Positions 1-64,000 of a DNA stretch of 64,000 nt are shown here, piece after piece (positions within the stretch are counted from its first letter, which is position 1; every line of letters begins with the position of its first letter). The notes beneath the pieces are model-generated. The model had not been told where the DNA came from and made no database searches. It saw nothing but the letters and a program-made list of their open reading frames with translations. Location: NCBI RefSeq assembly GCF_019931275.1, contig NZ_JAIOTY010000001.1, forward strand, positions 1,460,650-1,524,649. The letters run 5' to 3'. A program made the translations under genes and the position numbers. Origin of the DNA: Nitratidesulfovibrio sp. SRB-5 (GTDB lineage: Bacteria; Desulfobacterota; Desulfovibrionia; Desulfovibrionales; Desulfovibrionaceae).

Positions 1-689
1 AAGGCCTTCAGGTCGATGTTGGCCGCGTCGATGCGGTGCTCCAGTTCCGCCAGGCACTCCGGCGACTGGAACCCGTTGGAGACCATGATGGTGGCAAGCC
101 CGGCGGCGCGGGCCGCATCCGCCGTGTCGGTCATCAGTTCGAAAAAGATGGTGGGCTCGGAATAGGTGAACGATATCGACGCCGCCCCGCTGGCCCTGGC
201 TTCGGCCACCAGCTTGGCCGGTGTGACGCGCTGGCCGCGCACCACGCCTTCTTCCGCCGGTGGGCGCGACAGCGACCAGTTCTGGCAAAAGCTGCACGCC
301 AGGTTGCAGCCCATGGTGCCGAAGGAATAGGTGAGCGTGCCCGGCATGAAGTGGAACAGCGGCTTCTTTTCCACCGGGTCCAGGTTCACGGCGGCCACGT
401 TGTCGCCCACCAGGGTGAACAGCCTGCCCACCGGGGCGGTCTTGACCGGCGCATTTGGGTCCGGCGCATTTGGCCCTGCCACGCCCGGTTTAGATACTTC
501 TGGTCCCGGAACGTCGGGCCGATTCACCCGCACCCCGCAACGGCCCGTGCCGCCCCCTGCAATGATGCAGTAATGGCTGCACAGGCGACACTGCACGCGC
601 GTCGCGTCCGCATCCGGCGATGCGGCGGTGCCTGCGGCATCAGCGCCGCCGGGTGGTGGCAGCGGTTTCCAGAGTCGTGCGTCTAGCAT
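1..689 (-). CDS. amrS: AmmeMemoRadiSam-type radical SAM enzyme (5' part, runs off the window edge)
   Basis: The gene reads on the minus strand from an ATG at 687-689 with AAGGA eight bases upstream. The frame stays open to base 1, so only about 229 N-terminal residues are present. Near residue 35 is a first cysteine cluster (CRLCSHYC, then GRCGVR), and near residue 124 is the radical-SAM triad CNLACSFC. This double cluster is typical of the AmrS family, radical-SAM proteins usually encoded near an AmmeMemoRadiSam B protein. The segment ISFTYSEPTIFFE and the following NGFQSPE also fit the family. A spacer rich in Pro/Asn/Ala (about residues 58-78) between the clusters looks expanded by short repeats. 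The substrate is not established for the family. Family assignment is confident; the symbol is less so because the C-terminal half is missing. Confidence 0.85.
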   Translation of the reverse strand, partial: MLDARLWKPLPPPGGADAAGTAASPDADATRVQCRLCSHYCIIAGGGTGRCGVRVNRPDVPGPEVSKPGVAGPNAPDPNAPVKTAPVGRLFTLVGDNVAAVNLDPVEKKPLFHFMPGTLTYSFGTMGCNLACSFCQNWSLSRPPAEEGVVRGQRVTPAKLVAEARASGAASISFTYSEPTIFFELMTDTADAARAAGLATIMVSNGFQSPECLAELEHRIDAANIDLKA

Positions 690-717
690 GGCAGGTTCCT
701 TGCTGATTGGAGGGGCG

Positions 718-800
718 CCGGACGAAAGGTACCGGACGAAATGCGCCGGACGAAATGCGCCGGACAAAATGCGTCGGGCGAACGGTGCCGGACGAAGGGG
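718..800. repeat. 14-bp imperfect tandem repeat, about six units
   Basis: Units of the form CCGGACGAAATGCG begin at 718, 732, 746, 760, 774 and 788. The second and third are identical and the others differ by a few bases. The array lies 29 bp upstream of the AmrS-like start codon, so it sits in that gene's 5' leader or promoter region. No hairpin with a T-run is associated with it. Confidence 0.85.
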
Positions 801-949
801 GGCGAGGCATCGCGGACGACCAGCCGGTTATGGCCGGCTATGGCCGGGCATGACCGGAACAGGCGAGCCGATTGGCGCGGAACGACTGACGTGGACCGAC
901 TGGCGCGAACCGGCTGACGCGAGCCGCGACCGGCCCATTTCGCATGCGG

Positions 950-1426
950 CTATTGCCGCCTGCCCGTCCCTATGCCGCCGGGGGGCAGGGGAGTGGGCCG
1001 CATCACGCCGCCTTCCTTTCCGCCGCTTCCCCAATTGCCGTTGTTCCCGCCCTGGGGTTGGCCCCAGGTGCCGTTCACGTTGATCTCGGGCGCGATTATC
1101 ATGGGCACCTGCTGTTGCGGCATGTCCTGGTGGCGCGGCGGCCCCTTGGATTCCATGATCCGGTCGCCGGTGTCCGGGTCGCGCCCGATGTACGACTGGT
1201 CGCCGCCGGTACCCATGAAGGTGTCGTTGCGGGGGCGTTCCTGCTGCGGGGGGGGGCCGTCCCACGTGCCGTTGGCGCCGGTTGCGGCTGCGGCGATCAG
1301 GATGCCGGGTTTCGCATGTGCAGGCGTGCCTTCGCGGGCAATGGCAGTGCCCGGCAATACCGCTGTGGACAGCATGCCCGTTGCCAGTATACTATGGAAT
1401 AAGGCCCGTGCCAGAAGGGGTTTCAT
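950..1426 (-). CDS. small exported protein with NGTW repeats, unknown function
   Basis: I do not recognise a family. The chosen ATG (1424-1426) has AAGAGGAA upstream and gives a 158-residue protein that starts with a clear signal peptide: MKPLLARALF, then a hydrophobic stretch ending near AIA. An in-frame start 36 codons earlier would bury this signal and is less likely. The mature part is rich in Gly, Pro, Gln and Asn and carries the short repeats GANGTWDGPPPQQ and NVNGTWGQPQGGNNGNWG, with no cysteines. It looks like a disordered or surface-exposed secreted protein. It lies back to back with purM and converges on nothing; downstream on its strand is the AmrS-like gene, separated by about 260 bp that includes the 14-bp repeat array. 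Confidence 0.6.
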   Translation of the reverse strand: MKPLLARALFHSILATGMLSTAVLPGTAIAREGTPAHAKPGILIAAAATGANGTWDGPPPQQERPRNDTFMGTGGDQSYIGRDPDTGDRIMESKGPPRHQDMPQQQVPMIIAPEINVNGTWGQPQGGNNGNWGSGGKEGGVMRPTPLPPGGIGTGRRQ

Positions 1427-1514
1427 GGTGTGTTCCTCTTGCGCTTCGGGGGGTAAAAGCCTATGAAGGGCTTCCGGAAAATCCGAAGCCAGACGACCCA
1501 AGGAGCCTACGTTA

Positions 1515-2567
1515 ATGTCTGAGGACCGTTCCAAAGCCTACACCGATGCGGGGGTGGATATCAACGCCGGCAATGCCCTCGTGTCGCGCATCAAGTCCAT
1601 TGTCGCCCGCACGCACACCAATGGTGTGATATCCGACATCGGCGGCTTCGGCGGCCTGTTCAAGCCGGATCTCGCGGGGATGGACGAACCGGTCCTTGTT
1701 TCCTCCACCGATGGCGTGGGCACCAAGCTGAAGTGCGCCTTCCAGTTCGGCAAGCATGACACCGTGGGCATCGACCTGGTGGCCATGAGCGTCAACGACA
1801 TTCTGGTGCAGGGCGCCCGCCCGCTGTTTTTCCTGGACTACTTCGCCACCGGCAAGCTGGACGTGGATGTGGCCGCCAGCGTCATTTCCGGCGTGGCCGA
1901 GGGCTGCCGCCGCGCAAGCTGCGCCCTGCTGGGCGGTGAAACCGCCGAAATGCCCGAAATGTACGCCCCCGGCGAATACGACCTGGCGGGCTTCTGCGTG
2001 GGCCTTGTGGACAACACCCGCATCGTGGACGGCTCGTCCATCCGCGTGGGCGATTCCATCATTGGCATTGCCTCCACCGGCCTGCATTCCAACGGGTACA
2101 GCCTGGCCCGCAAGGTGCTGGCCCAGAGCGGCCTGAACGGCAACGATCCGCTGCCCGGATCGGACCGCACCGTGGCCGAGGTGCTGCTGGAACCCACCGC
2201 CATCTACGTGGACATCGTGCGCTCGGTGATGCGCGACTTCGCCATCAAGGGCATGGTGCACGTGACCGGCGGCGGCTTCTACGACAACATACCGCGCGTG
2301 CTGCCCGCCACCGTCGAGGCGCACATCGATTTCGGCTCGTGGACCGTGCCGCCGGTGTTCAACTGGCTGCTGGCCCAGGGCAACCTGACCTGGCCGGAAA
2401 TGCTCCAGATCTTCAACTGCGGCATCGGCTACATCATGATCGTCTCGCCCGACGTGTGCGACGAGGTGCTGGGGCGCGTCAACGCCATGCACGCCGAGGC
2501 CTGGCGCATCGGCAGCATCGGCCGCCGCCGCGACAAGGCGGCGGAGCAGGTGCAGGTGGCCTTCTAG
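1515..2567 (+). CDS. purM: phosphoribosylformylglycinamidine cyclo-ligase (AIR synthetase)
   Basis: This enzyme closes the imidazole ring in purine synthesis, converting FGAM plus ATP to aminoimidazole ribotide in the cytoplasm. The 350-residue length is typical of PurM. Visible signatures are the N-terminal YTDAGVDINAGNALV, the DGVGTKLK segment near residue 70, the VNDILVQGARPLFFLDY region, GGETAEMPEMY near residue 140 and the VTGGGFYDNIPRVLP motif near residue 245. The ATG at 1515 follows CAAGGAG with a 7-base spacer. It is a single-gene unit closed by a strong terminator 31 bp after the stop codon. No other pur gene is adjacent. Confidence 0.97.
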   Translation: MSEDRSKAYTDAGVDINAGNALVSRIKSIVARTHTNGVISDIGGFGGLFKPDLAGMDEPVLVSSTDGVGTKLKCAFQFGKHDTVGIDLVAMSVNDILVQGARPLFFLDYFATGKLDVDVAASVISGVAEGCRRASCALLGGETAEMPEMYAPGEYDLAGFCVGLVDNTRIVDGSSIRVGDSIIGIASTGLHSNGYSLARKVLAQSGLNGNDPLPGSDRTVAEVLLEPTAIYVDIVRSVMRDFAIKGMVHVTGGGFYDNIPRVLPATVEAHIDFGSWTVPPVFNWLLAQGNLTWPEMLQIFNCGIGYIMIVSPDVCDEVLGRVNAMHAEAWRIGSIGRRRDKAAEQVQVAF

Positions 2568-2597
2568 CCCGCACGGCGACATTCATTGCACGCCATC

Positions 2598-2633
2598 GGG
2601 GCCGTTCCTTCGGGAGCGGCCCCGTTCTTTTTG
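2598..2633 (+). terminator. rho-independent terminator of purM
   Basis: An 11-bp stem, GGGGCCGTTCC against GGAGCGGCCCC with one G-T wobble, is closed by a TTCG tetraloop and followed by GTTCTTTTT. Confidence 0.9.
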
Positions 2634-2637
2634 CCCG

Positions 2638-2667
2638 GACTGGCCGAGACTGGTCGAGACTGGCCGG
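2638..2667. repeat. 10-bp tandem repeat, three units
   Basis: Units GACTGGCCGA, GACTGGTCGA and GACTGGCCGG follow directly after the purM terminator. The same core, GACTGGCC, recurs in reverse complement in the array at 59961-60010. Confidence 0.75.
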
Positions 2668-2686
2668 GATGCCCCACGAAACGGAA

Positions 2687-2716
2687 ACGGGCCGGAACCA
2701 TGTGGTTCCGGCCCGT
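2687..2716 (-). terminator. terminator hairpin after the radical-SAM gene
   Basis: A perfect inverted repeat (ACGGGCCGGAACCA and its complement, with almost no loop) lies 58 bp beyond the stop of the minus-strand gene at 2775. On the minus strand it runs into TTTCCGTTTCG. Confidence 0.7.
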
Positions 2717-2774
2717 TGCGGTGTCCTGTTGCTGGCATGTGAGTCATGTCCCCGCATGGCGGGGCGCGGCTGGA

Positions 2775-4310
2775 TCAGTCCTCGCAGCCGCAGATATGAT
2801 CGTCGTCGTCCGGGACACCTTCGTGCGGCCCGGCTTCCAGGTGCCCTTCGGGCAGGCCTTCGTGGGCGTCGTCAGGCTCGGTGTCCTCCACGCCGGAAAG
2901 GTCTTCCGCCGTCACGGAGCTGTCGGCATCAGGGGTGTCCCTGTCGGGGCTGGCCTCCGGCGCGTCGCGCAGCAGGTCGGCCAGCGGGGTGGGGTGCCAT
3001 TGGCCGGGCAGGGGGACGCCCCGTTCCTCCAGGTCCGCCCGGTCGCCCAGGTACGGGTTGAAGTAGCCGAAGCCCAGCCACGGGCATTCCCGGCGCAGCC
3101 GCTTGCGGAAGTTGACCAGGCCCATGTTGGGGCCGAATTCGATGCCCAGCAGCAGTTCCAGGTACATTTCGGGGTCGATGTTCAGGTTGCGCAACTGGAT
3201 GAAGCTGACCCCGCAGGTGCGGACCATGTCCAGCAGGGCTTCCAGTTCCGGCTCGGTGTCGGTGATGCCGGGGAAATACAGCAGGTTCAGCGAGACGAAC
3301 ACCCCGTTGCGCCGCGCGGTGGCGATGCTTTCGCGCACATCGGCCAGGGTGTAGCCGTGCGGGCGGTAGTAGCGGTTGTACGGTTCTTCGCGGGCGCTGT
3401 TCAGGCTGACCCGCAGCGAGGTAAGGCCCACCCCGGCAATGCGCTCCACGGCGCCCGGCAGCGAGGCGTTGGAATTCAGGTTCACCGTGCCGCGTCCGCC
3501 CTCGGCGCGGAACAGGCGCACCGCTTCCTCTATCAGGGGGGCCTCGGTCAGCGGTTCGCCCTCGCAGCCCTGGCCGAAGGAAAAGACCGGTTCCGCCACC
3601 TCGTTGCGGGCATGGTGGCGCATCACTTCCACGATTTCCGCCGCCGTGGGGGTGAAGGCCATGCGGTTCTGCGGGGTGGCGCAAATGCGCGACCCCGCCT
3701 CCTGTTGCGAGATGCAGCCCACGCAACGGGCATTGCACGCGCGAGAAACGGGCAGCGGCGCCTCGTACCGGCCAAGGCACAGGTTGCGCGCGGCGGGGCA
3801 GGAATAGGTAAGGGCGCACTTGGCGGTCAGGTGCTGCATCAGCCGGTTGTCCGGGTAGCGGCGCATCAGTTCGCGGGCGGTCTGTTCCACCTTCCTGCGG
3901 TGGACGCCCCGGAACACCTGGCGATTGGATTCGTCCACCCGCTTGGCGCAAACGTAGAAGCGCCCGTTGGCAAAGCCCACGGCCCCGTATGCGAACAGGG
4001 GCAGGGTGGGGGCGTCCGCTTCGCTGACGTAGGCGGGGTGCGCGGTCAAGGTGTGCGCGGGCGCGGCAAATGCGGCCACGGCCAGTTCGTCCATGCCCAC
4101 GGCCTCGCCGGTTTCCGGGTCCAGCCCCACGGCGCGGCGGCCCGGCAGCAGGAATAGCTCGCTCTCGTCGGGCAGGGGCATCAGTTCGTCGGGACGGGGC
4201 AGGGCGAATTCGTGCCCGCGCCGACAGACCATCAGCAGGTCCGGATGGTCGTAGATTTCGCCGTTTTCGTCGGCCACGACAAGATGGGGACGGATATTGG
4301 ATGAGGCCAT
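2775..4310 (-). CDS. radical SAM protein of unknown substrate with Cys-containing tail
   Basis: The 511-residue protein has a central radical-SAM domain with the cluster motif CNARCVGC (Cys192, Cys196, Cys199), a glycine-rich SAM-binding segment (SFGQGCEGEPL near residue 245) and the strand LTSLRVSLNSA further on. The N-terminal ~160 residues match nothing I can name. Additional cysteines just before the radical-SAM motif (KCALTYSCPAARNLC, about residues 164-178) could bind a second cluster. The C terminus is acidic and ends in HICGCED. The ATG is preceded by AAAGGG. It is a monocistronic unit between convergent purM and the divergent coiled-coil pair. Radical-SAM chemistry is near certain; the reaction is unknown. 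Confidence 0.85.
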   Translation of the reverse strand: MASSNIRPHLVVADENGEIYDHPDLLMVCRRGHEFALPRPDELMPLPDESELFLLPGRRAVGLDPETGEAVGMDELAVAAFAAPAHTLTAHPAYVSEADAPTLPLFAYGAVGFANGRFYVCAKRVDESNRQVFRGVHRRKVEQTARELMRRYPDNRLMQHLTAKCALTYSCPAARNLCLGRYEAPLPVSRACNARCVGCISQQEAGSRICATPQNRMAFTPTAAEIVEVMRHHARNEVAEPVFSFGQGCEGEPLTEAPLIEEAVRLFRAEGGRGTVNLNSNASLPGAVERIAGVGLTSLRVSLNSAREEPYNRYYRPHGYTLADVRESIATARRNGVFVSLNLLYFPGITDTEPELEALLDMVRTCGVSFIQLRNLNIDPEMYLELLLGIEFGPNMGLVNFRKRLRRECPWLGFGYFNPYLGDRADLEERGVPLPGQWHPTPLADLLRDAPEASPDRDTPDADSSVTAEDLSGVEDTEPDDAHEGLPEGHLEAGPHEGVPDDDDHICGCED

Positions 4311-4466
4311 GTGGTGCCCTTTGTTCTCATGTATTGTGGTGCATCGTGGGATGTGCTAGGTGCCGGATGGTTACTGCAAGCGGGGTTCCCCGGCAAGTGC
4401 ATATCCGGCCCCGCTGGCCGGTGGCCGGGGAAATGCCGCCTTTTTTTTCCGGGAGAGAAAGGAACC

Positions 4467-5300
4467 ATGTTCGACAACGCCACCATGTTCATGATGTTCA
4501 TCCTGCTGTGTTTCGCGGGATTGCTGGTGATGTTCTATTTCGTGCTGCGCGGCATGGAAGAGCTTGCGCGCGGCATGCGCGACGAACACGCCGCACTGGC
4601 CTCGGGCCTGCGCACGCTGGAGGCGCGGGTGAACGAACTGGCGCGCGCCCAGCGCGCTGCCGCCGCCGGACTGCCGCCCACGCCCCATGCGGGTGCCGGG
4701 GCCGACGCGTTCGACGAACCGGTGGGCCAGTACCACGTGCAGTACGGCACCGGTCCGGATGCCCGCACCGATACGGGGTATGGCACCGGAGATGATCCGC
4801 TGTACGGCCTGGTGCACGAGGACGTCGAATCCAGTCTGCCCGGCGGTTTGGCCATGGACTTCGAGGAGCCTGTGGAACTGGTGGACCGCCAGCCAGACGG
4901 CGTGTCTGGCTTGGGACGTGACGGCGTGTCCGGCCTGGAATATGGCGGCACCGCAGCCGCCCCGCGCGAGGCGGACCTGCACGCAGTGGAACTGCCCAGC
5001 CTCGACCTGACCGCACCGGCAGGGGGAACGTCTGGCGCGTCTGGCGTAGCTGGCGCATCGCGCGGCAGGGCCGCCGGTCTGGATACCTCCGCGCTGGACC
5101 CCTCTTCGCTGGACGCCTTTGGCGACCCGGACCGGGCGCACGACGCCCACGAGCCGCACCATTCCCCGGACACCGGCGGGACGGGCCTGCTCTCCTTTGG
5201 TGACGACGAGGCTGCCTACCGAGAAGCCCGCGAACGCCGGGCCGAGTCCCGTGCCTCGCGCGGCAAGGGCGGTCTGCCGGAGTTGAAGCTGGACGACTAG
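4467..5300 (+). CDS. membrane-anchored coiled-coil protein, unknown function
   Basis: I do not recognise a family. The ATG at 4467 follows AGAAAGGAACC and gives 277 residues; the open frame extends 52 codons further upstream without a ribosome-binding site. Residues 5-27 form one hydrophobic segment (FMMFILLCFAGLLVMFYFVL), followed by a helical, Ala/Leu/Arg-rich stretch to about residue 70 that should form a coiled coil. The remainder is acidic, rich in Gly/Asp/Ser and probably disordered, ending in a charged tail (ELKLDD). The next gene, 44 bp downstream, has the same N-terminal design, so the two are probably co-transcribed and may work together at the inner membrane. Confidence 0.65.
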   Translation: MFDNATMFMMFILLCFAGLLVMFYFVLRGMEELARGMRDEHAALASGLRTLEARVNELARAQRAAAAGLPPTPHAGAGADAFDEPVGQYHVQYGTGPDARTDTGYGTGDDPLYGLVHEDVESSLPGGLAMDFEEPVELVDRQPDGVSGLGRDGVSGLEYGGTAAAPREADLHAVELPSLDLTAPAGGTSGASGVAGASRGRAAGLDTSALDPSSLDAFGDPDRAHDAHEPHHSPDTGGTGLLSFGDDEAAYREARERRAESRASRGKGGLPELKLDD

Positions 5301-5344
5301 CTGCGGACACATCGTAGCAACCCTTGCCCAAGGGCGGATGGCGC

Positions 5345-5872
5345 ATGGACATCGTCTACATCTTGCTGGCCTGCTGCGTGGCAGGGGTACTGCTGTACAC
5401 CAAGCTGAACGGCAGCGGTGGCGGTGGCGCCGCGCGCGCGGTCGAGGCGGCCCTTGAACGCGACATCCAACTCATGGAACTGCGCCTGGCCAACCTGACC
5501 GAGGAATGCGGCACCCTTCAGGCCAGCGTGGCATCCATGCGCGGGCGCCTGCACACCCACGCCGAGCACGAGGCCGACCGTGCCCGGCAACTGCGCGACG
5601 CCGCCGTGCAGTCCGCCACCGAGCAGCGCGAAAGCCTGCCCGAACGCCTGGTGCGCAAGGGACTGGTGAACGCCGACCAGGTGGCCAAGGCCGAAGCCTA
5701 CCGCCGTAACACCGGAAATCCCCTGCCGACGGAAGAGATACTGGCCCTGCTGGGCTTCATCGCCCCCGACGTGCTGCGCGCCGAGCGCGACGAACACAGG
5801 CGGCAGACCCGGACGGTTGCCGCGCCGGAAGCGGGACCGGCATCCACGGAAGGCGGCGAGGGTTCGGCCTGA
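5345..5872 (+). CDS. membrane-anchored coiled-coil protein, second of a pair
   Basis: The 175-residue product has a short hydrophobic N terminus (MDIVYILLACCVAGVLLYT), a Gly linker and a helical region of about 70 residues with heptad-like Leu/Ala spacing. A C-terminal block (about residues 95-150) contains LPERLVRKGLVNADQVAKAE and a segment resembling the short helical N-terminal repeat seen in type II/IV secretion ATPases and other proteins (GLVNADQV). That resemblance is only suggestive. The ATG at 5345 has AAGGGCGGA upstream; a TTG seven codons earlier lacks one. It lies 44 bp after the preceding gene and ends at a terminator shared with the convergent glycosyltransferase gene. Confidence 0.65.
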   Translation: MDIVYILLACCVAGVLLYTKLNGSGGGGAARAVEAALERDIQLMELRLANLTEECGTLQASVASMRGRLHTHAEHEADRARQLRDAAVQSATEQRESLPERLVRKGLVNADQVAKAEAYRRNTGNPLPTEEILALLGFIAPDVLRAERDEHRRQTRTVAAPEAGPASTEGGEGSA

Positions 5873-5918
5873 GCCGCGCCGGTTGCTTCCGGCATCATGA
5901 AGAATCGCGGGATGCATG

Positions 5919-5952
5919 CGCCCGGCTGCCCTTGTGGCCTGCCGGGCGTTTT
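5919..5952 (+). terminator. terminator after the coiled-coil gene pair
   Basis: An 8-bp stem, CGCCCGGC against GCCGGGCG, has a 14-base loop and is followed by TTTT. Confidence 0.7.
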
Positions 5953-5957
5953 CGCGT

Positions 5958-6959
5958 TCAGCGGGCGGCGCCCAGGTACGCTTCGCGCAGCAGGGGCGAG
6001 GGCATCTGCTCGGCCAGCAGCAGGTAGATCAGGCGCAAGTGGGTGCGGCGGATATCATCGGCCCGGGCGCGCCGCTCGGCCACGATGCCCTGCGGCAGTT
6101 CGCGCAGCCGTTTGGTGAAGTCGCGCGCCCGGTGGCGCGCCCGATGGGCGGCGTCCACCCTGCCCAGGCCGGAGGCGGCAATGCGCGTGCACCGCTCGGG
6201 ATCGGACAGCGCCGTGCGGACCACTTCCGCCAGACTGTCGATGTCGTCAGGTTCGTACAGCAGCAGGTCGCGCCCGTCCTCGAACAGATCGGTAAGGCCG
6301 TGGCCGATGCGCGGGGTGACCAGACACCCGCCGCAGCCCAGGGCCTCGAACACCCGGAAGTTCAGGTCGCCGTGCTCGCAGTAGTTCAGCAGCAGCCGCC
6401 CGCGCGGGTACAGCGCCCGGTAGTCGCCCCGGGTCACGTGCAGGCCCGGCAGGCGCTGCCCCAGCCGTTGCAGGAAGGCGTGGCGGGCAGGGGTGCGGGC
6501 CGCGTCCACGGTGCCCACGAACAGCAGGTCCCATTCCGGCGCGGGGGGGCGCGGCAGGTCCGCGTCCTTGGCGAAGGCGGGCGTCCACCAGATGCGCTCG
6601 TCGGGCAGGCGCCGCCCGGCCACCAGCGGAATGTGGTCGCGCAGGCTCATCAGGCACACGTCGAAGGCCTGGGCATACAGCGGGTACCAGCTGTGGATGT
6701 GCGAATCCACGCAGTAGAACACCGTCAGGCAGGGGAACGATTCCATGCCCAGCACGAAGGGCGGGCGGCTCTTGTCCGCCACCACCACCACGTCGGGCTC
6801 CCAGCCCGCCGCGCGCACGATGTCCTGCCAGCCGAACACCGCCACCTGCTGGAAGTCCATGGCGTGCACCTGCCAGCCTTCTTCGCGCAGGGCCTGCGCA
6901 AAGAACGGGCTGCCGATCCAGAACAGCCGGGGCATGCGGTTTTCGTGTTCGCCAGTCAT
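5958..6959 (-). CDS. CgeB-like glycosyltransferase
   Basis: The 333-residue product matches the CgeB/DUF3880 plus Glyco_trans_1_2 layout. It has an N-terminal Rossmann-like half (RLFWIGSPFFAQALREEGW, then DVVVVADKS and TVFYCVDSHIHSWY) and a C-terminal half with LLFVGTVD, LNYCEHGDLNFRVFEALGCGGCLVT and DLLLYEPDDIDSLAEVV. The block FRVFEALGCGG with following acidic residues is the usual nucleotide-sugar region. The chosen ATG at 6959 has only a weak ribosome-binding site; an in-frame ATG eight codons later (MPRLFW) is also possible, and an upstream GTG gives an Arg/Pro-rich extension that looks noncoding. The acceptor is unknown. A second family member lies at 61699 near flagellar genes. Confidence 0.8.
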   Translation of the reverse strand: MTGEHENRMPRLFWIGSPFFAQALREEGWQVHAMDFQQVAVFGWQDIVRAAGWEPDVVVVADKSRPPFVLGMESFPCLTVFYCVDSHIHSWYPLYAQAFDVCLMSLRDHIPLVAGRRLPDERIWWTPAFAKDADLPRPPAPEWDLLFVGTVDAARTPARHAFLQRLGQRLPGLHVTRGDYRALYPRGRLLLNYCEHGDLNFRVFEALGCGGCLVTPRIGHGLTDLFEDGRDLLLYEPDDIDSLAEVVRTALSDPERCTRIAASGLGRVDAAHRARHRARDFTKRLRELPQGIVAERRARADDIRRTHLRLIYLLLAEQMPSPLLREAYLGAAR

Positions 6960-7207
6960 GGCCGGGGTATACCGTGCCGGGGCGGCGGGCGCAACGCGGG
7001 GGATGGTGTGGTGTGACGGGCGGGCCGGGGCGCCGGACCGTCGGGCCGCCGGGCGGTGGCCCCAGTGCCGCCAACGCCTGTTTTCTGGCCGCCCGCCAGT
7101 CACGCCGCGTTCCCCCTTGCCAGCCGCCGTGCGAACGGATAGTGCTGTGACGTCGTGTTGTCGGCGTCACCGGCCCCTTCCCGTTGAGTCAGCAGCGGGG
7201 ACCACCC

Positions 7208-8497
<1,290 letters not shown>

Positions 8498-8573
8498 CAG
8501 CGCGCCGCGCCGCCTGATCTCGCGGACCCCACGGAACGCTCGGACAGCCGGGCTGGTCTGGCAGGGCTAGCTG

Positions 8574-8626
8574 GTCTGGGCCGGGTTGGGCCGGGTTGGG
8601 CCGGGTTGGGCCGGGTTGGGCCGGTC
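8574..8626. repeat. 10-bp tandem repeat, four perfect units plus degenerate flanks
   Basis: CCGGGTTGGG occurs four times without change at 8581-8620, with partial copies on both sides, between the thiC stop codon and its terminator. It would be transcribed as part of the thiC 3' untranslated region. Confidence 0.95.
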
Positions 8627-8645
8627 GGCGGCGGACGGAATCCGG

Positions 8646-8686
8646 AAACGGGAGGGATGCCGACATCCTTCCCGTTTTCTTGTTTG
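8646..8686 (+). terminator. rho-independent terminator of thiC
   Basis: A 14-bp stem (AAACGGGAGGGATG against CATCCTTCCCGTTT, one wobble) with a 4-base loop is followed by TCTTGTTT. The A-rich left arm could also serve transcription from the other strand. Confidence 0.85.
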
Positions 8687-8720
8687 GCGGTGCCCGCCTT
8701 GAGTGATGCGGCGGCCCGCG

Positions 8721-9689
8721 TTACACCGTGGGCGCTTTCACCACGTTGGTGGGCGCACCGGCCAGGAAGGCGCGGATGTTGCCCGCCGTGACGCGCATCA
8801 GGGTCTGCCGCGCGGTCAGGGTGGCCCAGGCCAGATGCGGGGTGATCAGGCAGTTCTTGGCCGTCAGCAGCGGGTTGTCCGGCCGGATGGGCTCCACCGC
8901 CACCACGTCCACGCCAAGGCCGCCCAGGTGGTTGTCGTTGAGGGCGGCGGCCACGGCGGCCTCGTCCAGCAGGGGGCCGCGCGCGGTGTTGATGAGGATG
9001 GCGCCCTGCTTCATGGAGGCCAGACGCACCCGGTTGACCATGCCGCGCGTGGCGTCGGTGAGCGGACAGTGCAGGGTGACCACGTCGGAGCGGGCGAAAA
9101 GTTCGTCAAGGGACACGTAGGCGAAGGGCTCGTACCCCGGCATGGTGCGGGTGTTGGGCGAGTAGGCCAGCACCTTCATGCCGAAGGCGTTGGCGATCTG
9201 CCCCACGCGCTTGCCCATGTTGCCGAAGCCCACGATGCCCATGGTCTTGCCGGTCAGTTCTATCTGGGTGGTTTCCCAGAAACACCAGTCCTTGTTGGCG
9301 CTCCAGTTGCCCACCTTCACGCTGGCGTCGTGCCGGGCGATGCGGCGGCACAGTTCCAGCAGAAAGGCGAAGACGTGCTGGGCCACGGCCTCGGTGCCGT
9401 ACCCGGGCACGTTGCATACCGGGATGGAGCGCGCGGCGGCGGCGCGGATGTCCACCACGTCGTACCCCGTGGCCAGCACCCCGATGTAGGCAAGGTCGGG
9501 CAGTGCCGCGATGGTGTCGGCATCCAGCGGGGTCTTGTTGGTCAACACCATGTGCGCGCCCGCCGCACGTTCGCGTATGGCCTCGCGCGGGGTGCGGTCG
9601 TGCACGGTCAGTTCGCCAAGCGCGGCAACGGCATCCCACGGGTTGTCGCCGGGGTTCAGGGTGTAGCCGTCCAGTACGACGATACGCAT
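8721..9689 (-). CDS. D-isomer-specific 2-hydroxyacid dehydrogenase (glycerate/hydroxypyruvate type)
   Basis: This is an NAD(P)-dependent dehydrogenase that interconverts 2-keto and D-2-hydroxy acids in the cytoplasm. The 322-residue length is usual. The cofactor motif is GIVGFGNMGKRVG near residue 150. The catalytic Arg lies in INTARGPLLDE, the Glu near VEPIRPDNPL, and the His in LITPHLAWAT. Family members closest in pattern (NPGDNPWD near the start, TGYDVVDI, WCFWE) are annotated as glycerate dehydrogenase or hydroxypyruvate reductase, but specificity cannot be read from sequence. The ATG at 9689 follows CGGAGTACAGCC. An upstream in-frame start adds 11 residues without a ribosome-binding site. 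Confidence 0.9.
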   Translation of the reverse strand: MRIVVLDGYTLNPGDNPWDAVAALGELTVHDRTPREAIRERAAGAHMVLTNKTPLDADTIAALPDLAYIGVLATGYDVVDIRAAAARSIPVCNVPGYGTEAVAQHVFAFLLELCRRIARHDASVKVGNWSANKDWCFWETTQIELTGKTMGIVGFGNMGKRVGQIANAFGMKVLAYSPNTRTMPGYEPFAYVSLDELFARSDVVTLHCPLTDATRGMVNRVRLASMKQGAILINTARGPLLDEAAVAAALNDNHLGGLGVDVVAVEPIRPDNPLLTAKNCLITPHLAWATLTARQTLMRVTAGNIRAFLAGAPTNVVKAPTV

Positions 9690-9837
9690 GGCTGTACTCC
9701 GAAAAGGTTTTTCTGTTGCCACAGGGCGTTGTGTCCAGTAAACCGAAACGTAACCGTCGGAATTCTACGTGAGTCCGCTGCCGGGGTAAAGCCCGCGCCG
9801 CGTCCGGGGGTACCAGCCGCATACGGGACCGTGGACC

Positions 9838-11613
9838 ATGTGCAAGGCGCAAGCCGGGTTGACCTATCAACAGTTCTGTGTGGCCGTGGCGTGCACGGTT
9901 CTTCTGCTATTGGCCGCGTGGCCGGATTTTGCGGCCCGGGCGGAGCGGGGGGGGGCACAGGGTGCCTTGGCCTCCGGACCGACCTGTGGCCCGATAGGCA
10001 ACTCGATAGGCACTTCGTTCACCAATCCCGCCCGCCCTGCTCATGCCGCCCATCCTGCGGCAGTCCCTGATTCCCGGAGTTCCGGGGCAGGAACGAACCC
10101 TGCCGTCCCCGCTCCTGTCAGGGCCGCCGCTTCCGATGGTCCTTCCCGCATTGCCGCCACCCGGACGTCGGGCTTCCCCACCGGTAGTCTGGTGGCCCAG
10201 GATTCCCGCTCTGCCGGGGTGCCCGCCACCGCCGCCGCTCCTTTCGCTTCCACGGGTGAGACCGAGGTGCCTGCCAGCGTGCCTTCAGGTGTTCCTTCCG
10301 GTTCGCACCCGCCCCGTTCGACGGATGCCAGTCCCGCAGATGCCAAACCGCCAGCGGACAGTCCGGCAGGGGGCGAACTGGCCCCCGGCGAACCGGTGCG
10401 CCTGGGCATGTCCGCTCCCTTCAGCGGCCCCGGCGTGTCGCTGGGGCGCGAATTCCATCGCGGCGCGGCCAGTTGCCTAGCCCGGGTCAACGCGGCTGGC
10501 GGGGTACATGGCAGGCGGGTGGAAATCGTGGCCATGGACGATGGCTACGACCCGGACCGCACAGTGCGGAACGTCATCCGGCTCATCGAGGAAGAGCGGG
10601 TTTTCGCGCTGTTCGGCCTGGTGGGCACCCCCACGGTCACGCGGGTGCTGCCGCTGCTTGGCGGCCACCCGGAGCGCACGGTGCCGCTGCTGTTCCCCTT
10701 CACCGGGGCGCGGCCCCTGTCCCTGCCGCGCCACGAGGGGCTGGTGTTTCGTCTGCGGGCCTCGTATGACGCCGAATTTTCCGAACTGGTGGACCGCCTG
10801 CACGAGGCGGGGTGCACCCGCATCGCCGTCTTCTACCAGGCCGACGCCTATGGCCGCGAAGGCTGGGCCGACCTGCGTGACGCACTGGCCCGCCGCCGCC
10901 TGCCCCTGGCGGCGGAGGCCTCCTACCCGCGCGGGTCGGGAAGCGACGCCGACTTCACCGAACAGGCGGGGCTGATCCTGCAAGGCACGCCAGACGCCGT
11001 GGTCTGCGTGGGTACCGACGCCACGTGCGCGGCCTTCATCCGGGATTTGCGCGATTTTCCGGCCGCACGGGGCGCGAAGCAGCAGGCGGGCCAGCCTTCC
11101 CCCCAGCTCTCCGGCGAGGACGGGCCCGTCATCCCCGTGGCCATGCCGTCGTTCGTGGACAGCCGCCAGTTGGTGGAACAGCTGGTCGCCATGGGACGCT
11201 CCGCACGGCGTGACTACACGCACGATCTCGTGCTGACGGAAGTGGTGTCTCCATGGACCGGCAGCCTGCCCGCGGCCATGGACTATCGCCGTGATTTCAA
11301 GGAAATGGCGGATGCCCCCGACGTGCTGGACATTCCCGGTAACGACGCGGCCCCGTCGTCGGCACCGGGCGAGGTGAGCTTCGAGGGGTACCTGGCCGCG
11401 CGGCTGCTGGTGCGGGCGCTGGAACGCATGGGGCCGCACCCGTCGTCCGCAGGACTTCACGAGGCCCTGGCCGGGCTTGACGGCCACGACCTGGGCGTAG
11501 GCCAGCCGTACCGCTACACTCCAACCGAACAGGGCCTGGGGCTGGTGCGCTTCGCCACCGTGCGCGGCGGCGTGCCGGTGGACCTGCGCGACTTTTCGGA
11601 GTGGCGGCGATGA
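9838..11613 (+). CDS. periplasmic branched-chain amino-acid-type substrate-binding protein linked to a c-di-GMP gene
   Basis: The 591-residue protein starts with a hydrophobic export signal (about residues 12-28), followed by some 150 residues of low-complexity Ala/Pro/Ser-rich linker. A type I periplasmic-binding fold of the Peripla_BP_6 (LivJ-like) family occupies about residues 185-590: LGMSAPFSGPGVSLGREFHRGA, the NAAGGVHGRRVEIVAMDDGYDP stretch in two parts, FALFGLVGTPT, and RIAVFYQADAYGREGW. No ABC permease or ATPase gene is near. Its stop overlaps the ATG of the GGDEF-EAL gene (ATGA), so it probably acts as a sensor subunit rather than a transporter component. The start has a poor ribosome-binding site and is less certain. 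Confidence 0.88.
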   Translation: MCKAQAGLTYQQFCVAVACTVLLLLAAWPDFAARAERGGAQGALASGPTCGPIGNSIGTSFTNPARPAHAAHPAAVPDSRSSGAGTNPAVPAPVRAAASDGPSRIAATRTSGFPTGSLVAQDSRSAGVPATAAAPFASTGETEVPASVPSGVPSGSHPPRSTDASPADAKPPADSPAGGELAPGEPVRLGMSAPFSGPGVSLGREFHRGAASCLARVNAAGGVHGRRVEIVAMDDGYDPDRTVRNVIRLIEEERVFALFGLVGTPTVTRVLPLLGGHPERTVPLLFPFTGARPLSLPRHEGLVFRLRASYDAEFSELVDRLHEAGCTRIAVFYQADAYGREGWADLRDALARRRLPLAAEASYPRGSGSDADFTEQAGLILQGTPDAVVCVGTDATCAAFIRDLRDFPAARGAKQQAGQPSPQLSGEDGPVIPVAMPSFVDSRQLVEQLVAMGRSARRDYTHDLVLTEVVSPWTGSLPAAMDYRRDFKEMADAPDVLDIPGNDAAPSSAPGEVSFEGYLAARLLVRALERMGPHPSSAGLHEALAGLDGHDLGVGQPYRYTPTEQGLGLVRFATVRGGVPVDLRDFSEWRR

Positions 11614-14600
11614 GGCGTTCGCGCCTGTTCGGGCGCACCCTGCGGGGGCTCATCGTGCTGTTCGGGGTATACGCCGCCGTCACGTCCATCTATTCCGGCT
11701 GGACCCTGCACACCCTGCTGACCCGTGAATACGAAAGCAAGGCGCTGGCCATCGCCCGCGCCATCGCCGGGGCGGACCTGGAAAGCCTGATCGGGCGCGA
11801 CGTGACCACCGTGCAGTCGCGCATCGACCAGTTTCTGGGCATCGACGGGGTATCCTACGTGCTGGTGGCGGACGGCCGGGGCGAAACCGTGGCCCACACC
11901 TTCGTGCCCGTGGTGCCGGAGCCGGTGCGCGAACTGGTGGCCTCGCTGGCGGGTGCGCGCATGAACGAGGTCACCGTGCTGCGCGACCGGCTGTCCCTGC
12001 CCCGCACCCAGAACGGTGCGGCGGGCGGGGGCGGGCGCGAGGTGATGCACGTGACCATGCCGGTCTTTGCCGGCGTGGGCGGCTTTGTCCACATCGGCAT
12101 GGACCGGGGGCGCATCAGCGACTACATCGATGGCGCCATCCTGCGCCAGCAAGGGCTGGGGCTGGCCTTCTTCGCCACGTGCGTCGTGGGGGCATGGATG
12201 CTGCTGTATTCCATCTCGCGGCCGCTCATGCGCCTGACCGACCAGGCCCGCCGGGTGGCTGCGCACGATTTTTCGGCCCCGCCGGACCTGCCCGCCATGA
12301 AGGCCGACGACGAGATCGGCGACCTTTCCCGCGCCATGCACACCATGTCCCGCGACCTGGCCGGGCTGGTGGAGGGGCTGGAGGATTCCGTGCGCCAGGC
12401 CACGGCGGAACTGGGCGGCGCGCTGGAACAGCTTTCCACCATCGTGGCGGGCATGGCCGACGGCCTGCTGGTCACCGATCCGCAGGGCCTGGTGCTGCGC
12501 AGCAACGCGGCCCTGTGCGAGATGTTCGGCCTGGACGCAGACCCCGACGGCAGGTCGGTGTGCGAGGTGTTCGGCTTCGTGGCGCCCGCCGTGCGGATGG
12601 CGGGGGACGGCATCCACGAATTTGCCTTCGAGACGGAAGACGGCGAGGACATCATGCCCGAGGCCGTGGCGCGGGACAATACGGCGCTGCTGGCCTTCCT
12701 GGACGGGGCGGACGTGCCCGGCCAGCCCATGACCGGCGTGTCCTGCACGTTGCCCGGACCGGCTGTGGCGTTGGCCGCAGAACCAGTCACCGGACCAGAT
12801 CGGGGCCTGCCGCAGGGCGCGCCATGCCCGTCGGGTACCGGCACGGCCCTGCGCTCGGGCGAGGTAGCCGCCGTGCGGCGCGACGGCACACCCTGCTGGG
12901 TGGAGCTTTCGCTGGTGCGGCGACAGGTGATGGGCACCACCTACGGCATCTGTCTGGTGCGCGACGTGACCGAGCGCCGCCGCGCCCAGAACGCGTTGCA
13001 CCGCGCCCACGGCATGCTGGAGCGCAAGGTGCGCGAGCGCACCCGCGAACTGAGCCGCGCCAATGCCCAGCTGATGCTGGAAAACGCCGAGCGACGCACC
13101 GTGGAGCAGGCCCTGCGCCGGGCAGAGGCGCGCTTCCGGGGCATTTTCGAGCATGCCCTGGAAGGCATCTTCCAGAGCACGCCGGAGGGGCGCTTTCTGA
13201 GCGTCAACCCGGCCATGGCCCGCATTCTGGGCTACGAAGGGGTGCAGGAACTGCTGGAGGGCGTGGAATCCATCGGGGACGGGGTCTACGCGGACCCGGC
13301 CCGGCGCGACGAGTTCGTTGCCCGCATGGAGGAGCATGGCCAGGTCAACGCCTTCGAGTTCAGGGGGCGGCGCAAGGGGGGCGACCTGATCTGGCTGTCG
13401 GTGAATGCCCGGCGGGTGCCGGGGGCCGACGGGGCCACCATGTACTACGAGGGCTTTCTCGAAGACGTCACCATGGGCCACGAAAGCCGCGAGCGGCTGG
13501 AACATCAGGCCTTCCACGACCCGCTCACCGGGCTGCCCAACCGCGTGCTGTTCCACGACCGGCTGCAAATGGCCCTGAAGCGCGCCGCGCGCCGCCGCAA
13601 CTACACCTTTGCCATGCTGTACCTGGACCTTGACCGGTTCAAGGTCATCAACGACAGCCTTGGTCACGACGTGGGCGACGCATTGCTGAAGGTGGTGTCC
13701 GCCAAGCTGCGCGAATGCGTGCGCGACGTGGATACCGTGGCCCGCTTCGGCGGCGACGAGTTCGGCGTGCTGCTGGAGGAAACCCCCACGCGCGGCACGG
13801 CGGTGCGCGTGGCCCGGCGCATCCGGGCGCACCTAGCGGAGCCGGTGCGCATCGGCCCGCACGAGGTGTTCACCACGGCCAGCATCGGCATCGTGCTGCG
13901 CACCGACCAGTACTCCACGCCGGAAGAACTGGTGCGCGACGCGGACACCGCCATGTACCGCGCGAAAGAGCAGGGCCAGTCGCGCTTCAAGGTGTTCAAC
14001 AAGCGCATGCGCGAAGAAGCGCTGCGCCTGCTGACCATAGAAACAGACCTGCGCCGCGCCGTGGAGCGGCAGGAAATGCGCCTGCACTACCAGCCCGTGG
14101 TGGCGCTGGAAGACGGCGGCCTGCACGGGGTGGAGGCGCTGCTGCGCTGGACGCGCACCGAAGGGGGCGACATCTCGCCCGCCGAGTTCGTGCCCGTGGC
14201 CGAGGACACCGGGCTCATCACCTCCATCGGGGCTTTCGCGCTGGAAGAGGTGTGCCTGCAACTGCGCCGCTGGAACGAGGCGGGACTGCCGCCGCCGGGC
14301 GTGGTGCACGTGAACATTTCCGGTCGCCAGTTCATGCAGCCGGGCCTGCCCCACGCCGTGGAGATGCTGCTGGAACGCACCGGCACCGACCCGCGCTCGC
14401 TGCGCTTCGAGGTGACCGAAAGCGTGCTGATGCGCCACGGCAGCCAGGCCATCACGGTCATGGCCCAACTGCGCGATCTGGGCATCCGGCTGTGCCTGGA
14501 CGACTTCGGCACCGGCTATTCCTCGCTGGGCTACCTGAAGCGGCTGCCGGTGGATTCCATCAAGATCGACCGCAGCTTCGTGGCCGGTCTGGAGCATGAC

Positions 14601-14840
14601 CGCGACGGGCAGGCCATCGTGCGCTCCATCGTTTCGCTGGGGCTGCACCTGGGGCTGGAGATCGTGGCCGAAGGGGTGGAAACGCCCACTCAGGCGGAAA
14701 TGCTGGCTTCGCTGGGTTGCCGGTATGCCCAGGGCTTTCTGTACGCGCCGCCGGTTTCGGCGGACGATCTTGCCGCCATGCTGGACGCAACGCCGTTTAC
14801 GTCCACCGGGGGTGGTGTTTTCGTGGGTGGTTCGGTATAG
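11610..14840 (+). CDS. membrane sensor with HAMP, two PAS, GGDEF and EAL domains
   Basis: The 1076-residue protein has TM1 at about 12-30, a periplasmic domain 31-180, TM2 at about 182-202, HAMP to about 255, a PAS region at about 270-450 (with an inserted low-complexity loop), a coiled helix, a second PAS at about 510-630, GGDEF and EAL. The diguanylate cyclase motif RFGGDEFG (714-718) is intact, and RDVD five residues before it matches the inhibitory I-site. The phosphodiesterase motif EALLRW (842-847) and DDFGTGYSSL are intact, so both activities are possible. The ATG overlaps the stop of the binding-protein gene, which suggests the binding protein docks on the periplasmic domain. Confidence 0.95.
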   Translation: MRRSRLFGRTLRGLIVLFGVYAAVTSIYSGWTLHTLLTREYESKALAIARAIAGADLESLIGRDVTTVQSRIDQFLGIDGVSYVLVADGRGETVAHTFVPVVPEPVRELVASLAGARMNEVTVLRDRLSLPRTQNGAAGGGGREVMHVTMPVFAGVGGFVHIGMDRGRISDYIDGAILRQQGLGLAFFATCVVGAWMLLYSISRPLMRLTDQARRVAAHDFSAPPDLPAMKADDEIGDLSRAMHTMSRDLAGLVEGLEDSVRQATAELGGALEQLSTIVAGMADGLLVTDPQGLVLRSNAALCEMFGLDADPDGRSVCEVFGFVAPAVRMAGDGIHEFAFETEDGEDIMPEAVARDNTALLAFLDGADVPGQPMTGVSCTLPGPAVALAAEPVTGPDRGLPQGAPCPSGTGTALRSGEVAAVRRDGTPCWVELSLVRRQVMGTTYGICLVRDVTERRRAQNALHRAHGMLERKVRERTRELSRANAQLMLENAERRTVEQALRRAEARFRGIFEHALEGIFQSTPEGRFLSVNPAMARILGYEGVQELLEGVESIGDGVYADPARRDEFVARMEEHGQVNAFEFRGRRKGGDLIWLSVNARRVPGADGATMYYEGFLEDVTMGHESRERLEHQAFHDPLTGLPNRVLFHDRLQMALKRAARRRNYTFAMLYLDLDRFKVINDSLGHDVGDALLKVVSAKLRECVRDVDTVARFGGDEFGVLLEETPTRGTAVRVARRIRAHLAEPVRIGPHEVFTTASIGIVLRTDQYSTPEELVRDADTAMYRAKEQGQSRFKVFNKRMREEALRLLTIETDLRRAVERQEMRLHYQPVVALEDGGLHGVEALLRWTRTEGGDISPAEFVPVAEDTGLITSIGAFALEEVCLQLRRWNEAGLPPPGVVHVNISGRQFMQPGLPHAVEMLLERTGTDPRSLRFEVTESVLMRHGSQAITVMAQLRDLGIRLCLDDFGTGYSSLGYLKRLPVDSIKIDRSFVAGLEHDRDGQAIVRSIVSLGLHLGLEIVAEGVETPTQAEMLASLGCRYAQGFLYAPPVSADDLAAMLDATPFTSTGGGVFVGGSV

Positions 14841-14932
14841 CATGACACGCCGCGCCTGCCCGCGCCGCCCGAAAAGGGTGGCGTGCCGCGTGTCCCGTCG
14901 TGCGTGCTTCACTTCGTCGAACCGGAACCCCC

Positions 14933-17900
14933 ATGCGTTTGCGCTCCCTGCCTATCATCCTGTGCCTTGTGCTGCTTGCCGTGGGCGGCGGCTACGCGGC
15001 GTTGCGCCACCTGGTGGATTCCGATGCGGCGGCGCGCCAGCTGGGCGAATCGCTCACCGCGCTCACCGGGCACGCCAGCCGGGTGCAGGGCGGGGTGCGG
15101 GTGGTCTTCGATCCCGACCCCACGGTTGTGGCCCGCGACGTGATCGTGGACCAGGCAGCCCCCTTTGCCGGGCAGGAGCCGTTGCTGCGGGTGGCCGAGG
15201 CACGGTTCAACCTGCGCCTTGCGCCGCTGTTTTCGGGCCGGGTGGAGGTGCGCGGCGTGGAAGTGGCCCGCCCGCAACTGGTGCTGCTGGCCGATGGCGA
15301 AGGCCGCAACGGCTGGGACGGGCTGCTTGGGCGACTGGGAGGGAGCGCCGACACGTCGTCACCCGCGCCCCTTTCGCCCGCTGATTCCTCCGCCGCGTCT
15401 TCCGCCTCTCCCGCCTTCCCCGACGCTTCTGTCAGCCCCGTGGATGCCACTGCTGCGCCCACGGCGGCGCCTACTGCTGCGCCTACTGCTGCGCCCACTG
15501 CTGCGCGGGAAGAACCCCGCATGGAAGCTCCGTCCCCGTCATCGGACATCTCCTGGTTCACGCCGCAGGTTGCGCTGACCGGCACCGCCACGTTGCGCAT
15601 CGACGATGCAGATATGCAGTGGCGCAACACGGTCAGCGGTGCGCAACTCCATGTGCGGGGCGTGGATGTCGATCTGGTGGCCAGCAAGGGGCGTCTGGCA
15701 GAGGCCGCGCTGCGGCACGGCAGCCTGGAGTGGCGCACCGGGCCGCAGGCACGGCCCGCCATGCTGCGCGACCTTGACGTGTCGTTCACCACGCCCGGTG
15801 GCGGGTGGAGGGCGCTGCGCGACCTGTTGCAGGGGGCGCTGGACGTGATGCCCCACCGCGAGGGCGCTGGCCAGAAGAACCCCGCCAGCCAGGAGAGCCT
15901 GGCCAATCAGGACCGTCAGGCCAGTCTGGAACGTCAGGCAGGACAGGGTCCCCTCGCCGGGCCGGGCAGTGCCGCAGTCAGGGGGGCTGGCGGTGGGGCG
16001 GGCGTGTTGCGCATGTCCTGCACATATGACGTGGCGCCGGGCGTCACCGGTTCGCTGGGATTGGAGGCGGCTGTTTCCCATGCCACGCCGGACACTGCGA
16101 TTCCGGGCATGGCCGGGCTGCTGCCCGCAGGGGCCCAGGGCACGGCGCGTGCGCGCGGCCACATGCCGCTGGGTGGGCAGGCCGTGCCCTTCGAACTGGT
16201 GGTGCCCTTCGATGCGCGACGCGGCGCGGATCCGCGCATTACCGGCGCACGCCTGCAACTGGAGCAGGACGCCCTGGAAGTGACCGCCAGCCTGAGCGGA
16301 CTGGGCACTGCCGCCGCGACGGCGCGGGGCACGGCAACGGTGCGGCGGCTCAGCCTGCCGCGCTGGTTCGGTTTTGCGCGCGATCTGCCCGTGGGCTTGC
16401 AGCACGCGCTGGACGCTCTTTCCGGCCATCTGGAATTTTCGCTGGACCGGCACGGGCTGCGCGTGCCCGTGCTGCAAGCCGATGTGCTGGGCATGCCCGT
16501 GCACGGCTCGGGCGGGGTGGCCGATTTCGCCGCGCCGGTCATCGCCATAGACGTGGCCGGGGCGGACATCGACGTGAACAGGGTGATGCCCGAACTGGCC
16601 GGGGCCGACCCGCATCCGTTGGTCCATGCCGGGCCGCCCGCCGTGGAGGCGGCCCACGGGACGCAGGGGGCGGCGCCACAGGGCGGGGCCATTCCGTCGG
16701 ACGAGATTCCGGACGTGGGCTACGACATCCGCGTGCGGGCGGAAAAGGCGCACGGCTGGAAGTTCGACGTGGGCGGGCTGGCCTTCCGCTGCTCCCCCTC
16801 GCGCGAGGGCACGCTGCTGGAATTCACCGCCGCCTCGTTCTACGGCGGCACGGCAAAGGCCCTGCTGGACATCGTGGACGACTACCGCCTGCAATTCACC
16901 GCCGCCGACGTGGCCCTGGCGCGCCCGGCGGCCATCGTCAGCGGGCGCGAATCCGCCGCGGGAAAGCTGGCGCTCAAGGCCGCGCTGCGCGGGCAGGGCC
17001 ACAGCCTGGGGGCCGTGGCCGCCTCCATGCGGGGCACGCTGGATGCACGCATCGACGATGGTTTCCTGCTGGTGTGGCGCAACGGCGCGCTGGAGCGGCA
17101 GCCGTTCACCCGGTTCGACCTGCGGGGGGAAGCCACCGGCCAGGGCCTGCCGGGCGGCAAGGTGCCCCCCAGGCCTCCGGCGCGCCTGCCGTGGACCGGG
17201 GTCTGGCGGGCGGCCATGCGCACCCCCAGCGGCACGGAATGGGAAGCCACGGCCAACGGGCCGTTGCTGTTCGATACGGCCACCGGCCTGCCCGTGGCCG
17301 CCGACCTGTTGCCCGCCACGTTGCGCCTTGCGTTGCCGCCCGCGCTGACCGACCTTGACCGCACGGTGGAGGCGCGTTTCACCGGCCCGGTCCGTTTCGA
17401 TTTCGACGCGGGCTCCCTGAGCGCCGACCGGCTGGAGGCGGAATCGCTGGGCGCACGGGGCAGCCTGTCCCTCAGCGCCACCGGCATGAACAAGGTTGCC
17501 ACCTGGGCGGGCACCCTGTCCGCCCGTTTCGCGGACCCGCGCGCCACCCTGCGAGGGCTGGGCCTTGCGCCATGGAAGATGAGTGACGGCGCGTTGCGCA
17601 CGGCGGACCTGTCGGCGGGCTTTCACCAGTCCGGCAACACCTTCGATCTGACCAACGTCCGGCTGGTGCTGGACGGCCAGCCCGTGGCGGGCACCGTTTC
17701 GCGCATTTCCGGCCAGCGCCCCCTGTGGAGGTTCAGCCTGCACGCCGACGCCTTCGACGCGGACCGCTATCTGGCCCCCCGCACGCCGGACCCCGTCCCC
17801 GGCGAGCCGGAGCCCGCGCCTTCCAACGAGCCGCTGCACCATGCGTGGCTGCGTTCGTTCGATGCCGACGGGCGGGTGTCTGTGGGGCGCGGCACCTTCA

Positions 17901-18655
17901 AGCAATTGCGCTTCGACGGCTTTACCGCGCCCATCCTGCTGCGCGACGGGCAACTGGAAGTGGGGCCCATCGCCTCCGGCTTCTACGGCGGCACGCTGGG
18001 CGGCAGCATCCGCGCCACGTCGGGCGATGCGCTGGTCACGCGCCTTGTGCTGGACGCGCGCGACTTCGAGTTGGAGCCGGTGGGGCTGCGCTTCGCGGGC
18101 AAGGACTACGTGGGCGGCAAGACCTTGCTGGTGCTGGATGTGCAAGGCCCCCTGCGCACCGAACTGGACATGCCCGCCGCCCTTTCCGGCACCTGGGCCT
18201 TCGAGGTGCGCGACGGCTTCTACAGCACGCGCGGCAAGTCCAGCACGCCGGAACAGTCCAGGACCCCGTTCTCGGAGGCGCGCGCCAGCGGCTACATGCG
18301 CACCGGGGTGCTGCACAACGAGGACTTCACCCTGAACAGCCTGCTGCTGACCATGGTGGGCCGGGGCTGGGTGGACCTTGCGAAAAAACGCATCGATTAC
18401 ACCACGGACGTTTCAGTGGTACGGGTGCCCACCTTTCCCATCCGCTTCCACGGCGACCTGCGCAAGCCGGAAACCAGCGTGCGCCAGACCGGCATCGTCA
18501 CAGGCACCCTGGGTAACCTGGGCAGCACCGTGTTCGACCTGCTGGGCGGGGTTATCGGCATGCCGCTGCGGGTGCTGGAGGGCTTGCAGGACGCGGCGCG
18601 CGGCAACGGCACGACGCCCGGCGGGCAACAGCCCCGGCAGCAATCGGGGCAATAG
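14933..18655 (+). CDS. AsmA-family membrane-anchored envelope protein
   Basis: The 1240-residue product has one N-terminal membrane segment (LPIILCLVLLAVGGGYAAL) and a long periplasmic region rich in short beta strands. Known AsmA/TamB relatives are bridge-like proteins involved in phospholipid or outer-membrane homeostasis. Recurrent blocks such as EFTAASFYGGTAKALLD and GPIASGFYGGTLGGSI, and a C-terminal part with FPIRFHGDLRKPETSV and the following GVIGMPLRVLEG, fit the AsmA C-terminal domain. A Pro/Ala linker near residues 140-195 is built from tandem repeats (see 15455-15505). The ATG at 14933 was chosen over an upstream GTG because it places the membrane segment at the N terminus and has GGAA before it. 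It starts 92 bp after the GGDEF-EAL gene. Confidence 0.8.
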   Translation: MRLRSLPIILCLVLLAVGGGYAALRHLVDSDAAARQLGESLTALTGHASRVQGGVRVVFDPDPTVVARDVIVDQAAPFAGQEPLLRVAEARFNLRLAPLFSGRVEVRGVEVARPQLVLLADGEGRNGWDGLLGRLGGSADTSSPAPLSPADSSAASSASPAFPDASVSPVDATAAPTAAPTAAPTAAPTAAREEPRMEAPSPSSDISWFTPQVALTGTATLRIDDADMQWRNTVSGAQLHVRGVDVDLVASKGRLAEAALRHGSLEWRTGPQARPAMLRDLDVSFTTPGGGWRALRDLLQGALDVMPHREGAGQKNPASQESLANQDRQASLERQAGQGPLAGPGSAAVRGAGGGAGVLRMSCTYDVAPGVTGSLGLEAAVSHATPDTAIPGMAGLLPAGAQGTARARGHMPLGGQAVPFELVVPFDARRGADPRITGARLQLEQDALEVTASLSGLGTAAATARGTATVRRLSLPRWFGFARDLPVGLQHALDALSGHLEFSLDRHGLRVPVLQADVLGMPVHGSGGVADFAAPVIAIDVAGADIDVNRVMPELAGADPHPLVHAGPPAVEAAHGTQGAAPQGGAIPSDEIPDVGYDIRVRAEKAHGWKFDVGGLAFRCSPSREGTLLEFTAASFYGGTAKALLDIVDDYRLQFTAADVALARPAAIVSGRESAAGKLALKAALRGQGHSLGAVAASMRGTLDARIDDGFLLVWRNGALERQPFTRFDLRGEATGQGLPGGKVPPRPPARLPWTGVWRAAMRTPSGTEWEATANGPLLFDTATGLPVAADLLPATLRLALPPALTDLDRTVEARFTGPVRFDFDAGSLSADRLEAESLGARGSLSLSATGMNKVATWAGTLSARFADPRATLRGLGLAPWKMSDGALRTADLSAGFHQSGNTFDLTNVRLVLDGQPVAGTVSRISGQRPLWRFSLHADAFDADRYLAPRTPDPVPGEPEPAPSNEPLHHAWLRSFDADGRVSVGRGTFKQLRFDGFTAPILLRDGQLEVGPIASGFYGGTLGGSIRATSGDALVTRLVLDARDFELEPVGLRFAGKDYVGGKTLLVLDVQGPLRTELDMPAALSGTWAFEVRDGFYSTRGKSSTPEQSRTPFSEARASGYMRTGVLHNEDFTLNSLLLTMVGRGWVDLAKKRIDYTTDVSVVRVPTFPIRFHGDLRKPETSVRQTGIVTGTLGNLGSTVFDLLGGVIGMPLRVLEGLQDAARGNGTTPGGQQPRQQSGQ
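15455..15505. repeat. 12-bp tandem repeat inside the AsmA-like gene
   Basis: Four units of GCGCCTACTGCT or close variants encode (Ala-Pro-Thr-Ala)n in the linker of the AsmA-like protein. Because the unit is a multiple of three, copy number can change without a frameshift. Confidence 0.9.
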
Positions 18656-18913
18656 CCCGGCGGATGACCGAAGGGGCGACCGGGCCAAGGGTGCTGGCCC
18701 TGCGGGCAGCCGTCAGCCGGATACCGCCGGGGCGCCAGCCGGTTCCGTCGTGTCGCAAAAGCCTTCCCCTGCTTCGCAGGGACAGGCGCAGGCCCGGCTT
18801 TCCGCTTGTCCTTCCTCTCCGGCTTCTTCCTTTGCGTTTTCTGCGTCCCCCGTGACCGTCCCCCATCCTTCCGCCGTTGCACACGTACAATGAGGTTGCG
18901 CGTTTTTTTACCG

Positions 18914-18931
18914 TGTGCAATTTTATGCACA
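18914..18931. promoter_or_regulatory. palindrome, candidate activator-binding site
   Basis: TGTGCA and TGCACA are separated by six A/T bases. Half-site-like copies (TTGTGCA) recur at about 18954 and 18991. The palindrome lies about 75 bp upstream of the sigma-54-like -24 element, a suitable place for an NtrC-type activator site. Confidence 0.4.
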
Positions 18932-19002
18932 GACAGGCGCATGTTTGTGTTGTTTGTGCAATGCTGTTTGCGTAACTGTCTGGAATCACGTTGTGCATGA
19001 GT

Positions 19003-19018
19003 TGGCACGAGGTTTTCA
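19003..19018 (+). promoter_or_regulatory. sigma-54-like promoter for the kinase-regulator operon
   Basis: TGGCAC, five bases, then TTTCA. This matches the -24 TGGCAC exactly and the -12 TTGCA at four of five positions, with correct spacing. The mismatch falls on the important G of the -12 element, so it may be weak or false. It lies about 73 bp before the kinase ATG. Confidence 0.4.
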
Positions 19019-19090
19019 TGCCAGCCTCCCGCGCCCGGCTTCTTGTGCAGCAGGGTGCGCGCATCCCCACGGATTTTCCAAGGACGTTTC

Positions 19091-21208
19091 ATGGATATAG
19101 CCGACAAGAACACCGAACGCAGCACCCTGATCATTGCGGTGATGGCGCTGGTGACCATCGGGCTTTCACTTATCGTCTCCACCGGGCAGACCCTGAACCG
19201 GCAGGAAGAGGCGGGCACCCAGCACCTCATCCTTACCGCCCGGTCGGTGTTGCAGGCGGTGGAAACATCGCTGCGGCGCGGGCTGTTCATGCGGCCCAAC
19301 GGACCCGGCCTGTTCAGCCCCGGCACGGCGGAACTGTTCCGCGAACTGGAGCAGAGCGGCGACGTGCTGTTCGTGGGCATCATCGACCGGCAGGGGGGGC
19401 GGGTGCTTACCTCGCGCCCCACGCAAGAGGCGGGCGGCACGCTGGTCTTTCCGCCCGAGGCCTTGCAGGACCTGGCCCAGAAGGGCGAATGGCATGGTCG
19501 CGCCACGTTCGGCAAACTCAGCGCCTACGTGTACGGCAAGCGCATCCTGCCCCGCAGCCATACCCTGATGCACGACACGGATCTGGACGACACCGGGCAG
19601 GCCCGCCCCGAGGCCGGGGCCGACGGGGGGCAGGCGCATGCCCCCGGCCAGTCTGGCCCCTCCGGTTCGTTCGGTCAGGGCGACTTTTCCTCCGACGACC
19701 CCAACCAGTTGCCCACCTTCCTGGTGGTGGGGCTGGACATGGCCAAGCACCTCGCGGTGTACCGGGGCTTTCGCCAGAATGCGCTGTTTCAGGCGGCGTA
19801 CATCCTGGCGGCGGCGGTGTTCATCTGGGTGCTGACCATGAGTTTCCTGAAGCGCCGCGAGCAGGCGGGCCGCGCCGCCGTGCTGGAACGGTTTCAGGCC
19901 CGGCTGGTGGACAACCTGCCCGACGGCCTGCTGACCATCACCCAGGACAACGTGGTGCGCGCGGCAAACCCTGCGGCCCACGACATCATGAAGGCCCGCG
20001 ATGGCAGTCTTGCGGGCATGGACGTGGCCGATCTGCCGCCGGAAGTCGCCGGGTGCATCGCCGGGCCGGACAGCGGGGCCACCCCCGGATGGGCCAACCG
20101 CACCGTGGATGGCGCGCATCTGGAAATCCTTACCCTGCCCATCCGCGAAAGCGACGAGGAGCACGACCGCCTCGTCATCATCCGCGACCGCACCCAGATC
20201 CGCGAGCTGGAAAAGAGCCTGAGCGAGGCGGAAAAGCTGGCCGCCGTGGGCACCCTGGCCGCCGGGGTGGCGCACGAGATACGCAACCCGCTCTCTGCGT
20301 TGCGTGGTTTTGCCCAGTATTTCGCCAAGAAGCTGGCGGGCAAGCAGCCGGACGAGAATTACGCCCAGACCATGGTGCGCGAGGCGGACAGGCTGAACCG
20401 GGTCATCACCGACCTGTTGTACCTGGCCAGGCCGCGCGCCATCGAACCGCGCGAGGTCAGCCTGGGGCAACTGGCGGCGGAACTGGAAAGCCTGGTGCGC
20501 TTCGACGCGGGCAAGCTGGGGGTGCACATGCGCACCAGCCTGGGGCCCGACCTGGTCATGGCCGACGAGGACGCGCTGAAGCAGGCTCTGCTGAACCTCG
20601 TCCTGAACAGCCTGGACGCGTTGTCGCAGTGCCCGCAGCCCGCTGGTGGGGTGGGGCGCGAGATTCACATCTCGTCCATGGCCTCCGACGGCGGGGTGTG
20701 GGTGTTCGTGCGCGACACCGGACCGGGCATGAGCCGCGAGCAGCGCGAGCAGGCCTTTGAGCCGTTCTACACCACCAAGAAGAAGGGCACCGGCCTTGGC
20801 CTTGCCCTGGTGCACAAGACCATGCGCGACCATGGTGGCCGCGCGCAGATAGATTCCGAGGTGGGGCGCGGCACCACGGTGGCGCTGTTCTTTCCGGGGG
20901 CGGGGCACGCCGCGCGAACCGGCCAGGCCGAGAGGGCGGGGGGAATGAACATGCCGGAGGGCTGCGACCCGCTGGACCATGGCGCGGACATACCGATGGG
21001 CAATTGCCCCGGTGCGGCGGCCTTCGACATGGCCACGGCCAGCCGGGAAGGCCGGGGGGAGGGGCATGGCGGCATCGCGCCGGGTGGCGACGCCCGGAAC
21101 GCCACCGGCCATGAACGTGCCGCTGCCGGACATGCCGCTGCCGGACACTCCACGACAGACCCGTCCGCCACTGATACGGTCATCGACATAACCGAGGACA
21201 AACGATGA
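19091..21208 (+). CDS. sensor histidine kinase, ZraS/NtrB-like, with disordered C-terminal tail
   Basis: The 705-residue membrane kinase phosphorylates the NtrC-type regulator encoded downstream. TM1 lies at about 12-30 and TM2 at about 234-254, with a periplasmic sensor domain between them that includes a low-complexity loop (about 175-205). A PAS-like segment follows at about 275-370 and then the H-box VAHEIRNPLSALRGF with His395. N, G1 and G2 boxes follow (NLVLNSLDALSQ, RDTGPGMS, GTGLGLALV). After the ATPase domain is an unusual tail of about 95 residues rich in Gly, Ala, Asp and His. The ATG at 19091 has AAGGA upstream; the open frame 16 codons before it lacks one. Its stop overlaps the next small ORF by ATGA. 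Confidence 0.93.
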   Translation: MDIADKNTERSTLIIAVMALVTIGLSLIVSTGQTLNRQEEAGTQHLILTARSVLQAVETSLRRGLFMRPNGPGLFSPGTAELFRELEQSGDVLFVGIIDRQGGRVLTSRPTQEAGGTLVFPPEALQDLAQKGEWHGRATFGKLSAYVYGKRILPRSHTLMHDTDLDDTGQARPEAGADGGQAHAPGQSGPSGSFGQGDFSSDDPNQLPTFLVVGLDMAKHLAVYRGFRQNALFQAAYILAAAVFIWVLTMSFLKRREQAGRAAVLERFQARLVDNLPDGLLTITQDNVVRAANPAAHDIMKARDGSLAGMDVADLPPEVAGCIAGPDSGATPGWANRTVDGAHLEILTLPIRESDEEHDRLVIIRDRTQIRELEKSLSEAEKLAAVGTLAAGVAHEIRNPLSALRGFAQYFAKKLAGKQPDENYAQTMVREADRLNRVITDLLYLARPRAIEPREVSLGQLAAELESLVRFDAGKLGVHMRTSLGPDLVMADEDALKQALLNLVLNSLDALSQCPQPAGGVGREIHISSMASDGGVWVFVRDTGPGMSREQREQAFEPFYTTKKKGTGLGLALVHKTMRDHGGRAQIDSEVGRGTTVALFFPGAGHAARTGQAERAGGMNMPEGCDPLDHGADIPMGNCPGAAAFDMATASREGRGEGHGGIAPGGDARNATGHERAAAGHAAAGHSTTDPSATDTVIDITEDKR

Positions 21209-21312
21209 AGCGACTTCTGGCCATCGACGACGAACCCGTTCACCGCCTGATGGTCCTCGCCGTCATGTCGGGCGCGGGCATTCACATAGCCATCACCAAG
21301 GAATCAAGATGA
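21205..21312 (+). CDS. 35-codon truncated receiver mini-ORF, partial duplicate of the next gene's start
   Basis: Too short for ordinary gene calling, but it overlaps the kinase stop by ATGA at its start and the regulator's ATG by ATGA at its end, and it has GAGGA before its ATG. The first 21 codons, MKRLLAIDDEPVHRL and MVLAVM, almost repeat the regulator start (MKRLLVIDDEPGHRL, MVRAVM). The remaining 14 residues (SGAGIHIAITKESR) are unrelated. It keeps the acidic DDE of a receiver but lacks the phospho-acceptor Asp52 and most of the fold. It may be a duplication remnant that keeps translational coupling, or a short regulatory leader peptide. The sequence relation is certain; function is not. 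Confidence 0.7.
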   Translation: MKRLLAIDDEPVHRLMVLAVMSGAGIHIAITKESR

Positions 21313-22919
21313 AGCGACTTCTGGTCATCGACGACGAACCCGGGCACCGCCTGATGGTCCGCGCCGTCATGGAGGACAGTGGCTGGAGCGTGGAAGAGGC
21401 CGGTTCCGGAGAGGAAGGCCTGGAGCATCTGGTCCAGGACCGCGTTAACGTGGTGCTGCTGGACATGCGCATGCCCGGCATGGACGGCCAGGAAACCCTG
21501 GCCCGCATTCAGGAAATGTACCCCGGCCTGCCCGTGGTCATGCTGACCGCCTTCGGCACCGTGGGCTCCGCCGTGGTGGCCATGAAGAAGGGCGCCTTCG
21601 ACTACCTGACCAAACCCGCCGACAACGAGGAATTGACCGCCGTTCTGGAAAAGGCCTGGGACTTCGGCAGACTGCTGGAAGAAAACGAGAACCTGCGCCG
21701 CCGCCTGAGCGACGACGACCCCACGGCGCCCATCGTGGGGGCCAGCCAGGCCATGTGCCGGGTGCGCGACTTCATCCGGCAGGCGGGCCCCAGCGAGGCC
21801 ACCATCCTGATCATGGGGGAATCGGGCACCGGCAAGGAACTCATCGCGCAGGGCCTGCACGACGCCAGCAACCGTGCCGACCAGCCGCTGGTGAAGGTGA
21901 ACTGTGCGGCCCTGCCCGGACATCTGCTGGAAAGCGAACTGTTCGGGTACATGAAGGGCGCGTTCACCGGGGCCGTGCGCGACAAGCCGGGACGCTTTCA
22001 GCTGGCGCGGGGCGGCACGCTGTTTCTGGACGAAATAGGTGAACTGCCGCTGGAACTGCAATCCAAGCTGTTGCGCGCCCTGCAGGAGCGCGTGGTGGAA
22101 CCGCTGGGCGCGGTGCGCCCGGTGCCCGTGGACGTGCGTATCATCGCGGCCACCAACCGCGACCTCAAGCGCGCGGTGGAGGCAGGCGAATTTCGCGAGG
22201 ACCTCTTTTTCCGGCTCAACGTGCTGGAGGTTATCTCGCCCCCCCTGCGCGACCGGCTGGAGGATCTGCCCATGCTGGCCGGGCGATTGCTGGAGCGCCT
22301 GTGCCGCAAGAACAAGAAGGGCATCCGCAGCGTCAGCCCGGAATTTCTCGACGCCCTGATGCGCTATTCCTGGCCCGGCAACGTGCGCGAACTGGAAAAC
22401 GTGCTGGAGCGGGCGCTGATACTCAGCCGGTCCGATACCCTGGGACCGGATTCGCTGCCCTCGCAGGTGCTGGCGGATCGTCCCGACCGGTGGGAACGGG
22501 GCGGCCCGGACGGTGGGCAGTACAGGGGCCAGGACAGGGGACAGGACAGGGGCCAGGACAGGGGGGGGGACCGCCAGCGCCCCTACAGTTCGGACAGGCC
22601 GGACATGTCCGACAGGCCCGTCATGGTTGACCGCGCCTTCGAGCGCCAGGGCAGGCCCTGGGGGCAGGATGCCGCTTCCGCCATGCCGCGCGGTGATGCG
22701 AACTGGTCCGGCGAGGGCGACGGCTTCATGCCCGGGGGCTACGGCGGCGTGCCGGGGGCTTATCCCGGCTCTCTGGACGACGCGGAGCGCGATGCGCTGC
22801 TGCGCGCCCTGGAAGTGCATGGAGGACACCGGGAACGCACGGCGGACGCGCTGGGCATCAGTCGGCGTACCCTGCAATACAAGCTGAAGAAGTTCGGTTT
22901 GATACGGCGCGGCATGTAG
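21309..22919 (+). CDS. sigma-54-dependent response regulator (NtrC/ZraR family)
   Basis: A 536-residue activator of sigma-54 promoters. The receiver domain (1-120) has acidic DDE at 8-10, phospho-acceptor Asp52 in LLDMRMPG, and Lys102 in YLTKPAD. The AAA+ domain (about 140-370) has Walker A GESGTGKE (170-177), the sigma-54-contact loop GAFTGA (217-222) and LFLDEIGELP. A Fis-type helix-turn-helix closes the protein (RTADALGISRRTLQYKLKKF). Between AAA+ and HTH lies an unusually long Gly/Asp/Arg-rich linker of about 110 residues with GQDR repeats. It starts at the ATGA overlap with the mini-ORF and has CCAAGGAATCAAG before it. It is co-transcribed with the kinase and probably with the lipoprotein gene 17 bp downstream. 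Confidence 0.96.
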   Translation: MKRLLVIDDEPGHRLMVRAVMEDSGWSVEEAGSGEEGLEHLVQDRVNVVLLDMRMPGMDGQETLARIQEMYPGLPVVMLTAFGTVGSAVVAMKKGAFDYLTKPADNEELTAVLEKAWDFGRLLEENENLRRRLSDDDPTAPIVGASQAMCRVRDFIRQAGPSEATILIMGESGTGKELIAQGLHDASNRADQPLVKVNCAALPGHLLESELFGYMKGAFTGAVRDKPGRFQLARGGTLFLDEIGELPLELQSKLLRALQERVVEPLGAVRPVPVDVRIIAATNRDLKRAVEAGEFREDLFFRLNVLEVISPPLRDRLEDLPMLAGRLLERLCRKNKKGIRSVSPEFLDALMRYSWPGNVRELENVLERALILSRSDTLGPDSLPSQVLADRPDRWERGGPDGGQYRGQDRGQDRGQDRGGDRQRPYSSDRPDMSDRPVMVDRAFERQGRPWGQDAASAMPRGDANWSGEGDGFMPGGYGGVPGAYPGSLDDAERDALLRALEVHGGHRERTADALGISRRTLQYKLKKFGLIRRGM

Positions 22920-22936
22920 CCCGCCAGGGAGGCGTC

Positions 22937-23518
22937 ATGAACAGGATGCGCGGTGTTGCGTTGTGCGTGGCACTTGCCGCTGCTGCGGCAACCCTGCTGG
23001 GGTGCTCCGGCGCAAGCATGCGGGCCTCGTCCCTGCTGGAGCAGGGCCGGTACGCAGAGGCCGCCACGGCCTACGCCCAGGTAACCACGGAAAACCCGTC
23101 CGACTGGCGGGCCGGGGTGCGCCACGGCTATGCCCTGTACCGGCAGGGCGACTACGCGGGGGCACGAGCCGTGCTGGCGTCGCTGATGGATGATTGGCGG
23201 GCCAGCGAATATGCGCGGTTCTGGTCGGGCATCGCGGCCATTGCCGCGCGCGACGGCGATGCGGCCCGTGCCGCGTGGTCCGGATGGAGCACGGACAGGA
23301 CCGAGGTGCTGCGGGCGGTGCGCCCGCGCGTGGACCTGCTGCGCAGCGATGAACTGGGCCTGGGTCCGCAGGCGGCGGACATCTACGCGCGCGAGGCTGC
23401 CCAGGCCAATGCCCTGGAAGAGATGAAGCGCTCGCGCGACATGTTCCGACGCGGCATGGACAGGGGCGACGTGCCCGACCCGGCGTTGCCGCCGAGCCCC
23501 GTGGAATATCTGCCGTAA
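22937..23518 (+). CDS. small lipoprotein with TPR-like helices
   Basis: The 193-residue product begins with a lipoprotein signal: MNRMRGVALCVALAAAA, then LLGCSG with the lipobox cysteine at about residue 23. The mature part is helical with one or two TPR-like repeats (SLLEQGRYAEAATAYAQVTTENPSD, then the YALYRQGDYAGARAVL segment), so it is probably a scaffold anchored in the outer or inner membrane. The ATG follows AGGGAGGCGTC, 17 bp after the regulator's stop. It is therefore the last gene of the kinase-regulator operon and may be part of the signal-sensing envelope machinery. The exact role is unknown. Confidence 0.8.
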   Translation: MNRMRGVALCVALAAAAATLLGCSGASMRASSLLEQGRYAEAATAYAQVTTENPSDWRAGVRHGYALYRQGDYAGARAVLASLMDDWRASEYARFWSGIAAIAARDGDAARAAWSGWSTDRTEVLRAVRPRVDLLRSDELGLGPQAADIYAREAAQANALEEMKRSRDMFRRGMDRGDVPDPALPPSPVEYLP

Positions 23519-23624
23519 GGCCTTGCGGCACATGGCTGGACGGGCTGGCACCGACCCGGAGGGGGACGGGTTTGCCGGGCATGGTGCCGGTCCGGAGGCA
23601 CACGGGAAGTATGTGACTGTATTG

Positions 23625-23655
23625 AAAACCACCCTGCAAAGGGTGGTTTTCGTAT
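23625..23655 (+). terminator. terminator of the kinase-regulator-lipoprotein operon
   Basis: An 11-bp perfect stem (AAAACCACCCT and AGGGTGGTTTT) with a GCAA loop. The arms themselves supply the A/T runs, so it can work in both directions. Confidence 0.85.
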
Positions 23656-23807
23656 TGTAAATATCGGTAATCGGTCCACCGCGAAGGGTATCCGCTTGCC
23701 TACGGGGGGCGTGTTGCCGTAGGCTGCCGGATGAACCTCGGTACCACGTCCGCACCGGCCGGGATGTCCGCCAGCGGCGTGGTCCGGCAAGCCGTTACGA
23801 GTGCCCC

Positions 23808-24173
23808 ATGAGCCAGCCCCCTCTCCCTCCCGTATTCGACATCGATGGAGTGCTGCACCGCCTGCAAGGTGACCGCGAATTCCTCACGCTGCTGCTCGAC
23901 ACCTTTCTGCCCGATTTTGCCGATCGCCTGACGAAAATGCAGGTTGCGCTGGGGGAAGGACGGCTGGCCGATCTTGCGCGCCTTGCCCACAGCCTGAAAG
24001 GGGCATCCGCCACCATCGGTGCATCGCGCCTGCATCAACGGGCCGCCGCCCTGGACCAGGCCTGCCGCGACGAGGACATGGCCACGGCCCGGCTGGAATG
24101 GCTGGGGCTGTTGGAAGATGCCGATCTCACGCGCGAGCAGATCGGGGCGTGGCTGGCGGCCAACAGAACCTGA
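23808..24173 (+). CDS. stand-alone Hpt phosphotransfer protein
   Basis: A 121-residue histidine phosphotransfer domain, the whole length of the usual fold. The phospho-accepting histidine is His61 in ARLAHSLKGASATIGA, which fits HxxKGxxxxxG. Such proteins carry phosphoryl groups between the receiver of a hybrid kinase and a final response regulator. The kinase operon next to it is not a hybrid kinase, so its partner is probably elsewhere. The start is uncertain: the ATG at 23808 has only a weak GAG upstream. It lies about 150 bp after the terminator of the previous operon and converges with the ferredoxin gene. Confidence 0.88.
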   Translation: MSQPPLPPVFDIDGVLHRLQGDREFLTLLLDTFLPDFADRLTKMQVALGEGRLADLARLAHSLKGASATIGASRLHQRAAALDQACRDEDMATARLEWLGLLEDADLTREQIGAWLAANRT

Positions 24174-24275
24174 CCGGACTGCGGGGGGCGGCGCAGGCGG
24201 GCGGGAACAGGCGAGAGGCGATGGCAACGGCCCGTCCGGTGGTATCCACCGGAGGCCGGGCCGCATCAGGTCGCA

Positions 24276-24539
24276 TCAGGCCGCATCGCCATCCTCGAAG
24301 CACCCTTCCGGGCAGAAGGCCATCAGTTCGGTAAGCACCCCGTCCGGGGCCATGTCGCTGACCAGAAATGGCCGCTCGTCCCCTTCGCGCCAGCCGACAA
24401 TGTCCGGGGCCAGTTCCATGCACGCCCCGCATCCGCTGCAATCGCCCGGCGACAGCAGCACCTCCCTGAAGCCGCGCGGGGCGCTGGCCGTTTCCTGTTG
24501 CGCGTGCGTTGCCGCAGCCGAAACCTGACGGTTGGTCAT
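24276..24539 (-). CDS. single-cluster ferredoxin-like protein
   Basis: An 87-residue protein with CSGCGACMELAP (Cys34, Cys37, Cys40) and a later CPEGC (Cys76), the arrangement of a monocluster [4Fe-4S] ferredoxin. A fifth cysteine (Cys80) follows. The N-terminal ~25 residues are extra and Ala/Thr/Gln-rich. It would be a cytoplasmic electron carrier; the partner is unknown, though the peroxiredoxin gene lies upstream on the same strand 319 bp away. The ATG has a strong GGGGAGG ribosome-binding site. Confidence 0.85.
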   Translation of the reverse strand: MTNRQVSAAATHAQQETASAPRGFREVLLSPGDCSGCGACMELAPDIVGWREGDERPFLVSDMAPDGVLTELMAFCPEGCFEDGDAA

Positions 24540-24573
24540 GTGGCCTCCCCGGCGCGTCCACGCGCCTGTTGTT

Positions 24574-24649
24574 CATCCAGGGCCGCTACAGGCATCCAGG
24601 GCCAATGCAGGCATTCAGAGCCGTTGCAGGCGTTCAGGGCCAATGCAGA
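24574..24649. repeat. 19-bp imperfect tandem repeat, four units
   Basis: Units of the form CATCCAGGGCCAATGCAGG begin at 24574, 24593, 24612 and 24631, with a few substitutions each. The array lies just upstream of the ferredoxin start codon. Confidence 0.85.
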
Positions 24650-24753
24650 CCTGTGCCTGTATCTGACAACTATGGCCGGTACGGGGGCAAGGCAAGGGCG
24701 CACGGTGGCGCCGTGCCGTCCGGCTGGTGCCCGCCGCCCGGGGCGGAACGAGA

Positions 24754-24780
24754 ACGGGGCACGACATTGTCGTGCCCCGT
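24754..24780 (-). terminator. terminator hairpin of the peroxiredoxin gene
   Basis: A 12-bp perfect stem (ACGGGGCACGAC and complement) with a 3-base loop. On the minus strand it is followed by TCTCGTTCC, a modest T-tract. Confidence 0.65.
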
Positions 24781-24858
24781 CGCGTGCATGGCCTCATATC
24801 CGATGTCGGGCGCACGACCGGTGTTGCATGGGCGGTCGCACGGTACGTCGGTCGTCCG

Positions 24859-25485
24859 TTAGGGAATCAGATCCTCGTATACCTTGCCCACCAGCTTTTC
24901 GGAGGGGGTCAGGGTGCGGGCGCCGGGTTCCCAGCGGGCGGGGCAGGCTTCCGCCGGGTGGTCGCGCAGGTGCTTGTTGGCCTGCATCTTGCGCACCAGC
25001 TCGGCGGCGTTGCGGCCCACGTTGTAGAAGTTCACCTCGGAACCCACCAGGGTGCCTTCCGGGTTGATGATGAAGGTGCCGCGCAGGGCGATGCCCGCGC
25101 TTTCATCATACACGCCGAAGTAACGGGATACCGCGCCGGTGGGGTCGGCGGCCATCTGGTAGCGCACGTTTTCCAGCAGGCGTTCGGAATTGCGCCAGGC
25201 AAGGTGGGCGAACTTGGTGTCGGTGGAAACCGAGATCACTTCCACGCCCATGTCCTTCAGCGCCGCATGGCGTTCCGCAAGGTCCGCCAGTTCGGTGGGG
25301 CACACGAAGGTGAAGTCGGCGGGGTAGAACACCAGCACGGTCCACTTGCGGTCCTGTTGCAGCTTTTCGAGCGAAATCTGGCCGAAGGAACCTTCGGTGG
25401 GGTCGTAGGTTTCAAGGGTAAAGGGCTTCACCGGGCGGCCAACGGTGGCAAGGGTGGGATATTCCTGTTGAGTGGGGCAGCTCAT
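24859..25485 (-). CDS. 2-Cys peroxiredoxin (AhpC/Prx1 family)
   Basis: This thiol peroxidase reduces hydrogen peroxide and organic peroxides in the cytoplasm. The 208-residue protein has the peroxidatic site FYPADFTFVCPTE (Cys62) and the resolving site EACPARWEPG (Cys181), plus the C-terminal tail of typical 2-Cys enzymes. No ahpF or thioredoxin reductase gene is adjacent, so it probably uses thioredoxin or a similar donor; the ferredoxin downstream is a neighbour, not proven partner. The ATG has AAAGGAGT upstream. An inverted repeat (AATGAT/ATCATT) lies 32-50 bp before the start and may be an operator of a peroxide-responsive regulator. Confidence 0.93.
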   Translation of the reverse strand: MSCPTQQEYPTLATVGRPVKPFTLETYDPTEGSFGQISLEKLQQDRKWTVLVFYPADFTFVCPTELADLAERHAALKDMGVEVISVSTDTKFAHLAWRNSERLLENVRYQMAADPTGAVSRYFGVYDESAGIALRGTFIINPEGTLVGSEVNFYNVGRNAAELVRKMQANKHLRDHPAEACPARWEPGARTLTPSEKLVGKVYEDLIP

Positions 25486-25516
25486 GTTCGATGACTCCTT
25501 TGAAAGAGTTTTTAGT

Positions 25517-25535
25517 AATGATTGCTGGTATCATT
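25517..25535 (-). promoter_or_regulatory. inverted repeat upstream of the peroxiredoxin gene
   Basis: AATGAT and ATCATT with a 7-base spacer in an AT-rich patch just before the peroxiredoxin ribosome-binding site. The form is broadly like a PerR/Fur-type box, but it does not match the PerR consensus closely. Confidence 0.35.
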
Positions 25536-25780
25536 TATGGCACCGCCAGGCCGCGTCGTCAAGAGTGTGGTGAAAAAAAGTGATGCCGTGCCGTAGCCGA
25601 ACCATCGGGCGATGTGCGGGCGTGCGCGTATGGCGCATGGTGTGGCGTTGCCGATGCCTGCGGCGGGAACGGGGCGCCATCAACAGGGCGGCGGGCGGAG
25701 GACATGTTGCGTGAAAGGGGACGACGCTGGCGAGTGCCGTCGGGATGTCCGTGCGTCGGAATCAGGCCGTGCAAACACAA

Positions 25781-25811
25781 ACGCCGCACGGATGCGGAAT
25801 CCATGCGGCGT
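25781..25811 (-). terminator. terminator of the secreted Lys/Ala-rich protein gene
   Basis: A 13-bp stem with one mismatch (ACGCCGCACGGAT against ATCCATGCGGCGT). On the minus strand it runs into TTGTGTTTG. Confidence 0.75.
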
Positions 25812-25849
25812 ACGTCGTCTGCGGAAAGCAGGCGGGGGCGGGATGACCG

Positions 25850-26437
25850 TCAGTCGATCCACTTGCCCTTGTCGTAGCGGATGATTTCGGTGACGCGGCG
25901 GGCCTTGACCACGGAGAAGTCGCCGGTGAGGGCGGCCTCCTTGGAGGCGGCGCGGCTTTCGAATTCCTGCTCGTGGTAGACGATCAGGCCCACGTACTTG
26001 GCGCCGGGGCCCTGGGCATCGTGCACGTCGGTGGAGAGCGAGTCGGGGTCCACGGCCAGATAGCGGGCCACGAATTCATTGCCGTTCTGCACCACGTCCT
26101 TGCGGGTCTGGCAGGGGCGCAGGCTTTCGTTCATGTGGCGCAGCTTGGCCCGGGCCAGGGTATCGAGCTTGTTGTGCACGTCCTCGATGGTTTCCCCCAC
26201 GGGTTTCTTGGCGGGGGTCACCTTGGCAACCTGCGTGGACTTGGCGGCGGGCTTGGCGGTCTTGTCCGTGGACTTTGCGGGGGCCTTTTCTTGGGTCTTC
26301 TTGGTCTGCTGGGCCTGCGGTGCGGCGGTATCCGCCGCGCCAGCCGGAGAAACGCAGACAGCCCCGGTAAGGGCCAGGGCCAGGGTAACGGGCAGCGTCA
26401 GGGCCTTTGCGGCCAATGCGATGCGGCCTTGCTTCAT
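25850..26437 (-). CDS. exported Lys/Ala-rich protein of unknown function
   Basis: The 195-residue product has a signal peptide (MKQGRIALAAKALTLPVTLAL, cleavage probably near SPAGAADT). A linker of about 45 residues is built of Lys, Ala, Thr and Gln (KKTQEKAPAKSTDKTAK), typical of a periplasmic spacer or peptidoglycan-touching segment. A compact C-terminal domain of about 105 residues contains two regularly spaced features (CQTRKDVVQNGNEFVARYL and GLIVYHEQEFESRAAS). I do not recognise the domain. The ATG has GGAGA upstream. It lies 66 bp downstream of the VWA-OmpA gene with a hairpin between, so the two are probably functionally linked in the envelope. Confidence 0.65.
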   Translation of the reverse strand: MKQGRIALAAKALTLPVTLALALTGAVCVSPAGAADTAAPQAQQTKKTQEKAPAKSTDKTAKPAAKSTQVAKVTPAKKPVGETIEDVHNKLDTLARAKLRHMNESLRPCQTRKDVVQNGNEFVARYLAVDPDSLSTDVHDAQGPGAKYVGLIVYHEQEFESRAASKEAALTGDFSVVKARRVTEIIRYDKGKWID

Positions 26438-26458
26438 CGACTTCGTCTCCGTTTGCGG

Positions 26459-26490
26459 AAAGGCCCGGCGGGTTTCCCCACCGGGCCTTC
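26459..26490 (-). terminator. hairpin between VWA-OmpA and the exported-protein gene
   Basis: AAGGCCCGG, a short loop region and CCGGGCCTT form a strong stem with one internal mismatch. It may be a partial terminator that lowers expression of the second gene. Confidence 0.6.
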
Positions 26491-26503
26491 ATGGTCCGTT
26501 GTG

Positions 26504-27541
26504 CTACTTGATGAAGGAGAGTTCGACCCGGCGGTTCAGCTTGCGGGTGTCTTCGGTGCTGTTGTCGTACTTGGGCTTGGATTCGCCGTAGCCCTTGGTG
26601 ATCAGGCGCGAGGATTCGACGCCCTGCTTGACCAGGAAGTCCTTGACCGACTTGGCGCGGGCTTCGGACAGCTTCTGGTTGTATTCGTCGGTGCCGAGGC
26701 TGCAGGTATGACCGGCAACTTCAACCGAGCCCTTCTTGGACTTCAGGATGGCGGCGGTTTCCACCAGGATGCTGGTGGCGGTGGCGTCCAGCTTGGCCGA
26801 GTTCAGGGCGAACTGGATGCTGCGCAGCACGATCACTTCGTCCATGGGGGCGGCGGCGGCAGCGGCGGGGGCGGCCTTTTCTTCGTAGAAGACGTCGCGC
26901 ACGAACTTGTCGAGGGCGGCTTCGTTGGCCAGCAGTTCGGGGCCATTGGCGGTGACGGCGCAGCCGTTCAGCTTGGCGATGGCGTCAAGGGTGGCCTGAC
27001 CGGCGGGCTTGTCGGCCATGGAAATGACGTGCAGGCACAGGCCAGGGTTGGTGGAGAGCAGCAGCTTGGCTTCGCCCACCGGGTCGGAACCCAGGTTGGA
27101 TTCGCCATCGCTGATCATGATCATGGCGGCCTTGCGCTTCATGGCCTTGGCATAGGTGGCCTTCTGGAGGCCGGTGCCCATGGGGGTCATGCGGGCAAAG
27201 GTGTCTTCGTTTTCGTTCAGCTTCTTGATGGCCTTTTCATAGGACGCCTTGTCCCACGCGGCCACGGGCTGGATTTCGGTCGAAGGGGCGAAGGTGTGCA
27301 GGCCGCCTTCGTAGCCCAGCGCCGGGACCTTGGCGTTGATGGCCGAGAGCAGCTTCTTGGTCATTTCCATCTTGTTCTTGCCCGTCTTCTCGTGGGACAT
27401 CATCATGGACCCGGAATAGTCCACGAAGAAGTCGAAGCTGGAGATCTTGGGCACAAGGGTGGATTGACCGGCGGCGAAGGCCGGGGCAGCGCAGACAAGC
27501 ATCAGCGCCGCAACCAGAGTCAGGATTTTCGAAAATTTCAT
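26504..27541 (-). CDS. VWA domain protein with OmpA-like peptidoglycan-binding C terminus
   Basis: The 345-residue envelope protein has a signal peptide (MKFSKILTLVAALMLVCAA, cleavage near AFAAG). A von Willebrand A domain (about 35-230) has the metal-site motif DYSGSM and a later MIMISDGESNLG. A short Ala-rich linker leads to an OmpA-like domain (about 245-345) with HTCSLGTDEYNQKLSEARA and the conserved NRRVEL near the end. OmpA domains bind peptidoglycan and VWA domains bind protein or matrix ligands, so it probably ties a partner to the cell wall. ATG 27541 follows GGAGGCTCCC. An AT-rich promoter-like sequence lies upstream. Codon use and strength of signals suggest high expression. Confidence 0.9.
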   Translation of the reverse strand: MKFSKILTLVAALMLVCAAPAFAAGQSTLVPKISSFDFFVDYSGSMMMSHEKTGKNKMEMTKKLLSAINAKVPALGYEGGLHTFAPSTEIQPVAAWDKASYEKAIKKLNENEDTFARMTPMGTGLQKATYAKAMKRKAAMIMISDGESNLGSDPVGEAKLLLSTNPGLCLHVISMADKPAGQATLDAIAKLNGCAVTANGPELLANEAALDKFVRDVFYEEKAAPAAAAAAPMDEVIVLRSIQFALNSAKLDATATSILVETAAILKSKKGSVEVAGHTCSLGTDEYNQKLSEARAKSVKDFLVKQGVESSRLITKGYGESKPKYDNSTEDTRKLNRRVELSFIK

Positions 27542-27595
27542 GGGAGCCTCCAAAGAATAGCTGATGTTGACGCAGGGAAAATACTCCAGCCCGGA

Positions 27596-27626
27596 ATTAT
27601 CTTCATATTGTGCAAGTTACCGTCAA
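27596..27626 (-). promoter_or_regulatory. possible sigma-70 promoter for the VWA-OmpA gene
   Basis: On the minus strand TTGACG is followed 19 bases later by GATAAT, in a locally AT-rich leader. Spacing is two bases longer than ideal. Confidence 0.35.
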
Positions 27627-27696
27627 AATACGGTCGTGACAAGACCCTTCTGCGCTTTAGGCACAATCTTTCCGATTTTTTACGGGCGGCATGCCG

Positions 27697-29118
27697 TCAT
27701 GCGGGCTCTTGCGGAGCCTCGATGGCGGCTTCCAGTGCTTCATCCAGCGTCGGGTGGGCGAAGATGACGTTGCCCGCATCGTGCGCGGTCCAGCCAGTCG
27801 CCGTGCCGCTCCCTCCTGCAAGCACGGCTGCCAGCGTCACCAGGTGCGAAACGCCGTGGCCCACGGCGGTCACGCCCCGGATACGCCCGTCAACCCAGAC
27901 GATCTTGATGAAACCTTGCGTCATTCCATACGCCTGCGCAATGGGATTGGCAATGAGCATAGAGCGTGAAACACGGGGGGAAAATCCCGCATTCTTCAAC
28001 TCTTCCGCAGTAGGGCCAACCCGCATCGCCTCCAGATGACCGTAGATGCACGCGGGCATCACGCCTGCATCGTAGGGTGCCGCGGTGTCTCCGCAGGCGT
28101 GGCGCACGGCGTGACGGGCCTGGTGGTCCGCCGCGTGGGCCAGCAGGGTGCGGCCATTCACGTCGCCGATGGCGTATACGTGCGGTGCCGCACGCAGCCA
28201 TGCATCGGTCTGCACCCAGCCGGGACCGCGCAGGGTTGCGCCCAGCGCCTCCAGCCCGATGCCGACGGACGCGGGACGGCGTCCCACGGCCAGCAAGGCC
28301 TTGCTGGCGGTCAGTTCCTCGCCGTCCTCGAAGCGCAGCACGGCGTGGCCGTCAACGGTAGCCAGCGAGGCCACCTTGCGACCGGTGTGGATGGTCCATC
28401 CCTCGCGCGCGTAAACCTTGCGCAGGGTGTCGCCCACTTCGGGATCCTCGGTGGGTGCCAGGCGGCCCATGCCTTCCACGATGGTGATGCGCGTGCCAAG
28501 GCGAGAGAAGAAGTCGGCCATTTCCAGGCCGATGGCACCGCCGCCCACCACGATCAGGCTTTCCGGCGCTTTGGTCACGTCAAGCAGCGCGGTGGAGTCG
28601 AGCACCGCCGCGCCGTCGGCGGCAAGGCCGGGAAAGCTGGCCGGAGTGGAGCCGGTGGCCACGATCAGGGTGCCCCAGCCAAGGCGGGTTTCCTGCGTGG
28701 TGCCGTCCGCCTGCGTGGCGACGACGGCCAGTTCGCCGTCCGCATCGCCCTGCCGTTCGCCCGTCACCCGGCCCTCGCCCGCATACACGGCGATGCCCGC
28801 CGCCTTCAGGCGCTTTTCCAGCGCCTGGCGGGTGCCCTTGACGTACCTGTCCTTGCGCTGTTGCAGGGCGGGCAGGTCGAAGGCGATGTGGCCGTCGGCG
28901 CCCTTCAGCTTCTTTTGCGTTTCCAGCAGCGGCAGGGCGGCGGTGGCCCCCAGCAGCAGCTTGGTGGGAATGCACCCCCGGTTCAGGCAGGTGCCGCCCA
29001 GGCCGTCGCGGTCCACAAGGGCCACGGAAAGCCCGCGCGCCGCAGCATCGAAGGCGGCCCGGCTTCCGCCGGGCCCTCCTCCGAGTATGATCATGTCGTA
29101 GCGGGTGCTAGGCGTCAT
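27697..29118 (-). CDS. lpdA: dihydrolipoamide dehydrogenase (L protein of glycine cleavage)
   Basis: This FAD enzyme reoxidises the dihydrolipoyl group of GcvH with NAD+. The 473-residue protein has the FAD motif MIILGGGPGGSRAA, the redox disulfide in GGTCLNRGCIPTK (Cys44, Cys49), the NAD-binding VVGGGAIGLEMA and the C-terminal active-site His in FAHPTLDEALEAA. Its ATG overlaps the end of gcvPB by 11 bp, so it is the last gene of the gcvH-gcvPA-gcvPB-lpdA operon. Codon and domain content are normal. The stop is followed by a short, uncertain stem and an A/T-rich tract. Confidence 0.95.
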   Translation of the reverse strand: MTPSTRYDMIILGGGPGGSRAAFDAAARGLSVALVDRDGLGGTCLNRGCIPTKLLLGATAALPLLETQKKLKGADGHIAFDLPALQQRKDRYVKGTRQALEKRLKAAGIAVYAGEGRVTGERQGDADGELAVVATQADGTTQETRLGWGTLIVATGSTPASFPGLAADGAAVLDSTALLDVTKAPESLIVVGGGAIGLEMADFFSRLGTRITIVEGMGRLAPTEDPEVGDTLRKVYAREGWTIHTGRKVASLATVDGHAVLRFEDGEELTASKALLAVGRRPASVGIGLEALGATLRGPGWVQTDAWLRAAPHVYAIGDVNGRTLLAHAADHQARHAVRHACGDTAAPYDAGVMPACIYGHLEAMRVGPTAEELKNAGFSPRVSRSMLIANPIAQAYGMTQGFIKIVWVDGRIRGVTAVGHGVSHLVTLAAVLAGGSGTATGWTAHDAGNVIFAHPTLDEALEAAIEAPQEPA

Positions 29119-30553
29119 CCGTCAGCACCATGTTGCGGGCCGCCGCCGTCTCGTCCAGCCTGCGCACCGGCGTGGTCACCGGGGCCGCGTGCAGGGCGTC
29201 GGGGTTCTGGGCCGCCGATTCCAGAATGGCGATGAGGTCGTCCGCGAATTCGTCGAGCGTCTGCCTGCTCTCGGTTTCCGTGGGCTCGAACATCATGCAT
29301 TCCTTGACGATGAGCGGGAAGTAGATGGTGGGTGCGTGGTAGCCCTTGTCCAGCAGTGCCTTGGCCACGTCCAGCGCGCGGATGCCGCATTCGGCGTGGT
29401 TGCAGGCCGATGCCACGAACTCGTGCATGCAGATGCGGTCGTGGGGGATTTCCAGCACCTTTTCCAGCCGCTTGCGCAGGTAGTTGGCGTTGAGCACCGC
29501 GTATTCCGAAACGCGTTCCAGCCCTTCGCCGCCCAGGCGCAGGATGTAGGCATACGCCTTCAGCAGCACGCCGAAGTTGCCGTAGAACGGGGCCATGAAG
29601 CCGATGGACTTCGGATGGTCGTAGTTCAGGTAGTAGCGGCCATCGTGCAGCTTTTCCACCCGCGAGATGGGCAGGTACGGCACCAGCCGTTCGCTGACGC
29701 CCACCGGACCGGCACCGGGGCCGCCGCCGCCGTGCGGGGTGGCGAAGGTCTTGTGCAGGTTCAGGTGCACCACGTCAAAGCCCACGTCGCCCACGCGCAT
29801 CTTGCCGAGAATGGCGTTCAGGTTGGCGCCGTCGTAGTAGAGCAGGGCGTCCACCGCGCGCAGCTTTTCGACGATGCGCGGCAGGTGGTTTTCGAACAGC
29901 CCCAAGGTGTTGGGGCAGGTCATCATCAGGGCGGCCACGTCGTCGTCCAGGGCGGCTTCCAGCGCGTCCGGGTCGACCATGCCGTCTTTCGATTCGATGT
30001 TCACCACCTCGTACCCGGCCAGTGCGGCGGATGCGGGGTTGGTGCCGTGGGCGGAGTCGGGGCAGATGACCTTGGTCTTACGGTTGCCCTTGTCCTTGTG
30101 GTAGGCGGCGATGAGCATGGCGCCGGTAAGCTCGCCGTGCGCGCCCGCCATGGGGTGCAGGGTGAACGCGCGCATGCCGGTGATTTCGCACAGCAGGCGC
30201 TCGGTTTCCCACATCACCTCAAGGGCGCCCTGGGTGTACTGGCCCGCGCCCTTCAACTGGGCCATCAGCGGGTGCAGCCGGGTAAAGCCGGGCAGGGCGG
30301 CCACCTGTTCGGTGAACTTGGGGTTGTACTTCATGGTGCACGAGCCGAGGGGGTAGAAATTGGAATCCACCCCGAAGTTCAGGCGCGACAACCGCGTGAA
30401 GTGGCGCACCACGTCCAGCTCGCCCAGTTCGGGCAGGGCGGGGCGGCTGGCGCGCAGCAGGTTTGCGGGCAGCATGTCTGCCGCATGCATCTTGGGCTGT
30501 GCGGGCAGGCAGGCGGTGCGGCCTGGGACGGATGCGGCGAAGGCGGTCTTCAC
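29108..30553 (-). CDS. gcvPB: glycine dehydrogenase (decarboxylating) subunit 2
   Basis: This is the PLP-binding subunit of the split P protein, which decarboxylates glycine onto the lipoyl arm of GcvH. The 481-residue product starts with GTG at 30551-30553, overlapping the gcvPA stop by GTGA. The longer open frame upstream is in the wrong frame relative to gcvPA and is noncoding. The PLP lysine lies near residue 268 in LNLHKTFATPHGGGGPG. Other family blocks are FYPLGSCTMKYNPK and DSAHGTNPASAAL. The upstream GGGAGGTATCCT can serve as ribosome-binding site inside the end of gcvPA. Confidence 0.96.
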   Translation of the reverse strand: MKTAFAASVPGRTACLPAQPKMHAADMLPANLLRASRPALPELGELDVVRHFTRLSRLNFGVDSNFYPLGSCTMKYNPKFTEQVAALPGFTRLHPLMAQLKGAGQYTQGALEVMWETERLLCEITGMRAFTLHPMAGAHGELTGAMLIAAYHKDKGNRKTKVICPDSAHGTNPASAALAGYEVVNIESKDGMVDPDALEAALDDDVAALMMTCPNTLGLFENHLPRIVEKLRAVDALLYYDGANLNAILGKMRVGDVGFDVVHLNLHKTFATPHGGGGPGAGPVGVSERLVPYLPISRVEKLHDGRYYLNYDHPKSIGFMAPFYGNFGVLLKAYAYILRLGGEGLERVSEYAVLNANYLRKRLEKVLEIPHDRICMHEFVASACNHAECGIRALDVAKALLDKGYHAPTIYFPLIVKECMMFEPTETESRQTLDEFADDLIAILESAAQNPDALHAAPVTTPVRRLDETAAARNMVLTDDA

Positions 30554-31881
30554 AGGATACCTCCCAGCATTTCGGCCAGAATGCCGACCTGTTCGAAGCT
30601 GTTCTTTTCGGTGCAGGCCACCAGCAGCACGTCGTCCATGCCTGCGTAGTAGCGCCCCACGGGAAAGCCGGGCACGTAGCCGCGCGCGGTAAGCCTGTCC
30701 ACCGCCTCGAAGGCGGGAATGGGCAGCCGCACGGCGAATTCGTTGCCGAAGGGGGCGGTGTTCAGCGGGCGCACCCCGGCGATGGCGGTAAGCCGTTCCA
30801 TGGCGTAGCGGGCGCGTTCCATGGAAAGTTCCGCCGTGCGGATCAGGCCTTCCGGTCCCAGCAGGCACAGGTGCACCAGCGTGCGCAGGGCGCACAGGGC
30901 CTGGTTGGAGCAGATGTTGGACGTGGCTTTGGCGCGGCGGATGTGCTGTTCGCGCGCTTGCAGCGTCAGCACGTAGCCGGTGCGGCCTTCGGTGTCGTTG
31001 GTGCGGCCCACGATGCGGCCCGGCATCTGGCGCACCATGTCCTTGGTGCAGGTCATGATGCCCAGGTACGGCCCGCCGAAGCTCAGCGGCTGGCCCAGCG
31101 ACTGGCCTTCGGCCACGGCGATGTCCGCGCCCATTTCGCCGGGCGTTTTCAGCACCGACTGCATGACCGGGTACACCGAAATGACCGAGGCGGCCTTCTG
31201 GCTCTTGGCATGCGCGAACAGGTCGGTGAAGTCTTCCACCACCCCGAAGAAGTTGGGGTTCTGCACCACCACGGCGGCGCAGCCGGTATCCACGGCGGCC
31301 TTCAGGGCGGCCATGTCCGACCTGCCGTCCACCTGCGGCACGGTGACCAGGTCGAGCGAGAGGTTGGACGTGTACGAGGCCAGCATGGTGCGCCAGATGG
31401 GGCTGACGGCCTCGTCGATGACCAGCTTGCGGCGCTTGGTGGCGCGCACGGCCATCATCATGGCTTCGAAGATGGCCGAGCCCCCGTCGTACACCGAGGC
31501 ATTGGCGCAATCCATGTCCAGCAGGCGGCACACCGCCGTCTGGTATTCGAAGATGGCCTGCAGGGTGCCCTGCGAGGCTTCCGGCTGGTAGGGGGTGTAG
31601 GCGGTGTAGAATTCACCACGCGAGACCAGCGCATCGACGGCAGCCGGGATGTGGTGGCTGTAGAAGCCGCCGCCCAGAAAGCTGACCACGTCGGTGCGGT
31701 TGCGGGCGGCCATTTCTTCCATCTTGGCCAGCACCTGCATTTCGCTGAGGCCCAGGGGCAGCTCGAAGCTGCGCGGGCGCATCTCTGCCGGAATATCGAC
31801 GAAAAGGTCCTCGATGCTCTGCACGCCGATGACGGAGAGCATTTCCCGGACCTCCTCTGGGGAGTGCGGGATGAACGGCAT
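30550..31881 (-). CDS. gcvPA: glycine dehydrogenase (decarboxylating) subunit 1
   Basis: First subunit of the split glycine decarboxylase, which pairs with GcvPB. The 443-residue length and the start MPFIPHSPEEVREML, followed by FLGGGFYSHHIP, YTPYQPEASQGTLQAIFEYQ and SFGGPYLGIM, are typical. The two-subunit P protein is common in anaerobes, whereas many aerobes have one fused chain. ATG 31881 follows CAAGGAGCAGCCC, 16 bp after the gcvH stop codon. Translationally coupled to gcvPB. Confidence 0.96.
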   Translation of the reverse strand: MPFIPHSPEEVREMLSVIGVQSIEDLFVDIPAEMRPRSFELPLGLSEMQVLAKMEEMAARNRTDVVSFLGGGFYSHHIPAAVDALVSRGEFYTAYTPYQPEASQGTLQAIFEYQTAVCRLLDMDCANASVYDGGSAIFEAMMMAVRATKRRKLVIDEAVSPIWRTMLASYTSNLSLDLVTVPQVDGRSDMAALKAAVDTGCAAVVVQNPNFFGVVEDFTDLFAHAKSQKAASVISVYPVMQSVLKTPGEMGADIAVAEGQSLGQPLSFGGPYLGIMTCTKDMVRQMPGRIVGRTNDTEGRTGYVLTLQAREQHIRRAKATSNICSNQALCALRTLVHLCLLGPEGLIRTAELSMERARYAMERLTAIAGVRPLNTAPFGNEFAVRLPIPAFEAVDRLTARGYVPGFPVGRYYAGMDDVLLVACTEKNSFEQVGILAEMLGGIL

Positions 31882-31897
31882 GGGCTGCTCCTTGCCG

Positions 31898-32281
31898 CTA
31901 GTGGGCTTCGCGCGCGACGACGGCTTCGTAGTCGGCGGCGGAGAGCAGGCCTTCGGGCGTGGCGGAAAGCTTCACGCGCACCATCCAGCCGTCGGTGTAG
32001 GGCGACTGGTTCACCAGTTCCGGCGCGCCGGACAGGGCGTCGTTGACGGCGCTGACGGTGCCGGCAAGGGGCGAGTACAGTTCGCTGGCGGCCTTCACCG
32101 ATTCCACCGAACCCATTTCCTGGCCGGTGGCCAGGGTGTCGCCCACGGCGGGCAGGTCGACGAAGGTCAGGTCGCCCAGCTGTTCCTGGGCAAACTGGGT
32201 GATGCCGATGACGGCCTCGTCACCTTCGATGCGCACCCATTCGTGGGTATCGGTGTAGAGCAGGTCGGCGGGAATGGACAT
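31898..32281 (-). CDS. gcvH: glycine cleavage system H protein
   Basis: The 127-residue lipoyl carrier of the glycine cleavage complex. Lys63 in [15 protein letters not shown] is the lipoylation site; [21 protein letters not shown] at the N terminus in two pieces and [10 protein letters not shown] near the C terminus are family marks. The ATG at 32281 follows CAGGAGGCACAC; a much longer open frame upstream is noncoding. It is the first gene of the gcvH-gcvPA-gcvPB-lpdA operon. The T protein gene (gcvT) is not in this window. Confidence 0.97.
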
Positions 32282-32598
32282 GTGTGCCTCCTGGAAGGGT
32301 TGGGCCTGTGGTGGTGGCCAATGGGGGTGAGTGGAATGCGCGGCGCGGGCGCGGCGGTCACGGCCCGGCTGCGGTGTGTGTGGCGCTGCCGCGAACAATG
32401 CGGGGCGCGGTCTGCCCCGGTACGGTGGCGCAGCCTGTCCCGGTGCGGGGTACGGCTGGTGCGGCGCTGCTCTTGCTGCGGTAACAAGGTGCACGCCGGA
32501 CGCACCGGGAACACGGCGAGCGCGCGGTGCACCGGTAATAGCCGGACACGGCGCGACCCGCAAGTGCGCGACACATTGAAAAGGAGGAGTAGGCGTGC
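32282..32598. other. upstream region of the glycine-cleavage operon
   Basis: 317 GC-rich bases between gcvH and the receiver gene. I looked for a glycine riboswitch on the minus strand and saw none of its conserved elements. No gene or clear promoter is visible. Confidence 0.5.
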
Positions 32599-33012
32599 CT
32601 ACTTTTCGGTCTTTTCCAGATGCACGCCGAGCTTTTCGATTTCGTCCAGCAGCAACTGGCGGCGGATGGGCTTTACGATGAAGCTGACGGCATCGCCCAG
32701 AAAGAAGGCGTCGTGCACTTCCTGCGAATCGTCCAGGCCGGAAATCATGATGACCTTCACGGCCTTTTCGGGGGCTACGCCCTCTTCTTTTTCGATTTCG
32801 CGGATTTCGCGCAGGGCCTGCTGCCCGTCTGCGTTGGGCATGAGGATGTCGAGGGTGACCACGTCGTAGGGTTCGCCGTCCTTGAGGGCGGAAGCAAAGG
32901 CCTGCACGCCTTCCTCGCCGTCGGTGGCGATGTCGACATACCCGTAGGGGTGAAGGATTTTCTGGACCAGTCTGCGGCTGTCGAAGTCGTCGTCAACGAC
33001 CAGGAATTTCAT
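32599..33012 (-). CDS. stand-alone receiver (CheY-like) response regulator
   Basis: A 137-residue single-domain receiver. Acidic residues DDD lie at 7-9, the phospho-acceptor Asp55 in [10 protein letters not shown], and the conserved Lys114 in SFIVKPIRR. There is no output domain, so it signals by protein contact or as a phosphate sink. The insert [15 protein letters not shown] makes the alpha3-beta4 region slightly longer than in CheY, as in many Desulfovibrio single-domain regulators. ATG 33012 follows GAAGGACGTTCCG; a longer upstream frame is unlikely. It lies on the same strand as the gcv operon 317 bp upstream of gcvH, so co-transcription is uncertain. Confidence 0.92.
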
Positions 33013-33254
33013 CGGAACGTCCTTCTGCCTGCGCTCGTGGTGCGCCGTGGTTTTGCCGCCGGGCCTGCGTGGGGCGGCGGCCTGATGGATGCCCGGTACA
33101 CGCGTTGCGGTCCGTAACGCGGATTGTATCGACGCACTCCGGCGTCGCCCCTCGGAATTGCTGACGAACATAGCCGTCAGCGGTGGTGCGGTCAATGAGC
33201 GTTAACGCGCTGAGATTTTTTCTGATGGGACGGCCGCGCGGGGGGCGTGATTGT

Positions 33255-34904
<1,650 letters not shown>

Positions 34905-35125
34905 GGCGTGCTCCTGTCCTGACGGCGCGAAGTGTGCCGAAGTGTTTGGAGAATTTGTATACCGCCGGGGCAGGGGGAGCGCAAGGTGGGGGAGGAGTTA
35001 TAATGAAGCAAGGCGAGGCAGGCTTGAGGTGTGAACATTTAAAAAGAGGAGGACGTGTACGGTGGCGCAGTATTGTCTTATGTGGGGTGGGGGGTGAGTG
35101 CTATAAAACGTTAGGGGAGCGTGCG

Positions 35126-35605
35126 TTATGGCTTGTAATCAAAGGGGAGGCCGCGTTCAAAACGATCTTTTGCTTGCTCAAAAGTGATTCCGAATGCACT
35201 CGAAATGTGTCGAAACATCTCTGGCATTGATCTGAAATATATTCCATTGTACTGGCAAGGCTTGCGTTTTGTCGAGGTGCTTCGTGGTGACACTGCCTGC
35301 TCTGGTGATTGTCCTTGTTTTAGACGATAACTTAATGTGGAGAGGGCAAGCCCAAAAAAGTTGGCAGCGTCTGATAATGTGCGGTGCCTCTCCGGAAGTA
35401 GTGCGGATTCGCGCGCCAATGCGGCAAGCTCTACATTCGCAAAAAAAAGACATAAGAAATGTACTGGTAAATATAACCAGGGGAAAGTCCGGGCGGATAG
35501 CCTCCACAACAAGCCACTGCCACACGCCTGATGCAAAAGGGAAGTATAATGAAATCCCAAGTAATTGCAGCGACCTCCGGCGCATTGCTTTTCATCATCC
35601 ACCAA
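35126..35605 (-). CDS. phage-type helix-turn-helix repeat protein, probably degraded at its 5' end
   Basis: The C-terminal ~90 residues contain two related modules, TLSDAANFFGLALSTLSYRL followed by KQGQSPEQAV, and YNGIYFRSMPEMFRHISSAF followed by GITFEQAKDRFERG. Modules of this kind (small HTH plus an RxxxGxSPEQA-like tail) are common in phage and homing-endonuclease-associated proteins. The N-terminal 65 residues match nothing, contain many aromatic and Cys residues, and run over the start of the divergent gene, so the true start is probably missing or lies near residue 65. A run of eight A/T at 35441-35448 could mark a frameshift. Moderate GC suggests acquired DNA. Function is unknown. Confidence 0.4.
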   Translation of the reverse strand: MVDDEKQCAGGRCNYLGFHYTSLLHQACGSGLLWRLSARTFPWLYLPVHFLCLFFANVELAALARESALLPERHRTLSDAANFFGLALSTLSYRLKQGQSPEQAVSPRSTSTKRKPCQYNGIYFRSMPEMFRHISSAFGITFEQAKDRFERGLPFDYKP

Positions 35606-36148
35606 TTCATCACCAACTTTCCCTTATTATACATAATCATGTTCAAGAAGAAAAACCTAATAACATTTTACCATGAATCAATAGAAAATTTTATTGAAAG
35701 AGAAAAAATCAACCGCCAGGATATCACATTTGCAGCGCCCCACTACAACAAATTCAGTTCATTTTATTTCTTAATTCAAATAAGCATTTCAAGCTTATCT
35801 ACATTAGCAATATACATGGTATTTATTGAAAGCAACATGAAACATTTTCTTCCATTAACTATACTTATGACATCATCACTATTATACATGAGATATCAAT
35901 ACTCAGAAATGCATCAATTTCTAGTTGTTACATCTAAAAAAGTACACATCTTTGACACCTTTAATGTGCTCAAAAGAATAGATATCAGCACATCAGACAT
36001 TACAAAAGTTGTTAACGCCAATAGCGTATGGCGCACTTTTGTGGAAATACACACAGCACGAGGAAAAATAAAAATAGCGTGCGAATTCCCAGATAGCGCC
36101 GAAGTGTGCAAAAATATTTCAAAATATCAGAAGTGCAATAATGTTTGA
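35549..36148 (+). CDS. AT-rich membrane protein with PH-like cytoplasmic domain
   Basis: The 199-residue product has about three hydrophobic segments: residues about 5-32 (ATSGALLFIIHQFI and following), about 75-96 (FYFLIQISISSLSTLAIYMV) and about 104-118. The C-terminal ~75 residues (QFLVVTSKKVHIFDTFN, then LKRIDISTSDITKVVNA and EIHTARGKIKI) resemble a bacterial PH domain such as in YcxB-like or bPH_2 proteins; this is pattern-based inference. ATG 35549 follows AAAGGGAAGTATA. Codon use is strongly A/T-biased, unlike every neighbour, so the gene was probably acquired recently. It ends inside the broken 3' end of the RhuM pseudogene on the other strand. Confidence 0.65.
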   Translation: MKSQVIAATSGALLFIIHQFITNFPLLYIIMFKKKNLITFYHESIENFIEREKINRQDITFAAPHYNKFSSFYFLIQISISSLSTLAIYMVFIESNMKHFLPLTILMTSSLLYMRYQYSEMHQFLVVTSKKVHIFDTFNVLKRIDISTSDITKVVNANSVWRTFVEIHTARGKIKIACEFPDSAEVCKNISKYQKCNNV

Positions 36149-36798
36149 GGCAAAAAATGAACAACGCAACCACAATTGTTCAATGCGCTGGCCCACAAAA
36201 AGAACTTGGAACTGTTCTGGATGAACCGGAAAATCTGGGTGGTTTCCGGCAGGGTGGGGGAGTAATCCGCCGCCATTGCGAATATCTCGCGCACGCGCAG
36301 GTACATCCGGCGTTCGCTGGCCCGAATGTCGCGGATGCGATCAAGCAACTCGTCAAAGCGGTCCGGCACGGCTGATCCGGCAACGGGCGGGTTCTTCAAC
36401 CGTTCGTCGTCCAGAGTGAAGCCCTTGACCAGATACTCCCGCAGCCGCTCCGTGGCCCAGTGGCGGAACTGGGTGCCGCGGGGCGAACGGACGCGCTAGC
36501 CCACGGCCAGTATGGCGTCGAGACTGTAGAACTTTACGCTGCGCCGAACCTGCCGCGCCCCCTCGGCCCGAACCTGTAAGTAACTCTTACAGGTTGCCTC
36601 GGGGGTAATTTCGCCCTCTGCGTACAGGGCCTTCAGGTGCAGGGTGATGTTTTGCGACGAGGTCTGGAACAACTCGGCCATCATTGCCTGGGAAAGCCAA
36701 AGCGTATCCTCGGCAAACCGGCAGTCCACACGGGTATGACCATCCTCGGCTTCGTAGAGCAAGAATTCACCCGGCAGTGGCGATTGAAGGTCGGTCAT
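36127..36798 (-). pseudogene. RhuM-family protein, interrupted by an amber stop and truncated
   Basis: The start (ATG 36798, after AGGAGGAGGG) encodes a normal RhuM N terminus: MTDLQSPLPGEFLLYEAEDG, then LWLSQAMMAELFQTSSQNI and VRRSVKFYSLDAILAVG. TAG at 36496-36498 then replaces the tyrosine expected in GYRVRSP. In the same frame coding continues as RVRSPRGTQFRHWATERLREY, then LVKGFTLDDERLKNPP and RFDELLDRIRDIRASERR to about FRFIQN. After this, sequence is lost at the AT-rich island border and the frame ends with unrelated residues at 36127. Full-length family members are about 330 residues. RhuM proteins are accessory genes often near phage or restriction loci; their role is poorly known. 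Confidence 0.85.
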
Positions 36799-36913
36799 CC
36801 CTCCTCCTGTCGGCATCTTGCAAGGATGGCGGCTTGCGTCCGGTGGGGCTGTGGGGCATGGCCCGCGCCCCGGTCAGCTGTTCTCCGGGGCGTCAGGCCT
36901 GGCGATGCATGCG

Positions 36914-38014
36914 TTACACGTTGAACAGGAAGTGGACCACGTCGCCGTCCTTCATCACGTATTCCTTGCCTTCCACGCGCAGCACCCCGGCGGACCGGCA
37001 GGCCGCCTCGGTGCCGTGCTTCACGTAGTCGTCGTAGCCGATAACTTCGGCCCGGATGAAGCCGCGTTCGAAGTCGGTGTGGATCACGCCCGCGCAGGCC
37101 GGGGCCTTCCAGCCCTGCTGGATGGTCCAGGCGCGCACTTCCTTTTCGCCCACGGTAAAGTAGCTGGCCAGGCCCAGCGTGTGGTAGCCGGTGCGGATGA
37201 TGCTGACGAGGCCGCTTTCCTTGATGCCGTAAGAAGCCAGCATCTCGGCCTGTTCCTCGTCGGAAAGACCCTGCAATTCTTCTTCGATCTTGGCGCAGAT
37301 CACCACCATGTCGCAGCCGCGCTGCTCGGCCAGTTCGCGCACGCGGCGCACGTGGTCGTTGGTGCCGTCCAGGTTGGCCTCGTCCACGTTGGCGCAGTAG
37401 ATGACCTTCTTGGCGGTGATCAGGCCCATTTCGCGCATGGCCTGCTTGAACAGGTCGTTGTCCTTGCCTTCAAAGGTGGAGGCCGGGTTACCCGCGTTCA
37501 TGTGTTCCAGCAGACGGCCCAGTTCGTCGGACGCGGCCTTTGCGTCCTTGTCGAACTTGGACATCTTGGACAGGCGATCGTACCGCTTTTCGGCGGACTG
37601 GATGTCGGCCAGCAGAAGTTCGGTCTCTATGGTCTCTATGTCGCGGATGGGGTCGATGGCCCCGTCCACGTGGGTGATGTTCTCGTCGTCGAAGCAGCGC
37701 ACCACTTCAAGAATGGCGGCGCATTCGCGGATGTTGGCCAGAAACTGGTTGCCCAGGCCTTCGCCCTTGCTGGCCCCGCGCACCAGCCCGGCAATGTCGA
37801 TGAAGTCCACCGTGGCGCTGATGGTCTTCTGCGGCTTGGCCATTTCGGTCAGCTTGTCGATGCGCGCATCGGGCACGGCCACCGTGGCCTTGTTGGGTTC
37901 TATGGTGCAGAAGGGGTAGTTTGCCGCCTCGGCGTTCTGGGCCTTGGTCAGCGCGTTGAACAGGGTGGACTTGCCCACGTTGGGCAGCCCGACGATGCCT
38001 ATGCTGAGAGCCAT
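36914..38014 (-). CDS. ychF: redox-regulated ATPase YchF (Obg-like)
   Basis: A conserved P-loop NTPase of the OLA1/YchF group that binds ribosomes and prefers ATP. The 366-residue product begins [23 protein letters not shown] with the P-loop at 9-17; an in-frame ATG 13 codons earlier lacks support. [27 protein letters not shown] is present in two consecutive parts, and the C-terminal TGS-like region includes [13 protein letters not shown] and [16 protein letters not shown]. The start is about one base uncertain from my reading, but the residue is clear. Single-gene unit. Confidence 0.96.
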
Positions 38015-38307
38015 GTCTGTCTCCGGAAATTGCGATGATGGCGCGCGCGCCATATGCGGCGCGGGGCGCGGGTTGGGGGGCGGCGTGGCCGCCGGGGCTT
38101 CATAGCGTCTTTTGCGCTGTTTGGAAAGGGCGGGCGGGGATGGGGGCCAGCGGGGCAGTGAGCACGACGAATAGCGGAATGGTCGCGGGCGCGGTACGCA
38201 CGGCCCGCGCGCTTGCTCGGCGTAGGCATGGGGCCGAGAGCAACCGGGGCACGTGCCAAGCGAGCCGGGGGATGCGGCGGGGGCACATCCCGCCCGTCAG
38301 CCGTGGC

Positions 38308-38958
38308 TTAGAACAAGGAAAATACAGAAATCGCCAGCAGCGCGCCCATCACCGCGTTGCACCAGCGCACCGCCACCGGGGAATGCAGCAGCCCGCGCAG
38401 GGCCGTGCCGCCCGCGCACCAGATGGCCACGGACGGGAAGGCCATCACCGCGAACACTGCCGTAAGCGCCAGCAGTTCAGGGGATACGCCGTGCAGGCCA
38501 AGCACGTTGGCGGCAAGGGGCGATTCCGACCCGCCATGCCCGGAAACGTAAGTGGTCACCCCGGCCACGGCGGCCAGCCACGCCTTGGGGTTCACCCACT
38601 GGAACAGCGCCCCTTCGATGAAGGTCATGGGGCGCGCGGCGTTGCGGCCTTTCGCGGCCTCGCCCGGCGTGGGCGGCGCGGCGGTGGCGATGCGCCACGA
38701 CAGCCACAGCAGATAGGCGGACCCCACCCAGCGCAGCCAGTCGTGCAGTTGCGGCACGGCGGCGAAAATCCGGTCCATGCCGAGGCCCACGGAAATGATC
38801 ATCAGCGGAAAGCCCAGCGAGATGCCCATCAGGTGGGGCATGGTGCGCCAGAAGCCGAAGGTGAGGCCCGACGACATGACCATGGTGTTGTTGGGGCCGG
38901 GGGTGACGCTCATGGCGATGGCATAGGTGCTCATGGCGGCCAGGGTCGCGAATTCCAT
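38308..38958 (-). CDS. LysE/RhtB-family amino-acid exporter
   Basis: A 216-residue inner-membrane protein with about six hydrophobic segments and the family mark at the N terminus, MSVTPGPNNTMVMSSGL, followed by FWRTMPHLMGISLGF. A second family block is FQWVNPKAWLAAVAG. Such proteins export amino acids or related small molecules; the substrate is unknown. ATG 38958 has CGGAGCATTCC upstream; the 60-codon extension upstream is Pro/Arg-rich and noncoding. Its upstream region holds the duplicated palindrome described at 39132-39290. Confidence 0.9.
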   Translation of the reverse strand: MEFATLAAMSTYAIAMSVTPGPNNTMVMSSGLTFGFWRTMPHLMGISLGFPLMIISVGLGMDRIFAAVPQLHDWLRWVGSAYLLWLSWRIATAAPPTPGEAAKGRNAARPMTFIEGALFQWVNPKAWLAAVAGVTTYVSGHGGSESPLAANVLGLHGVSPELLALTAVFAVMAFPSVAIWCAGGTALRGLLHSPVAVRWCNAVMGALLAISVFSLF

Positions 38959-39131
38959 GGAATGCTCCGGTGAGTGTGTCGCGCCGTTGTACAGGGCGCG
39001 GGGGCAAAGGGAAAGCGTTGGGCGGGGGCTGGAACACGGCAGAGCCGGGCGGCAGGGGGGGCGCGGCAGGTGCGAGCGGCAGAGGCTTGGTAGTGAGCGG
39101 GGACGCTGCTGTCGGAATCCGCGCGCTGCGG

Positions 39132-39177
39132 TCGCCATCCGTAATGATCGTGCTGCGCACTCTCATAACGGCTGCCG
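39132..39177. repeat. 46-bp palindromic element, copy 1
   Basis: Flanks TCGCCATCCGT and ACGGCTGCCG enclose nested arms CCGT / ATGA / GTGC, loop TGC, GCAC / TCAT / ACGG, with symmetrical A-A and TC-TC internal loops. It is 39/46 identical to copy 2, and all six stem differences are paired compensatory changes. Confidence 0.85.
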
Positions 39178-39244
39178 CCTTTTTCCGCCGGGCTGCGTTG
39201 ACTGTCTTTTTTTGATGCTCACGTACATAAGTACAGCGCTGCTT

Positions 39245-39290
39245 TCGCCATCCGTAAGGTTCGCGCTACGCGCTCACCTAACGGCTGCCG
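39245..39290. repeat. 46-bp palindromic element, copy 2
   Basis: Same layout and orientation as copy 1, 113 bp away: CCGT / AGGT / GCGC, loop TAC, GCGC / ACCT / ACGG. Conserved outer flanks and preserved pairing suggest a structured DNA or RNA element, for example of REP type. Confidence 0.85.
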
Positions 39291-39455
39291 ATCTCCGCTC
39301 AAAAAAAGCCATCCGCCTTGCCCGGCGAAAAAACTCGTAATTCCTTGCATCGTCCCCGCACAGCCATCCGCGCCGGAAGACCTGCGCGGAGTATAAGGAA
39401 GCAAGGCTAAAAAAAGGAAGAGCAGCCTTGGACAGCGCCTCCTGCGGATACGAAA

Positions 39456-39487
39456 GCGCCGGGACATCCATGCGGATGCCCCGGCGC
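39456..39487 (-). terminator. terminator hairpin of the M16 peptidase gene
   Basis: A 14-bp stem with one mismatch (GCGCCGGGACATCC against GGATGCCCCGGCGC), loop ATGC, about 70 bp past the stop. On the minus strand only TTTCG follows, so termination may be partial. Confidence 0.6.
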
Positions 39488-39555
39488 GGGAATGGCATTT
39501 TGCTGAGGGCGCTGTATTCCCTGCGCAGGGCAAAAGGACCCCTGCGCGATACAGG

Positions 39556-42369
39556 CTAGGGCAGCACGCGGACCGTGTACGCCCCCTCCACCTTCAGATA
39601 CTTGCGGGCCAGCGCGCGCAGTGCCTCGGCGTCCAGCTTGGCCGCCTTGTCCACCACCTGCTTGTTGAAGGCCAGCGGGTACCCCTGCGATGTCAGCACC
39701 GCCGCCTCGGAGCTGCGGCTGCCAAGGCGCTGGTGTTCGCGGTAGTAGTCGCCTTCCAGCTGGTTCTTGCCGCGCCGCAGTTCGTCGTCGGGCAGGCGGT
39801 CGGCGTGCAGGCGGGCGATGACGTCCTTGAAGCCCTGCGTGGCCTGTTCCAGCTTGCCCGGCTCGGTGCCGATGTAGAAGATCATGAACCCGGCCTTTTC
39901 CGACTGCCAGTTCATGGCGGTGACGGTGTAGCCAAGGCCCTGCTCGTCGCGCAGGTCGCGGAACAGCAGGCCGCTCTGGCCGGACAGGATGGCCTGCATC
40001 AGCTCAAGGCCGGGGGTGTCGTCGCTTTTCAGCGGCGCGGTGGGGAATACCAGCATCAGGTGGGCCTGGTTGCGGCCCGGCAGGTGCAGGTCCAGCCCCT
40101 TGTCCTTGTTCCAGTCGGGCGCGGACAGGCTGGCGGGCTTGGCGTCGGGCGCGGGCAGTTCCTTGGCGTGGCGGATGACCGCCTCGCGGTCGTACTGGCC
40201 GCACACGGCCATCACCCACGGCTGGCGAACCTGCTGCGCCCAGAAGCCGCGCACGTCGGCCACGCCGAACTGCTGCACCGCCTCGGGCATGCCCAGATGA
40301 TAGTAACCGTACGTGTGCCCGGGGAACAGGAAGGGCGTCAGATGGCGGAAGGCCAGACCCATGGGCTGGTCCTCGCGCGCCTTGATGGCGGCCACCTGGT
40401 TCACCCGTTCGCGCGCCACTTCCGCGTCGGCAAAGGCGGGCGCGGTCAGCACTTGGCCCAGCAGGGCGAACATGTCGTCATTGAAGCGCGAAGGCTGTCG
40501 TAGCGCCAGGCTGAAGGTCTGCCGCCCGGCGGATGCGCCCAGGCTGGCGGCGCGGTCGGACTGGTAGGCTTCCATGGACGGGGCGTCCAGCCCGTCCGCG
40601 ATGCCGGCGGCTTTCGCCCCGGCGGCCTGCGGCGTGGGCAGGGTGCCCTTTACCAGCGCGCTGGCGACCAGCGATGCCAAGCCCTGCTTGCTTTCGGGCA
40701 GCAGCGCGTTGCCGCCGCTGAACACCATGTCCACCGCCGTGTAGGGCAGGGTGGCGTCCGGCATGAGGATGAGCGTGCGGCCCTTGCCAAGGTCGATGAC
40801 CTCGGTCTTGTCGGCCACGGCGGCGGATGCGGCGTCGGACCCGGCGCGGGCCGGGGCGGGCCAGGTCTTGGCCAGCGTGGCGGCAAGGTCGGGCGTCTGC
40901 GATTTTTCCGGCGTCAGGGCCACCACGGAAAGCCGTTCGGGCCGCAGCCAGCGGCTGATCAGGTCTTGCAGGGTGGCGGGGGTGACGTCGTGCAGGCCGC
41001 GCAGGTAGTTGGTTTCACCCTGCAGGCCGGTGAAGAACTGGAAATAGCCAAGCTTGGAGGCAAGGCCGGGCAGGGTTTCCTTGGCCCGGAACATGTCGTC
41101 CTCGAGGTTCAGCTTGGCGCGCTCGATGTCCTCTGCCGTGAAGCGGCTGGCGGACAGCGAAGCCAGGTCCGCCGTCAGGGCGGTCCAGAAGGCGTCCAGC
41201 TTGTCGGCGTCCAGTTCTGCCGTCAGGTACAGCATGCCCACGCGCTCGAAGCTGTAGTTGGACAGGGAGATGGAATCCACCAGCTGCTTCTCGTACTTGT
41301 AGGTGCGGTACAGCAGCGAGGTGCGGTCGCCGCCCAGCAGGTGGGCCAGCACGTCGAGCTGGGGCGACTGCACGTCGCCGAAGCCGGGCGCCGGGAAGGA
41401 AATGCCCAGGTACACCTTGTTCCACGGGCCGGGTTCGATCTTGACCGTAGGCACCGGCGACGCAGGCGCGGGGGCCGCGCCAGTGGCGGGCTTGGCGGCC
41501 TTTTCCGTTTTGGCGGGCTTGGCGGCCTTGTCGGATTTGGCCGATGCGGGGGCGGCAGCCTTGCCACCGTCGGCCTTTCCGCCGTCGATGAGGGTCAGCG
41601 GCTGGGCCAGCAGTTTTTCCGCGTCGATGGGCGCGGGCGGGGTGACCGAGGCGTCGTTCTTCAGGTCGCCGAACAGGCGCTGCGCCTCGGCCAGCGCCTC
41701 CGCCGGGTTCACGTTGCCCACCACGGCCAGCAGCATGGACTGCGGCTGGTAGTGCCTGCGGATGTAGTCGCGGATGTCATCCGCCGTGAACGACTTGATG
41801 GTCTCGCGCAGGCCGATGATGGGCGATGCGTAGGGCGTGCCGTTCAGGGTCAGGGCCTGCATGTGCTGGAACAGCCGGTTGTCGGGGCTGTCCTCGCCGC
41901 GTTGCAGTTCGGCCAGGATGACGTCCTTTTCGGATTCAAGCTCGGCGGGGTCCAGCGTGGGGTGGAAGGCCATGTCCTTCAGCACCTCCATGCCCAGCTT
42001 CCATTGCGCGGCGGGCATGTCGGTAAGGTACACGGTATAGTCGAAGCTGGTGGCGGCGTTCAGGTAGCCGCCCGCGCGCTCCACGTCGCGGGCCACGGCG
42101 CCCTTGGGGCGGTTTTCCGTGCCCTTGAAAACCATGTGCTCCAGCACGTGGCTTATGCCTGCCTCGCGCGGGGTTTCGTAGGTGGAGCCGGCGTGCACGT
42201 ACAGGCGCAGCGAGGCCAGCGGAAAACGCTCGTCCGGCTGGATGAGCACCGTCAGGCCGTTGGAAAGGCGGGTCAGCTGCGGGGCCGGGGCTGCGGGAGT
42301 GGCGGCCGTTGCTGCGGTCGGCATCGTCAGGGCTCCGAGGAGAAGAAACAGGGTGAGAATGGTGCGCAT
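39556..42369 (-). CDS. exported M16 zinc metallopeptidase, two-module (insulinase/pitrilysin family)
   Basis: The 937-residue product has a signal peptide (MRTILTLFLLLGALTMPTAA). The N-terminal catalytic module has the inverted zinc motif HVLEH (74-78) and the third ligand about 76 residues later in EKDVILAELQRGED (Glu154). A Lys/Ala/Pro-rich insert (about residues 270-310) precedes the second half of the module. The C-terminal M16 module (about 470-937) lacks HxxEH, as usual for the non-catalytic half, and includes RDLRDEQGLGYTVTAMNW. These enzymes degrade peptides in the periplasm. ATG 42369 follows CGGAGACATTCGCA. Divergent from the Hpt-STAS gene. Confidence 0.93.
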   Translation of the reverse strand: MRTILTLFLLLGALTMPTAATAATPAAPAPQLTRLSNGLTVLIQPDERFPLASLRLYVHAGSTYETPREAGISHVLEHMVFKGTENRPKGAVARDVERAGGYLNAATSFDYTVYLTDMPAAQWKLGMEVLKDMAFHPTLDPAELESEKDVILAELQRGEDSPDNRLFQHMQALTLNGTPYASPIIGLRETIKSFTADDIRDYIRRHYQPQSMLLAVVGNVNPAEALAEAQRLFGDLKNDASVTPPAPIDAEKLLAQPLTLIDGGKADGGKAAAPASAKSDKAAKPAKTEKAAKPATGAAPAPASPVPTVKIEPGPWNKVYLGISFPAPGFGDVQSPQLDVLAHLLGGDRTSLLYRTYKYEKQLVDSISLSNYSFERVGMLYLTAELDADKLDAFWTALTADLASLSASRFTAEDIERAKLNLEDDMFRAKETLPGLASKLGYFQFFTGLQGETNYLRGLHDVTPATLQDLISRWLRPERLSVVALTPEKSQTPDLAATLAKTWPAPARAGSDAASAAVADKTEVIDLGKGRTLILMPDATLPYTAVDMVFSGGNALLPESKQGLASLVASALVKGTLPTPQAAGAKAAGIADGLDAPSMEAYQSDRAASLGASAGRQTFSLALRQPSRFNDDMFALLGQVLTAPAFADAEVARERVNQVAAIKAREDQPMGLAFRHLTPFLFPGHTYGYYHLGMPEAVQQFGVADVRGFWAQQVRQPWVMAVCGQYDREAVIRHAKELPAPDAKPASLSAPDWNKDKGLDLHLPGRNQAHLMLVFPTAPLKSDDTPGLELMQAILSGQSGLLFRDLRDEQGLGYTVTAMNWQSEKAGFMIFYIGTEPGKLEQATQGFKDVIARLHADRLPDDELRRGKNQLEGDYYREHQRLGSRSSEAAVLTSQGYPLAFNKQVVDKAAKLDAEALRALARKYLKVEGAYTVRVLP

Positions 42370-42798
42370 TGCGAATGTCTCCGATGCGCCGCGCGGGGCG
42401 GCGTGCGCTGTGTCGTACCGGCGGCCGGTGATGGCCGGAAAACGTGCGGCGCGGCCCTTGCAGGGCAGGGCATGGCCGCGGGCCGGGGGCGTCGGTCTGC
42501 CGACGCCGCGAACAAGGCCGCGTGCGCGGGCCTTGCATGGCGGGGCCGACAGGTACATGTAATCGTTTCCCGGCGCAAGGCAAGGTGGCGGCGGAAGACA
42601 AAACGGCGCTTTGTTGCTACTTTCCGCGGGGGAAAGCCGCGCGAAAGGGCGCTTGCGGGCGGCATGTCCGCACGCCGCAGCCCTGCGGAAAAAGCATCGG
42701 CGCGGCCTGCCCGATGCTGCCCCGCCCGGCGCAATCTGGACCGACGTTCCGCATAATCATGTTTCCGGTACGCTGGCAGGCGTACAGACCACAAGGCA
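42370..42798. other. divergent promoter region between the M16 and Hpt-STAS genes
   Basis: 429 bp, GC-rich. A perfect 8-bp hairpin (GGCGTCGG, TCTG, CCGACGCC) lies at 42488-42507. No gene or clear promoter elements are visible. Confidence 0.5.
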
Positions 42799-44817
42799 AT
42801 GCAACGACTTCTCAAGCAATATCGCAACGACGTGGGCAACGTGCTGGCCGAGGCCGACGTGCACCTGCTGGAACTGGAAGTGGCCGGAGAACGGACCGAC
42901 CCGGAACTGCTGGGACGTCTGTCGCGCCTTGTGCACGGCCTGCGGGGCTCGGCGGGCCTGCTGGGGCTGGGGGGCGCCTGCCGCATGGCCCGCCTGCTTG
43001 AGGCGGCCTTCGAACTGGCGCGCGACGGATCATTGCCGCTTTCCGCGCCTGTCGTATCCGCGCTGGAAGGGTGCATGCGGTCGCTGGCCGAGCTTTCCGG
43101 CGTTGTGGAGACGGAGGAAGGCGCCGGTGACCCCGCCGAGGATTCTCCCCCCGATGTAGTCGGTGGTGCCCAGATTGGCCAGGTCGCCCAGATTGCCGAG
43201 GTCGCCCCTGTCACCCCTGTCACGCCTGTCACCCCTGTCGCCGGGCCGTATTCGGCGGTGTGCGTTTCCGGCGATCCCTACGTGCCGGATCAGGAAGATT
43301 CGCCCGCCGGACAGGCGCTGTTGCGCCTGGTGGCCCTGCTGGACGAGGCGCTGCCCGAGTCGCTGCGGGTGCCCGCGCACGAGTTGCTGCCGATCTGCAA
43401 TCCCGACGGGCATTGCCTGTTCGACCTGCACGGCATCGACGTATTGCGCGCACGGCGCGACGGGCTGCACCTGTACGTGGTGGAGTTTGGCGGTTCCGAC
43501 GATCTGTTGCGCAAGGACCTGAGCCCGCTGGGGCTGCTGGCCTTCCTGCGCAAGAGCGGTCTGGTGCTTGACGCGCGTTTCGTGCCCGGGCCGGACGGCG
43601 CGGAGCCGGGAATGCGCGGTTGCGGACTGCATGTGCTGTACGCGTCGATCCTGGAACCGGACCTTGTGAACACGGTATTTCAGGTGGAATCGGCCAGAGT
43701 GCACCCCATCGACGTGGAAGGGGTGCGGCGCGGCGAGCCGGGCTGGCAGCGCGCGCCGGAGCGCAGCGCCACCATGGCGGTGATGGCCGCGCACAAGACC
43801 CCCGACGCCGACAGCATCGACGAACTGATGCGCCAGTATGATACGGCCATGCGGAAACTGCGGGAGGATACCATGAGCAACGGCACGGACGACGAAAGCA
43901 GGTTTTCCGGTACGGTGGTGGACCCCGATGCCGAGGAACGCAGGCTGGCGGAACTGGAGGCGGAACTTGCCGCCGGCATGGACGCCCTGACCCTTGACGA
44001 TGACGGGGACGGAGAAGGCGACAACGACCCCTCGCGGCGTGCCTTGGCCTCGCTGATCGGCGGCATGGTGGGGGATGATGCGACTGCGGACGGTGCGGCG
44101 ATGGGCGTTGCAGCTGATGACGTCGACGCCGATCTGTTCGCCGATGCCGATGGCGGGCCAGAGACAGGCGAGATTTTCGATCGATCCGGGCCGGAGGGCG
44201 TTTCGTCGGGGCGGCTCGAAGCCGGGCATCCCGGCGTTGAGGTAAGCATGGGGGCGCGCATGGCGGACGAGGCTGCTTCCGCAGAGTCCCTCGCCTTTGC
44301 CGCCGCCGCCGATCCCGATGCCGATCCCGATGCCGACCTGTTTGCCGACAGCGGCGACGCCCCCGACCTTTCGTACCTGGATGCCGTACTGGCCGAGCGG
44401 CCTGCCAACGGCGTGGCCCTTGATCTTTCCGCCGGGGCCGCCAGCCGCACCGTGGCCGGGTTTACCGTGCGCGCCGCCGATGGGGATCCTTCATCCCTGG
44501 GCGGCGCAAAGGGCGTGCTGGTGCTGTCCGGCGAGGTGACCATCGAACGCGGGGCTGACCTGCGCGAGGCGCTGCTGGACGTGCTGGGGAGCTTTGCGAC
44601 GGTGCGCATTGATCTGTCCGGGGTCACCGCGGCGGACCTGACCCTGGTGCAACTGCTGCAATCGGCTGCCGTCACCGCGCGGGCTCGCGGGGTGGACCTG
44701 GCGGCCACCGGGCTGGTGTCCGAAGCCGTGGCCGAGGCGGCCCGCCGCACCGGGCTGGACGTTCCGGGCATCCGCCGCGTGGGGCTGGAAAAATTGTTGC
44801 TGGCCGAGGGGGTGTAG
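42799..44817 (+). CDS. Hpt-STAS fusion protein, probable phosphorelay/chemotaxis-type regulator
   Basis: The 672-residue protein opens with an Hpt-like four-helix domain (about 1-105) with His46 in LVHGLRGSAGLLGLGG; the usual Lys after His is Arg. A Pro/Val/Thr repeat linker follows, then a middle domain (about 165-345) of unknown fold (LLPICNPDGHCLFDLHGIDVL in parts, HLYVVEFGGSDDLL). A long acidic low-complexity region comes next (about 355-560). The C-terminal STAS domain (about 575-672) has VLVLSGEVTIERGADLREAL and VRIDLSGVTAADLTLVQLL. No kinase core is present, so it would accept phosphate from another kinase. The ATG has only AAGG close upstream. Monocistronic. Confidence 0.8.
   Translation: MQRLLKQYRNDVGNVLAEADVHLLELEVAGERTDPELLGRLSRLVHGLRGSAGLLGLGGACRMARLLEAAFELARDGSLPLSAPVVSALEGCMRSLAELSGVVETEEGAGDPAEDSPPDVVGGAQIGQVAQIAEVAPVTPVTPVTPVAGPYSAVCVSGDPYVPDQEDSPAGQALLRLVALLDEALPESLRVPAHELLPICNPDGHCLFDLHGIDVLRARRDGLHLYVVEFGGSDDLLRKDLSPLGLLAFLRKSGLVLDARFVPGPDGAEPGMRGCGLHVLYASILEPDLVNTVFQVESARVHPIDVEGVRRGEPGWQRAPERSATMAVMAAHKTPDADSIDELMRQYDTAMRKLREDTMSNGTDDESRFSGTVVDPDAEERRLAELEAELAAGMDALTLDDDGDGEGDNDPSRRALASLIGGMVGDDATADGAAMGVAADDVDADLFADADGGPETGEIFDRSGPEGVSSGRLEAGHPGVEVSMGARMADEAASAESLAFAAAADPDADPDADLFADSGDAPDLSYLDAVLAERPANGVALDLSAGAASRTVAGFTVRAADGDPSSLGGAKGVLVLSGEVTIERGADLREALLDVLGSFATVRIDLSGVTAADLTLVQLLQSAAVTARARGVDLAATGLVSEAVAEAARRTGLDVPGIRRVGLEKLLLAEGV
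43205..43240. repeat. 9-bp tandem repeat in the Hpt-STAS gene
   Basis: Four units of CCCCTGTCA or close variants encode (Pro-Val-Thr)n after the Hpt domain. The unit is a multiple of three, so the array can change length in frame. Confidence 0.9.
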
Positions 44818-45145
44818 CCCCGACGGCACTGCCTTCCGCATTCCGTCATGCACTGCGAAACGGCGCGCTCCCTTGGGGGAACGCGCCGTTTTTTCGTGGC
44901 GTGGAACAGTGCGCAGCAGCGCCTCGCGCCGCCGCGTGGTGCGGCTGGGCATCAGGAAGGGACGCTTGGGCGTGACAGGCGGAGCGCAGATGACAGCCGG
45001 AAGGAGCCCGGAAGGGGCCGGATGGGAACCTGGCAGAGTGCGGAAGAAGGCGAAACGGAGAGCGCGCGGATATCCGTGCAGCGGCAGGGGGAACTATCGT
45101 TTATCGGACGGACAGACTGCCCCATGGCGTCGGCTGGCCGGGCCG
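44818..45145. other. intergenic region after the Hpt-STAS gene
   Basis: 328 bp. It contains the terminator at 44858-44894; the rest is GC-rich with no gene I can support. Confidence 0.5.
44858..44894 (+). terminator. rho-independent terminator of the Hpt-STAS gene
   Basis: Stem AAACGGCGCG against CGCGCCGTTT with an inner CTCCC/GGGGA pairing, followed by TTTT. Confidence 0.9.
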
Positions 45146-45418
45146 TCAGGCCGCGCAGGCAGCCACGGGGCCGTCACAGTAATAGTTGATGAACTGGCCG
45201 ACCTGCACGCCCAGGTGCACGCATTCGATGCCATCCAGACACCTGGCGGCATCGGCAGCGTTGATGTGCGTCCACAATTCGTTGCCGTTCTTGTGCAGGC
45301 GAATGATCCAGGCGTCCTTGCCGTCGTCGAAGCTGACATGCAGGGCAATCCCGTGCCTGTCCAGCGCCGGATGAATCTCGCGGATCTTGTCCGAGAGGAT
45401 GGTGGCGGTGATGTTCAT
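45146..45418 (-). CDS. small conserved-looking cytoplasmic protein, unknown function
   Basis: A 90-residue protein with no signal peptide or membrane segment. It has a regular alternation of charged and hydrophobic residues (SDKIREIHPALDRHGIALHV, then AWIIRLHKNGNELWTHI) suggesting a small alpha/beta fold, and ends with CDGPVAACAA. The ATG has a strong GGGAGG at good spacing, and codon use is normal. I do not recognise a family. It stands alone, about 220 bp from the next gene. Confidence 0.65.
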   Translation of the reverse strand: MNITATILSDKIREIHPALDRHGIALHVSFDDGKDAWIIRLHKNGNELWTHINAADAARCLDGIECVHLGVQVGQFINYYCDGPVAACAA

Positions 45419-45575
45419 GGTAGCCTCCCGGCGGTTGTGCCCGCCTGAGATAATGATAGTGCTGCTTCAGGCGTTGGCAATCATCTCTCATGCGGGTCAA
45501 CCAGAATCTTTCCGACGTCCGTTGATACAGGGTTTATGATCGACATTTCCGATCGAATGTCGCTGGAAACGGTTT

Positions 45576-45616
45576 TCCAAAAGAAACAGGGCCGCCCCCT
45601 GATGGAGGCAGCCCTG
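45576..45616 (-). terminator. terminator of the large radical-SAM gene
   Basis: On the minus strand CAGGGCTGCCTCC, ATCA, GGGGGCGGCCCTG (two wobbles) is followed by TTTCTTTTGG. Confidence 0.85.
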
Positions 45617-45640
45617 CAAGGCATGCAATCTTGCTGCGGG

Positions 45641-48322
45641 TTATGCGCGCGCCACCCCGTCAAAGCGCTGGGACATCTTGAGCAGATGCACCTCGTGGAT
45701 TTCGGCTTGCGGGGTCACGGCGCGGGCCAGCGAGAGTGGCGACACGTACAGTTCGGTCCAGTCCATGTCCAGCAGCACACTGCCGTCGTCGCGCACCTCG
45801 ATGGACCGGAACAGGGGGCGGATGTCGGTGGTGCGCGGGCCCTTCTTAGTTTCGCGCGTCCATTCCAGCGCGGGCGCGGCGGCAAAGTCGCGCCAGGCTT
45901 GCATGAACGTGGCGCGGCGATCATCACCCGCGCCGTAGCGCAGTTCGAAGGTTTCTCCGGCGGGCTGCGGCGCGGTGTTGCGTCCCACGGGCAGTTCCTC
46001 CACAAAGGTCACCCGCATGCCGCGCGGCAGGCCGCCATCCAGGGCGCGGCGCACCTCGTCGGCAGTACGGTATTCGCGCAGGTACACGGCCAGCCATTCC
46101 GCCCGGCTGGCCACGCCCACGGGCAGGGCCCGGCCAAACGAGAGCAGCGGCAGGGGATGGAACCCGCGCGAGAACGCCGGGGGCAGCCCGGCCCGGCGCA
46201 GGGCGCGCTCGAACAGCGATTGCAGTTCAAGCTGGCTGAGGAACACCGCCATGTCTTCCTTGGTGTACCAGATGCGGTAGTGGCCTGCCTTCAGGGCCAG
46301 TTCGTCCGAAATCTGCGGCGGCTTGTCCGTCTTTTCCGGCATGCGCACCCGGCCATGCTCGTCCAGGGTGGGCTGGTGGGCCTGCTGGTCGCGCTGGGGC
46401 AGGTTGGTGCGGTTAGCGTAGGCGGTGACGCCGGGCAACTTGTCCAGACGGGACGGGGACGACTTGGTGTCGCACACCCCGCACAGGTGGCAGGCGCCGT
46501 AGCGGCAGTCGCCCGTCAGCTTCATGTCCAGCGCGCGGTGGCGTTCGCGCAGCAGGAATTCGCGGCTGGCCCCGGAATCCAGGTGGTCCCAGGGCAGCGG
46601 TTCGTCCTCGCCGCGCTCGCGGGTGTAGTCCGAGGCGGCAAGGCCGTGTTCGGCCATGGCGTCCAACCACGGGGCAAGATCGAAACCTTCGATCCAGCTG
46701 CTGAAAATGGCGCCCTTGCGGTAGGCGCTTTCCACCACGTCGGCCAGCCGCCTGTCCCCGCGCGAAAAGATGCCCTCCAGCGCGCTCATGGAGGCTTCGT
46801 GCCAGCGCATCTTCAGGCATTTCTCGCCCTTGAAGCGCGAAAGCAGGTAGCCGATGCGCTCGCGGATTTCTTCATGTGACAGTTGACGTTCCCATTGGAA
46901 CGGGGTGTGCGGCTTGGGCACGAAGGGCGAGATGGCCGCGGTCACCTGCAGGCGGCGGATGCCCGGACCGGCGGCGTCGCGCACCTTGCGGCACAGGTCC
47001 ACGATGGCGTCGAGGTCCTCGCGCGTTTCGGTGGGCAGGCCGATCATGAAATACAGCTTCACCTGCTGCCAGCCGTGCTCGAACAGCTTCTGCACGTGCA
47101 GCAGCAGTCCTTCCTCGGTGACGCCCTTGTTGATCACGTCGCGCAGGCGCTGGCTGCCCGCCTCGGGCGCCAGGGTGGCCCCGGTGCGGCGGATGCCCGC
47201 CATGCGGCGCATGATCTCGTCGTCGATGGACCCCACCCGCAGGGACGGCAGCGAAACCGCCACCTGCTCCTGGGCGCAGCGGTCCACCGTGGACAGGAAC
47301 AGCTGCTTGAGCGCGGAAAAGTCGCCCGTGCTCAGGGAAAGGAAGGACACGTCGTCGTAGCCGGTCTGGCTCAGGCATTCTTCAAGCAACGCATGAAGGT
47401 TGTCCGTGGAGCGTTCGCGCGCCGGGCGATAGATGATGCCCGCCTGGCAGAACCGGCAGCCGCGCGTGCAGCCCCGGCCTATTTCCAGCGCCAGCCGGTT
47501 GTGCACCGCGCCGAAGGGCACGGTCTGGCTGGCCGGGTAGCGGGCGGTGTCCATGTCGGCCACCACGCGCCGGGCCACGCGGGTGTAGCCCGTGTCATTG
47601 ACTGACGAGGGTGCCGACGTGGGTGCTGGCGAGGGCAGGAGCAGGGGGCGCGGCGGGGTGCCCGGCACGTTGCGGGCCGTATCCGGCGGCACGGAGCCTT
47701 CGAAGAACTCCGGCACATACACGCCGGGAATGCGCCGGGCGTCGTCCAGAAAGCGGGACCGGGAGTGCCCGGCGGCGCGGGCGGCGGTCAGCAGGTCCAC
47801 CAGTTCGGCCATCACCTCTTCGCCTTCGCCCAGCACCATCAGGTCCATGAACGGGGCCAGCGGTTCCGCCGCCAGGGTGCAGCCGCCGCCAGCCATGACC
47901 ACCGGCCACGCGGTGAGCGAATCGGCCGTGGCGCGTTCCGCCGCGCGCAGGGGAATGCCTGCAAGGTCAAGCATGTACAGCACGTTGGAATAGCATAGCT
48001 CGTGCGTGATGCTGAACCCCACAAGGTGGGTGGCCGCCAGCGGGGTGTCCGATTCCAGCGTGGCCAGCGGCACGCCGCGCTCGCGCAGTACCGCGCCCGC
48101 ATCGCGGCAAGGCGTGAACACCCGCTCGGCCCACACGTCGGGCCGCTCGTTCAGGATGGCGTACAGGATCTTCTGCCCAAGGTAGGACATGCCCACCTCG
48201 TACATGTCGGGAAATGCCAGCGCCACGCGCAGGGTGGAGGCGTCGGGCGTCTTGTGGACGGTACCTTCCTCGATGCCGATGTAGCGGCTGGGCTTGGGCA
48301 GCAGGGGCAGAAGTTCGCGCAT
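45641..48322 (-). CDS. TIGR03960-type radical SAM protein fused to DUF2344 domain
   Basis: The 893-residue protein joins two parts often encoded as separate genes. The N-terminal part (1-~620) is a TIGR03960-like protein with a B12-binding-like region (RVALAFPDMYEVGMSYLG) and a radical-SAM core with CTRGCRFC near residue 290, followed by LPSLRVGSID and KLYFMIGLPTET. A cysteine set near 615 (CRYGACHLCGVC) may hold another cluster. The C-terminal part (~680-893) is a TIGR03936/DUF2344 domain beginning HYRIWYTKEDMAVFLSQLEL. In many bacteria these lie beside rng or ribosomal genes and are thought to modify RNA or ribosomal components; the reaction is unproved. A Pro/Ser-rich insert lies near 225-250. 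The ATG follows CAGGAACC. Confidence 0.9.
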   Translation of the reverse strand: MRELLPLLPKPSRYIGIEEGTVHKTPDASTLRVALAFPDMYEVGMSYLGQKILYAILNERPDVWAERVFTPCRDAGAVLRERGVPLATLESDTPLAATHLVGFSITHELCYSNVLYMLDLAGIPLRAAERATADSLTAWPVVMAGGGCTLAAEPLAPFMDLMVLGEGEEVMAELVDLLTAARAAGHSRSRFLDDARRIPGVYVPEFFEGSVPPDTARNVPGTPPRPLLLPSPAPTSAPSSVNDTGYTRVARRVVADMDTARYPASQTVPFGAVHNRLALEIGRGCTRGCRFCQAGIIYRPARERSTDNLHALLEECLSQTGYDDVSFLSLSTGDFSALKQLFLSTVDRCAQEQVAVSLPSLRVGSIDDEIMRRMAGIRRTGATLAPEAGSQRLRDVINKGVTEEGLLLHVQKLFEHGWQQVKLYFMIGLPTETREDLDAIVDLCRKVRDAAGPGIRRLQVTAAISPFVPKPHTPFQWERQLSHEEIRERIGYLLSRFKGEKCLKMRWHEASMSALEGIFSRGDRRLADVVESAYRKGAIFSSWIEGFDLAPWLDAMAEHGLAASDYTRERGEDEPLPWDHLDSGASREFLLRERHRALDMKLTGDCRYGACHLCGVCDTKSSPSRLDKLPGVTAYANRTNLPQRDQQAHQPTLDEHGRVRMPEKTDKPPQISDELALKAGHYRIWYTKEDMAVFLSQLELQSLFERALRRAGLPPAFSRGFHPLPLLSFGRALPVGVASRAEWLAVYLREYRTADEVRRALDGGLPRGMRVTFVEELPVGRNTAPQPAGETFELRYGAGDDRRATFMQAWRDFAAAPALEWTRETKKGPRTTDIRPLFRSIEVRDDGSVLLDMDWTELYVSPLSLARAVTPQAEIHEVHLLKMSQRFDGVARA

Positions 48323-48440
48323 GGTTCCTGATGGGGATGAAGGGTGCGGGCGGGGCGGGTGCGCCGCCGGTCATGAAGGCGGAAAGGCGGACAAGCAGAC
48401 ACGCGGCAAGAAGACAGGGGGAAACGGCCTGAAGGCGACA

Positions 48441-48468
48441 TGAAAAGGGGGCGGCAACGCCGCCCCCT
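48441..48468 (-). terminator. terminator of the Sm-like gene
   Basis: Stem AGGGGGCGGC against GCCGCCCCCT with a short loop; TTTTCA follows on the minus strand. Confidence 0.85.
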
Positions 48469-48566
48469 GAAACATGCCGGACCGGTACACACCCCCGACC
48501 TGATGCCCGCGCGGCACCCCGTGAGGCGGTCGGGCGTCCGGCGCGAACGTGCTGGCGGGGCCGGAC

Positions 48567-48935
48567 CTACTTCTTCAGCAGGTCGGAAATGCCGGTGATC
48601 TTGCCACCCGCCGGGCCCTTGGCCAGGTTCAGGTTGCCCAGCCCGCCGCCAAGGCCGCCGGTGGACAGCGTGAGGTTGGACGTGGCTTCGAGGTACTTGG
48701 TCTTCAGTTCCTCGGGGCAGGCCTTGTATTCGTAGATGACGTGGACGCGGCTGATGACGCCGTCAAAGCCCTGCTCGAAGGGATAGCCGTACGGCAGCAG
48801 CATCATCTGCACGCCCTGCTGGGTGGGCACGGTCTGCAACGCGGCCACGTCCTTGAGCGAGTTGGAGGCTTCGTCGAACTTGCCGAGCACCAGTTCGCCG
48901 TTCACGAGCTTCACCAGTCTGATATCGTAGGCCAT
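48567..48935 (-). CDS. Sm-like (LSm-fold) small protein, putative
   Basis: A 122-residue cytoplasmic protein. IRLVKLVNGELVLGKFDE followed by a variable loop and GVQMMLLPYGYPFEQ then ISRVHVIYEYKACPEELKTK looks like a bent five-strand Sm fold of the kind found in phage and bacterial Sm-like proteins; the ending EATSNLTLSTGG also fits those. The match is by pattern only. The C-terminal 25 residues are Gly/Leu-rich and flexible. The ATG follows CCAAGGAGACACCCCCG; a 22-codon upstream extension is unsupported. It has its own terminator. If correct, it may bind RNA. Confidence 0.65.
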   Translation of the reverse strand: MAYDIRLVKLVNGELVLGKFDEASNSLKDVAALQTVPTQQGVQMMLLPYGYPFEQGFDGVISRVHVIYEYKACPEELKTKYLEATSNLTLSTGGLGGGLGNLNLAKGPAGGKITGISDLLKK

Positions 48936-49022
48936 CGGGGGTGTCTCCTTGGTGGTTGGTTCCCGGCATAGGTAGGGGCTGGAACTGGCGCTGTCAAGCA
49001 ACGGTGCGCCGTTGCGGCGGCG

Positions 49023-50240
49023 TCATCGGCCCGCTTCCGGCGGCAGCAGCCGCAGGGGGATGATGGAGACCAGCGCCAGCAGCCCCAGCAGGGCAAACCC
49101 GGTCCCGAAGCCCAGGGTCTGGCCCACCAGCCCCAGCAGGGCCGGGGCCGCGCCCGTGCCCAGCAGCGACGAGGCGGGCGTGGCGATGCACAGCACCGTG
49201 GGCTGGTACCCGGCGGGCCAGCAGCGGGCCAGTTCCTTGAAGATGGCGGGAAAGATGAACGCGGTCATGGCGCCCTGCACGGTCATGCCCGCCATGACCA
49301 CGGTGGCGGACGGCACGGCCATGGCCAGCAGGGCGATGCCGGTCAGCGCGAGGCACGCGGCGATGGTGCGGCGCGCGCCCATGCGGTCGGCCACCCAGCC
49401 CCCGGCCAGCGCGGCAAAGGGCGTGATCACGCGCGATGCCGCCAGCAGGCCGTTGGCCGTGGAGGGCGCAAGGCCCATGCCGTCCACAAGGTGCAGGGGC
49501 AGCACGCTGAACACGGCGTACTCCCCGGCCACGCCCACGGCCAGCAGCCACGCGAACAGCCACGTCAGGGGCGAGCGCAGCACCCCGGTGAACCCGCGTA
49601 CGGAGGGCGGTTCCGCCAGGGTGCGCCCGCCGCGCCCCACCCATGCGAACACGATGCCCGTCAGCAGGCTGGCCACGCCCACGGCCAGCAGCACGCCCCG
49701 CCAGTCTGTGACGCGCAACCCCGCCTCGGCCAGTAGTGGCACGGCCACGAAGCTGAGGTTGGGCCCCAGTTCGTGGATGGACACGGCCTTGCCCCAGTCG
49801 CGCTGGCGGGCCAGGGTGCCCAGCGTGGCCATGCCCGCCGGAAAGTACAGCCCCGCCGCCAGCCCCATGAGCACGAACATGTAGCGCGCCGTGGCGTGGT
49901 CGCGCACGACGGCCATGCCCATGAGCACCGCGCCGGTGGCCATGCACGAAAAGGCCGCCATGCGCCGGGGCGTCACCCGGCTGAGCAGGAAGGCGCTGGC
50001 CGCAAGGCTGGCGGTGAAGCCGCAGGCCATCAGGAACAGCAGTCGGGTGGCCTGGGCGTGGTCCAGCCCCAGGTCCGCCTCTATGGAAAGCAGCAGCGGG
50101 GCAAGCATGGCCCGCGAACCGTAATTGACGAAGAACAGCAGGCCCACCAGCCCCACCCACGGCAGGGCGGCGGCAAAGGCGGGTGCGGTGTCCGCCTGCA
50201 TGGCGGACGGCGCAGCGGGCGGGGTGGTGTCGGCGGTCAT
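49023..50240 (-). CDS. major facilitator superfamily transporter
   Basis: A 405-residue inner-membrane protein with about 12 hydrophobic segments. The loop between TM2 and TM3 carries a weak version of the MFS motif A, and the second half has GWVADRMGARRTIAA, the equivalent motif, near residue 275. It begins after a short polar N terminus. The family moves sugars, drugs or anions with a proton gradient; substrate unknown. The ATG has only a weak GGA upstream. It lies 87 bp after the Sm-like gene on the same strand and after the DRTGG gene's terminator, so it is probably its own unit. Confidence 0.88.
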   Translation of the reverse strand: MTADTTPPAAPSAMQADTAPAFAAALPWVGLVGLLFFVNYGSRAMLAPLLLSIEADLGLDHAQATRLLFLMACGFTASLAASAFLLSRVTPRRMAAFSCMATGAVLMGMAVVRDHATARYMFVLMGLAAGLYFPAGMATLGTLARQRDWGKAVSIHELGPNLSFVAVPLLAEAGLRVTDWRGVLLAVGVASLLTGIVFAWVGRGGRTLAEPPSVRGFTGVLRSPLTWLFAWLLAVGVAGEYAVFSVLPLHLVDGMGLAPSTANGLLAASRVITPFAALAGGWVADRMGARRTIAACLALTGIALLAMAVPSATVVMAGMTVQGAMTAFIFPAIFKELARCWPAGYQPTVLCIATPASSLLGTGAAPALLGLVGQTLGFGTGFALLGLLALVSIIPLRLLPPEAGR

Positions 50241-50265
50241 GGTTGTGTCCGGTAGGGGGTGGCCG

Positions 50266-50296
50266 CAAAAGAAACGGGGGGGCAGGCGCCCCCCCG
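50266..50296 (-). terminator. terminator of the DRTGG/P-loop gene
   Basis: On the minus strand ACGGGGGGGC, GCCT, GCCCCCCCGT is followed by TTTCTTTT. Confidence 0.9.
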
Positions 50297-50322
50297 TACG
50301 TCTCGCGTTGCGTCGGGCGGCC

Positions 50323-51387
50323 TTACAGGCCTGCCGCTTCCTTGACGTAGGCGAAGTCGATGGAGGAGCTGACGAGTTGCGCGCCCTGCCTGATCTTGAT
50401 CACGTCGCGCAGCTTGTGGCGCGAAAGGATGACTTCCATCTTCTTGGCCACGGTGTACGTGTCGTCGCGCACCACCACGATGGGAATGTTCAGCACTTCC
50501 GACCGGGTAAGGATGATGTCGTTGGGGTACAGGTTGCCGGTCAGCACCAGGCACGGGCAGTTGCCTTCCAGCGCCACCAGTTGCACGTCGGACCGGTCGC
50601 CCCCCACGATGACGGCGGAGTTCTTGTTCTTGCGGAAGTGGGTCATGAAGTTTTCGACCTGCATGGTGCCGATGAGGAAGTTTTCCACCACCTTGTCGGA
50701 CTTGTTCTGGGCCGAGATGACCTTGCCCCCCAGCCGTTCGGCCAGGTCGCCCACCTTGATGGCCCCCATCAGCGGGTCCTTGGGGATGACGCCCACCACG
50801 CGCACGCCGTTGCGCTCCAGGAACGGCTTGATCAGCCCCTCCACCTCGTTCATGAAGTTGGCGGGGATGTCGTTCAGCACCACGCCTGCCAGATTGTCGC
50901 CCAGGGTATCCTTGAGCACCACCAGGTAGTCGTAGTTCAGTTCCTTGTGCAGGCGGTCGATGATGATGGCCTTCAGGCCCAGCTCCTTGACCACGCGGAT
51001 GCCGTCCACGTTGCAGTAACGGCCCGAATACATGCTGCCGGAACCGGCCACCACCATCACGTCGTGGCGGCTGGCAAGCTGGCGGTAGGCATCGACGATG
51101 CCGGGCATGTAGTCTTCGCATTGGCCGCTGAAGGCCCGCACCTTGAAATCCTGGGTGACCAGCACCGGAGTGACCAGGTTGGAGGGTTCGTCCAGCCCCA
51201 GCACGTCCTGCACGAAGAAGGCGTCCTCGTCGCCCAGCACGCCGCCGCGTTCCTGCGGCATGGCGCCCACGGGCTTCATGTAGCCCACGTTGTAGCCGTC
51301 CTTCTGCATGCGCAGGCCAAGGCCCATGATCACCATGTTCTTGCCGGAATACCCTGCCGTGGAACCCACGTAGATGCCCGCCGCCAT
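50323..51387 (-). CDS. BioD-like P-loop and DRTGG-domain protein (phosphotransacetylase N-terminal-type)
   Basis: The 354-residue protein has an N-terminal AAA/BioD-like P-loop (IYVGSTAGYSGKNMVIMGL, about 4-22) with DVMVVAGSGSM as a later strand, and a DRTGG domain in the second half (about 205-320) including SAVIVGGDRSDVQLVALEG. It equals the regulatory N-terminal part of long phosphotransacetylases without the catalytic domain. Family members are suspected sensors of nucleotides or acetyl-CoA status, but no function is proved. ATG 51387 follows ACAGGAGGCTGCT. Monocistronic with a strong terminator. Confidence 0.88.
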   Translation of the reverse strand: MAAGIYVGSTAGYSGKNMVIMGLGLRMQKDGYNVGYMKPVGAMPQERGGVLGDEDAFFVQDVLGLDEPSNLVTPVLVTQDFKVRAFSGQCEDYMPGIVDAYRQLASRHDVMVVAGSGSMYSGRYCNVDGIRVVKELGLKAIIIDRLHKELNYDYLVVLKDTLGDNLAGVVLNDIPANFMNEVEGLIKPFLERNGVRVVGVIPKDPLMGAIKVGDLAERLGGKVISAQNKSDKVVENFLIGTMQVENFMTHFRKNKNSAVIVGGDRSDVQLVALEGNCPCLVLTGNLYPNDIILTRSEVLNIPIVVVRDDTYTVAKKMEVILSRHKLRDVIKIRQGAQLVSSSIDFAYVKEAAGL

Positions 51388-51991
51388 AGCAGCCTCCTGT
51401 TGCTGGATCCGCGCGCATGCCCGCGCCCGTTCGCCCGCCTGTCGATCCGGCCTGGCTGGCCGCCTGGCTGTCGGACTGGCGTCGGGGTGTCCGGCTGTTT
51501 CCGTCTGTCATCCGGGGCCGGTGCGGGATGCCGTGTGCTTGATTGATTCTGCCCCGAATAACAGCCGAAAATCAAGGGACAACTGCAATTTCGTGGCTGT
51601 TCGCTCGCTCAGCCGGTGTCCGTGCGGGCGGCTGCGTGGACGGGAGGGGAATGCCTTTGGCAGGCGGAAGCCGTGATGGCGTAATGGCGGGGCGTGCCGG
51701 GAGACAGGCAGGGGGGCGGATCGGGCTGCCGGATCAGGCGGACGGATCGGGGAGGGGCGTCAGGACTGGTGCCGCCAGGACTGGTGCCGTCAGGACAGGT
51801 GGCGGACAGGACCGGCTGCCTGAACGGCGGTCCAGACAGCGCCGGAAAATTGACGAGTAGGGGCGGGCGGCATGCGCGGCACGGGCGGCCTTGCACAATG
51901 GTGGCGGTGCCGGTATCGTTCCCGGCCATGACCGGGGCGTCCGGGCGGCAAAAGCTGCCGGGTGGCACCCAGAAGGAGCGACCATCGACCC
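51388..51991. other. 604-bp divergent region between the DRTGG gene and rnc
   Basis: An AT-richer patch near 51540-51600 lies where the promoter of the minus-strand gene is expected. The part nearer rnc is GC-rich and contains a 15-bp tandem repeat. Open frames here look random. Confidence 0.5.
51761..51805. repeat. 15-bp tandem repeat, three units
   Basis: CAGGACTGGTGCCGC, CAGGACTGGTGCCGT and CAGGACAGGTGGCGG run in tandem about 190 bp before rnc. Confidence 0.85.
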
Positions 51992-52684
51992 ATGTTCGAA
52001 AAGCTGCAAAGCGACATTCATTACGCCTTCAACGACGCGGGCCTGCTGGCCACGGCCATGACCCACAGTTCGTGGGCCAACGAGCAGCAGGAGCACGTGG
52101 AGCACAACGAACGCCTGGAATTCCTGGGCGATGCCGTGCTTGAGCTGTGCGTGTCGGAAGAACTGTTCGCCCGCTTTCCCGGCGCCCGCGAGGGCGACCT
52201 GACCCGCATGCGGGCGCGCCTTGTCAGCAAACCGGCGCTGGCAGAGCTTGCGCGCGACCTGCAACTGGAACTGTACCTGCGGCTTGGCAGGGGCGAGGAA
52301 AGCCAGGGAGGGCGCGAACGCAGTTCCCTGCTGTCGGACGCGCTGGAAGCCATGCTGGGGGCGGTGTTTCTGGACGGAGGGTACGAGCGGGCGCGGGCCG
52401 TGGTGCGCCATGTGCTGGCCGCGCGCTGGCCCTGCGATGCCGACGGCAAGCGCAGCAAGGACTACAAGAGCCGTTTGCAGGAGCTGACGCAAAGCCTGTT
52501 CCGTGAGCGGCCGGTATACGCCCTGATGGGCAGCAGCGGGCCGGAGCACGAAAAGCGCTTCGAGGTGCGACTGACGCTGCCGGACGGCACCGTGTTCACG
52601 GCCATCGGCCCCAGCGTCAAAAGGGCCGAACAGATGGCGGCCGGTCTGGCGCTGAAAAACCTCGAGTCACGCAGCGACGGCTGA
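51992..52684 (+). CDS. rnc: ribonuclease III
   Basis: Cleaves double-stranded RNA in rRNA and mRNA processing. The 230-residue protein has the catalytic signature [12 protein letters not shown] (39-50), the second acidic site near residue 115-120 ([16 protein letters not shown]) and a C-terminal double-stranded RNA-binding domain beginning [11 protein letters not shown], ending [14 protein letters not shown]. The ATG at 51992 is conserved in position (MFEKLQ). AAGGAG lies 13 bases before it, a long spacer, so translation may be modest; an upstream GTG start gives ten extra residues. Confidence 0.96.
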
Positions 52685-52696
52685 GATGGAGACAAT

Positions 52697-52735
52697 GACC
52701 GGGAAGGCCGTTCCTTCCCGGTCCTGTTGTCTTTG
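52697..52735 (+). terminator. rho-independent terminator of rnc
   Basis: An 11-bp perfect stem (GACCGGGAAGG and complement) with a short loop, followed by CTGTTGTCTTT. Confidence 0.9.
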
Positions 52736-52784
52736 GTCAACCTTCGCCAACTGATGCGCGGCGTTACGCCGTGATTGCGGTCGG

Positions 52785-53681
52785 CTAGCCGCCGATGAGC
52801 TTCATGGCCATCTGCGGCAGCGAGTTGGCCTGCGAAAGCATGGCCACTGCGGACTGCGTGAGAATCTGGTTGCGCACGAACTCGGTCATTTCCTCGGCCA
52901 CATCCACGTCGGAAATGCGCGACTCGGAAGACTGCAGGTTTTCCGCCTGGATGGTGAGGTTGCTGATGGTGTTCTCCAGGCGGTTCTGCAGGGCGCCGAG
53001 CGCCGCGCGGATCTTGTCCTTGGAGATGATCGCCTGGTCAAGGGCGGTCAGGGCGTTCTGGGCGGCCGACTGGGTGGAGATGGTGTAGCCCCCGGCCGCC
53101 GCGCCCGAGGCGGACGCGTTGCCGATGCCCAGCTGCGACGCCGTGGCCCCGCCGATCTTGATGTAGTAGTAGTCCTCGTTCGAATCGTTGCCGGTGCCGA
53201 AGTGGATCTTCAGCTCGCCGGTCTGCCGCAGCCCCGACCCGTCGTGCGTACCCGAAAGGGTACCGTCCAGCAGGTGGATGCCGTTGAAGTCCGTGGCGTT
53301 GGCGATACGGGTGATTTCCGAGGCCATGGCCTGATATTCGGATTCGATCATCAGACGCTGGTCCGAGTTGTAGGTACCCGTGGCCGCCTGTTCGGCCAGT
53401 TCCTTCATGCGGATGAGCTTTTCGTCGATGATCTGCAACGCGCCGTCGGCGGTCTGGATCATCGAGATGGCGTCGTTGGCGTTGCGGACGCCCTGACGCA
53501 TGGTGGAAATATCGGCCCGCATCAGTTCTCGAATGGCGAGGCCTGCGGCGTCGTCGGCCGCAGTGCCCACGCGCAGACCCGAGGAAAGGCGGCGGGTGGA
53601 CGTTGCCAGGCGACCGTAGCTCTCGTTCAAGTTACGAGAGGCGTTCAGCGCCATCATGTTGTGATTGATGACCAAAGACAT
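52785..53681 (-). CDS. flagellin
   Basis: Filament subunit exported through the flagellar type III system. The 298-residue protein has the conserved coiled-coil N terminus (MSLVINHNMMALNASRNL, then SSGLRVGTAADDAAGLAI) and C terminus (NLQSSESRISDVDVAEEMT, ending NSLPQMAMKLIGG), with a short variable centre (about 145-210). Short flagellins of this size are common in the group. The ATG has a strong AAGGAGG, and a well-matched sigma-54 promoter lies 37-52 bp upstream. A glycosyltransferase cluster at 60-63.7 kb may act on it. It is divergent from flaG. Confidence 0.96.
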   Translation of the reverse strand: MSLVINHNMMALNASRNLNESYGRLATSTRRLSSGLRVGTAADDAAGLAIRELMRADISTMRQGVRNANDAISMIQTADGALQIIDEKLIRMKELAEQAATGTYNSDQRLMIESEYQAMASEITRIANATDFNGIHLLDGTLSGTHDGSGLRQTGELKIHFGTGNDSNEDYYYIKIGGATASQLGIGNASASGAAAGGYTISTQSAAQNALTALDQAIISKDKIRAALGALQNRLENTISNLTIQAENLQSSESRISDVDVAEEMTEFVRNQILTQSAVAMLSQANSLPQMAMKLIGG

Positions 53682-53717
53682 GTGGTGAACCTCCTTCGGG
53701 TTGTCTGGCCTGCATTA

Positions 53718-53733
53718 AGCAATGTTGGTGCCA
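53718..53733 (-). promoter_or_regulatory. sigma-54 promoter of the flagellin gene
   Basis: On the minus strand TGGCAC, five bases, TTGCT: every key position of the -24/-12 consensus is met with correct spacing, about 37 bp before the flagellin ATG. Confidence 0.85.
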
Positions 53734-53983
53734 ACGTATTTTTTGCAAAGAAAGGTAAAGTGTTAGCAAAACTCTAGATACCTTGCGCCCGGTTGCCGAC
53801 GCACCCATGCCAAAATTTTCCCAGGGCCTGCGGGGTACTGCGCGGCGCGGGGGCGGGATGGGGGAATTTTTTGCATCCCTTGCGCCAAGGCCGGGCCGCA
53901 CCCCTAATCCGGCACCGCAATCCGCCGATAAGTGGTGTGAGACGATGTTTCCGGGGGAGGCAATGTCGCCTCGAGGAGGAACC

Positions 53984-54379
53984 ATGATGCTGCTGGACGA
54001 AATCCAGGCGGTAACGGCAGGTTCTTCCGCGGGATCGGATATCAAGCGCCCCCCGGCACGCGGCCTGGCCGCCGCATTCTCATCCGCTACTCCTCCATCT
54101 CTTGCGGAATGGCAGCCGACCGGGGACGAACGATCCGCGGAAGCGGGCAACGTGGACATGCAGCAGCTTGAAAGCACGCTGAACGACCTTTCGCGCACCC
54201 TTGAAGCCAAGGGCGCCGCGCTGAAGTTCGAGATCGTGAGCGATCAGGGTGTGGTGCAGGTCGAGGTGTCCGAAAAGAACAGCAACAAGGTGCTCATGCG
54301 CATACCGCCCGAAGGTGTGCTGCGCGTGGGCAAGGACGGGGGCATGACCCTCGGCGGGCTGCTCAACCGGCAATTCTAG
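53984..54379 (+). CDS. flaG: FlaG family flagellar protein
   Basis: FlaG proteins influence filament length. The 131-residue product has a disordered N-terminal ~55 residues and a C-terminal core: VDMQQLESTLNDLSRTLEAK, then ALKFEIVSDQGVVQVEVSEK and VLMRIPPEGVLRV, the usual FlaG pattern. ATG 53984 follows CGAGGAGGAACC; the open frame extends 67 codons upstream without support. It lies head to head with flagellin. Confidence 0.88.
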   Translation: MMLLDEIQAVTAGSSAGSDIKRPPARGLAAAFSSATPPSLAEWQPTGDERSAEAGNVDMQQLESTLNDLSRTLEAKGAALKFEIVSDQGVVQVEVSEKNSNKVLMRIPPEGVLRVGKDGGMTLGGLLNRQF

Positions 54380-54382
54380 GGA

Positions 54383-54409
54383 GGGGCGGCGGGTTTTGCC
54401 CACCGCCCC
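54383..54409 (+). terminator. possible terminator stem after flaG
   Basis: GGGGCGG, GGG, TTTTG, CCC, CCGCCCC with one internal mismatch, directly after the flaG stop. No T-run follows, so this is uncertain. Confidence 0.4.
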
Positions 54410-54967
54410 CCATATCCGGTTGTCCGGCATGTTGCGGTAGTGCGCTTGCCGCTCGGGGCGCGTGACAACACGCGGCCCGCACGGCCTGCGGTTCTCGCCC
54501 GGCCTTGCCTACAGGTTGGCCGGTCTGGCTGAACCAGCCGGGCGGAGCGTGCGCGCCCCCATGGTCGGGGACCGGTGCCCGGTGGCGGGCGACGGGTTGC
54601 GGTCGGACGCCACGACCCGGCCCGCTGACTGTCGTGCCCGCGAAGGCCGCAGTGGCGCACGCCCCTTTGGGACGGTGCAGGCGCCGTGCGGATATGTGCG
54701 TTTTCCGATGCTGTTTGTTCGCGCAGGCAACGTGGTTTCCGCCTCGCGTCCCCTCCCGGTGCCGCATTGCCTCTTTTCCGCGCGTTGTCTGCCGTTTGCG
54801 CCGACACGGTCGTGTGTCTGCCGCCTGCCTCTCCCCGCCTCTCCCGCCTCTGACCCGCGGGTGCGCCCCGGAGCCCCACACGCGCCGTGTCCGCCGTATG
54901 AACCTGCATGTCCGGCGTCCGGCACGCTCCATGTCGTGCGCATGCTCTGGCCATGGCCGGGCGCAGA

Positions 54968-55020
54968 CGCAAAACATCCCGTGCGGCCCTTCCGGAAAGG
55001 GACGCACGGGATGTTTTGCG
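54968..55020 (-). terminator. strong hairpin after flgE, likely terminator of the hook operon
   Basis: A 17-bp perfect outer stem (CGCAAAACATCCCGTGC and complement) and an inner 5-bp stem. The arms contain A4 and T4, so it could work from either side; the nearest stop upstream is that of flgE. Confidence 0.75.
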
Positions 55021-55102
55021 GGGACACGCACGGGCGCGCCGCCGCCGACACGGTGCGGACGCGGGTTCGGGCCCGCGTCCGCCGGTCGATCATGATCCGC
55101 CG

Positions 55103-56740
55103 CTAACGCTTCATGTTCACGACGGTTTCAAGCATGGTGTCCGTGGTGGTGATGACCTTGCTGTTGGACTGGAAGCCGCGCTGGGTGGTGATCATCTGCA
55201 CGAACTCGCGGGCAAGGTCCACGTTGGATTGTTCCAGCGAGTTGGAGTTGACGGAACCGTACCCGTTGGCGTTGGCCGGCCCCGCCAGCGCATCGCCCGA
55301 GGCGCGCGTTTCGGAGAACAGGTTGCCCCCTTCGCGCCGCAGGTTGGTGGGGCTGGTGAAGTCGTACAGGGTGATCTGGTACAGGTCCAGGATGACCCCG
55401 TTGGAGTACCGGCCATGCACCACGCCGTCCTGGTCCACGGTGATGTTCTGCAGGAAGCCGAAGGTGTAGCCGTCCTGCTTCTGGAAGATCATGGACGATG
55501 ACCCGCCGTAGCTGGTCATGGCCGTGGATTGCCGCTCGCCCTGCGCGCCCAGCCCGCCAAGGTTGCCGGCGTTGCTGCCGATGGCGGCGGCGCTGGCAGG
55601 GGCGCTGCCCCAGGAGTTGCTGAGGTTGCGCAGGCCGAAGTTCAGCTCCATCAGGTACGGCTCGGCCTCGGTGGGCACCGTGGGCGAGGTGTAGCTGGCG
55701 TTGGCAACGCCCGAGAAGTTGGCCACGAACAGCGGGTAGCCGTTGTTGGAGAAGGTGGTGGGCACCCAGTTGTTCATGTCCTTCAGGTTGCCGGTGGCGC
55801 CGCTGGCAATGGTGAAGGCGGTCATGTCCGTGAGCTGGCCGGAGGTGTCGAAGGTCAGCGTGCCGGTCATCAGGATGCCCGCCGCCGAAGTGCCCGAGAA
55901 GTCCAGGCCGTTGACCGAGCGCAGGTCGTCCGAGGGATTCATGGTGACCATGTATTCCCAGTAGCGCTTGCCGCTGGCTGCGTTGGCCACGGAATCGGTG
56001 GACACCTGGTCGAAGTAGACGGTCAGTTCGTGCGAGGTGCCGCCTTCGTCGTAGACCTTGATGGTGGTCTGGTAGGCAAAGCGGCTGTCGGACAGCGGCG
56101 TGGCGGCCGAGCCGTCCCAGTTGTTGAACACCGAGAAGAACGGGTTGGCGCCGTTGACCGACTTGTCGCCGCCGTCGCGCGCGTCGAGGTTGTGGGCCGA
56201 GGTGATGGTGGACGTGTGCTGCGGCTCGGCCGTGAAGCCGTCGAGCTTGATGTCCTTGGGCGACCCGGCCCCCTTGATCTGCGAGGTGGTGGTGGTCACC
56301 TGCGCGGTGGAGGTGGACAGCGAGGGGCGGGCCTTTTCGATTTCCCAGCCTTGCAGCACGTAGCCGTGCGGATCGACCAGATAGCCGTCGTTGTCGAAGC
56401 GGAAGTTGCCCGCGCGGGTGTAGTACGAGGTTTCCTGTCCCTTGGGCCGCACCTGGAAGAAGCCCTTGCCGCCGATGGCAAGGTCCGTGGCCTCGTTGGT
56501 GGTTTCAAAGGCGCCCTGGCTGAAGTCGCCGAAAATGGCGCCGATGGACACGCCCCGGCCAACCTGGCTCACCCCGGCCGCGCTGTAGACGTCCTGGTTG
56601 ATGAAATCCTGGAAGTCCATGCGCGAGCCCTTGAAGCCCACGGTGTTGACGTTGGCGATGTTGTTGCCGAGAACGTTCATCTTCTCGCCGTGGGCCAGCA
56701 GTCCCGAAACGCCGGTCCACATACTTGCCGTGACACTCAT
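55103..56740 (-). CDS. flgE: flagellar hook protein FlgE
   Basis: Forms the universal joint of the flagellum. The 545-residue product has the N-terminal rod/hook motif (SMWTGVSGLLAHGEKMNVLG, then NNIANVNTVGFKGSRM), a long hook-type insert in the middle with many Thr/Ser/Gly residues, and the C terminus SNSLEQSNVDLAREFVQMIT followed by QRGFQSNSKVIT. ATG 56740 follows CAGGAGGTCGATC; an upstream start eight codons earlier is not supported. Third gene of the fliK-flgD-flgE run. Confidence 0.95.
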   Translation of the reverse strand: MSVTASMWTGVSGLLAHGEKMNVLGNNIANVNTVGFKGSRMDFQDFINQDVYSAAGVSQVGRGVSIGAIFGDFSQGAFETTNEATDLAIGGKGFFQVRPKGQETSYYTRAGNFRFDNDGYLVDPHGYVLQGWEIEKARPSLSTSTAQVTTTTSQIKGAGSPKDIKLDGFTAEPQHTSTITSAHNLDARDGGDKSVNGANPFFSVFNNWDGSAATPLSDSRFAYQTTIKVYDEGGTSHELTVYFDQVSTDSVANAASGKRYWEYMVTMNPSDDLRSVNGLDFSGTSAAGILMTGTLTFDTSGQLTDMTAFTIASGATGNLKDMNNWVPTTFSNNGYPLFVANFSGVANASYTSPTVPTEAEPYLMELNFGLRNLSNSWGSAPASAAAIGSNAGNLGGLGAQGERQSTAMTSYGGSSSMIFQKQDGYTFGFLQNITVDQDGVVHGRYSNGVILDLYQITLYDFTSPTNLRREGGNLFSETRASGDALAGPANANGYGSVNSNSLEQSNVDLAREFVQMITTQRGFQSNSKVITTTDTMLETVVNMKR

Positions 56741-56806
56741 GATCGACCTCCTGTGTCCATGCACCCCCGTGGGGGTGTAGTGTGCGTGCTCTCGTCCCGC
56801 AGGGGG

Positions 56807-57586
56807 TTAGCTGTCGCCTTCCGTGCCGCTGCCGGAATCGTCTCCGGAATTGTCGTCTTCCGTGTCGCTGCCGCCGGTGTTGGTGTTGGGCGCCACGATT
56901 TCGGAGACGTTGCTGAAGGCTATGTGGCGGCCGTCCGCCAGGCTCAGGTAGGGTTCGTCGTCCACCTTGACCACGCCCGACACCTGGCCGGAAACCTGGG
57001 TGGTAATGTACACGGACTTGCCGTCCGTACCTTCGCCGTACATGGCAACCGCGTAGACACCGTCCGGAACTATGGTGCCCTGGTAATCCTTGCCGTCCCA
57101 CTTGTACTGGTAGGTGCCGGGCTGCTTCGCGCCCATCAGTTCCGTGCGCACCAGGTTCATTTGGCTGTCGTAGATGTTGATGTAGCCGTTGTTCACCTGT
57201 TCCTGCGTCGTGAAGTACACCGTGCTGACGGAGTTTACCGTCGCGCCGGTGCTGTCCTTCTGCGAGGTCTTGCTGATCTCGTAGCCGCTGGCGGTCACTT
57301 CCTTGCCGATGTAGCCCACTGCGGCGGACATCTGCTGCTGCTTGGCGCTGGCGTTCAGGTCGGTGATGCCGGTGGAGATGTTGGTGAGCTGTTCAAGGCT
57401 GGTGAACTGCGCCAACTGGGCGACGAATTCCTTGTCGTCCATGGGGTTCAGCGGGTCCTGATGGCTAAGCTGGGCCACCAGCAGATTCAGGAACGCCTGC
57501 TTGTCCAGTTCATCGTTCTTGGTCTTGGCGCCAAGGTAGTTGTTGAACGTCTGCTCGGCCTGACCGAGTACGGGGCTGGCTGCCAT
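56807..57586 (-). CDS. flgD: flagellar hook capping protein FlgD
   Basis: Caps the growing hook and is later replaced. The 259-residue protein has the N-terminal motif [20 protein letters not shown], then [19 protein letters not shown], the FlgD signature, followed by a Tudor/FnIII-like core with [19 protein letters not shown]. The C terminus is an extra acidic tail rich in Asp, Ser, Gly and Thr. The ATG follows TAGGAGGCCACC, with the fliK stop codon lying inside that ribosome-binding site, so fliK and flgD are tightly coupled. Confidence 0.95.
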
Positions 57587-57595
57587 GGTGGCCTC

Positions 57596-59491
57596 CTATG
57601 CGATGATGTCGAGCCCGGAGGCGGTAAGAGTTGCCGGGCGCCCCGCAGCGGCAGCGGCCATGTCCACGGACTGCGCGCCGGAGGCGTCATCCCCGTCCCG
57701 AAGACGGCGCAGGCGGCGGTAGCGCTCGCGTTCGGCGTTGCGGGTCTGCTGCTCCTGGCTGGCGTTGTGCTGGGCCGCATCCTGCCAGGCCTGCGAGAGC
57801 GAGTTGTCCTGCAACTGGGTCTGCACTTCCAGCCGGTCCACCTTCAGCCCCTGCTGTTCCAGCGCGGTGCGCAGCACGTGCAGCTGGTCGTTGATGGCCT
57901 GCGCGGTCTCGGTGCGGTCGGGGCGGATGGTGGCGTTGACCTCTCCGTTGCGCACGGAAAGGGTCACGGTCACGTTGCCCAGTTCGCCGGGGTCGAGCTT
58001 CATGGTCAGCTGGCGGGTGCCGTCCTGCATGGAGGTGAGGATGCCCCGCTCAAGCTGGGCCGCCGCCTGTTCGGAAAGATAGGGCGTCAGGGCCTGACCC
58101 TGTCGCTGGGCTGCACCCGCCGCGTTGGCAGCGCTGGCCGAAGCGTCGGCCATGCTCTGGGCCGCGCCGCTGAAAGCCGGGCTGATGTCGATCTTGCGCA
58201 GCAGTTCGGCCCACGGGTCGCTGCTGCCGCCGGAAGCGGGCCGACCGTGCTGGTCCTGCTGCCAGGCGGAACCCTTGCCGTCGCCCGACTGCGAAGACTG
58301 GCCGGACTGCTTGTCCAGACCGAAGGCCTGCGCCTGGGCATTGCCCTGCGCCGTCTGTGCCTGCTGGCCGTTGGTGCCCCCGTTGCCATTGTGCGGGGAC
58401 GCGTTCTGCTGCAGGGCGTCGCCCGTCTGGCCAGCCTGGCGACCGGCATGCTCCTGGGTGCCGGCCCCGGTGTGCATCAGGCCCGACTGGCGGGTCTTGC
58501 CCGCATTGGCCGATGCTCCGTCGTGGCGTTCGGCGTCCAGCGCGGGTGCAACGCCGCTGCCGTTGCCCTTGCCGGTGGCGGCTTCGCGGATCAGCACCTT
58601 GCTGCGCTGGGCGGTGCGGTCACCGCGCCGGTCGGCCTGCTCGATGCGCTCGGCGGACTTCTTGGCCGCCTGCAACACCGGGTCGAGCGCGGAGCCAAGG
58701 GCCGAGGCCAGATTGCGGTCAGCCTGTTCGCGCGCGGCCATTTCCTGCCCGGCGGGCACCAGTGCGGACTTCAGCCCGGCGGCGTTGGTGGAAATTTCGG
58801 TCTGCCCGCCGAACAGCGTCTTCATGGCGGCCAGCACTTCGGGCGACAGGCGCAGGCCCTTGGCCATGGCCTCCAGTTCCGCCACGTTGACGTCGATGGC
58901 GTCGCCGTCGGTCTTGCTGCTCAGCTTGCTGCTGACGGCCTTCCACACCGTGTCGGTGTTGCCCGCGTCCATCTGGGCCAGCATGCCGTCCGCTTCTTCG
59001 GGCAGCATGCCGATCTTTTGCAGGAACTGCTTGGCGTCCAGGCGCTGGTTGCCGTTCAGGGCGGTGGTTGCAGTGCCGTCGGCGTTCAGGTTGGCGTAGG
59101 GGCCGTCCTTGCGCAGGGCCGAAATGACCTGGCCCAGCGAATAGTTGCCGGGGGTGGAAGCCATCTGGGTGAGGCGTTCCAGCCGGTCGGGCGAAACGCC
59201 GCTCTTTTCCAGCTGGTTCCGCAGCGCAATGACGTCCTGGTAGGAAAGGCTGATCTGCCCGGGCGCGGTGAGCACGCCGCCGTCCTCGCCCCTGCGCACC
59301 TTGCCCTTGGCTTCCGTGGCCGCATCGGCGGCGGTGCGGAGGGCGGTGGTGCCCGCGCCCGAAAGGGAACGCGGGCTCGCCTTGTCCGCGAGCACGGAAG
59401 CGAAGTCGAGGGTGCTGGCAGTGACCTTGGGGCGCCGCGTCACATCGGACGGTGCCTTTGCGGTCTCGGGGAGAAAGGGAAAAATATGCAT
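57596..59491 (-). CDS. fliK: flagellar hook-length control protein FliK
   Basis: Measures hook length and switches export specificity. The 631-residue product has an N-terminal disordered region, a central Gln/Gly/Ser/Ala-rich region (about 290-430), and a compact C-terminal Flg_hook domain (about 490-580) with LTMKLDPGELGNVTVTLSV and LRTALEQQGLKVDRLEVQ. The length of the middle part is typical of a tape-measure segment. ATG 59491 follows GCAAGGAGCCCCGGC. The open frame upstream of it is noncoding Pro/Ser-rich sequence. Upstream DNA contains G-rich repeats (see 59822-59900). Confidence 0.92.
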   Translation of the reverse strand: MHIFPFLPETAKAPSDVTRRPKVTASTLDFASVLADKASPRSLSGAGTTALRTAADAATEAKGKVRRGEDGGVLTAPGQISLSYQDVIALRNQLEKSGVSPDRLERLTQMASTPGNYSLGQVISALRKDGPYANLNADGTATTALNGNQRLDAKQFLQKIGMLPEEADGMLAQMDAGNTDTVWKAVSSKLSSKTDGDAIDVNVAELEAMAKGLRLSPEVLAAMKTLFGGQTEISTNAAGLKSALVPAGQEMAAREQADRNLASALGSALDPVLQAAKKSAERIEQADRRGDRTAQRSKVLIREAATGKGNGSGVAPALDAERHDGASANAGKTRQSGLMHTGAGTQEHAGRQAGQTGDALQQNASPHNGNGGTNGQQAQTAQGNAQAQAFGLDKQSGQSSQSGDGKGSAWQQDQHGRPASGGSSDPWAELLRKIDISPAFSGAAQSMADASASAANAAGAAQRQGQALTPYLSEQAAAQLERGILTSMQDGTRQLTMKLDPGELGNVTVTLSVRNGEVNATIRPDRTETAQAINDQLHVLRTALEQQGLKVDRLEVQTQLQDNSLSQAWQDAAQHNASQEQQTRNAERERYRRLRRLRDGDDASGAQSVDMAAAAAGRPATLTASGLDIIA

Positions 59492-59821
59492 GCCGGGGCT
59501 CCTTGCAGTCTTGGGATTACAAGGACCGTTCCAAAACTTTACGCGGCATGATTTCAGGTGGTTATGATGTACAAAGAGGGCGTGCCCGGCAAGGGCTGCC
59601 GTACGTGCGCGGCGTGCAGGCCGGGCCCGTTTGCAAATCTTGACCATTCTTGATGGTTGGTGGGCCAGAGAAGGCTGAGGGGGAGAAGCATCAGGACGAG
59701 GGGACGTGGAAGCGGCACCGCTGGCGAAAAGGGTGGCAGGCGGCGTACCGCAGTGGCGCAGCATGCGGCATGGCCCGGCTGGCTCGATTGGCCCGGCTGG
59801 GGCAGCAGGGCGGCGGGGCGG

Positions 59822-59900
59822 CGGGGGAACAGTGGGAACCGTGGGAACAGGGGGGGAACAGGAGGGGAACAGGGGGAACAGTGGAAGCAGAGGGCAGAGA
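59822..59900. repeat. G-rich degenerate repeat with G-quadruplex potential
   Basis: At least six runs of three to seven G separated by AACAG-like spacers of about 4-7 bases lie on the plus strand. Four or more G-runs with loops of seven or fewer fit the G-quadruplex rule. Confidence 0.8.
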
Positions 59901-59960
59901 GAAGGGGAAGAGACGGCAGGGGGATGGTGCGGCACAGGCCCTGTCAGGGGCCGCCACGCC

Positions 59961-60010
59961 CGGCCAGTCCCGGCCAGTCCCGGCGAGTCCCAGCGAGTCC
60001 CAGCGAACCT
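59961..60010. repeat. 10-bp tandem repeat, five units
   Basis: CGGCCAGTCC twice, then CGGCGAGTCC, CAGCGAGTCC and CAGCGAACCT. In reverse complement the core is GACTGGCC, as in the repeat at 2638. Confidence 0.9.
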
Positions 60011-60075
60011 GGCGGGCACCTGCCATCCCCCGCGGGTTTCAGTTCAGGCCGCCGGAGGGGTGGTAACGGGGCGGA

Positions 60076-61641
60076 TCAGGCCGTCAGGGCGGCCAGGGCC
60101 TCTACCAGGGCCAGGGCCTCGGCCCAGGCTGCGGCGGTGGCGTCTGCGTTCTGCACGGACATGTGCAGGTAGCCGGTGAGGGGGCGCAGCATGGGCGGGT
60201 GGCGGTGCCAGAAGTCGGGCGGCAGCATGGCCTGTCCGGCCCCCATGCCGCGCAGGGCATGGGCCAGGTCGCGCCCAAGGCCCGACAGGGCACGGCGCAG
60301 GGCCTCGACCAGATGGGGCGAGGCGGCGGCAAGGTCGGCCCAGGCCCGGCGGGCGGCGGCCTCGCCGTGCAGGCCGAGCCGCCAGGACCAGAATGCCTTC
60401 CAGAACTGGCCGAACAGGCGGCGGGGCACCGCCTGTTCTCCGTTGCCGTTGTGGCCCATGGGAACGAGGTCGAACAGGCCCAGCGCGTCGCGCCCGGTAC
60501 GCAGCAGTTCCAGCCCCGGCAGGCGCAGCCGCGCAAGGCGCGAGGCTGCGGTGGCGGCTTTCGCGCCACTGGCCGACAGGGTGGGGTCGGCATCCTGTTC
60601 GCGCAGCAGCGCAAGCACCAGCGATGCCACCCGAGCGGGGTCGAACCTGTCGCGGCACAGCACGGAAGGCTGGGTGCACCGCCAACAGCCCACGCAGCTG
60701 ATGGTGGCGCGCAGCACGTGATGCCCGGGGGGAAAGGGGGCGGTTTCCCAGGCGTTCACCGGTCCCATGGACAGGTTCAGGGTGGGGGTCTGGGTCCAGG
60801 CGGCCACGTGCATGGGGCCGGTGTCCGGCGTGACCAGCAGGCGCAGCGAACGGGTGAAGGCCACCAGTTCCGGCAGGGTGAAGCGCCCGCACAGGTTCAG
60901 CGCCGGGGTGTTGGCGCGGCGGGCCACGTCGGCCCCCAGCGCCGCCTCTGCCGGACCACCCAGCAGGACTGGCTTCAGCCCGCGCCGCAGCAGGTCGCGG
61001 GCCAGCGCGGCCCAGAACGGGGCGCCGGGGCGTTTTTCCGGCTCGCTGGCCCCCAGGAACAGTCCCACCCGTTGCGGGTCGCGCCCGTGATGTTGCGGGG
61101 CGGGCCAGTCGGTGCCCCGTATGCGACGGTGGGGTACGCAGTCCAGCGCGTTCAGGTCGGCCCAGTGGAACAGGTTGTGCCGGTTGTTGTGCACCAGCGA
61201 GGTCCGGTACAGCTGCCAGCGCCCGTGCACGTAAGTTGTCTGGCCAGTGCCCTTCCCCGTGCCCCCGCTGGCAAGATATGGACCGAAATGCGCATCGGCA
61301 TGCAGTTGCCCGGCCAGTGCGGCGGCCTCTGGCCGGTGGCTGAGGTTGACCACAAGATGGTAGCGGTTCCGGCGCAGCCGTTCCGCCGCGCCGTACGGAA
61401 AGAACACCGCCTCCGGCCCGATGGGCATGAGTCCCTTGAAGAATTTTTCCTCTCCCACCACCCACAGCGGGCGGCGCGGGTGTTCCGCCCGCAGCCACGC
61501 CAGCAGCGGAAACGTCAGCACCAGATCGCCCATGCGCTGCATCTGCAACACCAGAATGGGCGCATCTGCCGCCCCGTCCGCGGGGGCGTTGACGGATGCG
61601 GGCACGGTGGCGGGTGCCGGGGGCGTGAGGGCGGTGGTCAT
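60076..61641 (-). CDS. glycosyltransferase family 9 (heptosyltransferase-like)
   Basis: The 521-residue protein has the ADP-heptose:LPS heptosyltransferase fold: ILVLQMQRMGDLVLTFPLL near residue 28, VGLFLGASEPEKRPG, and LVTPDTGPMHVAAWTQTPT near residue 275. It has an extra C-terminal region of about 130 residues. The acceptor is unknown. Its position between fliK and a CgeB-like glycosyltransferase, downstream of a FapA-like gene, suggests modification of flagellin or a nearby surface glycan. The ATG has a weak ribosome-binding site (the upstream is GGTCAT-like), so the exact start is uncertain. Some Cys residues (CVGCWRC) near 340 are unusual. Confidence 0.9.
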   Translation of the reverse strand: MTTALTPPAPATVPASVNAPADGAADAPILVLQMQRMGDLVLTFPLLAWLRAEHPRRPLWVVGEEKFFKGLMPIGPEAVFFPYGAAERLRRNRYHLVVNLSHRPEAAALAGQLHADAHFGPYLASGGTGKGTGQTTYVHGRWQLYRTSLVHNNRHNLFHWADLNALDCVPHRRIRGTDWPAPQHHGRDPQRVGLFLGASEPEKRPGAPFWAALARDLLRRGLKPVLLGGPAEAALGADVARRANTPALNLCGRFTLPELVAFTRSLRLLVTPDTGPMHVAAWTQTPTLNLSMGPVNAWETAPFPPGHHVLRATISCVGCWRCTQPSVLCRDRFDPARVASLVLALLREQDADPTLSASGAKAATAASRLARLRLPGLELLRTGRDALGLFDLVPMGHNGNGEQAVPRRLFGQFWKAFWSWRLGLHGEAAARRAWADLAAASPHLVEALRRALSGLGRDLAHALRGMGAGQAMLPPDFWHRHPPMLRPLTGYLHMSVQNADATAAAWAEALALVEALAALTA

Positions 61642-61698
61642 GACCGTGGTGCGGGCCTTGGCATGGGGGCCGGTTTGGCGTGGCGTGGCCGGGTGGAG

Positions 61699-64000
<2,302 letters not shown>

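What the first reader, a model, noticed from the sequence alone, without database searches (positions are those of the whole stretch)
39132..39290. Two directly repeated 46-bp palindromes with compensatory base changes
The copies at 39132-39177 and 39245-39290 share 39 of 46 bases. All six differences in the stems form three compensatory pairs (T-A to G-C, A-T to T-A, T-A to C-G); the seventh is in the loop. Both keep symmetrical A-A and TC-TC internal loops and identical outer flanks. Such covariation means structure is or was under selection. It could be a REP/BIME-like element, an RNA, or a protein-binding hairpin, and I know no named family that fits.
Basis: seen in the sequence. Interest (0 to 1): 0.72.

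Follow-up and report, generated by a model that had tools for sequence, protein, structure and literature searches.

The report
Mobile nested hairpins without known transposase
The two palindromes belong to a large family of tiny hairpin-forming DNA elements that appear to have spread through Nitratidesulfovibrio genomes, sometimes landing at the tip of other hairpins, although no intact copy of the enzyme usually held to move such elements was found there.

Summary
The copies belong to a REP-like family: at least 129 covariance-model hits in this 4.12-Mb genome, at least 149 in a one-contig relative, hits in all 8 genus genomes and 62 of 149 family genomes; in a phylum draw 7 of 297 genomes hit, all in the own family. 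The unit is about 55 bp: mini-hairpin, GTC, a 38-44-nt hairpin with conserved mismatches, G. Orthologous loci differ by precise presence or absence of one unit, in some cases at the tip of a terminator hairpin. The window pair decorates a 310-bp composite that is itself a long imperfect palindrome. At fixed sites stems change one-sidedly (10 to 1 compensatory, 28 ortholog pairs), while paralogs covary, so pairing was selected in mobile lineages rather than here. It fails the REP tag test (GTAG at the foot in 0 of 240) and no intact REP transposase was found in the genus; unit orientation is mixed. Best reading: a new RAYT-less variant of REP/BIME elements, probably moved as single-stranded DNA by an unidentified enzyme.

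The parts
39122..39130 (+). 5' mini-hairpin (CGC-GCT-GCG) of copy 1
   Evidence: Column pair 1-9 of alignment A1 is CG 31, AU 4, GU 1, other 4 of 40; pairs 2-8 and 3-7 never vary
39134..39176 (+). Main hairpin of copy 1, preceded by GTC and followed by G
   Evidence: CM hit G000:C1:1499771-1499831, 81.9 bits
39235..39243 (+). 5' mini-hairpin (AGC-GCT-GCT) of copy 2; its outer pair differs compensatorily from copy 1
   Evidence: Alignment A1
39247..39289 (+). Main hairpin of copy 2
   Evidence: CM hit G000:C1:1499884-1499944, 82.3 bits
39223..39234 (+). Small palindrome GTAC-ATAA-GTAC, directly followed by copy 2; related composites without this hairpin read GTACG (L033, L111) or GTACA (L188) here
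39094..39109 (+). Left outer arm of the composite palindrome
   Evidence: Inverted pair I2, 88% complementary; DNA fold
39347..39362 (+). Right outer arm of the composite palindrome
   Evidence: Inverted pair I2; DNA fold
39206..39215 (+). Inner arm CTTTTTTTGA, faces 39299-39308
   Evidence: DNA fold; alignment of 17 composites
39299..39308 (+). Inner arm TCAAAAAAAG
39097..39407 (+). Composite element E1 (about 310 bp): a long imperfect palindrome decorated by copies 1 and 2, with a 3' hairpin (about 39368-39389) and a conserved tail
   Evidence: Multi-copy match, query 598-908; alignment in which similarity ends sharply at the tail; fold z -3.84, 1 of 100 shuffles as good

Best explanation
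The two palindromes are copies of a non-autonomous, REP-like mobile hairpin of Desulfovibrionaceae. Shown: the unit is high-copy and mostly intergenic, and is present or absent as one precise unit of about 55 bp at orthologous sites. Shown: its stems covary among paralogs while unpaired signature positions stay fixed. Inferred: it moves as folded single-stranded DNA that an enzyme recognises through the mini-hairpin, GTC and conserved mismatches, and it often inserts near the tip of other hairpins such as terminators; repeated insertion of this kind builds nested composites such as E1 at 39097-39407. Inferred: the enzyme is a Y1/HUH type supplied only transiently to this genus, or one not identified here. 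Resident copies then decay.
For: At least 129 hits in G000 and 149 in G066, each with only the best 150 candidates scored. All 8 genus genomes and 62 of 149 family genomes hit; in a phylum draw 7 of 297, all in the own family. Covariation: 12 pairs with changes on both sides against a shuffled mean of 5.2, score 0.222 against 0.088. Orthologous filled/empty sites: L173/L193 (97% identity, 57-bp difference, no clear target duplication); L020/L117 and L125/L025, in a terminator loop; L050 (G038) filled, six overlapping loci of three genomes (G112, G100, G085) empty; L062 copies 1 and 2 against L071 and L033. The empty point is a palindrome centre (top 5% of local positions) in 7 of 12 hand-picked contexts. 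Flanks are palindromic (11 of 14 or better) in 43 of 240 copies, against 120 of 4780 re-paired controls. TC/TC mismatch in 198 of 240, GC..GC of the mini-hairpin in 228 of 240. PMC8266576 (abstract and Introduction read): conserved stem mismatches are needed for E. coli TnpAREP activity and compensatory repair abolishes it.
Against: No enzyme identified: Y1_Tnp in 2 of 8 genus genomes only, one broken, one cut by a contig end; no RAYT by protein query; no transposase-like gene among recurrent neighbours, judged by eye. Across the family Y1 and the hairpin are not associated (18 shared genomes, p 0.38). A replication-strand bias is weak: p 0.063 with the origin at the contig start, 0.023, 0.067 or 0.098 with the origin from GC skew, singletons 0.32 or more. 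Of the 12 contexts 6 are clear orthologs and only 3 of those pass at 5%; L050 and L090 do not look like palindrome centres at all (0.98, 0.93). Most copies (197 of 240) have no flanking palindrome by my measure. Empty sites alone cannot exclude deletion.
Confidence: 0.7

Rival explanations
1. A REP/BIME family in the ordinary sense, mobilised by a RAYT (TnpAREP) or IS200-type Y1 enzyme that the genus has lost or receives only now and then. (This overlaps with the best explanation and differs on the agent.) I raised it from 0.35 to 0.4 on checking, because unit orientation proved mixed and the G100 Y1 match is cut by a contig end.
For: Size, intergenic mosaic layout and conserved stem mismatches as in group 2 REPs (PMC8266576, Introduction). 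Y1 enzymes have visited the genus: the own fragment matches IS200/IS605 model NF033573 at 40.2 bits, cut-off 55. A RAYT-like protein exists in a sister genus (L248; NF047646 66.9 bits, cut-off 80). In fully searched stretches adjacent units are 7 direct to 6 inverted, often in the order inverted, direct, direct (my count; G066 part repeated).
Against: GTAG at the hairpin foot in 0 of 240. No R1 hairpin in the 3 kb around the sister-genus RAYT, nor in 31 of 32 loci holding Y1 matches (these are the best-matching loci, not all Y1 matches; the exception, L208, is a weak 24-bit match).
Confidence: 0.4
2. A structured RNA or terminator element kept by selection at each site.
For: Family-level covariation; copies mostly between genes and rarely between divergent ones (2 of 20 in G066); the composite folds better than 99 of 100 shuffles.
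Against: Of 28 true orthologous pairs (26 sites) 16 are identical and the rest show 10 one-sided to 1 compensatory stem change, plus one length change. Sites are often empty in relatives. No Rfam match near threshold.
Confidence: 0.08
3. The compensatory changes come from template switching at quasi-palindromes during replication, with no selection on structure.
For: The mechanism is described (PMC8794818, start of abstract seen in the listing only). At own 1720069 / G066 520323 both terminator arms and hairpin stem differ yet stay self-complementary.
Against: It should act in place and repair mismatches, but in-place changes are one-sided and TC/TC stays mismatched in 198 of 240. A/A and T.C also stay, but my search pattern partly required them.
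Confidence: 0.07
4. Empty sites are deletions across an old hairpin, not new insertions.
For: Palindromes are known to promote deletion (recalled). At the window site one relative (L048, G124) keeps a sequence like the E1 left end, so some absence may be loss.
Against: At L050 one genome is filled and three are empty. Some empty points are themselves palindrome centres. Copies sit in many unrelated places.
Confidence: 0.12

Closest known systems
REP sequences with TnpAREP/RAYT (GTAG superfamily, E. coli group 2)
   Same: High-copy, mostly intergenic palindrome of 20-50 nt with conserved stem mismatches and a conserved 5' sequence; mosaic clusters
   Different: No GTAG at the foot; an extra 5' mini-hairpin and GTC; no intact RAYT found in the genus
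CGTC-tagged REPs (PMC3733652)
   Same: No dedicated transposase known; short palindromes with a one-sided tag
   Different: CGTC across the foot in only 8 of 240; longer, mismatched stem. The paper's main text does not mention Desulfovibrio
BIMEs
   Same: Palindromes combined with conserved linkers in mosaic composites; both orientations occur
   Different: Composites are nested palindromes, with units at or near the tip of larger ones; no strict alternation
REPINs (PMC3116915)
   Same: Miniature hairpin DNA thought to be mobile
   Different: There the unit is an inverted doublet and singlets are held to be remnants; here single units are present or absent at orthologous sites

Membership tests
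REP (GTAG superfamily) | Short palindrome at high copy, mostly intergenic | tested here: met
   129 and 149 hits (capped); 0 of 20 copies in 400 kb of G066 and 6 of 65 pattern matches in own loci overlap a called gene (home-made gene caller; some own loci overlap and some matches are false coding ones)
REP (GTAG superfamily) | Conserved tetranucleotide, usually GTAG, 5' of the palindrome | tested here: not met
   GTAG in 0 of 240; the three bases before the hairpin are GTC in 192 of 240
REP (GTAG superfamily) | RAYT/TnpAREP gene in the genome | tested here: not met
   Y1_Tnp in 2 of 8 genus genomes, one broken, one cut by a contig end; none in the one-contig G066; RAYT query best E 0.403
REP (group 2) | Conserved mismatch or bulge in the stem | tested here: met
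   TC/TC in 198 of 240
BIME | Units in alternating orientation | tested here: inconclusive
   Capped lists: 24 direct, 12 inverted neighbours in G000; 30 direct, 10 inverted doublets in G066. Fully searched stretches, where weak units are seen too: 7 direct, 6 inverted (counted)
REPIN | Inverted doublet as the mobile unit | tested here: not met
   Single units present/absent; singletons are 66 of 107 clusters in the capped G066 list and 13 of 22 in fully searched stretches (counted)
CGTC REP | CGTC tag at one end | tested here: not met
   8 of 240
MITE of a DDE element | Target site duplication | tested here: inconclusive
   None clear at L173/L193; elsewhere a few bases are ambiguous
TnpAREP substrate | Cleavage of the folded single-stranded hairpin by the enzyme | not testable with these tools
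   Needs an in vitro assay

The most novel reading that the evidence does not exclude
An undescribed, non-Y1 transposition route moves a single folded DNA hairpin into the tip of other hairpins, so that palindromes are inserted inside palindromes and grow into nested composites; the genus does this without a RAYT. (Lowered from 0.18 to 0.15 on checking, for the reasons given under the first rival.)
Probability: 0.15. Interest if true: 0.75.

Novelty: new variant of a known kind. Interest (0 to 1): 0.45.

Why it matters
How REP-like hairpins spread is unsettled, and published work ties most of them to RAYTs. Here is an abundant family with presence/absence differences between close relatives and no RAYT in a one-contig genome, so the mobilising enzyme is something else or transient. 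The filled/empty pairs make target choice testable. It also shows that covariation among repeated copies need not mean function at the resident site.

Tried and rejected
RAYT flanked by hairpins: 32 loci holding Y1 matches (30 from the family search, L044 and L045) were searched with the CM; one weak match, L208; rejected as a link. Three further stretches around weak Y1 matches (L247-L249): none. A repeated gene near copies: the largest cluster looks like ABC-type ATPases (name recalled from its sequence); no transposase-like family seen by eye in the printed clusters. Autonomous element in sister genera G087/G137: the repeated hairpins lie in composites of about 230 and 600 bp; for the one composite whose ORFs I listed (L302) I saw no transposase-like ORF, by eye. 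Replication-strand bias: not robust. Rfam: best match 20 bits against a gathering score of 35. Viral contigs: 4 stretches with the exact pattern, not followed. Pattern hits in a Sericytochromatia and a Betaproteobacteria MAG may be chance or misbinned contigs; not followed.

Caveats. Hit numbers are floors: at most 150 candidates per genome were scored, 18. That the other genomes are outside the family is read from the listing, which shows 11 own-family genomes first; 270 are not listed. The copy sets come from a pattern that partly requires CCGTAA and TAACGG and hold a few coding false matches; TC/TC, the mini-hairpin and GTC were not in the pattern. Accession prefixes were matched to G handles from contig lengths. 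Outputs were cut. The list typed held 61 of the 62 positive genomes; the missing one, G090, has no listed Y1 match. The 12 contexts were hand-picked from 42 to avoid repeats. One of the 29 strict ortholog pairs is a coding false match without stem changes; 50 looser pairs gave 21 one-sided and 2 compensatory changes.

Full report
Observation. The two copies are exactly as described: 39 of 46 bases shared, six stem differences forming three compensatory pairs, one loop difference. The repeat extends further 5'. The copies lie between a peptidase gene on the minus strand (39556-42558; YfmH, YfmF and PqqF models match below their cut-offs), with a terminator-like hairpin at 39456-39487 on that strand, and a LysE/RhtB-type exporter gene on the minus strand (38308 to about 38958; matches below cut-off).

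Family. A BLAST of 39100-39320 against the own genome gave 46 places. I aligned 40 copies from the fetched stretches, leaving out 3 of 43 pattern matches. A 3-bp mini-hairpin and a 16-pair main hairpin are supported: 91.4% of cells paired, 12 pairs with changes on both sides (shuffles 5.2), covariation 0.222 (shuffles 0.088), slid controls far lower; related copies break independence, as that tool warns. The column pair 14-55 is unpaired in 33 of 40. A covariance model finds at least 129 copies in the own genome and at least 149 in the one-contig relative G066; 20 copies in 400 kb of G066 searched without that cap suggest about 200 per genome (extrapolation). All 8 genus genomes and 62 of 149 family genomes match. 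In a draw over the phylum 7 of 297 genomes match, all in the own family, which also controls for false matches.

Unit and mobility. L173 against L193 (97% identity) differs by a 57-bp unit. L020/L117 and L125/L025 differ by one unit in the loop of a terminator hairpin. At L050 one genome is filled and six overlapping loci of three other genomes are empty. L062 shows copy 1 absent in L071 and copy 2 absent in L033. Of 325 queries 42 had a clean empty counterpart, many redundant. In 12 hand-picked contexts the empty point is a palindrome centre (top 5% of local positions) in 7; 6 of the 12 are clear orthologs and 3 of those pass. Flanks of 240 distinct copies are palindromic at 11 of 14 or better in 43 (17.9%) against 120 of 4780 (2.5%) re-paired controls; in the own genome 10 of 52. 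So insertion into hairpin tips is frequent but far from exclusive.

Composite. The window pair sits in E1 (39097-39407), found as a unit elsewhere in the genus. It folds as one long imperfect palindrome decorated by the two hairpins (z -3.84, 1 of 100 shuffles as good; outer arms). At the window site E1 is present in G000 and G066 and absent in G124, G112, G038, G100 and G085, though G124 keeps a sequence like its left end; no flank match was listed for G136. A second kind of composite holds an inverted and one or two direct hairpins 70-80 bp apart. Composites of that kind are present in one and absent in the other of G000 and G066 at several sites of collinear stretches. In fully searched stretches adjacent units are 7 direct to 6 inverted (counted); the capped genome lists lean to direct (24:12:10).

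What the covariation means. Within-genome paralog pairs show 1948 compensated double changes to 1337 one-sided; nearest paralogs 125 to 165; the 28 true orthologous pairs (26 sites) 1 to 10, 16 being identical. Fisher p is 0.029 against nearest and 0.0009 against all paralogs, but pairs are not independent. So pairing was maintained in the mobile lineages, and resident copies drift. The window hairpins fit: copy 1 is identical in G066, copy 2 has one uncompensated change there. Template switching would act in place and repair mismatches; TC/TC remains in 198 of 240 copies.

Enzyme. The own genome's only Y1_Tnp match is a broken IS200-type fragment. In the genus Y1_Tnp is found in 2 of 8 genomes, the other match being cut by a contig end; G066 has none. 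A RAYT protein from a sister genus finds nothing convincing in the genus (best E 0.403). Across 149 genomes Y1 and the hairpin are not associated (18 shared, p 0.38). No transposase-like gene recurs next to copies, judged by eye.

Literature. Searches joining Desulfovibrio with REP, RAYT, palindromic-repeat or REPIN terms listed no description of this family; I judged by titles, abstract starts and term counts, one search listed 12 of 131 papers and 20 of 37, and most subscription papers are not held. PMC8266576: outline with abstract, and Introduction. PMC3733652: passages and the first of two parts of the Discussion. PMC3116915: passages. PMC2817692: one passage. PMC6006769: three terms searched, no occurrence. 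PMC8794818 and PMC1525189: search listing only.

Verdict. A new variant of a known kind: a REP/BIME-like family without the GTAG tag and without an intact RAYT in the genus, present and absent as single units, often nested in other palindromes.

Noticed in passing
L044:4749-5006 (G000:C1:239748-240005): Broken IS200/IS605-type transposase fragment, the only Y1 match in the own genome.
   Followed up: partly
G066:C1 near 2.70 Mb: GC skew of sampled stretches puts the origin near 2.70 Mb, where one of two DnaA-domain genes lies, not at the contig start, which carries the other.
   Followed up: no
L242 about 3550-4040: A minisatellite with repeated CGTCC/CGTT-type units in the own genome, absent at the aligned place in G066.
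   Followed up: no
L241:1069-1129 and L260:11323-11379: Orthologous positions whose terminator arms differ strongly between species yet stay self-complementary.
   Followed up: partly
L302:1830-2416 and similar stretches in L301, L303, L304: A repeat of about 600 bp in a sister genus that folds strongly (z -4.93) and carries a related hairpin.
   Followed up: partly
L196-L199: Four IMG/VR contigs contain the exact hairpin pattern; they may be prophage or host contigs.
   Followed up: no
window 36496-36816: A 106-aa ORF that looks like a truncated RhuM-type protein (name recalled, not searched).
   Followed up: no
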